From assembly GCF_025024155.1 (NCBI RefSeq), contig NW_026251794.1, positions 62,001 to 126,000 on the forward strand: a DNA stretch of 64,000 nucleotides, in the 5' to 3' direction. Made by a program: the position numbers and the translations under genes. Below the pieces are notes generated by a model. It was not told where the DNA came from. It saw nothing but the letters and a program-made list of their open reading frames with translations, and searched no databases. Source of the DNA: Gamsiella multidivaricata. Taxonomy: Eukaryota > Mortierellomycota > Mortierellomycetes > Mortierellales > Mortierellaceae. Positions 1 through 64,000 of this stretch are shown one piece after another (positions within the stretch are counted from its first letter, which is position 1; every line of letters begins with the position of its first letter).

Positions 1-477
1 ACAGATACCACCAGACTCCCTCGTCCTGGCGAGCAAGATGGAATCGCCTACCACTTTATCTCTCCCTCGACCATGTCTGAGCTGATCTCTCAACAAGACC
101 CACGCTTCTTTCTCGAACACGCCGTCTTCTCTGGCAACCATTATGGCACCAGCAAAAAAGCTGTCCAGGACGTGATCAATAGCGGAAAAATCTGTATCCT
201 CGACATTGATCTACAGGGTGTCCGAAGCGTTCGAGAGTCGGGTTTGGACGCGAGATATGTGTTTGTTCGGCCAAGGGGTTTGGAAGTTCTGGAGAGGAGA
301 CTGAGGGGGAGGGGGACCGAGACAGAAGAGGCGATCAGGAAGAGGCTGGAGATTGCGAGGGCAGAATGGACCGAGGGGTTAGAGGGAGGGATGTTTGATT
401 GCGTGGTTGTGAATGGTGAACTCGAGGAGGCGTACAGGGATCTGAGGGATTATATCTTCTCGCCAAGGCGGTCATAG
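1..477 (+). CDS. GUK1: Guanylate kinase (5'-truncated by window edge)
   Basis: Phosphorylates GMP to GDP with ATP, a cytosolic step of purine nucleotide synthesis. The frame is open from base 1. It carries the guanylate-kinase signatures TTR-PRPGE-DG-YHF (first 25 residues), the GMP-binding segment FSGNHYGTS, and ILDIDLQGVRSVRE, followed by the helical C-terminal half and a TAG stop at 475-477. About 158 residues are present; full-length enzymes have about 190-200, so the P-loop and the first 30-40 residues lie to the left, in an upstream exon or outside the window. The Met codon at 73 is internal, not the start. Family assignment is firm because motif order and spacing match; the missing N-terminus is only an edge effect. 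Confidence 0.93.
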   Translation, partial: TDTTRLPRPGEQDGIAYHFISPSTMSELISQQDPRFFLEHAVFSGNHYGTSKKAVQDVINSGKICILDIDLQGVRSVRESGLDARYVFVRPRGLEVLERRLRGRGTETEEAIRKRLEIARAEWTEGLEGGMFDCVVVNGELEEAYRDLRDYIFSPRRS

Positions 478-661
478 CTGTGAAAGTACCATGCTCCAAT
501 GGTTCCTGAGAAATAAAATCAACGTTGGCGCTGCGGCGGTGACTGTCCTGTGCTCTTTTTTTTGACGTACATGTACCTTTTACTATTTATGCGCTGTTGT
601 CCTGGCTCTGCTCCACTCTTCTTCCCACACACACTCACTCTTCTTCACCTTGTCTTCATCG

Positions 662-2150
662 ATGTCAGCACCCACGACCCACCGACTCATCAAGGAGAAT
701 CAGATGTCTGGCATTGCCATTCAGGATTGGTCTGTGCTCTCCTACAAGACCTCGATTCTCAACTCTCAGGAAATCGACGTGTACGTCCTTGCTTTTTTTA
801 TTTTATTTTATATCGCACTCCCCGCTACTCTTTTGCAAGCAAGGCCTTTGTCCAAACCCACAACAAAGAAATAAAGGAAAAAACAGCAAACAACAACTAA
901 CACTGGGTACATAACCGAATGAAATAAACTACAGGGCGACGGCAGATCTGGGTATTCCAATCCCAGAGATGATCTTTGGAAACAACTATCTTTCAGTCGA
1001 GCACAAGTCTGGCTTCAAACTCGAGTTCAAGGCCCTACCTGCGCTGGCTATGGTCGATCAATCCACAAAGACCAGCGAACTCATCAAAGTCTCCTACGCA
1101 CGCGAGTGGTTCGATAAGCGCAGGTACATACAAAAAACAACAACAACAAAAACGCAGGGGTTCTTAAGCACCAACGCAAATGAAACCCACTACTTTTTAT
1201 TTATTGCGAGCCAAAGTTGCGAAACCCCCCCCCCCCCCCCCCGTTTCTGACTAAAAGATTCTTTATTACTGTTCTCCACGCACGCGTGAACTGATCGACT
1301 TGTGTTTTCGATTTAGCATGGCGAACCAAGAACATATTACGGACGTGGTCAAGCCGTACGATTGGACATATTCGACCAAGTATGCGGGTACGAACCTGAG
1401 TAGTCCAGAGCACCCACAAATGCAATTCGTCGAGACGAAGGATAAGAGCGAGTGTATCGATATCGAACAGCTCAAACGACCAGATCCAATTCTGTTTTAT
1501 GATGAAAACATCCTTTTTGAGGACGAGCTCGCCGATAACGGAACCGCCGTCTTGACCACCAAAGTGGTAAGTTTTTTTTTTTAACTTTTTATTTTCCTCC
1601 CAGTTCTACGTTTTTTTCTTTGGTCAAAGCTGGTCTTGATTATTTTTGCCTAAAAGTGTTTGTTCTCGTTTTGTTGACTCCTTTCCTTTCCTTTCTTCTT
1701 CTTTGTTATATTAGCGAGTGATGCCATCGTGTTTCCTGATTCTGTTACGCTTCTTCTTACGCGTTGACGACGTGCTCTTCCGGATTCACGATACCAGGAT
1801 CTACCACCGTTTCGGAATCAACACTGTCATCCGAGAATGCTCCACCCGAGAATCTTCTTACCGGGATACTCGCGCCGTACGTTTACTTCATATCTCCTTC
1901 TGCTCTCTCTCACTTCATATTTGTCATTGGATAAGGATAAGAATAAGGAAACTGACTCTTTACCATTTGGATTCGACGACTGACATGTCCATTGACATAC
2001 ATGCTCTTATGTTATTGATGATGGCGCATATAGAAAATTCCAAGGTCGAAGGGCGAAGATTTATCACTGCTATTGGATTCGAATTGGGTCTCATCCCAGC
2101 TTCCAGAGCTGTCTTCACGGGTCGAAGTAGCACAGTTGGAGCTAGAATAA
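662..2150 (+). CDS. TIP41: TIP41-like protein, TOR/PP2A pathway regulator
   Basis: TIP41/TIPRL proteins bind PP2A-type phosphatase catalytic subunits and act in TOR nutrient signalling; this is family knowledge. Five exons join in phase: 662-780, 935-1123, 1317-1566, 1715-1876 and 2034-2150, all with GT-AG borders. Family hallmarks are visible in order: IPIPEMIFGNNYLSVEH, VSYAREWFDKR, VVKPYDWTYSTKYAG, RPDPILFYDENILFEDEL, RVMPSCFLILLRFFLRVDD and STRESSYRD. The start is the first ATG of the open frame at 662, placing a short Ser/Thr tail before the conserved core. The predicted protein is about 278 residues, normal for the family. It is convergent with CDC123; the two stops are only about 165 bp apart. 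Intron 2 contains an 18-base C run. Confidence 0.95.
1225..1242. repeat. C18 homopolymer in TIP41 intron 2
   Basis: Eighteen consecutive C residues lie inside the second TIP41 intron. They are flanked immediately by GAAAC on the left and GTTTC on the right, an inverted pentamer that would close the run as a loop. Confidence 0.9.
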
Positions 2151-2315
2151 AGAAAACAAACATCACGCATTTGGAACAGACACAATTCGTTCAGAAATGC
2201 ATTGTTCTGCCATATGTACATACCTCTTTATTATTGTAATTTGCAAGTAAAAAACAGAACAAAAAAAAAACAGCAACTTTTTTTTTTTTTTTTGCAAAGT
2301 TGAGATTGACGCTGT

Positions 2316-4073
2316 TCATTTGGAAGCAGCAGCCTGGACTTTCTTATAAAAGGCCTCTGCAAAGTCCGCAACGGTCTGCCCGTTAGAGAGATCGGTCACG
2401 TCAGCGGGATAGCGATTAAAGGCAAAGGGCTGGCGCATATGTTGGCTTGCTTGTTCCGAAGGAAGTAATCTCAAAGACATCCGTTCCTGGGCCAAAAGAA
2501 GTTCTTCCCATTCAAAGAGCAGAGGGTCCGTCTTTTGAGCAAAGGGGTTGAAGTCGATCACGTAGATGCGTTCACGGTTCCGGGTGATGTATACGTCGAA
2601 CGTGTCTTTGTTTGCAGAGCAAATTGCAGGATAGAAAGACGACGTTTTAGGTTAATGGCCGCCATATAGAGAAATGAAAGGAAACAATGGCAGAAAGACT
2701 TACAGTCGGGATCTGGAAAATTGCTGCTGATTTTCTGTTCGAAAAAGTTGATAATCTTTTGCTCAATTTCATCCTGGATGCCCTTCAAGAACTCGTAGTA
2801 TGTCATATCTCTCTGCGAAATACCTAATTACATACAATCGTAAAGAGCAAAAGACCATGGATATCAGGCCTCCTCTTTTCTCACCGTACAAGTTTGCTCC
2901 GCAATATATATATATAAAGGCTTCGAAGTACCCACGCACTTACCAATCAACTTATTATCCCTGACAAAGCACCGAAACTCCATCGAGGGTGCCAAATCAA
3001 ACCACTTTCTCAGCACCAACTCCACCGTCTCCGGCCTCTTCCTCACCCCTCCCCCACCGCCGACATTTTCTCCATCCTTGGTAAGGGCCTTATCCGAACA
3101 ATCCTCGTACGCATGCGCAAGATCATGCGCAACAAAGTCGGACGATTTGAGGAGAAGAAAGATATCCTGGGGTGTGTGGCATTTGAGCGTATTGGTCGTC
3201 GCGATCCAGGAGGCATCTCTGGGAGAGGACCAATTGAGTTTCGGAAAGACCTCACCGCCGAGATCAGAGATGGAGTTACAGATCTGCCGTTCCAAGCCGG
3301 GAAAGTGAGGCATTTGTGCCTGTCATGGATAGTGATAATGGTAATAAAAATAAAAAACAAGAGAATAGGAGGTGAGAAAAAAGGAGGATGGAGGATGGAT
3401 AAGAAGAGGAGGGATGAAATGTGTCGAGACGGCAGATGATATGTTATTCTCTGTAGCCATCCATAGTGCTGCACAGTGTCTATCTATAGTGCTGCATAGT
3501 GTCAATCCATGAGAGTTGAGAAACGGGCAAAGGAACTGTATATATTACCTCTTCACCCGCACCGTCGTCCCCATCATCATCATCGTTGCTGTCGCTATCA
3601 TGTTCCTGCGCCTGGCGGAACGTTTCCTCCTGAAGCTTCTTGAACCGATCCATATCACTGATCCCGTTTCCTTCATATTCATCTTCACTTTCACTGTCGC
3701 TCAACGCCATCGTAATCCCGCTAAATTTGCAGTACGAAACAAAAAGCAGATCAGATCAGACAAAGAACTCGCAAGAAAAACAAACATAGAAGCATCGAAC
3801 AGTTTAGCATGAAAACATAAAACCCTACGTCTGTCCAGGAATAAAGACCCCGTCCGCATTGAGATATTCGATAAAATCCTCTGGCAAGGGTATGATCTTG
3901 GATTTGATCGTGATGCCGCGAAACGACGGATACCAGGATGAAAAAGCGCAGTTCTCGAGTCGTTGATGTGTCAACAGTGGGAACACAAGCGGCGTTGTTG
4001 TCGTACCAGCAGTATCTCCTTGCGACTGTTGCTCCTGCTGGACGAGTTCATCCTCGGGTCTGTAAATACTCAT
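2316..4073 (-). CDS. CDC123: CDC123 / D123 family eIF2 assembly factor
   Basis: CDC123 is an ATP-grasp-like protein that promotes assembly of translation initiation factor eIF2 (family knowledge). Five minus-strand exons join in phase: 4073-3829, 3720-3549, 3319-2944, 2823-2704 and 2605-2316, coding for 400 residues. Visible signatures are [39 protein letters not shown], an acidic Asp/Glu-rich loop, [33 protein letters not shown], and [18 protein letters not shown] near the C-terminus. I chose the ATG at 4073 because yeast and animal homologues have only a short leader before the Cys-x-Phe-Ser-x-Trp motif. The frame stays open upstream to another ATG at 4223, which would add 50 unconserved residues. 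It lies in tandem downstream of the SET3 gene. Confidence 0.94.
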
Positions 4074-4625
4074 GGCGGTCGGTGATGGCAACGAAGTGAT
4101 GCACAAACCCTTCACTCGGTTGTTTGGAGCAAAAAAGATTTTCATGTCACAAGAAATCATTTGCCACCAATTTTCAGCATGTAGCGCAAACAGCTTGGTA
4201 TGGTATGGTCCCAAAGAGGACATGTTTTATTTTCTTTATACAAAGTCTTCATCCTCCTTTTCATTGCCGACAAAGGGACATGGACTGCGACAGCTGCATG
4301 TACTTCTTCATCGACATCTCCATCGTAAATGGTAGATTGTAGCCCTTGAGCACATATGACCATCAAATATAGAAGATAAAAAATATAAAGGAAAAAGAAA
4401 AAGAAAAAGAAAACCAATTGATGGATGAGAGCGACAGACAGAGAGGATTGGATATGTTACAAGTTATCATGTTACAAAGGGGTAAAGAAAAGAGACAGAG
4501 TGATAAAGTAAAGAAAGGCAACAAATAACTTGTGAGCTAGGATAGGGGGTTGATATAAACGGGCGAAGCATTAAAGCATGAAAACACGAGAAAAAAAGGG
4601 ATATGGATACAGTTTTGTTGAAAGG
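4074..4625. other. Intergenic: CDC123 promoter / SET3 3' flank
   Basis: 552 bp between the CDC123 start and the SET3 stop, both on the minus strand. It holds the possible in-frame CDC123 extension (4074-4223) and an A/AG-rich stretch (4390-4420) that on the minus strand is a pyrimidine-rich leader. No other gene is seen. Confidence 0.5.
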
Positions 4626-7600
4626 CTAGAACGACACTGGCGCATTGTCCGACGATCCTTCTTTTTTGCCGTGGTTAATGTTGCTGTTTACGGCTGGACC
4701 ACTGTTGCTGTAATCGTCGCGTCCCTGACCGCCGTAATAGTCGCCCGGTCGTCGACCATACCCTCCTCCTCCAAGACCTCCTGATCCTCCAGGTCCATTC
4801 GGTCCTCGACTCGGCCCATAGAACCCACCATTGTTGCCAGATGATCCAAGACCACTACTACCTCCAGGCGCGCCAGGCCCAAAATAGTCCCCGCGTCGGT
4901 CGAATCGATCACGACGCTCACGTTCTCGGTCTCTTTCAAGGTCCCGCTCGCGATCTCGGTCCCTGTCGCGATCTCTGTCTCGTGGGGGAGGAGGAGGGAG
5001 ACCGCCACGTGGGCCACGGTAGCCTCCGTAGCCTGGAGATTCCACGCCACCGTTCCCTCCATAGCTCCACTCGTCTCCATTCATGGATCGATGTCGTGCA
5101 CGCTCTTCTGCTTTGTAGTATTCGCGCGGGCCCGAGGGTGGCGATGGTCCTGTTGGAGAAGAAAGATGTCCAGGACGCTTAAATGATGACGAGTCCTCGT
5201 TATATCCGTAGTGACTGTTTGTACTGGAGTATCCACCATCGAATGGCGAAGACGGCATGCCCCCCGAAGTCAAAGAATGTTGCTTCTCTCTTGTAGGCGA
5301 GTTTAGTGATCCTGTAGGTGGCCGTTCAAGTCTGTCCGAGGGAGACCCAAAATATCGGGGAGACGATAGACGTGTGTCCCCCGACCTCGAGTCCAAACCT
5401 CGATGATCAGCACGGTAATTTCCACCCGTCGTCATGGACGCGGGCGCCGATGGGGGCGAGTGACCCCGTTGACTTCTGGGAGTTCTCCATCCTGCGGACC
5501 CTTGGCTCGTTGGCGGCGATGTTCCAAGCTTGGCTGCTGGACTCTTAAGATCAGAATTGACGGCCTGGGTCTCTTTCGGGCTCGTATTATTGAACTGAGG
5601 CCGCTGAGTAACAGGCGTTTTTCCCGGAGATTTCATCGCTGCAGAAGATCCTCCAATGGTTTGAAGCTGTGCATCGGATGGCGATGAGTTACGTGGTGGT
5701 GAGGAAGTCAAGTTCAACTTTGAGAATGGTGTTGGTCCCGCGGAAAGAGAAATAGGACTGAAGGGCTGAACTGGAAAGTAGTCGGCCGAGGACTGCGAGG
5801 CATCTTGGGCACGGGACGACAGCCCAATCAATGGTGTTGGCAAACTGGTGCCGACCTGGAAATAATCCCCTCTTGAAGTTGATTCCTGCTCCACAATCGC
5901 CTTTGACTGAGCCTGCGGCTCTTCGCTCATTTCCACATCCGCATTAACGTCCACAGATTCGGTTTGCAAATTACTCGACGTCTTCTTCGCAGCACTGCCG
6001 ACGACATCCTCGCCTGTGCCGGTGTTCCTGTCCTCGCTCTTCGATGTCTTTGGCGCTTCGAAACTAGGTGTGCCTGCAACACGCTGTGAAGCCTCCTGGC
6101 GTTTTTTCTGGTACTCTTGAAGGGACAACTTGACCTTGGGAATGGTCAACGCGGCCCCCATCGTCGTCTCGGATGGTTCGCCGACACGCATGGCAGCCAC
6201 GTCCAAGGTTTGGGACACTGATATCGGAGTGTCTTGGATCAGACATGGCTCACTCATCTCGACATCTACAATGTCTGCTGTCTTAGATGCAGAAGAGATA
6301 TCCATTGCTGTTGCGGCAGGTGCTACTTCACTTAGATCCTCAGACGGGGCAGGGGAGTTAGAGGCTAGTCGCTTTGCATGATAGGTCTCCAGGCTGAGCT
6401 TTTGAGGCGTCCGCGGTCTGTCCACAGGCTTGGGTCCAGCTACGGCCACAGGTGTTTCCTGAGCAACTGCAACTGATGTGATGATAATTGGCTGCTGAAT
6501 GGGCGTCGGTCGAGATACAGATTTGGTCTCAGCTCTTGGTTCGTGGAAATTCTCCTGTTGGTGGTTAGTTGCTGTCGAACTCGTCTCCGGCTTGACATCA
6601 TCGCGAAAAAGATTGAGAACATCTCCCTCGATCATGGAGGGCTGCTTGTATTCCAAGGGCGGGCTGGTTTTGGAAGAGATCGTGCAGGCAGACTGCTCCT
6701 TAGATCCACTGCCGGATTCTGTTCCAGGCAAAGGCACCGTAGACGTGAAAGTATCGATCGCATCCATGGGTTGGTTCAAATCGATAGTAGGCTCATCCTC
6801 CTCCAGCTTAAGATCAAAAACTTCCTCAGCCTTCTTTCTCATCTCCTCAGCCTTTTCGCGTGCTTCCTCCTCTGCCAGCGCCCTCTGCTTCAAGTATATC
6901 ATTTTCCAGATCTTTTTACAGGGAAGCACAGAGGGCTTCAACGAAGATGTTGGGAGAGTTTCCTTTGGAAGATTCTTTTCGCGCAATATCCGCCGACCAT
7001 TCTTGTGGTTCGTCTCCTCCTCCTCATCGCTGGTGTTCCCGACAATGCTCACGAAACCGCCCTCCACGGAGCTCGCGCCTGATAGGTTCTGCACTTCTTC
7101 GAGAGTGTCTAATGGTTGTGTAGTCGAGTGTCCTTCCGAAACAGGGTCTGCATTGCTGTGCTCAGCCATGCGCTTGCCGCGCGATGCTGCTGCATAGGGC
7201 TGCTTTTTCCCGGGCTGAATATGTACTTTCTTCGAGAGCTTGCTGGAGGAGTCTTTCATGTCAGAATCTGATGCTGCCGAAGACTGGGAAAATGTATCAG
7301 CTTCCATCTGCTCGCGGTCTCGTTTGCCTAATTGAAAGAGATTAAGAAAGCAACGAAATTTGGTTAGCAGGCTGTTGCAAAGTCGCTCGTACATATTTTG
7401 ACATTCATCGAGTCTTCCTTACCTTGCGACTGAATCGTTTGAACCCTCTTGTTGTTAATGGGTGCTGTTCGATCCAGGGAGAAGGGGTCCTTGCGCAAGG
7501 CCGCATTGTTCGAGTCGGAATCGATGCCACTGTCGCCGATCGAGATATCGTCGTCCTCTATGTTGCTGGTCTTTTTCCGAGGCGACTCTGCTCTTTGGCC

Positions 7601-9925
7601 AGCGTCTGCTGGCCGACTTTTGTCGCGTGGACGAGTCTTGGGTGAGGTGATCCCTGCTCGTTTCTGCTGCGAGGCGGTCGAGTCCTTTGCGCTAGGTTCC
7701 GTAGACTTTTGCTTTGCGTTGCCTGTTGACGATGCGTCTCGGTCCTCCATCTTCTTGATTAGCATCAGTGCCTGCTTCATTTCTCGCGGTGACATTTCCT
7801 GACTGGCAGTGGTAGAGCGTTTGGACGGCGAAACCTGTCTCTCTGTATTGGTCAGCTTCCGCCGCCGATGATCGTCTGATTCTGAATCCGAGTCCATGTC
7901 CTGCTCGACTCGAATAGGTCGCTGCTGCGGATGGCCTTCATGCTTCGACTTCTTAGATGAATTTTCAAGCTTGAATGCTTTGGGCGACTTGCGTCGCGGA
8001 CTGTTCTCAGCGACAGAGAGCTCCTCGTCGCTCGTGTCCTGATCCGCAGATCGCTTCCCTTCAGACCGTTCCCGCTGGCTCCCATATCGTTGCCGCAAGC
8101 TGTCAGCGGTTGCCTTTTTGGGTCGACTCCCTTTTGTCATAGCAGTCGAGTCATGATCGCGCGTACCCGATTCTGACACGCCATCCTTGAGCATTTGATG
8201 AAGGACGCATGTTTCTTTGTTTTCACAAGCACAATCCGTTTGAGCAAGCAGCGTTGATGCAACTAAATGCTTTGCCTTGCGGACCTCCTTCAAACTCCTC
8301 CTTGCGGCGCTATCTTTGGGCTTTTCTGTCGAGATCTTGATGGACTGGAGTGCGAGATGATCCTTGTTCCAGTTCCAATCAAGCATAATTTCCTGACCCT
8401 TGCCGATTGGGACTTTGGCAAACAGCCCCAGATGGACCGTCTGGTCCTGGACGCCCGGGACAACGATGCTCTTTACTTCTGTATTTGGGAAACACGACCT
8501 CCGGACGAAACGAGCATCGTTACCACTCCTTCTTGCGTCAACGACCAAGTTCAAGTGTGGGTGGAAGAGAACGAAGGGCTTAGGGGTCGCCAAGATGGAA
8601 TACTGATTAATCGGGTCCGCCTTGTAAGCCGACTTGAGGGAAACCTCGCCCTTGAACTCCATCATGAATCGTCCTGCGCCAATGTTGCTCTCTGCAAAGA
8701 GTCCATACTGCGGCGCCGGCGAGTGGGATGACTTTGAAGGCAAGATGTGCTTGACGACCGTCTTCATGAGTGGTCTTGCCAACGACTCTCGTTCCATTGA
8801 TACCACATTGGACGGGTCGGTAGGTGGGGCTGAAGATGTTGAACATGGTTGTGAACCGAATGTGTTCGTACTAGACATCTCTGGACTTTCCGGTATTGAT
8901 GGTGTTGAAGAGCCAGCGGCAGCGGCAGCGGCAGCATTGGAGGCGACGAGCTCTTGCAGCTTGACTCCCGAGGTCAGTGAGAGGGACCGCTTTCTTGATT
9001 GTGCTTGACGAAATTGTGCAATCACCTGCCGAAAGAGATCCTGTGCAGCCTTTGACGTGACTATATTAGTCTCAATAGGCGAGAACTCGAATTGGTATGC
9101 ATCCAGAGCATCTTCTTGGCCGTCGCTTTCCATGTCGAAGTCGTCGTCTTCGTTTGTGACTGAGGACATCCTGGAACCATTCGCTTGCCCGGTTGACTTG
9201 TGTTTGCTGGAAGACTGGTGATGTGAAGAGGATGTTGAGGTGCTGGTGTTTTGCGATTGTGGGTACTGCGGCGCCTGCTTGTTGCCACTGGAGCTTTTGC
9301 TCTTTTTGCCATTGACGTCTACTACGCTAGACGAGTTCTTGCCTTGGTAACCGTTGGTCCCGCTGTTACCAGTCGTGCCTTGAAGTGCGCCGATTTCCTT
9401 TGTGGTCGAGGACGAAGGGCCGGAGATGACACTTTGCTCAGCGATGCCGCTGCCTGCTGAGCCAAACTGCTTCCGGGGTCTCCCTACGTTTGGTTTTCTC
9501 CGTGAGGGGGACTTTTCTCGCTTACGCTCGGGAGTACCGATCCGCCTCCGCTGAATCTCATTAGCTCTCTTCCGATCTACAGGACGAGGACTGCAGAGTT
9601 CGCAGAGATACTTGTCTGGCACGTTGGACTGGAAGATTCCAACACAGACAGCATGTTGCCAGACAAAACAGCGCTCGCACTGGATGGTGAATCCGTCGTC
9701 ATCGGTATAGTTACAGATGCAACGGATAATACCTGCATCTTCATCGTCTTCCTCGTTTTCGCCTGATTCTTCATCCTCGTCCGCGATGTTGAGATTGCTG
9801 TGGCTGTTGCTGTGATTACTATTTGTACTGCTGCTGGCGTTGCTGTTCGCAAGGCGATTGATGGCCTTGTTGGCAAGGTTTGTGATGGATGGCGAGGGTG
9901 CCGTTGAGCTCAATTTGGCGGACAT
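4626..9925 (-). CDS. SET3: Set3/MLL5-type PHD-finger and SET-domain chromatin protein
   Basis: Set3-type proteins read methylated H3K4 with a PHD finger and scaffold histone deacetylase complexes; their SET domains are generally considered inactive as methyltransferases (family knowledge). Two exons (9925-7423 and 7327-4626) join in phase with a 95-bp intron to give 1734 residues. The C4HC3 PHD finger is complete: C69, C71, C83, C86, H91, C94, C108, C111. The SET domain follows at roughly residues 380-530 (YGLFAESNIGAGRFMMEFKG, then RFVRRSCFPNTEV, then GQEIMLDWNW). The rest is low-complexity and charged. Exon 2 contains a Lys/Glu-rich helix and repeated LSL-x-x-Y motifs (KLSLETY, KLSLQEY) as seen in Set3/MLL5 tails, then an RG/DR-rich, Gly-rich C-terminus. 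The catalytic state of the SET domain cannot be judged by eye. Confidence 0.9.
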
Positions 9926-11256
9926 TATGTTGTTGCTTGTGGTTTGGGTGGAGTTCCTTGCTGGGGAGACTGTGAGAAGTGGCTGTTTGAGTGGATGGTG
10001 CGATGGTGGGGCGATCGAGGTCCTCCTGAGATGGAGATCGTGGAAGTTGGACTGGAGGACTCCTTCTTTAATGTGCCTTTGATCGCGCGGGTTTCATGGT
10101 ACAGTCAAGTAGAGATCTGAGTTGAGATTGAACAAAATAAAATGTGGGCGTTAATAAGTTCTATTTGATCGCACTTTCAGGTAAGCAAGAGGCGAGGCTC
10201 CAGCAGGGTCGAGAGAAAGACAGTGGGGGCTGAATCCATCCAAGCAAGACACACAGGATAGTATGACGCACCTTTATGTTGCTGTAATGTTAGCTTTGGG
10301 CTTGAGAAGGGGGAGGGAGGAGATTGATGAGGAGTGAAGTCGAGGGCGATGAAGGGGTATGTGTATGAGAACGAAACTAGGAGGGGCAGAAGAAAAGAAA
10401 GAGAGAGAGAAAATAAGCGAAAAAGGGAAAAAGGGAAAACGTCAGCAGTCTGTCAGCGCAATGGTAAAGGAGAGGCTGAAGGAAGGGAGGGAAGAGGGAG
10501 GGAATGTAAGTGAGGAAGTGACTGAGAAAAAGAAAAAGAGAGAGAGGGAGAGAGTGAGAGTGAGTGAGAGCGAGAAAGAGAAAGAGAAAGAGGGAAGGGA
10601 ATGGGGGAGGAGAGAAGAGCCTTTGATGAGCAGATGAGAATCCCCTGTTGCTGTGACAAAAAGCGATTCAAACAATAGATTGCAGTAATGCATATAACGC
10701 AACATAATAGAAAGGACACAAGAACAGAAGACAGCCAGTGTCCCCTCCCTTCTTCCCTCCTTCCCTCCTTTCCTTTCAGATACGAATTCGAAATACGAAA
10801 TGCGAGTGAGAGTGGGAGTGAGAGTGAGAGTAAGAGTGAGAGCACCAAATATGAGAGCATTTTGCTGATGCTGAACATCAGCATCACTGTGGCTGAGAGG
10901 AGAAGAGATGGCGCAAAGGAAGGAATCGATGGATGCAACTGCATTCAAAAGACAGAAGAAGAAGAGGAGTAAGGAGTGAAGCAAGCAAGCAAGCGAAGCA
11001 AAGCATGTTTGTCTGTGTTAAAAAGATGAGCAACCAACAATACCAACAACACCAACAACAACAAAGAGGTCATGCGACTGATCCCATGGCAGCAGTGGTT
11101 GCAGACTAACGCAGCACCAGTGATTGGTTTTTATTGGAAAAAAGAAAGAAAAAAAAAATAAGCGAGATCTGTAGGTAATACTCACAAAAGCGAAGAAGAC
11201 GAATAGTTTAAACAACGACCGGCAGAAGGATGGAGTGAAGGAAAAGAATGAATGAA

Positions 11257-11329
11257 GGATGGATGGATGGATGGATGGATGGATGGATGGATGGATGGAT
11301 GGATGGATGGATGGACGGATGGATGGATG
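11257..11329. repeat. (GGAT)n tetranucleotide microsatellite
   Basis: About 18 copies of GGAT with one substitution (GGAC near 11314). It lies in the SET3/DnaJ intergenic region. Confidence 0.95.
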
Positions 11330-11456
11330 AAGGGAAATGGAAGGAAAATAAGGAATTGGGAGGGGAGGAGGAGCGAGTGCTGGGTTGAGTGACTAAAAAG
11401 GGAGGGAAAGAAAGGATGTGGAGGAAGAGACCGCCTTTTTTTGCTGTGGGCTGTGG

Positions 11457-11458
<2 letters not shown>

Positions 11459-11491
<33 letters not shown>
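11459..11491. repeat. (GA)n microsatellite
   Basis: An uninterrupted AG/GA dinucleotide array of about 16 copies in the SET3/DnaJ intergenic region. Confidence 0.95.
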
Positions 11492-11495
<4 letters not shown>

Positions 11496-11995
11496 AGGGG
11501 AACGGGCCCCACATGCAGCATGCAGCAGCGAGGACGAAAGAGAGAGAAGGGCGGCAAAGTGAAAATGCGGAAATGTGGGACAACGAGAGAGAAGGGGGGA
11601 GAAAGAGCTGAGAAATGCGTTCAAAGTTACGGCCAGGCATGTGACTGCGACGGCGATTTATTTTATTTATTTTTTTTCTTTTTCCCTCGCTCTCTTGGTC
11701 TACGGTGCACACTCCGCATGAAAGGGAAAAGGGAAAAGGGAAAAGGGAAGAGGAAAGGGAAAGAGTTTCCTGTTTGTGTTCGACTTTCTTTCTTTTTGAC
11801 TCACACCTCCTATCCTCTTTATTTCCCTTCCCTTCCCTTTTCTTCTCTTCCCTTCCCCCACTCCTTTTTGCCCTCCTCTTCCTTACTTCCTGCCACTTAC
11901 ATTCACTTGAGCACTCTGCTTCTTGCATCCTCTTCATCTCCCTTCCTTCTTTTTACACCAGACAAGTGGCAGCCTACAGGTGATAGGGACAGAGA

Positions 11996-12020
11996 CACTT
12001 CACTTCACTTCACTTCACTT
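11996..12020 (+). repeat. (CACTT)5 in DnaJ leader
   Basis: Five perfect copies of CACTT end 21 bp before the DnaJ ATG, so they probably lie in the 5' UTR. Confidence 0.85.
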
Positions 12021-12041
12021 CCCGGGAATATATCTTCAACC

Positions 12042-13942
12042 ATGGCTCCAACCATCATCGAATCCAGAAAACCACAGTATCTGACTGCAGAGTGCATCAG
12101 CTGCAACACCCCCGTCGAGTTCCTGATGCCACAGACCACAGGAGAGACCATTTACATCGAGTGCTATGCCTGCAAACAGGTCCTCAGTATCGATATCCAA
12201 TACCCTCAAAAGGGTGCCGCCGCCTCTGCTTCCACCGGAACAAAAAGTGCACCCAACAGCAGCAGCTCCTCCGCCAACAACAAGACAACTTCTAAGCCAA
12301 AGAAGACAGGCGCAGGCACAGGTAAGATATTGACTGGAATCCATTGCGAAGACATCCTCCATTGTACAGAAACGACCAAGCAGTATATATGCCATAACTA
12401 ACAACAAAAACAAAAAACACTTTTTACTACAGATGCTAGTCCCCTCGAAACCGAGCTCTACGATATCCTGGGCGTGCCTGTGGATGCTACTCCTGCTCAG
12501 ATCAAGAAGAACTACAGGGCCCTGGCCTTGCAAAACCACCCCGACAAGAATCCAGACCCCGACTCACATGAAAAGGTGAATAACATGCGATTACGACACA
12601 TGTCATTACGGTAACCTTTCTCTTCATCCCCTTCAGCCAACCCGCCAACCAAGAGACGACTGTAACTGGGATGGACCATTGGAACATGGCAATGTCATCA
12701 AGTCAAGACTATGGACTCGCGGATAGCAGCATCGGCATTCAATGGATATTAAAGAAGATGCCTTATTCGATCATCGAGCATGTCCTCTAATATCTTGTTC
12801 CTTTTCTCACTTTTCTGATAATAGTTCCAAAAGATCTCGGAGGCGTATCAGGTTCTGTCCGACCCAAAGCTGCGATCCGATTACAACATGTATGGTCATA
12901 ATAAGGAAGTCTCTCCAGAAGGTGGTTTCGGTAAGCAGTTGCGGTGGCGAAATGACGCCAAGACAAAAAAAAAAAAAAAAAAAAAAAAAGAATAGTAATA
13001 ATTGAACAGTGTTATCCCTCCAGTGTCGCAAGACCGTTAATATTAACCCGTGGGCTCTATTGTTATTCTCTTAGTGAATCCGGAGGCATTCTTCAAGCAG
13101 CAATTTGGAGGAGATCGCTTTGTCGACATTATCGGAGAAATCTCGATCGGACGCGATATGCGCGACGCCCTGAATGAGCCTGAGGATGAGGAAGCAGCAG
13201 ATTTGACGCCGGAGGAGAAGGCAAAGCGAGAGGCGACCGTCACCGAGTCGAAGGACAAGGCCAGGGATGAGGCGCGTCAGGCAAGAGTTGACAAGCTGGT
13301 CAAGAATTTGGTTCACAAGCTTAGCATCTATACAGACGGACCCTGCGACTACCAGGCCGCCAAGGCGTACCAAGAGATGATTCGTTTGGAAGCTGAGGAG
13401 CTGAAGGCTGAGAGCTATGGTGTCGAACTGCTGCATGCAATCGGTTTCACCTACACACTGAAGGCCAAGCAGTACCTTGGTAAGAACGAGATGCTAGGCT
13501 TGGGCAGCTGGTTCCACGGCGTCCGCGAGAAGGGCCATATTTTGTCTGAAACTGTGTCGACTCTTCGTGCAGCGATGGACCTGCAGCAGAGCTTTAGTCA
13601 GCTGCAAGAGGCCGAGAAGGAAGAGATGGATGAGGCAGCCAAGAAGGCCCTTGAGGAGGCTGCTGCGTCAAAAGGTCTCCGTGCTCTTTGGAAGGGATCC
13701 AAGCTTGAGGTTGAAGGTAAGAAGACCGCAATGATATCTTTGCAGGATGCCTAAAGGGAACAAAGGACAGTTGGGCTGATGTTAATTGTTTTTTATAATT
13801 AGGTGTTCTGCGTGATGTCTGTGACAAGGTTCTGGGCGATCCTTCAGTACCCAAGCCAATACTACTGAAGCGCGCCAGTGCTCTCAAGATCATCGGAGCT
13901 GTATTTGAGGGCGTCAAGCCTGACAAGCCTACAACGCCTTAA
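12042..13942 (+). CDS. DnaJ (Hsp40) co-chaperone with DnaJ-X domain and N-terminal CxxC pair
   Basis: J-domain proteins stimulate Hsp70 ATPase. The DnaJ-X group includes yeast Caj1 and the peroxisome-related Djp1. Five exons join in phase (12042-12321, 12433-12575, 12825-12930, 13075-13716, 13803-13942) for 436 residues. The J domain spans about residues 100-165, with the HPD tripeptide at 129-131 and [15 protein letters not shown] completing it. The DnaJ-X region follows: [20 protein letters not shown], then [17 protein letters not shown], then [19 protein letters not shown]. Unlike Caj1, the J domain is not N-terminal. It is preceded by about 95 residues with C18-x2-C21 and C41-x2-C44, a possible zinc knuckle, and a Ser/Thr/Lys linker. 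The ATG has a good context (ACCATGG). No signal peptide or membrane segment is seen, so it is probably cytosolic. Confidence 0.93.
12965..12989. repeat. A25 homopolymer in DnaJ intron 3
   Basis: Twenty-five consecutive A residues in the intron between exons 3 and 4 of the DnaJ gene. Confidence 0.9.
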
Positions 13943-14825
13943 AAGCAAGGATACAGCGATGCAAAAAAAAAAAAAAGAGACGGACATGGGGCCCCATAGA
14001 TATCCCTCCGCGGAGCATAATGAAGCAAAGGCATTTGATAAGCGGAGCTCTACAAAAAAATAAAAAAATAAAAAAATAAAGCAACAGCTGTTGGTTCACA
14101 ATCGTTGCCTTTTCTTTCAGTTCTGTTGCAAGGGTCTTGAAGTCGCTAGGTACATGTTCTGCGCTGCAAATGCTGTGCAAGAATGTGCTGGACATCCATC
14201 ACACACATCGTATCATATAACTTTGTCGGTGTTCAATTCAGCGGCGAATTGAACGAACGAATTAAACGCAATCGACCTGCCCTTCTTTTTTATCGTCAAA
14301 AGCTGGTGAAGGCGGTTTCGATATTGCTCGTTTCCTTCAATTGTTTTTTGCACATTTTTGCTTCTTGAAGCGCAGCATTTTCCTTTGAACCTTGGCTGTG
14401 TCCAAAAGATCTTCGAGGCATGAGCTGTCCCATGCCATGTGGCATCTGTGCGGCTCACAATTTTATTATTTGGCTGCATGGTGTATGTTGTTGTTGTTAT
14501 ATTCGAGGAAGTGGTTCCCTTTGCCAATGCTCGTAAGAAAGAGGGAGAGGAACGACGATTGTGTTGTTGCTTCCACGTCACTTTTGTCCTATTTCTCGTC
14601 AAAAGCGAATCGCTGTTTGCCATCATCCCGTTCAAGTGCCCTGAATCTCTCCTCCATTCAGCTGGGTCCTTGTTCCTGTCCTCCCTTGTCCTCCCTTCCC
14701 AAAAGAGGAATCGGGTCACACCCTCACACCCTCTCCATTCAACACTCCTCATCCCACACCTCTAATCTCTGCACTTCCCCACACTCTGAAAACCGCAACC
14801 ACTTTCCCCTTTCTTTCCTTCGCTA

Positions 14826-14891
<66 letters not shown>

Positions 14892-14927
14892 TCCTCTTTC
14901 TCGCTCTCTTTCTCTCACATTTCCGAT
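13943..14927. other. Intergenic: DnaJ 3' flank and folliculin promoter
   Basis: 985 bp with poly-A-rich DnaJ 3' UTR (13965-14090), an unremarkable middle, and a long CT-rich leader ending in a (CT)n array before the folliculin ATG. No coding signal. Confidence 0.6.
14832..14872. repeat. (CT)n array in folliculin leader
   Basis: About 20 CT dinucleotides in the presumptive 5' UTR, followed after one G interruption by further CT copies up to about 14890. Confidence 0.9.
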
Positions 14928-16505
14928 ATGAATGCACTCATCGCCCTTGCAGTCTGGTGCCAACCCCACGGTCCAGTCACGATCCTCACCACACAGCATC
15001 GACGACCAACTTCATCCTCTCTCTGCAACGGCAAACGCCCCGTCAAAGATAGCTCCACACAACCCAGCACCAGCACCAGCAACAGTAGTAGCAACGGCCA
15101 TTTAGATGCCGGCAACGATACCCCACACAAATCACCATCCGTTCCACAGCAGAATGAAGCCCATTCAAAAGACTCTGTATCAGCAGCACAACCTCCCAAA
15201 GATATCTCAAGTTCCAACTCCTCGCTCGACACCCAGGCACGTCCGACCTCTGCTTCCCCCCCAACCTCAACAACCGATACAACAGCCACGACAGCAACCT
15301 CCGTCTCCTCGAACTCACACACTCTGGAACCCAAGAAATCGAGGCGATCTCTACATCAGCAATCACCTAGTACTAATTCGGGCCCCAGTCCTGTCGGTGG
15401 ACGCCCTTCGTCAGCACACCCAGCCTTATCGCCCCCAAGCAACGCCAGCAGCAATTCGTGTGAATGTCAATTCAGTGTGCCTAGTGGGGAAAAGTCGCTC
15501 CACTCGGTCGATCCTTTCAACAAGGAGTTGTCGTATATCAGTCAGCCTGCTCCCGTGGATGCGAGTTTGTTTGCACCTATCCGTATTGCCTGCATTCGAT
15601 CGTATGTTTTCTCTCTCTGCAGCCTTGCTACCTTGCAGGTTGTTTGTTGTGTGCTTTGCATTGCATTTGCATTTGCGTACTTGCGCGTTTTGGACAAAAA
15701 TAAAAAAAAAGCAGGGCATTGTTCATTGTTCTGCTTTTTTTTTTTTTTTTTTTTTTTTTTTGGGCTTGTACGCATACGTTTGTTTCGTTCGTTCCACAGG
15801 AAACAGAGCCAGAATAGGGATGCACAAACCGCATAACGCAGAACACAATACACCTAGGCACAATACACTAACATGGCTGCTTTCGATCTTCATGATCATT
15901 TACTATTATTTTTTTTCTCTTATTTCCTTGCAGACTCAACTCGGAGACGTACTGCGGACGAGAGGGCTCAGTGTTCTTTGGCGACGGCATGAACGGTTAC
16001 GTGCTCTCGTACATGTTTACGGTGTATGATGCACAATCTCGAGGGCACCGGGTCAAGTACACGATCATGACTATGATGACCGACCGTGTCTATCTCGTCG
16101 CCAGTATGGAGTATCTAATCAGGTCAGTCAATCGTATTCTGTGTCCATGTCTTTTCTTTTTTTCTTCTTTTCTTTCTGGTGCTCGTTGTTGGTGTCTGAA
16201 AGCAGCACAGCCTACAAATGCAATTGCTAATAAATAAATGTATATATTTTTTTTCCTTCTCCAGCCAGTTTCAAGTGATCGCGTCCAACCTACAGTCGAT
16301 GGCGAACGCCCTATGCTCTCAACAACCCTCGCCTGCGACGAGATCTTTCTCCTTTTCCTCATCCCATCATCGAGGATCCATCATGCCCGAGAGTAACGTT
16401 TCATGATTTTATACTGCGCTTTGAATATGAGTGGAAGGGGAGGGAGGAGCTTCGAAATATCGGGAGATTAAGAAAAGTCTGTGTTTTTTTTTTGTCTCCG
16501 CCGAC

Positions 16506-16540
<35 letters not shown>

Positions 16541-18196
16541 TTTCAATTTAATTAGATGCGCCGACAAAGCGAGGACGACCCCTGACGGACGTATTGGCAA
16601 AGCCCGATATCTTTGTGCAATTACACGCGGCGTTTGTGTCGGTGCTGAGTAATTGTAGTCGACGGCTGACGGAGCGGCATGTACAGGGACGACCGAATGT
16701 AATGAGCCCCTTATAGAGTGCTTTATCATGTTTGCCTTCTGCGGATGTTACTGTATACATCGATGAAGAGGGTTAACCCTTTTTTTTTAATGTATGAATA
16801 GAGTGAGTGCTTGCTACATGAACGGAGTCAGGAACAGCAGCAGCAGGAAAGTCAAGGATCATCAACAGAGACCGGAGATCAAGTATCGTTGATCAATTCA
16901 TTACGGGATCTAAGGCGCGCGCTGGGACAACAGCCGTTCAATCGACTCGTGTGGAACGGCGTTGTTGGAAACCAGGTCATTGTGCGCGGCGAAGATACCA
17001 AGATCGTGCATGAGATCATTCGATCCTTAGAGGTAAATGACAAGGACACATTACAGGATAATATCCAATGCTCTTCTTTAGTTGCATCTGTATGAGAGCC
17101 AGGTATACTAATTCCTGAATATTATTTTCTTTCGATTTTTTTTCTCGCAAATGCTAGGATGTATTACCGAAGGATTGCTGCACGATTATCACGGACGGAT
17201 CAAGCTACGAACCCAGTTATGCATGCAACATCCTCGGCCTCGATCGATCGATCCCCATACCCCCGGACTTGGATCCACAGGACTTTATTTTACTGGATAT
17301 CTGTCCCATCGATCCTGACAACCAGATTCCAACGCCCCCTATCTCTCTCCCAACTGAGAATAAGCTCAAGATCGGAACCACAACAACGACAACGTCTCCA
17401 GGATATCAGGCGGACTGGTCCAGTGCTACGCTTGTTGCAGACATGGAGGCGCTTTCAACACAAATGGAGAACACTACGGCCGCGGATGGGAAACTATTGG
17501 ACGGCCAGGCAGATGGAACGAGGTTACCGACATCGCTGCCGACTGAGGATTCTTCTTTGCACAATAACAGCGATGATATGCGACAGAGATATCTGTTGCA
17601 GGCCGGCGAGGAACCGCCCGAGGCGCTAGAGCCGCCAGGGTTCGGGGATATGAATGGGCTGGATGCTTTGGGGAAGCGGATGCACCAACAATCGCCGCCT
17701 TCGCCGCTTCTGCAACACCAGCACCAGCAGCAGCAGCAGCAGCAGGGTGTGTGTGCACTATATATTGAGACGGTGAATGAGATTTTAGACTTGAAGATGC
17801 CAAGAGCGATCGAGTCGAAGCGGCTAGCGCTACTGAGAGAGGAATGGATTAGGTATGAAGAGATAAGAAGACTGTCCGTCGGGGAGGGATTTGTTCGTTA
17901 TACGAAGACTTGTTCACTAACAGAGTGCCTGTTTGCTTGTTTTTATCGCAAATAGTAAATCGATCCAGTTTCATAACCTGTACAAGGCTGGCAAGGCGTC
18001 GAATGAGGCTGTGGTGGAACGGTTTTTGAGGTCCTTGAGGGTTGATCGGCGGGATCTGAAGATCTTGAGGTTCTTTACACGGTGTGCGAAATCGAGTACT
18101 TTCCAGGCGCAGAAATATCGAAGCGAGGATCCTATCGCTGTCGCTGTTAATCAGCAACAACAACAGCAACAGCAACAAGAGCAACAGCAGCAATAG
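14928..18196 (+). CDS. FLCN: Folliculin / Lst7 homologue (longin-DENN)
   Basis: Folliculin/Lst7 with its FNIP/Lst4 partner is a GTPase-activating complex for Rag/Gtr GTPases at the vacuole or lysosome in amino-acid signalling to TOR (family knowledge). Seven exons join in phase (14928-15601, 15934-16122, 16265-16392, 16556-16698, 16802-17032, 17158-17852, 17956-18196) for 766 residues. Diagnostic blocks are the N-terminus MNALIALAVWCQPHGPVTIL, ETYCGREGSVFFGDGMNGYV, VKYTIMTMMTDRVYLV, a DENN block with LRDLRRALGQQPFNRLVWNG and VVGNQVIVRGEDT, and CNILGLDRSIPIPPDL. Fungal insertions are Ser/Thr-rich after residue 35 and Gln-rich (about residues 620-640 and the C-terminal tail). The donor after exon 3 (GTAACG at 16393) was chosen over a nearby GT because only it keeps the downstream block in frame. 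Introns carry A32 and T27 runs. Confidence 0.92.
15735..15761. repeat. T27 homopolymer in folliculin intron 1
   Basis: Twenty-seven consecutive T residues in the first intron. Confidence 0.85.
16507..16538. repeat. A32 homopolymer in folliculin intron 3
   Basis: Thirty-two consecutive A residues 17 bp upstream of the acceptor of exon 4, unusually close for a purine run. Confidence 0.9.
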
Positions 18197-18959
18197 GAGT
18201 AGTGGAGAAGAATAAAGATAAAAAAAAAAAAAATAGAGTTGCCATGGGCAATGCAGCATATTTCTTATACACTTTTGTGAATTGTGATGCGGAGTTGATC
18301 TTCTTGTTTTTCAAGAACGGCACAACACAGCACAGCACAGCACAGCACATTCTCCCGCCCTCCCCTCTCCTTTTCAAAACTTTGGTGGTAACAGTCCAGG
18401 CACACAGCAGCATATCCGCACAAACACGTGTGTACGTGTGCTTTTTCTACACCCACAGCCAGCCAATGAAAAGGCGACGACCTGTGCGTGCCTACATTGT
18501 GTGCAAAGTCAAGGGCGGGGCAACCTGAAAAGGAGACAACTGGTCTTGTACTGAAAATGCGTTTCCATCCGCTATGTCGGATCAAGGGCTCGCACTTTTT
18601 ATATTTTTTAAATTCACTCCCTCCTTAGCGTCCTGCACGTGCTCGCAAAAAAGCTTGTTCGTCTCAGGTTCTCAGGCGCGGTGGCACCCTTTTTCATATC
18701 TGTTCTGTCCACATGTGGCAGTGCACATTCGCCCTCTGCGGAAGAGTAGAAAATAAACACGCCCCGGGGGACGGGCACAGGAGCACACATAAGCTCAGCC
18801 CATGCTCAGGCTGATTCCCATTTGCAAAAGCAGTAGCTTGCTCATTCCTCATTCCTCTCGTCTGCTTCTCCCTCATCCTCACTACATCCCACACTTTCTT
18901 CAAACCCAAAAACCATAATAAGAAAGCGTCCCCCCACCCCCCTCCCAACAACAACAACA
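18197..18959. other. Intergenic between folliculin and membrane protein
   Basis: 763 bp with an A-rich folliculin 3' end and a short CACAG pentamer array (about 18326-18348). Pyrimidine-rich sequence and (CAA)n precede the next ATG. No gene seen. Confidence 0.5.
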
Positions 18960-20720
18960 ATGGGCATCCTCCTCCCTTTCTGCGTAGCTACCGACAACAC
19001 TCGGCTCTACGCGATCGCGAGGGCCACTCCTTACACCAGCAAAACCGAGTACTTCCTGCTGATCAAATCCAACGATAACCCCTCCTCAGACCTCTCAAAC
19101 CTCAACTGGACCCTAGTCAGCGCCGTCCCCGTTGCTGGATACACCAACATCAAGGTCTACGACCTCGAATCCCTTTACACCTGCGCCATAAACGACGCCG
19201 GTGTTTTTTCGATTATCGCTACTGATCTGATATCGGCCGCCTACCTGGGTCTACAGTACCAACCCCTGGGCACCGGAGGCAGTGGCCCTGCGCCGGTGGT
19301 TGGCGGCGGAGTGTGGAAAAACTTTACGTTTGGGGCGACTTACAATTGGCCTACTATATCCGGGACGCCTTTGTTTAACCTGAAGGATATACAGGGCATA
19401 AATACTTTGATGCAGGTTTACATTGCACAGAACTTGACGGATTTTTTCGTTGCGGCGTTGGATTCAACGACGATGGTCATGAACCGAGGAGAGGCGCCTT
19501 GGGCTATCGTACGGACCCCTCCACCTCTTGCTTTTTTTTTCACTGAATTGTTATCATCTTTATGAAAAGAAAACGGACTGTTGCGTTCTGTGACATTCTC
19601 CTAATATCGCATTTCTATTGCCCTTGATTGGTTTACTTAGGGCCCAGACCATACATACTGGGCGAACCATGCGGTCGCACACGTAGGCAGTTCAATGTAC
19701 ACCTTTGGCGAGGGGTGGCCCAATGAGTATATCATCACAATTCCATGGGCATCTCCTACAACGACTGTTCCATCGGGCGGCAGCAAATTCGATAATGCTA
19801 CGGCAATCACGGCGGTGTGTGGGACATCCCTCGTAGGATTGAGTATGAGGCCCATGGGAGATCGGCTCCTTATCGGTTGCTTGGTATGGGACATAAGACA
19901 TGCGCCGTCCGTGTATTTAAAAAAAAAAACCCCCCTCGTGGGCGCAGCACTTAAGACGGCTTGCAACTTACGTCTCACTTTTCTTCTTCTTCCTTTCCAG
20001 AACCAAAGGCCCGGACACTTCTTTTCCTACGACGGGAACACGATAACGCAATATGCACCCGTACTGAACGTGCCCACGCAGTACCTGTCCATGGTTCACT
20101 TTCCGGGAACCCCAAACCCCTTTGTATTCATGCACGATCAATCCAGTCTGTATTCCATACCCCTGAATGGAACCCTGGCTAGCACTGTGATCATCAGTCG
20201 ACAGAACTTTACGATCGCGGAATGCTATGGAATCAATCCGTCTCCGGCGCCATCGTCTACTGGATCTGTCTCCCAAGTACCTTTCGCGACCGATACTGTT
20301 GGATCCAACAGCTCATCTGGTGGAGGTGCTGGGCTGGGTAGTAGCAGCGCAGGGCTCATTGGAGGTGTTTGTGCGGTGGTGGTCCTTGTGATTGTAGGAC
20401 TTACATTGGTATATTTCAGAAAGAAGCGGCAGTTGCAGGAAGGGCAAAAGAAAGTGGGGGCGAAGATGGAGTATTATCAGAACCCTGAAGAAAAGATGTA
20501 CCCGCCACAGAGTATGCAGAACATGGCACCCATGACAAATATTACGACGAGAAGGCCTGAGGAGTGGCAAGCGGTTCAGGTACATCACCATCAACAGCAA
20601 TACCAGCCACAATACCAGCCATTATACCAGCAGCAGCAGCAGCAGCCAATGGAAAGTTACCAGTACAGTCATTTGCAGTCAAACGCGACATATTCCAAAG
20701 CAGAACTAGAGGATGATTGA
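18960..20720 (+). CDS. Single-pass membrane protein with large N-terminal domain, function unknown
   Basis: I do not recognise a named family. Three exons (18960-19508, 19641-19883, 20001-20720) join in phase for 503 residues. Residues 1-360 are rich in aromatic and Gly/Ser residues with recurring short strand-like stretches and several N-x-S/T sites, reminiscent of extracellular beta-propeller domains. A Ser/Gly-rich stalk follows. A hydrophobic segment at about 381-404 (LIGGVCAVVVLVIVGLTLVY) ends in RKKR, the expected stop-transfer. The cytosolic tail is Gln/Tyr/Pro-rich. This suggests type I topology, but the N-terminus starting at the only plausible ATG (MGILLPFCVATDN) has no convincing signal peptide. 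An upstream exon may be missing, or the copy may have lost its leader. Role in sensing or adhesion is inference only. Confidence 0.75.
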
Positions 20721-22770
20721 GATACACGAATAGAGGACGAGACTTGCTATCCTCCATGATAATAATAATAAACAGCACTAACGCATTGTTCTAATAATTT
20801 GCACCATTCAGGTCATAAATTTTGCTGACCTTCCCATATGTTTTCCCATAATTGAATAAGAGTGATATATTTTAGAATAGATAAAATAGGGAGGTCGGTC
20901 ATATCCTGACTTTGTTGACCCCAGCTCTGACTTGCACAAATACGACCATTGTTTACTATGCATCAGTCGCACAATGCACACCATGGACCATAACTCTATT
21001 TCCACCAAGAGACCAAGAGACAACGGAGAAGGGTCTTCCACAAGTGCCTCTTTCTCCTCTTTCTCCTCTTTCTCTGCCAATGGAGTCGACATTGCACATG
21101 CTGGTCAAGGTGATGGTATGCTCTGACATTAGCCAGCTGAAACGCTACTCATCACACCGATCGACAACACCAACTTACTATTCCTTCTTCGTATCCACCG
21201 CTCGTATATTCATGTATATAGCTGCTGCCGCTTCGTGCCAGGCTTTCGGAGACTCAGTAGACACGCCAGAATATGCCTATGCATATAGCGATGTACTCGA
21301 GGGATCGTCTGGCAATATCTATGTAGAGCGCGACGACCCGACGTTTGCTGAACGCGTTGATCAAGAAGACGACACGGACGACGATACGACAGATGAGGAT
21401 ACAGACTACGGCTTAGACGACGTCGATGGCACCAGTGTTGCAATGAGTGGCGAGGAGGAGTGTCGGGAACAACTGCTGGATAGGCGTAGCAAGAGAAAGG
21501 CGGAACAAGCACCAGGGAAGGCGCGACCTGCTCGCAGGAGGGCAACAATGGAATCCAGCGACCAGACTGCACAGCAACTGTCCACATTCACTTCCAAGGC
21601 CTCCGTCCAGCAACACCCCTTTTCTGCCCCCAAGGCCTTCAGCACAATCAGCTCCTTCAAGGCCATTATGGTCAAGCAGTACAGGTTGATTTTTTTGCTT
21701 CTCACCCTCGAGTTCGCATATTGTCTTCTCGATGGACTTGTTGGGAGGTCCTGCCGTGATCGAGTACTGCTTTTTGTGTTCCCCTCCAATTTGAGCCCGC
21801 GTCCTAGCTGCTTTTTGGCTTCTTGGAATGCTTGGTACTCATCCTGCTGTATAGGGGATCTAACAACGAGCTTTGTAACTTCTACTATTAGTTATATTTA
21901 CAACAGGAGACGCCGCGCGATTAGGACTTCGGCGAGGGCGTGCTTCGGTCATTTACTGGTTCGCGGTGCAGGGTCTTCCTTTAGATCGGAATGAATTGAC
22001 ACAAAGGTAAAATAGACTAGACAGAGATAGAAGGAAATAAATATAGGGAGTTGTTTGGCTAAATGGTTCGAGCTAGGACTATGTTCCATTGAGAATGACT
22101 GGGGGTAGTTACAAGGTATTCACATATATGATGTCCGATGAAGTGAGAAGTCGCGACAATGAAGTCCACCCCTCAGGAGTCGTTGTATGGCAATGTTCGC
22201 TGATTAGGCCTCCATTGTACCTTTATAATACCGTTTCACGAGGGTAAGCCGATGACGGATGCTCAATAATGAGACGATCGGAGATCGGGGAAACGTTACA
22301 ATTGATAGTGCAAAGGTGGCGAATGATCAGGCTTGGCATTCTCTGTTGATTGTATCTCGTTGCGTGGGTTGCTGACGACGGCAGTCAGTACCTGTCGATG
22401 ATGCGGTGTTATCCGGACAATCTGGACGAATGCATACAAGATATATATGTGAAGAAGACTCTGGTTCAGGAACCAGACCGTTTATTCTTTTATTCTGGGA
22501 GCGGTGCTCTTCCTCGTAATTTAATAGCAAAAGTTCTCATAGGCTTTAGTCCTTTGAAGGTTGACCGCGCTACTTGACTGATTTCCCTATCCTCCATTGC
22601 ATCCCTAGCGACCTAACTAGATTTGCGCCTACCTGCGTACGTTGGAAACAGCGATGATGGGGATGCGGGTGGACATCTGTGTCAGGCCGTGGCAAAGCTA
22701 CTTGTATATCACTGATCGTGCTTCGTGCCAAGCGACTAGCGTCTATCAGTGTGATGGCTCTTTATCAAAG
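20721..22770. other. Gene-poor region left of the fusion nuclease
   Basis: About 2 kb. It contains a possible acidic ORF (described separately) and, from 21700 to 22770, short open frames without convincing codon or motif signal. No terminal inverted repeats were recognised by eye. Confidence 0.4.
20974..21684 (+). CDS. Possible small acidic/basic protein, unknown
   Basis: Low-confidence gene model. A first exon from ATG 20974 or 20983 encodes a short Ser/Phe-rich peptide. Skipping a candidate intron (donor GTATGC at 21116) leads to an open frame that runs at least from 21252 to 21684. That frame has a dense Asp/Thr cluster (EDDTDDDTTDEDTDYGLDD) followed by Lys/Arg-rich and Ser/Thr-rich segments. 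The frame stays open into a hydrophobic tail up to 21994, but a GT donor at 21685 would exclude it. Nothing was recognised by family. It could equally be the remains of a decayed gene. Confidence 0.28.
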
Positions 22771-22890
22771 CCTTTTGTTATTGTGGTAATGCCTTTCTTT
22801 ATTGTGGAAAGTCTTTGTTACGGTGGTAATACCTTTCTTTATTGTGGAAGGTCTTTTTTATTGCGGAAAGTCTTTTTTATTGTGGAAAAG
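22771..22890 (+). repeat. Six-unit 19-21 bp tandem array upstream of the FEN1-Fanzor gene
   Basis: Six head-to-tail degenerate units of the form CTTTNTTATTGTGGAAAGT, 19-21 bp each. Units 1 and 3 carry a GTGGTAAT variant; units 2 and 4 are nearly identical. The array ends 18 bp before a TATAAG element, so it occupies the proximal promoter of the fusion gene. Confidence 0.8.
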
Positions 22891-22908
22891 CAGACATTGC
22901 TTCTCGCC

Positions 22909-22914
22909 TATAAG
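22909..22914 (+). promoter_or_regulatory. TATA-like element of the FEN1-Fanzor gene
   Basis: TATAAG followed about 30 bp later by a pyrimidine-rich TCTCTTC/CATCATCC region, a plausible start site. The same TATAAG plus CT-rich layout precedes the superoxide dismutase gene at 37705. Confidence 0.55.
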
Positions 22915-23033
22915 TATTCTGCCACACACTTCACAGCTCTCTTCGTTCATCATCCTTTCTCCTCATCGCCCTTTGCCCGGAGTTCACTATCCATATACAC
23001 CTTCACGCTAGATACTATACGCCTGTAGAAAAG

Positions 23034-23123
23034 GTAATGTACCCTCCAAGCCTATCCTTCCATATCTTCAGCGTCCTTACGCGAGGGTTTCACTAACGCT
23101 GCTAAGCTTTCAACCCAACATAG
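23034..23123 (+). other. Predicted 5' UTR intron of the FEN1-Fanzor gene
   Basis: GTAATG donor after AAAAG, a CTAAC-type branch motif near 23093-23098, and a CATAG acceptor 10 bp before the ATG at 23134. Inferred from splice consensus only. Confidence 0.5.
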
Positions 23124-23133
23124 TGATCGCAGC

Positions 23134-26100
23134 ATGGGCATAAGAGGCCTTTACAGTACGCTGAAGAAGCGCGGTTTGGATCCAGTTGCCGCGGATCCTC
23201 AAGATTACCAGAACCAAGCTGTTGAGGTTGACCTCTTCGGCGCGTTTTATGGATCCCTCGTTCGCCAGATCACGGATGATTACGATCCAAGCAAGGTCCG
23301 AGCTGTCGGTCTCACGATGGCAGCGCGTTTGGCGAAGGACTTTACCCCTGCGCAATGTACGATTCACATCGATGGTGCCCCATCCCAACAGAAGCGGAAC
23401 GAGCACATCAGGCGAAAGAACAGACTGACAGCGGACCTCAAGAAGTTGCAGGCGGACTTGAAAGTCATGAGCACGAAGTCGTCGAACGGCCAATGGACCT
23501 CGAAGAGCGTGGTAACGAAGATCAAGAAGGGCCTCCGCGATGTATACAGATTTGATGCAGCAGCCAAGTAGACACCCCGGGATGCCTTACGAGAAAAGGG
23601 GTTTTCTGTCTGCACTTGCAGGACCGAGGCCGACACCTGCATTGCACGCACACTGACCATGGCAGCCGGTAGCTTCGTGGTGTCAGCAGATTCCGATCTG
23701 TTGATATATCCGTCGGTCACCAAGGTTTTGCGGCCAATCTTCCACGGCCTGGCCTATGCATTGTATACCAAGGAGAGTGTTACCAATGCACTTCACGTTC
23801 CCAGCGCAGACTATGTGACGTTGCTGGGCATCGTGTCCAAGAACGACTATACTGAGAACATTCCCGGCCTTGAAATAGTTCGCAACCTGGAGATCATCCG
23901 CGCTCTACCCCAGTCGCCCGATATCCGCCATATGCTCGATGCTTACAGATTCATGGCAGCCATCAAAACCCATGAGGTTATCGACCAGAGCCGATTCAAG
24001 CCATCGGAAGGCATCTTTTTGGATCTCGAGGAGAAAGTGCTCCAACTGCAGCCAGGAGATGAGGCCGCCGATGAGGACATGCTCGGCTTTGATTTCAACA
24101 GTGCAGCACCGCAGTTCCGGCACCTCAAGCTGCAGCGATTTGCCGTCGCTGCATATCAGCATGTGAGTAGAAGGTAATTTAAGTGCGACACCACTTCATT
24201 CACGCACGCGTTGTACAGATATCAAGTTCTATAACACCTTTTGCATGGCGATGTATGCGTATATTTACTAGTGCGGTTCCCTTGTACGTTGCGAGGAACT
24301 CAAAGCGGAACCAGTTCCGGCCGATCTTTTCAGACAAGAAATCGATCCTACCACGACAATCGATTGACTTCTCGACTGCCGTACCTCACGATCGCCCACA
24401 GCCAAAAGCAAAGCCCCCCGTCAAGACTCGGAAGGCGGTCGTGAAGAAGAAGAACAAGAAAAAGAGGAAGAAGGGGGCACTGCCGCGAAAACGGAAAGGG
24501 GTGGGCTCTGCCGACCCATCGAACCCACGACCCACTTCTGCAACTGCAGCGGACCGCCGCTTCCGCAAGCTGCATATAACCAAGGCACTCACTATGGGGA
24601 GTATCCAGGCCAACATGAAGCGAATGGATCAGGTCTCGGTTGCAGAAAGCAGGTTCCTTTCAGACAGGCTACGTTCGACGGTTGCGATCCTTAACGCAAT
24701 CCAGATGCATATGTACGAGGCTATTGCACTGGATATCGCGCGGCTTGTTCGTTTCAAGGACACAGCGACAGATGTGACACAGCGGAAGGAGGATATTTCA
24801 GACATTCTCGACAGCAAGGCCTTCTACTTTGCACTCAACACACTCTTGTGCAGTGGTCAAGAAGGACGAGGTTCTCAGGCTGTTCGAGTATCGGTTGCCC
24901 CTGCGCGCAGGATGAGCACTCGAAATACGCCGTTGGTTCCTGGCGTCCCGCAACCGCAAGCACAGGCACAACCACAACCACAACCACAACCACAACCAAC
25001 AGCCACCCATGCCCGACGTGTCTTTGATGCGTACACGACGCTCACCGGCTTTGTCCCCTTTCGCCAACGAGAACCAGAGATGTTCCCTTCGACGGTCCCG
25101 AGGCTTGCTGTTGCGGCAGTCTACAATGCAGTGCGAGTCCATTACTATGGCGCAAAGGTATATTAAAGAATGTGCAAGATGTATCCGTTGTGTTCCTTGC
25201 TTTTCGGAGCACTAGTGTTGACCATTAGCTCTTCAAATTTCTTTAATAGTTTTCCGAGAACGAAGAGCGCCCCGAAGCTGTCAATCCGATTGACTACTTC
25301 TTCGAAAAGAATACCGAGAAGCGCATGTTTGCAGACTTTGTCAAGGCAAAGTTTGCAGCTGGCTTCGTGTTCTTGTCAGAGGCGGACCTTGTCCATTTAT
25401 TCTATACAAGCAATACGACACGGCCGATTATAGTCCGATTGCTGAGCGGTACAGCAGCCCACATTGCGGAAGCCAAGGTTGTCGGCAAGAAAGGGATCCT
25501 CATCGAGAAGCTGCTATACAGACTGGACCCGGCGACACGCTTTGACGGGTATTACAAGAAGGTTTCGCTTCAGAGTGACAGACAGCACCACACAAGGTTC
25601 AAGCTTCGGGGCATCATCTGCACGAACGGATTGGTGCTGCATCTTCTTGCGCATGACACAACGACAACGCGACGCAGAGCACCCCGCCAAAGCATCAGGG
25701 GCGATGACGACGACGAGGATGTGACCCTGTTCCACGATGTTGACGGTGACTATGACCTCGACGACGCGTTCCTTGAAAGTGGAGGGGACGAATCTGGTAC
25801 AGATCCGGTCGCAGCTACGGCGGAACCCGCCAAGAAGAAACGCATCACGCTCCCGTCTTCGACACCAGAAAGTTCAAAGCAGCAGAGGCTGTCGATACAC
25901 CAATTGCCACCCACAGACCCTACTGCGACTGCTTCGTCCTCGTCCAGCTCAGAAGCTCTATCTAGTCCAACGTCAGGCGCAGATACGATCGATGTCACAC
26001 GCAACACCATCAACTGGAAGCGAAGTTCAAAGATCCTAGAAAACGTGGAGGTGCGCTTCAACTCTCCTGGCACTTGTCCACCAGGCGATACTGTGGTCAT

Positions 26101-26954
26101 CGGCATTGACCCGGGTGAGGTTTACACAATGACAGCGACAAGAATTGACCCCGCCTTACCTACGAAAAGAGAGTCTTTACGAATCCGCAGGGCATTCCTC
26201 TACAGGCCTTACATGCTCTTCAAGCGTCCCCTAGAAAAGCAGAAGGCCGCGGCACGCATTGATGTTCTTGAGGCAAGACTGCCCTCATTTGCCGCGGAGA
26301 AGATCGAAGAATATCTGGAGGAGTCTGGCACGGATGGCACCGCCGCGCCCACCACGAGAGTCCGCCTTTTTAACTTTTACAACAGTCAGTGGATGCTAAG
26401 GAAGCGCTGGGATCTTCAAAAGGCTAAACAGGCAATGTATGACTACGCAGTTGCGGCCTTGCTTGACCTTGCCGTTAGCAAGGACTTTGTTGGCCAGCCG
26501 CTGAGCTCGCAGGATGGTGTAAAAGTAGTGTTTGCGATAAAATTGGGCTCCTTTAATTCGCAAACTGGCCTGCCAAGCAAGCATAGCGCACTCGAGAAGA
26601 AATTTGTCGACAAGGTAAGAAGAAGGAAAAAAAAAAAAAAAGAAAAGGGTGGCATACCATCTCTCATCCGCACTGCAACTTTTTCTCATCTGTTTATTTG
26701 TTCCTTGATGCTGCTGATAGGCAAAGGCTATGGGACACACTGTGGTCGGGGTGCACGAGTACTACACCAGTGCTCGGTGCCCTCGTGACCAGTGTATGGC
26801 GTTCTTGGAGTCCGACAAGAGGCGGTCAAAGTACTGCCGAAGCTGTCAAATGTACTTTGGTCGCGATATTGTCGGCTCTGAGAACATTGCCACCGTGTGT
26901 CTGTCGCAAATCCAGAACCAGTGCCGGCCTGCCAAGTTCATGCCATCAATATAA
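23134..26954 (+). CDS. Fusion of FEN1/XPG-type nuclease and Fanzor (TnpB-like) RNA-guided nuclease
   Basis: Five exons join in phase: 23134-23567, 23622-24162, 24219-25157, 25250-26614, 26721-26954 (1170 residues). Residues 1-325 match the XPG-N/XPG-I fold: MGIRGL start, VEVDLFGAFYGS (D33), TIHIDGAPSQQKR (D80), TEADTCIAR (E147, D149), VVSADSDLLIYP (D168, D170) and KNDYTENIPGLE (D220). These are the seven acidic metal ligands of FEN1/EXO1 enzymes, which cut 5' flaps. Residues about 388-418 are a Lys/Arg-rich probable nuclear signal. The C-terminus is Fanzor/TnpB-like: RuvC-I VVIGIDPGEVYTM (D925), VHEYYTSARCP (E1106), zinc finger C1113/C1118/C1132/C1135, and RuvC-III GRDIVGSENIA (D1142). Fanzors are reprogrammable, guide-RNA-directed nucleases often found in transposons. 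The middle (about 420-900) is unrecognised. Exon 2/3 has an alternative junction (24173/24272), also in frame. RNA-guided activity is inferred. Confidence 0.85.
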
Positions 26955-27040
26955 TCATAGGGGGCCGGAACCCTCTTTCAAAATTTGTAAGTTCAACATA
27001 CAAAAAATAACGTGCATGAACACCCAACCCATTCTGAATT

Positions 27041-27828
27041 CTAACCAGTCACTTTTTTACTTGATTTGGGTGATTTCTGGTAGACAGATACTGTAGATGA
27101 ATACCACGGCCATTTGATGTCCATTGTATTCTCTGCACTTGCTCCCCATCCATCCTTGTAGTGGTCGATTATCTCATCTTCCTTGCAGTACGCTATCGGA
27201 TATTCGGGTACCTCAAACCAACCTGGTCTAGTCCTCACTTGCAGCCCTTCTACAAGTCGTCACTTCATCTCGGACGATGTTTTCGACCAGGTGTGTGCCG
27301 CCTGCTGATCCGGTACTGTCCCTCTACTTCCTCCACCACCCAGTGGTGTCTCACCCAATATGTCCTCAAAATAAATAAATATGGATTCCCATCCTAGGTT
27401 TGACAAGGTCTTTGATTCCTCACAAGGGTTCGATTGAGGCATGAAAAGGGTTTCCCATATCATTATCCCGGCAAGGGATATGGACAAAGTTTTTATGCCA
27501 CCAACATGGACGCTGAGGGCAACAGCACTTCCAGTACCACTCACTTTTCAAAGCTTAGTCGTACCTGGGATTGGCTGTTGAGCACCTGCTTTATCTGTCT
27601 TCTTCACTCATGACATGTGGCGAATATTTGCCTGGTGCGGTCTTGTGTCTTGAATATGGTCCTCTGGCTCTTTCCCCTTTGGGTGAACAAAGATTGTGCC
27701 ACTAAATTGGCGAAGTCCAAGGCTCGAATTTCATTGGCTGGTGGTCCTTGAATGGATTTCCGGATTAAAGGGTTCATTCCGGACCAGACCTCTTCGTCAA
27801 CTCTCTCCCCCCATTCTTTTTTACTCAC
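27041..27828 (-). pseudogene. Degenerate minus-strand coding-like sequence, unknown
   Basis: Three minus-strand open stretches (27828-27604, 27544-27260 and 27238-27041) have protein-like composition, for example RKSIQGPPANEIRALDFANL and GWFEVPEYPIAYCKEDEIID. The last two are in the same frame separated by a single TGA near 27257, with no credible intron. No ATG start or consistent splice model was found. I read this as a decayed gene of unknown family; an intact gene with unusual introns cannot be excluded. Confidence 0.35.
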
Positions 27829-27855
27829 TTACACCCACGCACAATCACACAATTC

Positions 27856-28011
<156 letters not shown>

Positions 28012-28020
28012 CTGCACATC

Positions 28021-28886
28021 ATGTCGTTGGCAGCCAAGATTGTCCAAGCAGCAGCTCCACGGATCCCTCGTCCTCGCAAAGCTGTTCTCACTCTTGTACG
28101 TTCTCCTCTTGCTTTGCAAGTTATGCCGCACCATTACAGCAGTGCCTGAAAAACTGTCCTGTACGGATTGCTAACGAGCACTCTCTTATCTTTTCCTCTT
28201 CCCTTCCAACTTGTCCGTATGACACCGATTCTTTTCTTTCGTTTGATTACACCTCGATTCAACCCGGCATCAAATTGTCACCATGATCTCATCAACTGCG
28301 CTGTTTGTATTTTCGCATTTCGGACATTTCGGCTTTGACATATATGTCACCCCATCCCCCAACTAAAAATATTTTTAATACTTTTTTCTCGGACCACGGA
28401 TACTTTTCGTGGAATCGCCCCCTGGATCAACGCGGGCATTGTCACTCGCCGATATCTTGCTCCGTGCGAACAAAACCAGACGCCCGCTGCGGTCACTCGT
28501 CTGCGTACCCTGACAGACGGACCGGAGCCGAAGGTCGTCCGTGTCGGAATCCGCACCAAGGGTTGTTCTGGCCAGCAATACGATCTCCAGTACACCACCA
28601 AGAAGGAGAAGTTCGATGAGGAAATCAAGCAGGATGGTATGGATAGCTTGTACTTGAGACACTGACTGGCTGGTACTTTCCTCCTGGTTCTCTAACGCCT
28701 TTTTGGTTTTATTGGTTTTTTATTTTCGCCACTTTAGGTGTAACGGTGCTTGTGGACAACAAGGCATTGCTCTCAGTGCTTGGATCAGAGATGGACTATG
28801 TCGAGGACAAGCTGTCAGCTCAATTTGTCTTCAACAATCCCAACGTTAAGGAGTCGTGCGGATGCGGCATGAGTTTCATGACGTAG
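28021..28886 (+). CDS. ISA1: Iron-sulfur cluster assembly protein Isa1 (A-type carrier, mitochondrial)
   Basis: Isa1/ISCA1 acts with Isa2 and Iba57 in mitochondrial [4Fe-4S] cluster maturation (family knowledge). Three exons (28021-28095, 28480-28636, 28738-28886) join in phase for 126 residues. Family features are RKAVLTLTPAAVTRLRTL, the first cluster ligand in KGCSGQQYDL (C54), VLVDNKALLSVLGSEMDYV, FNNPNVKESCGCGMSF with C118 and C120, and the family end shortly after. All three conserved cysteines are present. The first 20 residues are Arg/Lys/Ala-rich without acids, consistent with a short mitochondrial presequence. The 384-bp first intron is large for this window. The start follows directly on a TC/AC microsatellite. 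Confidence 0.96.
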
Positions 28887-29473
28887 GAAACCTGTACAGC
28901 ACAGCACAGCACACCCGCCGTTATTCAACTCCAACACCGACCAACAACTTGTAGACATCTCTTGCAGAAGCCGTACCACCACCGCGGTCTTCGGAAATAC
29001 GCACATTATTTTCATCATCATCATCATCGCCAACATTATTATCAGCATTCTCTTTCTCCACACGGTCATACATAGAAGAGTAGAAGGACAACGGTGTCGT
29101 CTCCTATTTTAATCATGTACAATACACTCAGTTATCCAGCTTTATATCTCTCTTGAATATGAGCGTGGATCGCGCTCCTTTTTTTTTTTTGTTGATGCCA
29201 ATGGTCGCCATGCCCCTTTCGTTTTCCGATATCGATGTTCCTTGACCCCCGTCCTGTTTCTTGATGGTTTCCTCTTGCAGCTATGCCGTAAGTGTAAACA
29301 CAGTCACCGGTTAACCCAAGTCGGCGCGCTCAGCGCTTGGTATGTGAAACCTGATCAGCTTTCTTTCCTTCGCGACATCGATTCATCCCTCTCGTTTCTT
29401 TCATTCCTTCCACACAACTGCAACAAGGCAGCCATTGAAGACAGAAAATACATAGGAGCGCCGAACACGAACT
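28887..29473. other. Intergenic ISA1 / seryl-tRNA synthetase
   Basis: 587 bp. A short CAGCA array (about 28896-28911) lies just after the ISA1 stop. The rest is an AT-rich 3' UTR and CT-rich leader. No gene seen. Confidence 0.5.
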
Positions 29474-31446
29474 ATGCTGCGACACATAAGAGCTGTTCCT
29501 CTCAGGTGCAAACCGACCTCAGGGCTTTGCTCAAGGCCAGCAGCGCATGGTCTCCGTCCTGTGGCGCACTGCACTGCGAAGCCAAACTTCTCTCTCGCAA
29601 CAGAACACCAGCAACCTCTCTCGACCTCAAGTCGACTCTGGAAAGCAGTTGACGCGTCAGCGTCAGCACCAGCGGCCCCACATCCCGTCCCAGCCTTGAT
29701 TCTCAAACCCTATATCAATTTCAAGGCTCTGACAAACCCCAAAAAAGCGGAAGCCATGGCCGCCAATATCAAGTATCGCAATTTGCCTGACTCGATCTCG
29801 GTTGCCGCTGTGAGCGAGCTGTACAGGACAGTGATGGAGAAGACGCAGCAACTGGACAAGGCCCGAGCAGAACGGAATCGGATCGCAGCAGAGATGAAGG
29901 CGCTATTTAGTGGCGGGTCGCCCAAAGGTAAAAAGAAGAAGCAAGCAGTAGCAGAGACTTCAGTATCAACATCAGACGACGTGGCGTCTGCAGTATCAAC
30001 GGAGATATCACATGAGGCAAAAGAGCAGCGACGACAGGAGCTGGTGGAGCGCGGTAGGGTTCTCAAGGAAGACATTCATGCGCAGGAAGCTGACCTCACA
30101 GCGCTGGAGACACATTTGTACGATCAAGCGGTCATGATCCCCAACACTACTCACCCAACTACACCTATTGGGCCCGAGTCTGAGGCGCAGCTGGTTCGTG
30201 TGCGTGGATTGCCTCGGTTGAACGTTGGCGTCAAGGCCCATGCACATCCGGGATTCGATAACTTGGACTCAGGCAGCGAAGAAGTCATGGCGCTCATGGG
30301 CAATGTGTCGGACTTCCCTCTGCTGGACCATGTCACACTTGCTAAGCAATTAGACCTGGTAGATTTCGAGTCGGCGACGGCTGCCACGGGAGCAAGGTGG
30401 TACTATCTTAAGAATGAGGCCGCGCTTTTGGAGCTGGCATTGATCCAATTTGCGACCCAGCGCGCAGTCAAGGCTGGATTCATGCCTGTGATCACGCCAG
30501 ATGTGGTTCGCCCAGAAGTCGTCCAGGCGTGTGGATTCCAGCCCCGAGATGAAGCCTCGCAGACGTATTGGGTGTCAACAGTCGCGCCTGGTTCCAGCAG
30601 GGCAGCAACACCAGAGGGAGCACACCATCACCAGCACTCGGCACTGTGCCTTGTTGCGACTGCGGAGATTGCGTTGGCGGGAATGAACCTGAACAAGGTA
30701 GTGGAAGAGAGTCAGTTGCCAATTAAAATGGCTGGATTCGGAAGGGCGTTCAGGGCCGAGGCTGGTTCAAGAGGCGCGGAGGTCAAGGGGTTGTATCGCG
30801 TCCATCAATTCAGCAAAGTAGAATTGTTTGTGCTATCGAAAGCGGATCGAGGTGAGAGCGATCGAATTCTGGAGGAGATTCGACAGTTCCAGGAGGACAT
30901 TTTTGAGGAGCTTGGACTCTGCTACAGGTACTGCATCATCTTTTTCCCCATTGCTGTATTGAATCAACTTTCTTCGGGCATGCTAACCCGTATCTTTTTT
31001 AATACATGTTATATGATAGGGTCCTGGACATGCCTACTGAAGAGTTAGGCGCGAGCGCATACAAAAAGTACGATATTGAGGCATGGATGCCTGGAAGGAA
31101 CAGCTGGGGCGAGATCTCATCGACATCGAACTGCACGGATTACCAGTCTCGACGACTCAACATCCGCTACAGGACTACTAAGATCTTGAACCGCCCAGAG
31201 GCATCATCGTCATCAATATCTGGAGAAGATGAGACATTGACATCTTCCGCAGGCTCCAATTCCTACATGACGACTGAGTTTGTGCACACGTTGAATGGAA
31301 CGGCCATGGCAATCCCCAGAATCATTGTCGCGCTGCTAGAGACCTATCAGCAACAGGATGGATCAGTCCGCTTGCCCCAGTGTCTCTGGCCATTCATGGC
31401 GGGCATTAAAAAGATTACCCCCAAGGACGACAGCACATATCCATAG
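29474..31446 (+). CDS. SARS2: Seryl-tRNA synthetase, mitochondrial
   Basis: Charges mitochondrial tRNA-Ser with serine. Two exons (29474-30927, 31020-31446) join in phase for 626 residues. The first about 70 residues are Arg/Ser/Ala-rich without acids, a mitochondrial presequence. An N-terminal coiled-coil arm follows (about residues 110-225), interrupted by a Lys/Ser-rich insert. The class II core shows the ATTIG-like [15 protein letters not shown], motif 2 ([19 protein letters not shown], then [11 protein letters not shown]), and the motif 3 region [40 protein letters not shown] is the signature serine/tRNA segment. A His/Gly-rich insert near residue 375 (GAHHHQHS) is a lineage feature. The N-terminal extension distinguishes it from the cytosolic enzyme. 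Confidence 0.95.
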
Positions 31447-32206
31447 CACTTTTAAGTGGACGTAATAAATAAATTGAGGATATTTCTAACAATGAAGCAA
31501 ATACGATCGAATACGCTATGAAATGTTAATGATGAAGGTTGAGCTGAACAGCAAACACAGGAGAAATGGCGATTCAAAAAGCGGAAAAGGCTGCGCAGAT
31601 TTCAGGTCCCTTGCGCAACGCCACCAATTCCATAGTGGCAAGGTTTACCCACCGCGATCGGCCTCATCAGTTCTCCTCCTTGCTATCAATCTTATCAAAT
31701 TCGTCCAAAAGCATTAAAACTCCTCGTAAGACTCGCTTTTGTGATTAACGCTGGCGCTGAGGCTGATGTTGCAGGTGAGTATCCATATCGTCGCGTACTA
31801 TTCATCCATCGCTTATTACACTTACAGCTGATGTAGCCCCCAGCCTAGTAGATACGCTGCGGCCAACAGTCTGCTGCAGCAATAACTAGATCTATTAATC
31901 AAAATAAGTAGAGGAAATCACTTCTGTAGCTCATTCATCAGCCAAGGCTGCGGCCTCTGCATTTGTGAAGGCTTCTTGCAGGACCTAGACGAAAGCATGC
32001 GCTTCAATTTTAGTAGTAAAATACTGTGGCTATTGGGAGTGAGCATTATAGCAAGTGAATACAAAGTTAGTCTTAGTGTTTTTCTCGCTATCTCTGTGCT
32101 GCGAGAAGTTAATTCACCTTGGTCATTTCTCAAAAGAGTAAGGAATACAATTCTTACATCGCCGATGAGCTCAAAGACACGCAACACAAGACAATCCGCG
32201 CCTTGG
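31447..32206. other. Start of gene-poor, relic-rich region
   Basis: Only short unconvincing open frames. A small peptide frame at 31566-31748 has no recognisable features. Confidence 0.4.
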
Positions 32207-32232
32207 TTTTTTTTTTTTTTTTTTTTTTTTTT
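32207..32232. repeat. T26 homopolymer
   Basis: Twenty-six T residues just left of a coding relic. On the minus strand it would read as poly-A. Confidence 0.85.
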
Positions 32233-32373
32233 GGAAAAGGTGACCCCTCATATATAAGAAGGCCAAAATATTAAGGATTTGGAGCGGGTAGCTTTCTTCT
32301 TGAAAGAATCGTTGTTATTCACAAAGAAGCTCGACGCTGAGAAGGAGATTCTGGTGGGGATTGCCAGGTACTG

Positions 32374-32502
32374 GACGCATATGTGATGGCAAAAGTCGGA
32401 GACGTCTATACCTTGGCACACCTGGTAGACACTGCGGTCCTGAACATCCTCCGTTCCCTCGGCGCAATCGGTCAGCACTTGCCATACCAGAGAGTACTAT
32501 AG
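32374..32502 (+). pseudogene. Relic fragment of an unknown multi-copy family
   Basis: A 42-residue open stretch containing YVMAKVGDVYTLAHLVDTAV and NILRSLGAIGQHLPYQ ends in TAG. It lacks a start; coding-like sequence in another frame lies directly upstream (about 32280-32386). It resembles the segment HVMARVGHIYVLAHQGD of the minus-strand relic at 33164, so both appear to be decayed copies of one family. Confidence 0.45.
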
Positions 32503-33163
32503 ACGCCCATGAGCCAAAGCACCAAAATATGCTCTTGATGATTTACCTTTTAGCAGATCGCAATACTCTCTTTACTGTATAAAAATGTAGTTGATGTTTC
32601 GCGATCTTTATTCTTTATATATTCAATGAAGAAAATGAGTAGAGTGGGAATCGGCAAGCTTGATGAGAATATCGGACATATTCCAAGCAGCGTTGAGAGC
32701 CTTCGAGAGGGCCGTGCTGGCATGATCAAATGAATGTACATAGGATGAATGGACGGTCGAAAACATTCTCACTATAGATGATGCTCCGGACTAAATTATG
32801 GGGCCGGAGAAGATGCGCAAGTGCAGGCCGAGTTTACGCGCCAGGTGTCTCTTCACGCGCGCTCAAACCGATCGATTGTGATCTTGAGTTTACGTACACA
32901 GCGCAGTTCGCGGTACAGCCTTGGCCTTATTGAACAGTGTAGCGAAAAGACTTTACAATGTGCGCTCTTTATTTCTTTCAGAAACATTGCGGTTATGAAT
33001 TTAAAGCATCAACCGATCCTATCAGCCCATTTCCGGGACCCCATGTTTTATCGGAATGTAAACGCAGCAAAGTGAAGGCAGCAAGACGTTATAAACACAT
33101 TTTTTTCTGGTGTACAGAAAAAATAAATATGTACATAAATACAAATACAGATGCAAATAGTAT
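32503..33163. other. Intergenic, no gene seen
   Basis: 660 bp of AT-rich sequence with short unconvincing open frames only. Confidence 0.4.
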
Positions 33164-35000
33164 TCAGTTGTGCATACAGCCTTGCCTGACGGCCTTGAGA
33201 ATGGGCTCGATGCCCTGCTTGAAGGATTTTTCTAGTGCCTTCCGCATTGGAAAGTCATGATCAATGTCGCTGAGGGAGTGGAGGCTGTTCGGGATCGTTA
33301 CATCCCCCTGGTGTGCCAAGACATAGATGTGTCCGACCCTTGCCATCACATGTACGTCCTTCTTGTTGGCAACCACCTGCAGTCCCACCAATGCCGCGTC
33401 CTCAACCCCGAACTCCTTGCCCGCAAACTCTAGTGCTTCCTTCAGCAAGATGGCGACACGCTTGGGGTCGTGGGTGACCTTGGACTTCTTGGTCTTCAGT
33501 CCTTGCGAAGTGACCTCGCCGATAGGCATTGTGCAGGTCGTCCTGTGGTGGATATCTTTCAGCTCTACTGCCAGACTCTGCTTGTCGTTCTTGTTCTGTG
33601 CGATGGTGGATGGGTCGACGCTATTCAGGACAGAATTAGTACCGATCACTATCGACATTCACGTCGGCTGCATGTCCAGCCTCCTTCACGACTTCAAACA
33701 CATTCATACATATACTTGCTAATTGAAGTAAACCCCGTTGTTGGGATCCTGCAGGAAAACCTCGCAGATAGGCAGGATGTAGGCGGCCATGCCGGCAGAC
33801 TCGGAGTATGACTTTTTGCTCTTGCTATTTTTTCTGGGCAGCCGCTTGATGCAGTTGGCCAGATAGAGCCAAAAGAACTCTTGCTCCGCGGACGCAGGAC
33901 GAGCCTTCAGGACCTCCGAAAGGGCCATCGTGCGGTTGTAGTCGCACTTCCACAAGGCCTATAATAGATTGCAGTAGTTCCTGTAAGTCTTCAACTTTTG
34001 CCTGCCGTCATGTGCATGGATGAGAGCTTGTTTATGAATCCACGTACATCTAGCCACTTTCTAGTCTATTGCAAAGTCTCTTTCACTTCGACATGCTGTC
34101 AATACTCGGAGCGAAAATTGCTCTGGAGGTTCTGGAGGACGTTGTGACCGAAGCAATGGAGTTGTAGTGGCGACGAATCGCGCAAGAACAGGATGTTGTG
34201 GAGAGCCCTAGGTTTATGATTAGAGTTTTTTCAAAGTTTAATCTGATTAGATGTAGCTGCCTTTAGAGTTTCCTCCGCAATACTTTTCTTCTTGGGATGA
34301 AATACTTGCAGTTTTTCATGAATGCTGCTGAGGGTATGCGCACAAGCTGCCCCCCGGTAGGTGAGGAATGCCGTCGCTACATCAATGTCACCAAGCATTG
34401 CAACCTTCTCCTCGGTTCTCTCGCCAATATCCTGGAGGTCCTCACTCTCTATCTCGTCCTCAGAGCCCTTGCTATCCATCCCGCCCTCAGAGTCCTCATC
34501 CTCACTATACACCTCGTCCTCTGTTTCCTCATCTTCTGTTTCCTCATCCTCGAACTTATTTTCGACTTCATTTCCTGGAGCTTCCTCTGCATACCCATTC
34601 GCCACGGGCACTCGGTGGATTCTCTTGCTGCTGTTCCCTAGAAAACGTTATCGTAGAAGCGCATATGGTCATGTTACATACTGGTCTGAGTACTGTCATC
34701 GACTCGCTTCTTGGGTGCACTATACTGACCTATGTAGTACGTACGAGCAGAGAAGAATGCCCTTAATGTGGTGCAGACAGGAACCGCTTTATAAGGTACC
34801 GTCTGCCCTAAAAATAAAGATCCCTCTCTTGTTTTATTGATTTTCTTGTAAGTGAATATAAGGGTAAAACATCGCACTAGGGAGATATTTCTCTTTCACT
34901 CCAGCTGAAACCTTCATATCTGTCAAGGAATGCTCTTCCACGACTTCCTCGGCGGCCAGGTCCTTCCAGAATTTATCAACCAGTCCAAAGTGCAGATCCT
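33164..35000 (-). pseudogene. Decayed multi-exon gene of unknown, probably lineage-specific family
   Basis: Read on the minus strand, coding-like blocks follow one another: LHFGLVDKFWKDLAAEEVVE (about 34990-34930); APKKRVDDSTQT joined to NSSKRIHRVPVANGYAEEAP with a Glu/Asp-rich run (34730-34231); HNILFLRDSSPLQLHC (about 34200-34080); WKCDYNRTMALSEVLKARPA (33955-33735); and a C-terminal block with VTHDPKRVAILLKEALEFAG, VMARVGHIYVLAHQGD and FPMRKALEKSFKQGI (33620-33164). Between them are in-frame stops (TAG near 33965, TAG and others near 33720) and a frameshift near 33640 that no normal intron explains. I read it as a broken gene. The family is unrecognised and no function is proposed. Confidence 0.5.
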
Positions 35001-37531
35001 GTAGCGCGCCAATTAGCGTTTCGTATATTAGTCATGATCGTATCACTAGGCGTGTCTGGAAGTAGAATAGGGTGAATAACCCACAGGTAAACGGAGAGTC
35101 AATGGAGGCTCAGAAATCATAGAAAGAGTGTAGGAAAGAGTGGGTATAGAGTGGCATTTCAAGTGTGTGAAATTTATGGAAAAATTTCAGTAGCTTCAAT
35201 AGTTCGAAGGCCCCGCAGCTATCGGTCATCAATGGGTGGCGGCTCTTCAGGCGTCAGCACTCAATAATGTCAAGAAAGTTAAAGGTCGGCCAGATATACT
35301 CGTACAGATGGCATGATTTATGAGAAAGAGTTTTTCCCATCAGTCATATGAGTGAAGTATTTCAGTTCATAATAGGAGTCATTAAGAAATAATGAGCTTG
35401 ATATCCTTACTTCAAGGGATTGAAGTCGATGTCTGCCATTATGCATTATCAGGCACCATGCTGAAAAAATGTGACATTACTTGGCGCACAGCGCTGTGAA
35501 TATTAGAGCCGAAGTTCTACTTCGAGACCCTAACGAACTTCGATCAAGTCAATTCGCTCGATTATCTTCCCGTCCTTTGGAGTCTCAGCGGGGTATCCCC
35601 TGCAGATCGAGGAAGAATGGCTCAAGGCGCTGAACGTGCTCATGTTCCACCAAATAATATTCTTAGAGTATGTAGTCAGCATTGCGGACCAAATTCGGTC
35701 GCTACATGCGTCTGAGAATCGTGGAATAGTTGTATCGTTGAAAAATGTTTTGTTTGAAATGCAGTAGGCCGGAATCCTTATAAGGTCAATTTATAAAAGC
35801 TCATTGGTCGCTGAATACCTTGAACCAGTGAGAGATATGTATGTGTATTTTATGACAGATCGCGTTATATTGTACTGGCGTTGAATGGCATGAGTGATGG
35901 AGTCTATCACCCTTGGGTACCGTCCTTCGAATACCCGTTTCCAATATCGCTGCCTCTCGATACATAATGCTTCTCCGAATTCGATTAGCGGCATCCGCGA
36001 CTGTCCTCCTGCTTGCTCTCTGCTCTGCTTCCACCGCTGCTACGAGTGTCACGAATATCTTCCCAATCACCTTGATGTGAAATGCTTTGATATAAATTGC
36101 CTTAATAAAGCTTGATAAGGCGAATGAAGTGACGAAGATCTCGACAGAGGTTTCTGATCATTGTTTGTATTGCGTATTGCGTTCAAAAATTGGTCACCTC
36201 GTCCACAAATGTCCGAGAGTGCAGAGCGGCGGTTGCTTGTGAGAGTCGGGCCTCCTTTGTGCAGGACTCTGGGACCGGGAAATGGCGGGCCCTAGGGCAT
36301 CAGAACTACCGATATATCCAAGATCGGTGTGGGGGTAGCCATAACCGCAACGGCATCGAGACCATGAAAGGGGATGTCGAGTATGTCGATTAAAAGAAAC
36401 GCGTAGATATAAACGAAGGGTGCATTGAAACCATGTCTGATAAAATGTGAACAGGTCATTAAGGTATATGCAGAACTGTGCGCTGTCGTAAAGCGCACGA
36501 TACTCTACTGCTTCAATTTCAATCAGCAAACCCCCTGTCCCCCTGTAGTTGACAAGGTCTAACCAAATAAATCAACCAGCACAGGTCTCTGCCTCTGATG
36601 GAATAATATGCGCAGATGACCTAGAGATATTTATCCAGCTTCCCGAAACCGCACCTCTCATGCACGAGAAAATATATACAATACTTAATACTGTTTGACA
36701 AACGCTCGACCAATAGGCCCTTCAGTTAAACTATCATGAAGGCAAGAGCCATCCTCTGCACAAGATTGTTGATAGAAAGAAGCGACACAAAGGGTGCTAG
36801 CGGATGCACTAACAGGAAGCGGATATGGCGGCCTGGGGAGACAAGCTTGTCTGCCTCCAGTGTGATTTGGAGGGAAACAGTGGCGCAGTGATTCGGTCTG
36901 AAATTGGCGTTTTGATTGGACTAGAGAGCCTAGGAAACGAGGGACGCGTTTATAGTCAAGATGGTATCAGCGCACCAAGCAGGCCGCCGTTCTCTACAAC
37001 CTCAATGCTATGTCCCCGACTGACGATGACCGTGGCCATGACATTCGATACCACAGAGGACATAGATCGATAAGCAGACATCTGCACCGCCCAAAGGATG
37101 AATCGAGCCCAGGAAAGGACTCCGTCGCTCTCTCATTGAACTTGTTGTTGGCAGCAAGTCGTCGGATTTTTGTCATGGTCGAAAGGAACTTGGAGGGGCA
37201 GTGCAACAATAGTCATATGCATGTAGTATATATATCCGTGCACTGCAAATATTATTAAAAGTAGTTCTTTTCTCCACTCCCTCTCGTCTTGTTACGGGCA
37301 GGTTCCTTGTCTCTCTTCCTCTGTTTGCTATGCTTCTCCCTAAAGCCTAGCGAAGATGAGAATCCTCGACACCTCCTCCTTTTCCTTTTCGCTCTCCCTT
37401 GTCGCCGATAGGAACAAAAGGGGCTCTTCCTACTCCTTGGGCCATTTCTGTATCTCTTCTTGTCTGTCATGTGCGCTTGATATAACTCGAACAAGAACAA
37501 CATTATTCCATCATTCCGCCCTTAGACACAC
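35001..37531. other. Gene-poor region left of the superoxide dismutase gene
   Basis: 2.5 kb with no open frame above about 110 codons and no recognisable protein. Scattered coding-like fragments are probably further relics. No RNA gene was recognised. Confidence 0.4.
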
Positions 37532-37669
37532 GGTGTGCTATTTATTGCTGCTACTGCTACCCTACTGGTGTGCTATTTATTGCTGCCATTGCGCCCTACT
37601 CGTGTGCTATTTATTGCTGCCACTGCGCCCTACTCGTGTGCTATTTATTGCTGCTACTGCTGCCCTACT
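37532..37669 (+). repeat. Four-unit 34-35 bp tandem minisatellite
   Basis: Four head-to-tail units beginning GTGTGCTATTTATTGCTGC and ending CCCTACT, with few substitutions. The array ends 36 bp before a TATAAG element, so it occupies the proximal promoter of the superoxide dismutase gene. Confidence 0.9.
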
Positions 37670-37704
37670 GGCGCTGCTGCTCCCAAATCCTGGATCGACA
37701 GCAG

Positions 37705-37710
37705 TATAAG
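37705..37710 (+). promoter_or_regulatory. TATA-like element of the superoxide dismutase gene
   Basis: TATAAG followed by CT-rich leader sequence and the ATG about 245 bp downstream. Confidence 0.5.
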
Positions 37711-37952
37711 AACCCCTCGCCTCTCTGAACCCTTCTCAAGCCATTCCTCTTTCTCTCCCTCGCTTCCTATCTTCCGCTAACTCTTCTTATCTTCCTTCTC
37801 GTCGTATTCGTTTCCCTTGCCTGTTCTTGCCCTGTCCACTGCCCCTTTCTTTTTTTAACCTTCACTCGATAGTAACAAAAACAAACACGTATCCGACACT
37901 GTAGTTCGTCCTTTTGTCTAGCACGCATAAGCCCCCTAACTTTATACACACC

Positions 37953-38897
37953 ATGGTGCACAAGGCGTACATCTCAATGCTGCTCTTGGCCCTGAGCTGC
38001 ACAGGATTGATCCATGTTCAGAGTGCCCCCGCATCGACTCGACCACAGCCCCTCGAAGCTAAAGTCGACATGGGTACGTTGGAATGCAAGGTTTATCTGC
38101 CATCGATGTAACTTGGCCTATCGACGTACTAATGCCTCCAAGCGGCATGATGCGTTGAATAAACCACGCATATCATCCGCTCAGAATAACAAGCGGAGGC
38201 ATTGAATGTGTACTATCAACCATCAGTCTACGGCCGTCCCGAAACCAAAGCGATGCCACCAATTAACATACTATATCACTTTACAATGCCACTATATCTG
38301 ATGGAACAACATAGCTGGCATCAAGGGAACATTTTTGTTTACTCCTCTGAAACACAGCGATACCGGCGCCACGGTGAGAATCCACATCCAAAGCGGACTC
38401 ACGAAACAATTTGCAGTCCTGCCAACAGTCGGGTTTGAATATCATATCCATCTCGAACCCGTCGGACCAGGCGGAGACTGCGCGGCAACTTTGGGCCACC
38501 TTGACCCGGCCAACGTCGGCGAGGGAAAATGTGACCCGGCTGTACCGGAGAAGTGCCAAGAAGGAGACCTCTCAGGTATGTGGAATCTCACAAGGGCGCT
38601 GAGACATCCGTGTTTTGCTGCGGCTTCTCAGGAATCTAATGGTGCTGACATCCCGTGTCGCCATGATTTGTAGGCAAGCATGGCAACTTGCTGCCGACTA
38701 AGAGCGGCGCTATTTCAACCATCAAGTACGTTGACCACCAGCTTGCCTTCAAGGGAGCTAAGACAACAATTGCCGGTAGATCGATCGTGATTCACAACAA
38801 CGGCACCCGCATTGCTTGTGCAAACATTTTACCAGTGGGAACTGCCAGACAGAAGACTGGCAGCGACTCGGGATCTCAGAAGGAGGAGAGTACCTAG
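37953..38897 (+). CDS. Secreted Cu-only superoxide dismutase-like protein (SOD5 type)
   Basis: Fungal SOD4/5-type enzymes dismute superoxide outside the cell using copper without zinc, aiding defence against host oxidants (family knowledge). Three exons (37953-38073, 38315-38575, 38674-38897) join in phase for 201 residues. A signal peptide is clear (MVHKAYISMLLLALSCTGLI, then HVQSAPAS). The SOD fold shows the copper ligands H-x-H in FEYHIHLEP, a disulfide Cys in GGDCAATLGHLDP, the family's CQEGDLSGKHGNL, IVIHNN and the catalytic Arg plus second Cys in TRIACANI. The EGDLSGKHG context, where Cu/Zn enzymes carry zinc ligands, points to the Cu-only group. Unlike the anchored yeast forms, there is no C-terminal hydrophobic GPI signal; the protein ends in a polar KEEST tail. 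Confidence 0.88.
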
Positions 38898-39956
38898 CCC
38901 TCGTCCGTGCTAAGCAAAAGTCGTGTCAATGCCGCATCTGCAAAGGGACAGCTCATTCTAGAGGTCCTGTGGCAAGCGACAGGAACCGTGGTGTCAGGCC
39001 TTGTATTGACCGTGTTGGCATTGTGATAGACGAAGCGACGTTGCAGAATTTTAGTTCTTGGCCAAACGGAGCGATACATAGAAAACATGGACATAAATGA
39101 AACTGAAAGTTTAAGCTCGCTACGCGTTTTATGGGCCCTCTCGGACTTGCTTTGTGCTCCACATTTTTTTCGATAACTCCCCGCTTTTTTTGACCCATTT
39201 TGTCGAGGCAAGGGTCGGTCGCTCGCCATATTCTGGTGGACGGGCTTATTCATTTATTGCCGTTATCTACTCGTCTCTTTTTGGGGGAGATATTCTTTCT
39301 GTCGTTGTCTGGCTTGAAACGCTTCTACAATCTCTCAGTAGGTCTTGGTACTAAGAATGCCCTACAATCACATGTCTGTGGCACAAAAATACAAGATGGA
39401 TTTTTTCAGCTGGCCTTTGCTGCTTTTGCACAAAAATAACATATTCCAAAGGCTGCAGCATCATGGGCGAGGGAAAAAAAAATAGAGTGAATCGGTAGAC
39501 CCTGTATCTAGACTGAGAAATAGCTGGAGCGCGTGTAGTGTTTGTGGGGTGCTCAATAATGTGTGAGAATAATGTGGGATGAGAGTGGAGGCATGGGTGA
39601 AAACGGCCGTGCTCAACCGAGGATTGGCCTCTGCGCACAGTTTGGCAGAGGTAAAAAAAAAAGATCGGGTAACTTAGGGACTAGACCTGAGGCACCCCGT
39701 GGCTGTTTAAGGTTTTTTGCTGGAAGCGGTGACAAAGATGACTCTGTTCTCGGTGGAGGAGGGAGGCGATCACCGCCAGGCTCCAACAAAGACTTTTTTG
39801 AATACCGGAGGAACGAGGGAAGACGAAGGGGAAGGATGGGCAAGAGAAGGATCTCGGTTGTGGAACAGAGACATAACCCCACATTGCATACCGGCATTTC
39901 TTGAACCAGTTCCCTTTCTTCTTCTCCTCCCCCGTCGCCAGCCAGAAAAGAAGAGA
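38898..39956. other. Intergenic SOD / aminotransferase
   Basis: 1.06 kb with short frames on both strands and none convincing. The last about 120 bp are the leader of the aminotransferase gene. Confidence 0.45.
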
Positions 39957-41942
39957 ATGAATTTGATCCGCCCGTTGCTCGTCCAGCAGACCCGCCGGCT
40001 GTCCTCGTCTTCGTCCTTGTCTTCGTCCGTTATTTCTTCCGCACCTCTTTTCTCCCTTTCTTCTCGATCCTCCTCTTCTATTTCAACCCGCTTTCCTTCT
40101 TCTTCTTCTTCTCTCCTCACACATCGCACTCTTCTCCCCCTTGTAACCCGCACCGCATACTCCACAATGTCTACCCACAAGCTGTGCATGATCCCTGGTA
40201 AGAGACATCCCATTCGCACTCATCACACTCTTTCCCTCATTCAACATCGCTTCATCCGCTCGAGTGCACTTGTACCGAGAATTAAAAAATAATTGCAACG
40301 AGCACACCTTTAACAAAAACTGCACACCTTGAACTGAAGTGTTCTTCGTTGTATACTGAAAAACGCTCTCAATTGCACTCGTCGTATCTAGGTCCCATTG
40401 AGTTCCACGAGGATGTTCTTCAGGCTATGGCCACCCCTTCGACCTCGCATGTCGCCCCCAACTTCATCCCTGTCCTCGGCGAATCGATCGAGCTCTTGCG
40501 CCAGATCCTCTTCACCTCTGGACAGCCCTTCATCATCGCTGGATCTGGCACTCTCGGCTGGGACATGACTGCCTGCAACTTGATCGAGGCTGGTGAGGAT
40601 GTCCTTGTTTGCAACTCTGGCTATTTCGGCGACCGCTTCGGCGAGTGGTAAGTCCATCAACAGACCACCAACAACCTGTCAAAACACGATTCAGCAACTT
40701 CAGCGACTTCAGTGACCTCGACTTCACCGGGCGGTATCTCGTTCGTAGTGGATCTCAACTCCGAGTCGGAAAGATTTTCCATTCTTATTTCCTGGGTCCA
40801 AATTTGCGGAGAATTGCCCTTCCACGAGGACTGGCGACATTTGGGACTTCAGCTCGACTCTTGATTCACGATATCGTGGAATGAATGAAGGATACGCAGG
40901 ATAAGCGATATCCCTTTCACTGGCGCCCTTCTCTCTGCAAGGGCATGGATTGGATTTTTTTTCCTTGCCGAGGAAGTTCATACGAAACTTCCCACGACCC
41001 TACTCGCTCCCACACTTTCAGGTGCTTTCCCTGCGGATGACTAACAAAAAATCTACATGTTTCTCATTCCTCTGCGCATCATTCAGCTTGGAGACTTATG
41101 GCGCCAAGGCCACGCACGTCCGCGTCCCCGTCGGTGAGGCCCCTCAGTTGGCTGCTGTCGCTGCTGCCTTGAAGGGCAAGAAGTACAAGGCTGTTACCAT
41201 CACCCACGTTGATACGTCGACCGGTGTTCTCTCGGACATCAAGGGCATTGCTGAGGTCGTCCGTAAGGAGTCCCCCGAGACCCTCGTTGTCGTCGACGGT
41301 GTCTGCTCTGTGGGTTCAGAGGAGATCCGCATGGACGCCTGGGGCATCGATGTCGTCATCACTGCTTCACAGAAGGCCCTCGGTGCTCCTCCCGGTCTCT
41401 GCGTCTTGGGTGTCTCTGAGCGTGCCATCGGTGTCTTCAAGGCCCGCAAGACACCTGTTGCCAACTACTACGCCAACTGGAACCGCTGGTTGCCCATCAT
41501 GAACGCATATGAAGCCCGCAAGCCCTCGTACTTTGCCACCCCCGCTGTCCAGAATGTCTTTGCTCTCCACGTCTCCTTGAAGCAGATCGTCTCCCAAGGT
41601 GTTGAGAAGCGCTTCGCTGTCCACAAGGAGGCCTCGGCTAAGGCCAAGAAGTTCATTCATGACCTGGGCTTGAAGCTGGTTCCTACTTCTTTGGACCATG
41701 CTGCCAACGGCATGTCGGCTGTCTATTACCCCGAGGGCGTTACTGCCGTGGATCTGCTGCCCAAGTTGGCTGCCCACGGCATCGTTGCTGCCGGTGGTCT
41801 CCACCTTGACATCGCACTCAAGTACTTCCGTATCGGACACATGGGCATCTCTGTGACCGAGCCCGAGCGCGGCCACTTGGATGCCACTTTGAACGCTCTC
41901 AAGGCCTCGCTGGCTGAGTGCGGTTACAAGGGCGCCCTGTAA
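39957..41942 (+). CDS. AGX1: Alanine-glyoxylate / serine aminotransferase (class V, PLP)
   Basis: PLP enzyme converting glyoxylate plus alanine to glycine plus pyruvate. Three exons (39957-40197, 40392-40647, 41087-41942) join in phase for 450 residues. Core signatures are MIPGPIEFHEDVLQAMATPS, VLVCNSGYFGDRFGE, VVVDGVCSVGSEEIRMD and the Schiff-base lysine K262 in VITASQKALGAPPG, then FATPAVQNVFAL and FRIGHMGI near the end. The first about 70 residues are Arg/Ser/Leu-rich with almost no acids, a probable mitochondrial targeting sequence. A second in-frame ATG at 40168 (MSTHKLCMIPG) would give a leaderless protein of ordinary length. The C-terminus (YKGAL) is not a canonical peroxisomal signal. 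The direction of use (glycine synthesis or glyoxylate detoxification) is not visible. Confidence 0.95.
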
Positions 41943-42246
41943 ATGTAGTAGCGTCTGTGCCCATTTACCGTTGTAATTATCATCTCCTCTCCCAATTCTA
42001 GAATGATAGCAAGGCATTGGCTTGTTCTCTCTTGTAACATCAACGAAAAAAAAAAAAAACTTTAATAAAGAACCTGCTCCCCGGTGACGTGGGATTAGAG
42101 CTCTTTGACTGGTCTTTCCTTTTCTCTCGCTGTACTTCTTCTCTCTTCAATCACAATTAGCACTTTATTTTCTTATTCCTAAACCACTTTGCACCACCGA
42201 CACTTTCAACCGCAACAACATCGTATAAGCTCCGTTCGCTAGTCAA

Positions 42247-45200
42247 ATGGACATAGTACCGGATATTGATCGCCACCAAAAAGAACAAGACCACATAGTG
42301 CCCAATTCAATGAACACGCCAATTTCTTCAGAACAGGCGACAGCGAACGGCAGTGAACCCGCGCCTCGCTTGCACCTCATCAACGAAGAAAAGCAGTTCA
42401 GGTAACTGTTTACTGTCCCATATCGATCGTCCATTGTGCTGCCACCTGGCTGGAACTGCAAATCACCCATCCCATGAAAACCTGACACGTTTGAGTTTGC
42501 TCATCAATACCTTATCTCCTATTGTTTCCATGGCCCGCGCTGTGGTCATAGTGATGAATTATCGAGATACATAAGCGAAAAGTGGGGCCTCAAGGAATCG
42601 GGCTTCAACTACAACCTGGCAGCCATCTTTGGAAGCCAGAGCACCGGAAAGAGTAAGTGTTTGATGATGATTTGGGGGGCTGGTAATGGCAATTGTCATA
42701 TGGGTTCGCATGCTTTGGAGCGCGGTCTGTCCTTTGGTTCTGACAGAACCAGCATCTCTCGCTTTTCGGCATCTTTCCTTTCGTGAACGCAGGCACACTT
42801 CTCAATCGGCTCTTTGGCACCAACTTTGATGTCATGTCAGAAACAGCCAGGATGCAGACAACCAAAGGAATCTGGATCAGTAAAGGCAAAGATATGAAGG
42901 TGTTGATCATGGACGTCGAGGGAACCGACGGTCGTGAGCGCGGTGAAGATCAGGTAAAAGGGCTTGTATCATCGTCGAGTCTCGACCACACTTAATGTCG
43001 ACAACAAAACATTGTATTCATCGTTGCGTCGATTGTGTCATGCTTTATGGCCTTGTTTTTGGTCGATATAGGATTTTGAGCGTAAGAGCGCCCTTTTTTC
43101 GCTTGCAACTTCTGAAGTGTTGATTGTCAATATGTGGGAGCACCAGGTCGGACTCTACAATGGAGCGAACATGGGTCTGCTAAAGACCGTCTTTGAAGTC
43201 AATCTGCAGCTCTTTGGCGGCAATCGTGGGTAATGCTTGAGCAATGACCAATGCAGTGCACTCTGTCATAATGCATCGTAAACACGTGGCAATCTAACCT
43301 GTCCTTTTTGTCTCTGGTGTGTTTTATGCGTACTTTAGAAAAGAGAAGACACTGCTGTTCTTTGTGATCCGTGATCACGTTGGAGCGACGCCCCTTGCCA
43401 ACTTGTCGAATACCTTGCGAGCGGATCTGGAGAGGATCTGGCAAGGTCTTTCCAAGGTACTTTGAGTTCGTTCGGAGTGCTCTAGGATCCCTTCCTCAGA
43501 ATGACGACCTTGCAGTCTGCTAACAGCAGGCAATGGGATTCATTTTCTTATAGCCAGAGGGACTTGAAGACTGCAAGATCTCGGACTACTTTGACTTTAT
43601 GTTCACTACCCTGCCCCACAAGCTGCTGCAGCCCGAAAAGTTCGAGTCAGAAGTCCTTCAATTGCGACAGAGGTACCCTTTTTGCTTCATGCACTGATAC
43701 AGGAAACAGTGTGATTTCAGTTCAAGTTGACTTACGACTGGTGGCATCTATTTGCTTTTCTTGTATACTAGGTTCTCTGATCCCTCAAACCCAAACTATG
43801 TCTTCCAGCCGCATTATTCAAGGCGTGTCCCCGCGGACGGTCTTCAGTTCTATGCTGAAGGTATCTGGGAAAAGATTATGACCAACAGGGACCTCGATCT
43901 ACCTACACAGCAGGAGCTGTTAGCGCAGTTCCGTTGCGATGAGATTGCGAACGCTGCATTCGCCGTATTCGCAGAGGCGATCAAAACTTTCCGACGTCCT
44001 ATTGAAGCTGGAAATGTGGTTGACGGTTTAGGGCCCAAGATGAATGAAATCCGGGATGTTGCCATCAGTAAGCTTTCAATTCATCTACACCTGCGGTTTA
44101 TATCTGGGCCTTTAGATGATGAGGGATGTGGAGAACTGAGCATAAGATCGTTTGAATAACTATAGGATCTTTTGACAAGGATGCATCCCGATACCACCCC
44201 GAGGTATACAAGCGTAAGCGCGGTGAGGTGTTGGCAAAGGCCAACTCCATGCTAGAGTCCTTCTTTGTGGGTCAGCTCAAGAACCTGCACAAGAAGGCTG
44301 TCTTGCAGTTTTCGACCCGACTTCAGCAAGATCTCAAAAAGGAAGGCGCGGAATTCGGAAGCATCTCCTCGGCCGCCATGAAGGAAGCTGTCGACTTTTT
44401 TGTACAGGGTGCCAAGGCGATCAAGCTAGAAGAGACTGACTGGGAATACGAGGAGGAGCTGTACCAACTGGAGCACGACCTGCGGGAATTTTCAAAGGCG
44501 CAGAGGGAGAAGGAAATGGCCAAGATGCTGGCAGTGCTGGAGAAGCATTTGAAGAAAGAACTGGATGAGCCCATCAAGCTAGCACTGGACAAACCGGGGC
44601 CTGGTATGTGGGGCCGCGTGATTACAATCCACCAGAGGACCGTCGAGGATGGAGTGGCCATGCTACACAAGAGGGCAAAGACGTTCGATCTGACGGAGCA
44701 GGAAGAGAATGAGCTCGTTGATAACCTAAAAAGGCAGGGATGGATCCTGATGACCAGGAAGGTGCAAGAGGAGTCTGTGGATGGGCTGATCCTGTACAAG
44801 CTGCTTAACCGGTTCGAGGAATATTTCCAGCGAGACGACAGAGGACTCCCACGAGTCTGGAAACCTGAGGATGATATCGACACTCCCTTCAAGAAGGCTC
44901 GAGATGAGGTACTTTATACTCTTTTTTGTTAAACTATCTTCAGCAAGAACACGATGGTGGAAACTGATACTTTGTTTTGTTCTCTATACTCAATATCCTA
45001 GACCGTGGCGCTGATTCCTCTGTATGCCAAGATCGATAACTTGGATCCTGCGACGGGCACCCGCTTCACTCTTGAATCTACAGAGGACTTTGATTTCGAC
45101 CAATCCCTCAACATCATTTCAGAAACGCGCCAACAAGAACTGGAGACACAGCTCAAACGCAAGGTGGACGCAACCTATGTGGAAGCCAAGCGGTCTGTGG

Positions 45201-45610
45201 TTGCCACTCAGGCTAAGGTTCCATATTGGGTTGGCGTCGCTCTGATTTTCTTGGGCTGGAACGAATTTATGGCCGTGATCACGAATCCGTTATATCTGTC
45301 GATGACCATGATGCTGGGCGTACCCATTGCTGCACTATGGTATCTGAACATGTTGGGATTGGTCCAGACCATGGGTATGAGAGCGTACGATCAAGCCTTG
45401 GTTTTCGGCAGAGACAAGTTGAGGGAAGTTGTGCACCCACCTGAGCCAGTACCGGTGCGGATCCAGAACACGAGGTACGATGATGATGACAATGCGCGTC
45501 TGTTGCATCATAGAGACTCTGCGCGGTCATTGAGTCAAGGCAGTGGACGTGGCGAGAAGAGCGAGCAGGGCACTGAACTGTACGCGTTCGAGGACAAGAA
45601 AACATTGTGA
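42247..45610 (+). CDS. SEY1: Sey1 / atlastin-type dynamin-like GTPase (ER fusion)
   Basis: Sey1 mediates homotypic fusion of endoplasmic reticulum membranes (family knowledge). Nine exons join in phase (42247-42401, 42552-42652, 42793-42953, 43072-43229, 43339-43456, 43554-43672, 43772-44067, 44166-44908, 45002-45610) for 819 residues. The GTPase shows the P-loop GSQSTGKST around residues 79-87 split by an intron, [20 protein letters not shown], and [11 protein letters not shown] (the RD motif of the Sey1/RHD3 group). A long helical bundle follows. Near the C-terminus a hydrophobic hairpin ([17 protein letters not shown], then [18 protein letters not shown]) gives two membrane segments with both ends cytosolic. 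The charged Ser/Asp-rich tail is poorly conserved in the family. Length is normal. Confidence 0.96.
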
Positions 45611-45642
45611 AGGATATCATTCAACGCTTTCTTTTACATATA

Positions 45643-45660
45643 TATATATATATATATATT
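45643..45660. repeat. (AT)n in SEY1 3' region
   Basis: About nine TA dinucleotides about 35 bp after the SEY1 stop, probably 3' UTR. Confidence 0.8.
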
Positions 45661-46230
45661 TTGGTTCATTCAAATAAATTATAATTCTGGCTCAAGCATT
45701 TGGTCCGCATGGTCCAAACACGTGTGTTTTTCGCTCACTCTTTGGGCTCACTGTGGCTGTGCTACTACGATCTGCCCTCGATCTGACCAACGCCATCGCG
45801 CCATACGTCTGGAGTTTGCGATTGTAAGAAAGCCACGTAACTTTAGTTGGCACGGACCACTGACTTCCATTCTTTGGTCCTGGAGCCTTAGTTCTTTAAA
45901 ATGATTTTTTTTTTGTCCGTTCATGAAATTTCGAAAGGACCACCGAGGGCACCAGGAGCAGGCCACAGTGCACTAGCGTATAGTCTCTTGCAGTACTTCC
46001 CACACTGGAAAGCCCTATTCAATGCTGCTGAGGATTGTCACTCCCGTTCTCAGGTAGCGTGCAACACTTTAGCTGGAGGCACCCCAAAACTACTCAGCTT
46101 CTCTATGCTATTTATTGCCTTACGCTTTGTAAGTGAAAAGTATCCTTTTCTGATGAACATGGACCACATCTGAAAGCGGTTATTAATTATTCTCCCTTTC
46201 TTTAGTCTCGCGTAGCTGTTTGAGCTCTGA
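45661..46230. other. Intergenic, no gene seen
   Basis: 570 bp between SEY1 and the channel relic. Only short unconvincing frames. Confidence 0.4.
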
Positions 46231-47493
46231 GTGAACAGGAGCGTCTACTATTTTGTCACGATCATCATTCTAGTCATCAGTCAGATCAGAGTCTTCTTTT
46301 TCATATCTGCAGGAGGCATTACAGCGTGTAGTGCTGCTATCCTGCACTTGCTCCGATTTTGCCCATTTGAATCTTGCCTACATCCAATTGCGACCGAATT
46401 TCCGTTCCATTTTTACAAGACCGTGCCAGCAACCTTCTACTTCATGGTGAGATTGACAAAAGACTACACGCCGCTCATTTGCTGCACACAGCTAAATTTA
46501 TTTGTCTTTTCCCTGATTACTTCAACTCTACCTAAAGGGAGGTCGATATGACCCTGTCACGGAATTATTCGACTCGGACAACCACGCATTTCTCACCATG
46601 ATGATTCTCAACTTCCTCTTCTCTGGGATCCTCATGCTCAACGTTCTCATTGGTAAGAGTCCATACAGCCTATTCCGTCCATATTCGTCATTGCAACGAA
46701 TACGCGCTTGTCTCTTATAATGAAGCCATATTTTTGCTAAAAACTCTGGCAACATTGATCAACATGGCATTCAACAAGGGCGACGAAACCTGGCACCAGG
46801 TCTAGCTGCTGAACAGGATGAGATTCGTCGAGGCAGCTGAGAATATTTCGTATTCCATCCCAGGTAGTCATCCATCTCAAGCCACGCAGGATAGGGTATC
46901 CTGTCATAATCATATTCTTAATGGTTCGTTTTCTTCCATTATCTGATGTCTAGGCTTTAGGGAGTCTCACGACTGCTTTCCTGAAAAGATCTACTTCACA
47001 GCATCGCGTAAAGAGGCCAAAGAATACCAGAAGGCCACAGAGAGACTTGGGGAGGAGGAGAGTCCAGCATCTAATGTGATTGGTATATCTGCCTCGGCCG
47101 ACGTTTCTCAAGACGTTTCATCTAAATAGGTTTAAGAGTTTACTTCAGGGTCAAAAACAGATTATTCAGGAGCTAAAGAAACAAGGTGTTCAGCTTCAAG
47201 CACAGTTACAGGCACAATTAGACTCATTTGAGTCGCAGAATCAGAAGATGCAGGAACAGAAGATGCAGGAACAGAAGATGCAGGAACAATTGGGGAGGGG
47301 GGCAGAACGTCATGAACATGAGGTTGCACCAGCAGCAACAGGCCCAGCGAAAAATGCAGGCAGATATATTGGCCTTGTTGACGACCAAGCCTTAGCTTAT
47401 GAATGGATCGTTATAAACCATGCTCTTAAATATCATATTAATGCTGGTCGTGATGCTTCCATGCTCCGCTTTTTCAACGTTGCCTCGTTGTAG
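46231..47493 (+). pseudogene. Relic of a Trp-like / ion-transport channel protein
   Basis: Fragments of a membrane channel C-terminal half occur in order. A hydrophobic segment comes first (VTIIILVISQIRVFFFISAG). Then GRYDPVTELFDSDNHAFLTM and FLFSGILMLNVLI, the pore-to-last-helix region of Trp-like/ion-transport proteins. Then ALINMAFNKGDETWHQ, and MRFVEAAENISYSIPG followed by FRESHDCFPEKIYFTA. A coiled-coil tail (ELKKQGVQLQAQLQAQ) contains three MQEQK repeats. A TAG at 46803-46805 interrupts the frame where a Trp codon would fit, the upstream ankyrin/WD or transmembrane part is missing, and exon joins are incomplete. This is a broken, 5'-truncated copy; family assignment rests on motif resemblance. 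Confidence 0.6.
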
Positions 47494-48324
47494 TGTCTAC
47501 AAGGTAAGGAATAGGGAGATGATGGTGATCATACTGGATAGGAGCAAGCCTTCTCTCTGTGCTTTGTTTAATACAATTCTCAAACAGGACACATTCATAC
47601 CTAAACACCCCCTGCTTGCACAAAATTAATGTCGACCCTCATGGATAGATAGGATGTCATCCAGGCCAACTTGAAGTACATTTTATCTGTCTCTGGAACG
47701 TTAGATGGGAGGTGGTTGACGGCGTTTGTCGAGAATGCTCAGAGGGTCATCTTATCCGCCATTGTTCGCTGCATGACGGTTAGCCAACGCCCTGGATATT
47801 TTGCCTTTTGCCTTCATGTTTTGGTGAGTGCGAGCATAAAGGCCGTCTACGTATCCTGAAAATAAGGAAAGACTGAAGGTTAGACGTGGTTACATTGGAT
47901 GCCATGCTGAGGCAGCAACCATATTGACTAATGAGGTGAGCTGCAAATTGAAAATTTTTCTTCACATGTAGTTTGTATGGACACCTTGCAATATCAACGA
48001 CACGAATGATGTTCGGCAACAGTTGAGCAGAAATGGTCAAGCGCATGTCAGCCTGCGGATCTGCTCTGTTGGAGCCGGAAAGGTGGTCCACTATGTTCCT
48101 TTTTTTTTTTTTTTTTTTGGTTCAGTCGGACATTTGAAAGGATGACGCTTTGTGCATTTCTTCCCGTCCTTCTTTCTTCGGGCGAAGTTTTGTTGCCAAT
48201 TGGGTTCCGCCAGCAACCCTATTCTTTTACCCGTGCCCTTGTTTCGTCCCACCTTCCCATCGACCTGTTCGTCATCATTCCTTCCTTCCTTCACACACCT
48301 CATTCCATTCTCTGCGTCTTGGCT
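47494..48324. other. Intergenic right of channel relic
   Basis: 830 bp with a short coding-like stretch around 47647-47859 (YILSVSGTLDGRWLTAFVEN) of unknown origin, a T run at 48099-48118, and the presumptive leader of the next gene. Confidence 0.4.
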
Positions 48325-50112
48325 ATGGAACCCGCCCTCGATCCCTTCGACAGCCTGTGTCGACAGGTTTATCTGGCCAACGACGACGATACCAGCAAGC
48401 AGCCAACACCCATACCCTCCAATGAAGAAACCGCCCTCAGTCTCATATCCCGTGCACAGGTCTATGAACTGCCGACATCATATACCCTCCCCTCCTCTGC
48501 TCAAGCACCAGGCAACCGTGATCAGGACCGTCGGTGTTATCGGATCCACCTCGAGACCATTGAGGATCCAATCCTAGAGCAGACTGTGCGAGATATCATC
48601 AAAGGGGCGATCGATCCTTCTGTGCTCATGGAACTTCCCTTCGACAGAAACCTGTCCGGATACAGCTCAAAGACCAGAACCGAGACTCGAGAATCACCCC
48701 TTGAAGCACCAGTGGTCCTCGACATGGAAGGCGTGTCCGCAACAATACCAGCATCGGACAACGACAAGAAAACCATGTTCTTGATACCAACACAGGAATG
48801 GTTGCGGATGTCGACAAGGATCCGCTTCTGGAGAGCGGAATCTCATCGTATTAAAGCTGCTGAGCGGGAAATCGTCCTGGATGGGTTGTTGAACGACCGT
48901 TGGAAGGATGCCACGTCCACTCTATCATCAGCGGCGGTCTCGTCACCTCCGCCATCATCGGGGTCGTTGGTCGCGGCGGATATACCCCCAAAGTCCCTGC
49001 CATCGTCTCCAAATTCGTCCTCAGCGTCTTCGCCGGCCACATCACCACGGTCTTCGGCAGCACCGCATCGTTTGCAAACATCACTTTCGAGACCTTCGTT
49101 GTATAGGCAACCGTTCCAGGAACATCAGTTAAATACGCTGGTTCAATTTATTTCGACCTATGGTGATGAACCATCGGCAACTTCGATTCTTCGAGGTCTG
49201 CTTAACCTTATTCGGCGGCAGATCACAGAGCCCAAGGTGCTGTCGTGGACGTTTGAAAGGGCGAACTTGACGGAACAGAGGCCAGTGGTGACGGTTGCGT
49301 TCTTGGATCTGGTGGCAAAGCTTGGCCTAGAACTGGTGATCGTAGACGAAGGAAGGGATAAAGGTGGTCTGATGGGTTTGGCTCCAGATTCGAACAAACT
49401 CGGCTCGATCACGTCCTTGACTTCAGAGTCAACGGTCGCTGTCTCTCCGGAAGCCGGTACTGCTGCTGTTTCAAAGGAGAGTCAGTCGACAGAATTGACA
49501 TGGACGTTTGGCCCGAAAGTGGATGATCGCAGACTCGAGTATTGGATCCATAATATCCAGCAATCTACTTTGCCGGTCCTCAAAATGGACGACCAATCAC
49601 TCCTGCCCTCTACCGCCACTTTCACGAACAACAGTACATTGCCAACATCATCAAAGTCTAACCAGGATCACAAGCAAAATCCAATCCCGGCTGCGATCCG
49701 GAAACGCTTCCTGCAAGACCGTAATACTATACCCGCTGGTAGCATTCAGGTTCTGACGACCAATATCCATGCTTCCGCACCAACCTCGTCAGAAACGCTG
49801 AGAACACCGACAGAATCAACGCTTCATACAGCAGCAGGCAAGGTCGACATTATCAGGGATCGATCCTACGTGCTCGCGTCGTCCAAATACGCGCTTTCAG
49901 ACACGGCAGGATCGTCTGCATCGTCCTCTGGTGTGTTTGTGGATCGGGTTCGGAGCGACGTCAAGCATTTGGTGCGGTGGGCGACGACCTGCGGAGGACG
50001 GCTGGATTGGATCTGGACTTGGTTATTCTCGTCGTTTCAAAAGTCGAGGTATGGTTCTGCAGCAGGCGCGTCAGAGCGACGGCCTCCTCGATCCAACGAC
50101 GAGAACGTGTAG
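48325..50112 (+). CDS. Uncharacterised protein, about 595 residues
   Basis: Not recognised. A single uninterrupted frame; I place the start at ATG 48325 (MEPALDPFDSLCRQVYLAND) because the upstream in-frame extension to 48142 is hydrophobic and pyrimidine-encoded, like a leader. Residues 1-190 look folded (YRIHLETIEDPILEQTVRDI, then TQEWLRMSTRIRFWRAESHR). A Ser/Pro-rich linker follows (about 200-255), then a second block (FQEHQLNTLVQFISTYGDEP, then RPVVTVAFLDLVAKLGLELV). A further Ser/Thr-rich stretch and a Trp-rich C-terminus (WTLFSSF-like, GGRLDWIWTWLF) complete it. There is no signal peptide or obvious catalytic motif. Length of open frame and composition support a real gene; no function is proposed. 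Confidence 0.72.
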   Translation: MEPALDPFDSLCRQVYLANDDDTSKQPTPIPSNEETALSLISRAQVYELPTSYTLPSSAQAPGNRDQDRRCYRIHLETIEDPILEQTVRDIIKGAIDPSVLMELPFDRNLSGYSSKTRTETRESPLEAPVVLDMEGVSATIPASDNDKKTMFLIPTQEWLRMSTRIRFWRAESHRIKAAEREIVLDGLLNDRWKDATSTLSSAAVSSPPPSSGSLVAADIPPKSLPSSPNSSSASSPATSPRSSAAPHRLQTSLSRPSLYRQPFQEHQLNTLVQFISTYGDEPSATSILRGLLNLIRRQITEPKVLSWTFERANLTEQRPVVTVAFLDLVAKLGLELVIVDEGRDKGGLMGLAPDSNKLGSITSLTSESTVAVSPEAGTAAVSKESQSTELTWTFGPKVDDRRLEYWIHNIQQSTLPVLKMDDQSLLPSTATFTNNSTLPTSSKSNQDHKQNPIPAAIRKRFLQDRNTIPAGSIQVLTTNIHASAPTSSETLRTPTESTLHTAAGKVDIIRDRSYVLASSKYALSDTAGSSASSSGVFVDRVRSDVKHLVRWATTCGGRLDWIWTWLFSSFQKSRYGSAAGASERRPPRSNDENV

Positions 50113-52314
<2,202 letters not shown>

Positions 52315-55300
52315 TCTTGGGTCTTGGAAGATGTCGGACACCAACGCAGACAGTCGACACCACACTTCAACCCATAATCCCATAATAAAAAACGATTTGG
52401 ACCTAAACATGCGCTTTTTTTTTTTTGTTTTCTCATGCAAAGAATGCATGTTGTCTCGCTTTTTTTCCTTCTATGATACGGCGGTTCAAAAAAAAAAAAA
52501 AAGGTGTCTTAACAAGAATCGGACCGTGCGGGCGTCATTCGGCGCTTGCGTTACCAATATATTCCAGGACGTTGAAAGGACTCTCGTTGCCGAGATGCAC
52601 CATCGATACGAGAAAGTTCATTTGTGAAGGCCGCGGGCGCTAGTGAATAAAATGATCATATGTGTAAGTTATGTCTTTTTTTTTGGGCCCAATTGCACTG
52701 ATTCAGGCACAGATCTATGATTGGTTATGGTGTGGTAGTAACAGATCAGAGGTAACAACTGCTTCGCCCAGACACGACCAGAGCGATAGAAACGCGTGGG
52801 TACATGGACTCCAAGGATGGGTGTGGAAGTAGGCCGAAGAGAGGTTGAGTGGATTGTCGAGCACTAGCGCAGGGTATGACTGATCGAGTCTTTGTCATCG
52901 AGGTGTATGCGGTCGTCAAACTTCAAGGTCCTGGAACACTTGCTAATCGCTACAGCGCCTGCAACTTGATCCGGGACTGAGTCCTAATTGTATCATACTG
53001 TCCTTATGTGATTGTCCATTATGCGCGCATGAGAAACATACTGCTCGGCAAACCCGTACATGATATCAAAATTAAGACTTAGAACTGGCGGAGTAGTGCC
53101 TCGGTGGGAAGTATCTGGGCTTGACCTTTGCCTACTCTGCGGCTTTATCGAAGGAACAGCGAGAGGGCCTAGACTAGTGATGACCTTTGGGATCAGGAAC
53201 CTGAGGCTGATCCCGAACAAGCCGTAAGGGAGTTCGCACTGATGCAGCTCCTTATGGGAGATTGATAGAAACAATGCGCGACAGTTTTTTTCCTGCAAGA
53301 GCCGTGGACTTGCTCGATATGGTGGAAGGTGGAAGGCACCGAGCGTGTGTGGGGAGCATAATAGAAACCTTGCGAAACTCCCAAGGACAAATCTGATAGG
53401 GCAAAAAAAAAAAAAAAAAAAAGGAATGTCCATGAACTCATACATTCTTGCATAGGATTCAAGATTCTGGTCTCCTGAAATATTAAACCTTCTGCTAAAA
53501 GGCAGGATGGCGGTGTTGCATGTGGTCCAGACCGGAGGGGTTTCCCAATTGCGGTTCACGCGTAGCTTATGGGGATGCTATGGAGGGAGTGTGAGCCGAA
53601 TGTAGTTGGGTCAGGCTGACCCGTCCGACCCTCTCAGTTTGCCGAAGGTCGACACTCTCCGATGTATTCTTGATGAACAGCATGGGATTGACAACGTCTG
53701 TTTAAGCTCAATGTACACGAGAACGGACCTTGTGCAAAAAAATGAAATAAAAAATCCCTCGATAGCAGAATGACTACGATGATGTCGATACTTGTGCTAG
53801 TGGTGCGTGTTGCAGACAAGGGTAGTTGATACTGCCGTCCAGGGCTCTCAGCTACTATGCATGTCGGTAGGGATCTACACTAAGAAAACCAAGTCTAGGT
53901 GACAATGCTCATACTGTCACACCTGTTGTTTGCAATCAACAATAAATCGTACAAGGGTCGAGGCGCTGCTCCCTATTCTCTCCGACCCTCTTTTTTGGAT
54001 ATAAAACACGCTCGCCATAGTCTAGTCCATCCTCTTTTTGCCCTCTCCGGAAACGTCTTAATCGGGCTGCTGTGTATTGATCACCACGTTGTTTGTGGCC
54101 ATATCTGTGTCAAAAAAATGCAAAGCAATGCAGGCAATCGGGACTAAGGGAAGTCCCATTCAATTGCGTGCTTCTTTCTTTTCTCTATTTGTGAAATAGG
54201 AGAATAAACATACGGCGCATTCCTGCTGCAATGGCACGCACAGTTTTCGTCTATTTGGAGGAGAGGGACGCTGGGGATGCATTGCAGACGCCCTCTCCCT
54301 ATCTTTATCAAAAAGCGTGTGAGACCCGTCTTTCTATCCCGAAGTAGACCTAGGTGGTGCCTGAGCTTGGTCGCGTATAGGCACATACATAAACGCGTGC
54401 TTTTTTCCCCTTCCCGCAGAGGCAGCCCATGTCTCCGACTTCCCATCCCTGACCTTGTTTTCTCGTCATCATCTGAACAAATGCTTCTGAAGTAAGTTGA
54501 TATGATCTGCTGAGGGGCGCATTGGCCAGCATGTGCTCAAGCGTGAGATACTTTTGGCGAATGAGCAGCGATGAAGGGAGAAGGGAAAAAAAAGAAAGAA
54601 AGAAACGAACTGCGCGCTCGGGGGCACGCACCTTTCTCTTTATGTTGCTGCAATTGGTCCCTCTGTCTACTGTGCATCCTGCTTTTGCTGCTTCAGCCTA
54701 GCGTGTCGAGCCCCGTTTGGTCTAGCATGTACCTTACCTAATGAAATGAACTATGGCTGTGTATGGATCCTCTTTGGAGTTAGCCCGTGGCCCAACGGAC
54801 TTAATGGTCTTTCCTTTCTCCTGGGAGTTGTCCCGTGTGATATGTATTTCCCTGTGGTAATGATACGAATTGGTAGTTCCAGTAGCAGGAGCAGCTCTTT
54901 TATTTTCCCGCGCTATTTGTTTGTGAAATGAATGAATGAATGAAAAATGTGTCGCATGTACTGAATGTGTTTGGTTGGGCGGTGAATGTCCTGCGGCAGC
55001 GATCTGTGGTCTTGGTTTCAACAGGTTCATGGAGGGACCAAAGAAAAACGACGGGCCCCCTGTTTTTTTTTCCTTGCTCAGCATTCATTCGATTCAGATC
55101 AGTCTAGAGATTTTTCTCCATGCAAGGAGAAGAGCGGCAGCGATTGTAATCGTATGGTGCTGAATGAAATCAGGCTAAGGGTTATATTCCGCTTGGGCCA
55201 GGTGGACTCTGCATCCGAAGCCCTGGAGAGACAACAAAAAGGAGGGGTCTCTCCTCCTTTCTGTTGCTTTCTCTAACTCCATACATCTCCTCGACGACTC

Positions 55301-55390
55301 TCTTTAAGCTGACTTGACACCTCAACTACTTCTCCATCTCCTCCCTCGACCGCTTCCTTTTCGCCCAGAGGAGCACTCCGCTCTCGAGCT
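52315..55390. other. 3 kb gene-poor region
   Basis: No credible protein gene. Homopolymer T/A runs occur at 52416-52425, 52489-52502 and 53403-53422. A TATAAAA followed by a CT-rich stretch (54000-54045) resembles the core promoters used elsewhere here but leads to no long frame. The last about 100 bp are the leader of the next gene. Confidence 0.5.
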
Positions 55391-56368
55391 ATGACAGCAC
55401 CCACCTTCGCCATCAACACCACCACTACCACCACCCTGTCTTCATCAACGGACCATCCCAAGAACACCACGAACAAGGACACCAGCATGAACGCTAACAT
55501 GAACACTAACATCAACAGTCAGCTTCCCTCGCCAACTTCACCCACCGCCACAACCTTCGTCTCCAATACGACCACAGAAGCCTCGCAAATCCTCCACAAA
55601 CTCTTACGCGCCCTCCCTCCCTCGGCTCCCGTCCTCGAAGGTCGCACATCGTCCTCGTCCACGACCGAACAAGACCTTCGCGAAGAACTCGACAATCTGA
55701 AACAGCTTTCCACGGAGGCTCAGCAGACTTACATGATCGTCCACGGTTTGATTCAACAGTACCAACAACTCGTTCTCTCCACACACGCACAGGTCGCGGC
55801 TGCAAAACAGGCCCTCATCCATGCACGTGGGACCCTCTCGTCATCGTCGTCGTCGTCTTCAACATCGTCATTGTCATCACAGTATTATGCTGGCCAGTCG
55901 TATCCTCAGCAACAGCGGCAGCACCAGCAGCACCAGCAAGGATATTCGAGTACTTCCTCGGGAACATCAAGTCCGCCTCTGTCGCCGCCTTCTTCGGGAT
56001 GGAGCCGAGCAGGCTCGTTCTCGAGCACATTCAATTATCTATCACCGACATCGACATCCCAGAATTATAGTTTTCCCGATGGCGTACCATCACATCACCA
56101 ACACCAGTACTCACACCATCACCAGCACCAGTATCCGGACCATCACCAGCAGCACCCATACCCGGAGCATTATCAACAGCACCAGCATGAGGACGATGAA
56201 GAGCGAGTGCGGAGGTTGAGCCAGGAGCATACAGATCTTGGATACCGGCTCTCACAGCTGCTGCGGGATAAGGCTGCGGCGGAGGAGACGAAGAAACGGT
56301 TGAATGATGGGTTGGTGAAGGTCAAAGCACGGATCCGAGAGATCGGACAGACCCTCGCAGGCGAATGA
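55391..56368 (+). CDS. Low-complexity coiled-coil protein, unknown
   Basis: Not recognised. Intronless frame of 325 residues with ATG directly after a CT-rich leader. Residues 1-60 are Thr/Asn-rich. A helical block follows (ILHKLLRALPPSAPVLEG, then LREELDNLKQLSTEAQQTY, then AQVAAAKQALIHARGTL), about 62-148, with heptad-like spacing. A Ser/Gln/His/Pro-rich region occupies about 150-270 with HQ-HQ and HHQ repeats. The C-terminal about 50 residues are a second charged helix (EERVRRLSQEHTDLGYRLSQ, then KKRLNDGLVKVKARIREIG). The two helical ends flanking a disordered middle suggest an oligomeric scaffold, which is inference. Confidence 0.72.
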   Translation: MTAPTFAINTTTTTTLSSSTDHPKNTTNKDTSMNANMNTNINSQLPSPTSPTATTFVSNTTTEASQILHKLLRALPPSAPVLEGRTSSSSTTEQDLREELDNLKQLSTEAQQTYMIVHGLIQQYQQLVLSTHAQVAAAKQALIHARGTLSSSSSSSSTSSLSSQYYAGQSYPQQQRQHQQHQQGYSSTSSGTSSPPLSPPSSGWSRAGSFSSTFNYLSPTSTSQNYSFPDGVPSHHQHQYSHHHQHQYPDHHQQHPYPEHYQQHQHEDDEERVRRLSQEHTDLGYRLSQLLRDKAAAEETKKRLNDGLVKVKARIREIGQTLAGE

Positions 56369-57894
56369 ATCTTCAGTTTAGCTTCGACTTCGGTAACATC
56401 GAGACCAATAAATCCGTGGAGAATTTACATGAAAAAAAGAACCAACAACAATAACAACAACAGCAACAGCGAAGCGACAAGGAGGATGCTAGGCATACAG
56501 AGTCTCCGTTTGCACGACAAGACCAGTCTGGAGGGATGGAGTTGGCCCTCCACGGACTTGCATTTGGTAGTACATACGCATACACAAGCATATTCTTAGC
56601 ATCCATCTACAGTCCAGCAAAAAAACAACAACAACAACAACAACAACAACAAATAAAATAAAGATTGTCTAGCAAAGCAAACAAAAGCGAATGTGTATTT
56701 TTGCATGACTAACGTAGAGAGGATGCTATCTATTTGCATGCTCTTTTGGTACAAAGGATACGCCCATCTGTTTGGGTAAGATGGGCTTACTGCCCCTAAC
56801 CTTCTTTCTTTTTTCTCGTGCGCACACGCGTGAAGAGTTGAGTTTTTTTTTTTTAGTCCGCTAGTCATCGAAACACCTTCGTTCGCCATCTCTTTTCCCG
56901 CTCTTTGGTAATAACCACAGCTCACGCTGCACGTCGTACATGCATTCTGCATCTAGACTTAGACTAGCTAGTAATATTAATCAAAATCTAGGATACAAAA
57001 GGAATGAGATTGTTCGAGTATACGCCTATCGACTGTCAGCATTGGTGACCCGTCTCGTTGAAGGAACCAAAAAAAAAGATAACACTCATCTTCATACCCA
57101 CCTGCAAACATCAACCTTTGACAACCCTCGCGTCGCGTTAAATGGTTTGAGCGCCTCTGTTTATGATAAAACGAGTTAGAGTCAAATGAGTCAAATATGT
57201 AGTACTGATGCATACATCTGGAGCACACCTGTGCACACGCCATACATATCTGGACTTTGAATCAGATACACAAAAACTCAAAGCAGCAAACCTCGTCGTC
57301 GTGGATCCCGCTTATTCTGCTCAGAACACCAGTCTTTCTGTTTTTGACAAAGATATTCATGAGCACGAGCGGTAGAATCGTATGCGGACGATGTGTGAGA
57401 GCCTTTTTCAACCTCGGACATTCTTGGTGGTATCAAAACCCCCCACCCCGTCAAGCACATGTTTCAGCTGCAAAGACATATAGGAACGCTCAAGAAGCGT
57501 GAAGCCTGAAGCCTGAAGCACACCAGTGTCATCCCCGGGACTTATGTGTCGAACAGCAGCGCAAAGCCATGGGCTTTTAAGACAAAAATGATTGACTTGA
57601 AGTAGACTAGTCCGCAAGAATGTGTGTGGCCCACAAGGAACATTGGCTGAAACACTGAAGAAGAGAAAAAATAGGGCTCTGAAGACAAACCGATTGCAAG
57701 TTGGAGAGTGTGGCTCACTTCGCGGCGTCCATCGATAAAAGGCGTATAGGCCGCATGTCCATGTGCTGCGCCCAACCAGATACCACACAACCACACCTTT
57801 TTAGTTTGTGCACACAAATTTGCGTGTTGACACGACTTGAAGCAGTTATATTATTTTACATGGACACATTCTGCCTTCTGCCTTCTTCCTTCCA
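56369..57894. other. Convergent intergenic region
   Basis: 1.5 kb between convergent genes. Contains (CAA)n near 56627-56652 and otherwise short frames without support. Confidence 0.45.
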
Positions 57895-60800
57895 CTACTC
57901 CAGTCCCTGGATGCCCAAAATATCCTTCCCACCAATACCTTGGCCCCACGACCGCCTCGTATGCGCCTTCGACTTTGACATCCCCGAACCTGGCGAACTC
58001 GCCCCCGAACCTGACCCCGACCCATGCGTCTCATCCTGCTGCCGGTAAGGCACACCATCGACCGAACCTGCCGTAAAAGCCTTCATCGGCTCAGATTGCA
58101 CTCTCTGCAGCTTTCCGCTCCCTACCTCATTGTCAGCGAAATGAACCGTCTTCGTCGTTGTCGCTGTTGTCACCGGCGCAGAAAGCCCTCGATCCAACCT
58201 AGCCTCCGATTTCGGTCGCGATATCAGCGAAGACTTGGTCGGACTCGGCACCGCAAAGCTGTCGCCCAAAAAGTCATGCACCAACTCCACAGGCGCCTCT
58301 AAAGATGACGGGCCGCTGCTGTTGCTACTGAGGCCAAAGCTTCCACGGCCATTGCCGAAACTGCTAATACTCCTTCGGCCACAGTTATCAATCAAATTGC
58401 TGTCCTGCGTCAAATTGCTCGACAGCACCTGCTCCTCGCTGTTTCCACGGTTCGAACCAAACAGACTGTTGTACTGACTGCTGCCCCGATTCGACTGAAA
58501 CGACGTCTTCCGACCGTTTACGCCACCCATAGGCGTATCCAACCCCCGCAAAAAGTCTGGCGCCGGGACATGTTCAGGACTCGGCGTCGTTGGCGATGCA
58601 ACACCCGACAGTCCCAGCCCCAACCCCAGCCCCAACCCCACATCAGCAACCAACGGTGGCGTTGAAAGCAAATCGCTCGTAGTCGTAGTCGTTGCAGGCG
58701 CTCCTCCACCACCAAAACTCAAGCCAAGTCCTCCCCCGATCGCCCATTCGTCGCTCAATCCATGCTTATCTCGCTCCATCCGGTAGCTCTTGATACTGAA
58801 CCGTGATAACTTCTTCAGTTCCGGAGTCGCAGGCTTACTATTTGTGGCGCCGCTCAAATAATCCAGCGGCCCAATCCCTTCACTAAACGACTCAGGCATC
58901 TCCTGCGGCTGTTGTTGCTGTTGTTGTTCCTTCTGAGGGTTCGGCGAGCTAGGAATAGACAGTGCCATCCCCAGATGATCCTCCGTTGCCTCTGCCAGTG
59001 CGAGCGTCGCCATCCGTGAATCACTCAATGACGAGAATCCTCCAAACGAAGTCTTCAATCCTGGCCTCTGTGATGCCGGATTCTCCACTGCCGCAATCGT
59101 CACCTTCGCACGTAAATGACTCTCGACCGACTCCTGAGTCTTATCCTCATGCCTCTCCAAATGATTCGTCACCTCCTGCAACCGTTCCAAAGTTGAATCG
59201 CGCCTCTCGCCCAATCCAAGCTCCTCGTGCTTCTTTCCCCGATATGACTGAGTGCGAGACGCATACGGCGAAAGGTTCGGTGTCCTGACTCTGGAGTTAC
59301 CGTTGGAAAAGGTCCTCGACCTCGCAAACGTCGACAACCCGTCAATAGCCCTGCACACCGGCATCAAAGTCGACGACCGGGCCACAGAATCATTCGACCA
59401 CTGGATACTCATCTGATCGCGCACCCACTCCACCATCTGACAATCGTCCTCGGCTAAACAGGTCCAGCCTGCAGCCTTGGCCATCTGTCGCGCCATATCG
59501 AGTCCCTCTATCAAGACTGCCTCGCCCTTGCGGATTGTCTCCGTGTTCCCAAAGGCGTCCTGCGCCACAGGTTGCGTCACGACCGTGACCTGAATCTGAA
59601 TCGGTGCTGAAGGCTCTAGCGACTTGGTCGATGCAGTAATCTCCAGTCTAAGACTCTCATCTGTATCATCGCCCTCCTGCGATTGATGTCCGACCCTTAC
59701 ATTGTGTACAACCTTGTCAGACTGATAGAGCAGCACGGGCTGGAGGCTAATGTTATTATGCTCAGCCTGGGACTCATCTGATGCATTTCCTTGCTGTCCA
59801 ATGTTGCTCCTCAAGAGTCGATCCAGCATAAGCGATGCCGATGTCAACAGCTGATGATACGCAGTCGTTATCTGAATTCCTATGCCACGACCTTGATGGC
59901 GAAGATGCTGCATAGTAATTGAAAACACCATCCTTGGCCACTGGGAAACATCCTCTGAGGTGACCGACGATGTGCGCCTCCTCGCCGGACCATCTCGAGA
60001 TGTTGGTGGTGTTGTCGTATTATTCAGCGAGTGCATTAGAGGATGCTTATTGTTTGCAAACACAATCCCGTCCTTGCAAAACAACTGGTATCTTGCATCT
60101 AATATGTCCCCATGTCAAACAAACCAGAACAACAAATAGATTAATGATCCAAACTTTACATCACTCCCAATAAAGGGAAACAGAGGAGGGGGGGGAAGAG
60201 GGAATGTGGTTTGTTATTGAAAATTCCTTATCTGTTTTTGCATACCTTTGAGCCCCTTGGTGACCTTAACTTCGAGACCGACAGTCCGTGCCGGCGTAAG
60301 CGATGCAGTGTTAATTGTCAGGTTGCTTTGATGAAAATGATCGCTTTTGAAAGAGCTAAAGCGCCTCACAGTCTGTTTGGAGGGTGAGGCCGCGGCAGGC
60401 TGGGGTACGACTGGTTTATCGATCAAGATCTTGGTTGCGCAGAGACTCGAGACAATACAGAGGTTGGTCGGGAGCAATGATAAATCTATGGGTCTTGCCT
60501 AATCATTTGCCCAGTCGAGTGACGAAACAAATCATGTTAGCTGAAAGTAAGGTAGTAAGGCATGAATGTTTTATAATCGATAAGGTAGAGCAGAAGATAA
60601 GCGGTGCCCCTGTCGCTGTCGTACCTTGCTGAACGTGACATCAGTTTCGCGTGGTACAGTGCTGTTGTTGGTCGCTACCGATATTGCGGGCACAGGTACA
60701 GCCCTCAAGGCCTCCCGGGTCCACAATCGCTGTGCCTCAGCGCCCTAAAAGTCAACGACAACAAAGAAGTAAAGACAAAGACAAAACAGGTGTCAGCTTC

Positions 60801-62038
60801 AGTAAAGCTGCCCCTCTTATCCTCTTATCGTCACCTGCATTGGCGAAATGAAAATTTTCCCAATGAATGGAATGCATGATCAAACAAAACTCAGGGCGAA
60901 GGACGCACCAATATCCTTTGGATCCACTGCACGACCCTCCGCATGACGCCTGATCGAATGTCGTCCTCCATGACAACCAAGACTGTACTATTTGGATGCT
61001 GCTGGGCCAGTCGGCATGCTGATTCGAGTGTCTGTAGTTTTAGAACAAATGGACAGCATGTATCAGCGCCTTCATACATTAAGACATTTTCGCAGCAATG
61101 CTAATTGCTCTCCTTATTCATTGCTCGGATAGGCCCATATACATCCATGCCGACCCCTTTCCTTTACACCTGAAAAAACATGCATATGTGCTTGTGTGTC
61201 TGTGTTGCTTACCTCGTATCCTTCTAGGACCAAAGAGTCATTTTGCGATCCGTGCAGTGCAGCAGGAGCGAGTGAGTAACAAGGAACCAAATCAACAAAC
61301 ACGTTCTGTTTTTGGTCCGTGGGATCCCATTTCATGGCAGACAGAACATAACTCCACGTGATAATACAAAAAATACATACCTCCGACCACTACATGGTCC
61401 CATATCCGATAATCCGGATGGGCCCTGATCCCCTCGACTGTCTTCACTGGGATGACTTGCACAGGAGAAGTAGACGAAGACGACGTGTTGTTGTTGCTGT
61501 TGGTCGTCATTTGACTCGATCCGCCAGCTTTTAGGCCGATTGTTTCGGGAACGCTTTGCCTACACGGTCGCTGTTCTTGTTGCTGCTGTTGTTGTTGACG
61601 CTTCTGTTGCAGCTGCTGTAGCGCATGATGTTCTTCAGCGGTGTTGGGCAAGGAAGAAGAAGACGACGATGACAACGCTGGGGATGAGCTGACATGAGGT
61701 TGTGAGCTTGAGATGACTGGCTCTGTTGTCGTTGTCAAGAGTCGTCCCACTTGTTCAGGAGAGATGAATTCTGGCAGGACGATGGTCGAGTGTTCATTTT
61801 TGCTGTCGGTGTTGCCGATGCCATGTTTTCTGCTCCTGCGACTCCTGTAATGGTTGTGTCTGTAGTTGTAGTAGTAGGAAGAGTATCCGAGAACAGATAA
61901 GCACAGGGCAGCGAGGGTCGAGGGAGTGAGTGTGGAGGAAGACCAGGCCTCGGACAGAGCCCATACCGTCGAGGACAAGGCGATCAGGACGGGAAAGATG
62001 AGGAGACGATCGAGTGATAGATGGCTTTGTAAACCCAT
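57895..62038 (-). CDS. Large uncharacterised protein with two N-terminal membrane segments
   Basis: Not recognised. Six minus-strand exons join in phase (62038-61394, 61305-61213, 61031-60909, 60744-60625, 60498-60246, 60098-57895) for 1145 residues. The first donor could also be 6 bp further on (after 61388), also in frame. The start at 62038 precedes two hydrophobic stretches (LLIFPVLIALSSTVWAL and TLAALCLSVLGYSSYYY), indicating a membrane anchor. A Gln/Ser-rich linker follows. The ordered part is shared by exons 2-5 and early exon 6: NVFVDLVPCYSLAPAALHGS, ESACRLAQQHPNSTVLVVME, EALRAVPVPAISVATNN, LCIVSSLCATKILIDKP and YQLFCKDGIVFANNKH. Exon 6 then has WPRMVFSITMQHLRHQGRGI and a long Ser/Gly-rich tail. 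Consistent phases across five introns argue strongly for a real gene. Confidence 0.75.
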
Positions 62039-62664
62039 CGGGGGTTGATTTAAGGAAAGAAAGGTGTAGGAGGGTAGGAGGGTTGGAGCGAGGAAGAGAA
62101 GAAGGGAAGAAGAGGGTATGGAGGTAAAGGTGACGATGGAGGTAAAGGGTGAAGGTGAAGATGGAGGTATAGGTATAAGGGTACAAACAAAGACAAAGAA
62201 GAGAAAGGGGAACAAATTTCCCAAGGTGTGAGGGGATGGATGGTTAAAAAAAAAAGGAGAGACTAAACCATAAACACAAAAAGGCCCCTGTCTCCGACTG
62301 CTGCCCCTTCGCCCGACCGTTACAGACACGCACACGCACACGCAGTGTAGAGGATATGTGGATGTCTCCGCTTAAAAGAAGGAGCACTCTGTGGAACGAT
62401 GCAGATAGAGCCAATCTATATAGATCTATAGATGATTCAACTATCGATTGATTGTGGAGTTGGAAAGTATCCAATGCCGCTGTTGGATACGCCCTTTCTG
62501 CTGAGGAAAGCGAAGAGGGACTGCAGAGGAATGAGGAATGAGAACGTGAGGAAAGAGGAGAGCGAGGAGACCGATGAGCCCGATGAGACTGATGACACTG
62601 ATGGAGTTGGTGGCGAAAGAGGGTTTTATTTCCCGGTGACTATGTTTTGTTTGTTTTTTCCTTA
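62039..62664. other. Promoter region of the membrane-protein gene
   Basis: 626 bp between two minus-strand genes. It is purine-rich on the plus strand (62040-62260), i.e. a pyrimidine-rich leader on the transcribed strand, and contains a GTGTG/ACACA stretch near 62325-62345. Confidence 0.5.
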
Positions 62665-64000
62665 TCATAGTTGGTGGCGATCACCACCCTCGTAGTTCTG
62701 GTTCTGGTTCTGGCTTTGGGTCTGGTGGTGATCCGGATGCCGGAACGTGAATCCGACAAACGCCCCCTTCCACGGATCCTGCATCCTCAGAAGCTGTGGC
62801 AACGATTCATTGCTCACACTCTGTCTCCTGCTTAGCACTGGCCGATCAGGATCCGCCGCCAAGGTTTCATTGCTGCCGTAGTCGCTTCCTAACATTCCTC
62901 GACCTCGGCCTATTGAGGCTGCGGCTGCGGTGGCTGCCTCGGCTCCTTGGACCTGAGCCTGACGCAGCAGCACGTCCTCGTACCCGACCATGTCCTCTGG
63001 ATTTGAAAAGTCATCAAAGTAGCTCGTGTCCATCGGTGTTGAAACTGCTGGTACGAACGAAGCAGGCTACACAGACCACGAGCCAAGATATAATTAAATA
63101 AAATTAAATAAATGGATCAGCTGCGGAGACCTGCTTTGACTAGCGAAGGTGAATAAAGACGAGAGAAGGATGGGGAGGGTGGAGGCCGTTACCATGGATC
63201 GTAGGTTGTCCCAGTCAAGTCCTGCCAGCCAAGGGTGGTTCTTCACCTGCCGCAGCGTCGTCATCCGCTCCGCCCTATCCGTAATCAAGCTATTTACAAA
63301 AACAAGCCCAAGAAGTGTTTTTAAAAGTCAGTAACACCACTGCCGCCAGTTCATACCCTTTGCCACCAATTTCATACAGCTTACCTAGTGATAAGACCCC
63401 AGGCCTCATCCGTCACGTTAAACTCAAGATTCTCCTGCGTGTCATACACAGGCCTCTGCAGCACCCTTTGCCAATGCCATACATTCACGCATGTCTGTCT
63501 CGTATCTTCCGCCTGGAATGGACTGTACCCGCACAGGAACTCAAACAGGATGCATCCCAGTGACCAATAATCCACCCCATAGTCGTAACCCTTACTAGCC
63601 AGGATCTCGGGGGCCATATAATCTGCGGACCCGACGATCGAATACGCCCGTCGGATCCCTTCGTTCTTGTATTCTGGAGGAGTAGGGTGCGTATCGGATT
63701 GCAGGGGTTGGCGCTGTTGTTGAGGTGCGCCAATGCCAGTGGCTGTAGTGGTGGAATGCAAATCCAGTAGGCTGTTGCCGACGAGTGGCGGCAAGTTCGA
63801 ACTGGACCCATTCCCCCAGACCATATGCGATGGTGATCTATGCAGTATCCTATTTAAATTCACAAAGCTCCCATTCGCGCCTCTCATCGCGCCATCCGAC
63901 TCACCCTTCCCACTACCACCACCACCACCACCACCGTCCTGCAAATACTGTTGCTGATGCTGGTTCACCATAAACAGCGACGACCCATCACTCCCGCGTC
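62665..64000 (-). CDS. Dbf2/Sid2-type NDR (AGC) protein kinase, C-terminal part
   Basis: Dbf2/Sid2 kinases act with Mob1 at the end of the mitotic-exit or septation network (family knowledge). The gene enters from the right edge, so the N-terminus, ATP site and catalytic loop are outside. Visible exons are 64000-63385, 63289-63193 and 63066-62665. They show an activation segment with IVGSADYMAPEILASKGYDY, VDYWSLGCILFEFLCGYSPF, the AGC subdomain XI arginine region (LITDRAERMTTLRQVKNHPW), the C-terminal-tail STPMDTSYFDDFSNPED and the hydrophobic motif VGFTFRHPD. VGFTFRH and YFDDF match the Dbf2/Sid2 branch better than Cbk1/Orb6. A long Gly/Ser/Gln-rich insert precedes the activation segment. 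The stop is at 62665-62667. Confidence 0.88.

Follow-up and report, generated by a model that had tools for sequence, protein, structure and literature searches.

The window analysed here, a stretch of 64,000 nucleotides from Gamsiella multidivaricata (C166:62001-126000, in a searched genome of 37.5 Mb and 180 contigs), carries on its forward strand a gene at 23134-26954 whose predicted product joins an N-terminal module of the EXO1/FEN1/XPG family to a C-terminal nuclease half of Fanzor type. The gene lies within a repeated element (20797-27093, forward strand), and the window also holds host-type genes recognised by Pfam: a SET/PHD protein (7367-9925, reverse strand), a seryl-tRNA synthetase (29474-31045, forward strand) and TIP49 (51397-52311, forward strand). 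Just downstream of the element, at 27825-28091, a long CT/GA dinucleotide run gives ORFs of Leu-Ser and Arg-Glu repeats. Searches of the window gave no Rfam match at gathering scores and no ARAGORN prediction.

An earlier note on this DNA had proposed five exons, and both its quoted motifs and its stop-free translation of 1170 residues are indeed found in the sequence. Its first intron (23568-23621), however, is ruled out by an alignment of 11 copies of the element and by two related proteins, P0001 and P0002: GT is absent from the donor position in all 10 other aligned copies, the TAG of the window copy at codon 146 (23569-23571) is a sense codon in each of them, and the matching residues are present in both proteins (VCTCRTEAD in the window, VCSCRTEAD in P0001). 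The second proposed intron was misplaced; an intron at 24174-24271 (GTAATT..TACTAG), with a GT donor in 11/11 copies and a TAG acceptor in 9/11, brings back the alignment to P0001. The junctions 25157/25250 and 26614/26721 stand. The revised model (23134-24173, 24272-25157, 25250-26614 and 26721-26954, all on the forward strand) comprises 1174 codons plus the stop, with one internal TAG. Exon 1 encodes the XPG half (residues 1 to about 300) and contains this TAG; exon 2 encodes a lysine-rich linker (KKKNKKKRKK, 24444-24473) and, as judged by alignment with P0001-P0007, a conserved middle region; exon 3, formerly exon 4, encodes the rest of the middle region and the RuvC-I DPG motif (D codon at 26108-26110); and exon 4, formerly exon 5, encodes the alternative RuvC glutamate (26757-26759), the zinc finger and the RuvC-III aspartate (26865-26867). 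The window copy is thus not intact as had been supposed. Because of the in-frame TAG it is probably a pseudogene, unless splicing removes the stretch with the stop or the stop is read through. Each of the 11 full-length copies that were compared has one or more stops or frame shifts; in the window copy the TAG is the only such lesion.

Two nuclease halves in one predicted protein

The profile check proposed in the earlier note was only partly borne out by Pfam, which recognises the TNB domain in the window protein but gives no XPG match at E<=5; the XPG half was placed through family profiles, relatives and fold. With a family profile of this half, all 32 PDB matches (best 2.2e-6) supported the XPG-I region, and Pfam XPG_I is matched by 15 of 44 related proteins at E<=0.001. 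At the same threshold XPG_N is not among the five families listed for these relatives, and four of the 44 match Pox_G5 (PF04599), a poxvirus family which we take to be FEN1-like. In the predicted structure of the relative P0016, a fold search matched the EXO1/FEN1/XPG catalytic core from residue 2. All seven acidic positions of the two-metal site are kept in the window protein, with first codon bases between 23230 and 23847 on the forward strand: D33 (23230), D80 (23371), E165 (23626), D167 (23632), D186 (23689), D188 (23695) and D238 (23845). These are presumably the equivalents of the FEN1 catalytic residues. The motifs TEAD, DSD and NDY were each found by regular expression in 38/44 relatives; the tally contains a few chance matches and incomplete proteins.

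The assignment of the second half rests on sequence, since beyond residue 919 the P0016 model mostly stays under 60, and this protein stops short of the TNB domain; the fold searches returned mainly XPG-type matches, and the missing Fanzor rows are uninformative. A structure model of P0001 built from seven sequences was set aside (mean pLDDT 44). In the window protein the TNB domain (PF07282) is matched at 26585-26888 on the forward strand, split by the intron 26615-26720, with an hmmscan E of 2.9e-8 and 34.2 bits against a cut-off of 26.3. At E<=1 a profile made from six C-termini retrieved 10 PDB sequences, which are without exception of TnpB, Fanzor or Cas12 type; L79 (4.3e-6) and the Spizellomyces Fanzor (4.9e-6) rank first. 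According to excerpts of PMC10711439, the Fanzor signature consists of DPG at RuvC-I and a glutamate six residues ahead of the zinc finger; the window protein has both (IDPGE at 928, HEYYTSARC at 1109). In a second subfamily LDGG or LDAG apparently replaces DPG in five proteins, as assigned by eye. The same excerpts give a retrieval pattern, which is a search filter and not a definition, of 120-160 residues from DPG to the glutamate followed by CxxC..CxxC..D. The proteins of the present family depart from it: the distance is 178 residues in P0001 and P0006 and 184-202 in three others, and the first cysteine pair is CxxxxC instead of CxxC.

In other fungi, several predicted proteins extend over both halves. 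P0001 aligns to residues 1-1173 of the window protein, and P0002-P0007, from Mortierella alpina and M. antarctica, align over large parts of it, although P0005 lacks the zinc-finger end and P0004 and P0007 begin within XPG-I. A second query, joined from the locus L008 of a diverged subfamily, retrieved 37 more proteins, bringing the total to 44; 34 of these 37 come from eight genera (Podila, Entomortierella, Mortierella, Dissophora, Haplosporangium, Benniella, Linnemannia and Gamsiella). One is from Apophysomyces (P0022); it lies on a 2 kb contig, lacks the XPG motif and is possibly a contamination. TNB is matched by 8/44 relatives at E<=0.001, and XPG-I motifs occur together with TNB within one predicted protein in P0001, P0002, P0003, P0006 and P0043. 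In the per-protein Pfam tables listed, no protein passes the thresholds of XPG_I and TNB together, so it is alignments and motifs that support the reading of both halves in single proteins; the region linking the halves is conserved across species in the alignment of P0001-P0007.

The homology of each half to its named family exceeds chance on the evidence of profiles, relatives and fold, and the earlier note's proposal of a single polypeptide holds for Mortierellomycota as far as sequence and predicted fold can tell. Two separate genes, or halves that profiles fail to place, had been named as the outcomes that would count against it; for the family as a whole, each half is placed by profiles, and predicted proteins of relatives extend over the two. 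We regard the family as almost certainly an XPG-Fanzor fusion, which appears to be present in at least two diverged subfamilies. Judged from sequence and models, both identities, their fused order, the repetition of the gene and its spread over several Mortierellaceae genera are established.

A repeated element and its copies

A comparison of the window protein with the genome gave 77 pieces (40 of 273 candidates scored), which were grouped into at least 15 loci, and all 15 were fetched with their flanks and compared by BLAST. This revealed what the earlier note had missed, a repeated element around the gene. The right end of this element, GTAGACAGATACTG, is sharply defined at 27093, with TA immediately after it; its left end at 20797 is less certain, about 12 terminal bases of other copies being absent here. 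One terminus motif matches 13 right ends among the fetched copies, with TA next in 12 of them; five left ends were recognised, with TA just before in three. In the alignment of 11 copies, from which L041, L043, L051 and L053 were left out as interrupted, cut or partial, identity falls from 0.93-0.94 in exons to 0.37 past the right end. Introns are as alike between copies as exons, and a different sequence is joined near window position 21843 in some copies. These features fit a transposable element with CAGT..ACTG-like ends, and on this sequence evidence the element is probably mobile. No transposase was recognised among the four ORFs scanned in the left part of the window copy, which may be non-autonomous.

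The pooled dN/dS was 0.51 (11 copies, 55 pairs, with the exons of the earlier note), with 0.44 in the XPG and RuvC/TNB parts against 0.56-0.57 between them. This is weak evidence, since such ratios reflect decay as well as past constraint, and introns and exons are equally similar between copies; the motifs conserved at 30-40% identity between species argue more strongly for constraint.

Element ends also occur apart from the gene: a right-end match (C99:392661-392735) and six left-end matches (on C1, C145, C135, C57 and C9) have no gene match nearby. They could be non-autonomous remnants, similar to the ghost loci without a Fanzor protein that are described in excerpts of PMC10432273. The copies L047 and L048 have about 2.9 kb of right flank in common and different left flanks, which points to duplication of a segment or to insertion into one repeat. 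At L005, L007 and L008, minus-strand ORFs with a KWRHSHD/TWKHNHD-like motif lie on the upstream side of the XPG ORF and point away from the XPG-Fanzor gene; a FAR1/MULE-type DNA-binding identity, suggested by eye, was dropped as the two scanned had no Pfam match.

The association of the two halves extends beyond the family of the window. We compared 109 PF07282 matches with 105 XPG matches (102 plus 3 added) merged into 92 loci. An XPG locus lies 0.3-5.5 kb upstream on the same strand for 54 of the 109 TNB matches, and at 2.7-3.4 kb for 43 of these 54; the control arrangements gave two (same strand, downstream), three (opposite strand, upstream) and three (opposite strand, downstream). The XPG queries were drawn from loci already known as paired, which favours paired relatives but not the preference for strand and distance. 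The window family accounts for 12 of the 54 pairs, and one pair on C25 joins different elements. Five weak XPG_I matches (C159, C115, C124, C122 and C96), all above the cut-off, each precede an above-cut-off TNB match on the same strand by about 3 kb. No upstream XPG was found for 55/109 TNB matches; these unpaired copies may be truncated, or the module may be dispensable. Conversely, 38 XPG loci lack TNB; some unpaired XPG loci, such as C16 with the best XPG_I match, resemble host genes. Ten TNB matches have an identical score of 47.2 bits (C105, C33, C62, C88, C121, C131, C12, C93, C140 and C134), with XPG upstream in C93, C140 and C134 only; they could represent a family with internally deleted copies.

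The stretch between the stop codon and the right end (26955-27093, forward strand) is the expected place of a putative omega-RNA. It is common to the copies, yet conserved no more than the rest of the element, and the structured-RNA signal at the right end of nine copies (L042 and L052 left out; z -0.4 to -2.4) is not above that of controls (z 0.05, -0.7, -5.3 and -13.6).

Possible function of the fusion and its rivals

The likeliest reading, to which we give a probability of about 45% with the identity of the fusion included, is that the window holds a decayed copy of a mobile-element gene for a fused nuclease combining a guided cut with built-in resection. RNA from the right end of the element would guide the Fanzor half to a matching site, either the emptied donor site or an uninserted homologue, where it would cut. 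The tethered 5' nuclease would then remove the 5' strand at the break and leave a 3' tail; this tail would commit repair to homologous recombination, which would copy the element back or into the homologue. We rate this reading highest because a cut-and-copy role has been raised for Fanzors (excerpts of PMC10432273), EXO1 digests 5' strands at breaks and a truncated Exo1 on the N-terminus of Cas9 raises knock-in (both in excerpts of PMC10572186). SpuFz1 leaves 5' overhangs, again according to excerpts of PMC10432273. A broader proposal, held a little more tentatively, is that Mortierellaceae elements evolved, in at least two subfamilies, a self-contained guided cut-and-resect enzyme that pushes breaks into homologous copying, a natural counterpart of Cas9-Exo1.

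Other explanations have to be weighed against resection. The same fused protein might use its 5' nuclease to trim flaps at the element ends, the strand displaced at the guided cut or a guide-RNA precursor; nothing here separates trimming from resection, and we consider it a possible but rather unlikely role. Catalytically dead members of the XPG superfamily exist, Mkt1 being one, and the module could similarly be a structure-binding or scaffolding domain without catalysis; the TEAD, DSD and NDY motifs (each in 38/44 relatives, counted as above) and the seven acidic positions of the window protein make this improbable. Two neighbouring genes on one element would accord with the many predicted relatives that stop short of the TNB domain, and with the effect of retaining the intron 24174-24271, which would bring in an in-frame TAA after the XPG half and yield an XPG-only protein of about 348 residues. 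However, five relatives (P0001, P0002, P0003, P0006 and P0043) unite XPG-I motifs and TNB, the linking region is conserved across species and the splice sites are conserved among copies, so that separate genes seem distinctly improbable. The location of the window copy among the SET/PHD, seryl-tRNA synthetase and TIP49 genes might suggest a domesticated host gene and not a mobile element, but at least 15 loci with common right ends, mostly decaying, already disfavour this idea and leave it very little credit.

Comparison with known systems

Unlike EXO1, FEN1 and XPG (RAD2), to which it is about 15% identical, the XPG half is joined to a Fanzor and present in repeated genomic copies, and its XPG_N region is undetected by Pfam. 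We know of no Fanzor half in the viral poxvirus G5 family (PF04599), matched by four of the 44 relatives. Academ elements carry an XPG nuclease. Tc1/mariner-type elements have CAGT-like ends between duplicated TA and encode a DDE transposase; in the window family TA stands after 12/13 right ends and before 3/5 left ends, and the four ORFs scanned in the left part of the window copy gave no such transposase. A survey of Fanzors was reportedly made by Jiang et al. in 2023. Known Fanzors (SpuFz1 of Spizellomyces punctatus and the TnpB-like L79) resemble the window family in their C-terminal RuvC/zinc-finger half with DPG and alternative glutamate, and, from excerpts of PMC10711439 and PMC10432273, in residing in repeated elements of a fungus; they differ in that the window family has a whole EXO1/FEN1-type nuclease at the N-terminus and departs from the published search pattern in its RuvC spacing and its first pair of cysteines.

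In agreement with the earlier note's remark that the architecture was undescribed, no XPG-Fanzor fusion was found in the excerpts of the literature searched, which did not include subscription papers or preprints outside PMC. The main texts of PMC10432273 and PMC10711439 lack the term XPG and the flap/FEN1 terms, that of PMC3627910 lacks XPG and FEN1, and that of PMC11423790 lacks XPG and flap; the PMC literature searched gave no match for Fanzor with Mortierella or TnpB with Mortierellaceae. In viral contigs, 31 (A1) and 39 (A5) pattern stretches were found with two peptide patterns each and none was confirmed, and phage records gave no match. A sentence of PMC11071296 on large DNA viruses couples both names in the phrase 'Fanzor flap endonuclease homologs (Fendons)' and gives no architecture.

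The joining of a 5' nuclease to a guided nuclease, kept across several genera, suggests that the processing of cut ends is part of the Fanzor job, and with such a fusion the cut-and-copy idea could be tested by inactivating each half separately. The family could also yield natural single-protein editors favouring homology-directed repair. The fusion also resembles the engineered Cas9-Exo1 (Cas9-HR), in which, according to excerpts of PMC10572186, a 5' nuclease is likewise N-terminal to an RNA-guided nuclease; that fusion is artificial and built with Cas9, whereas the present one is natural and made with a Fanzor.
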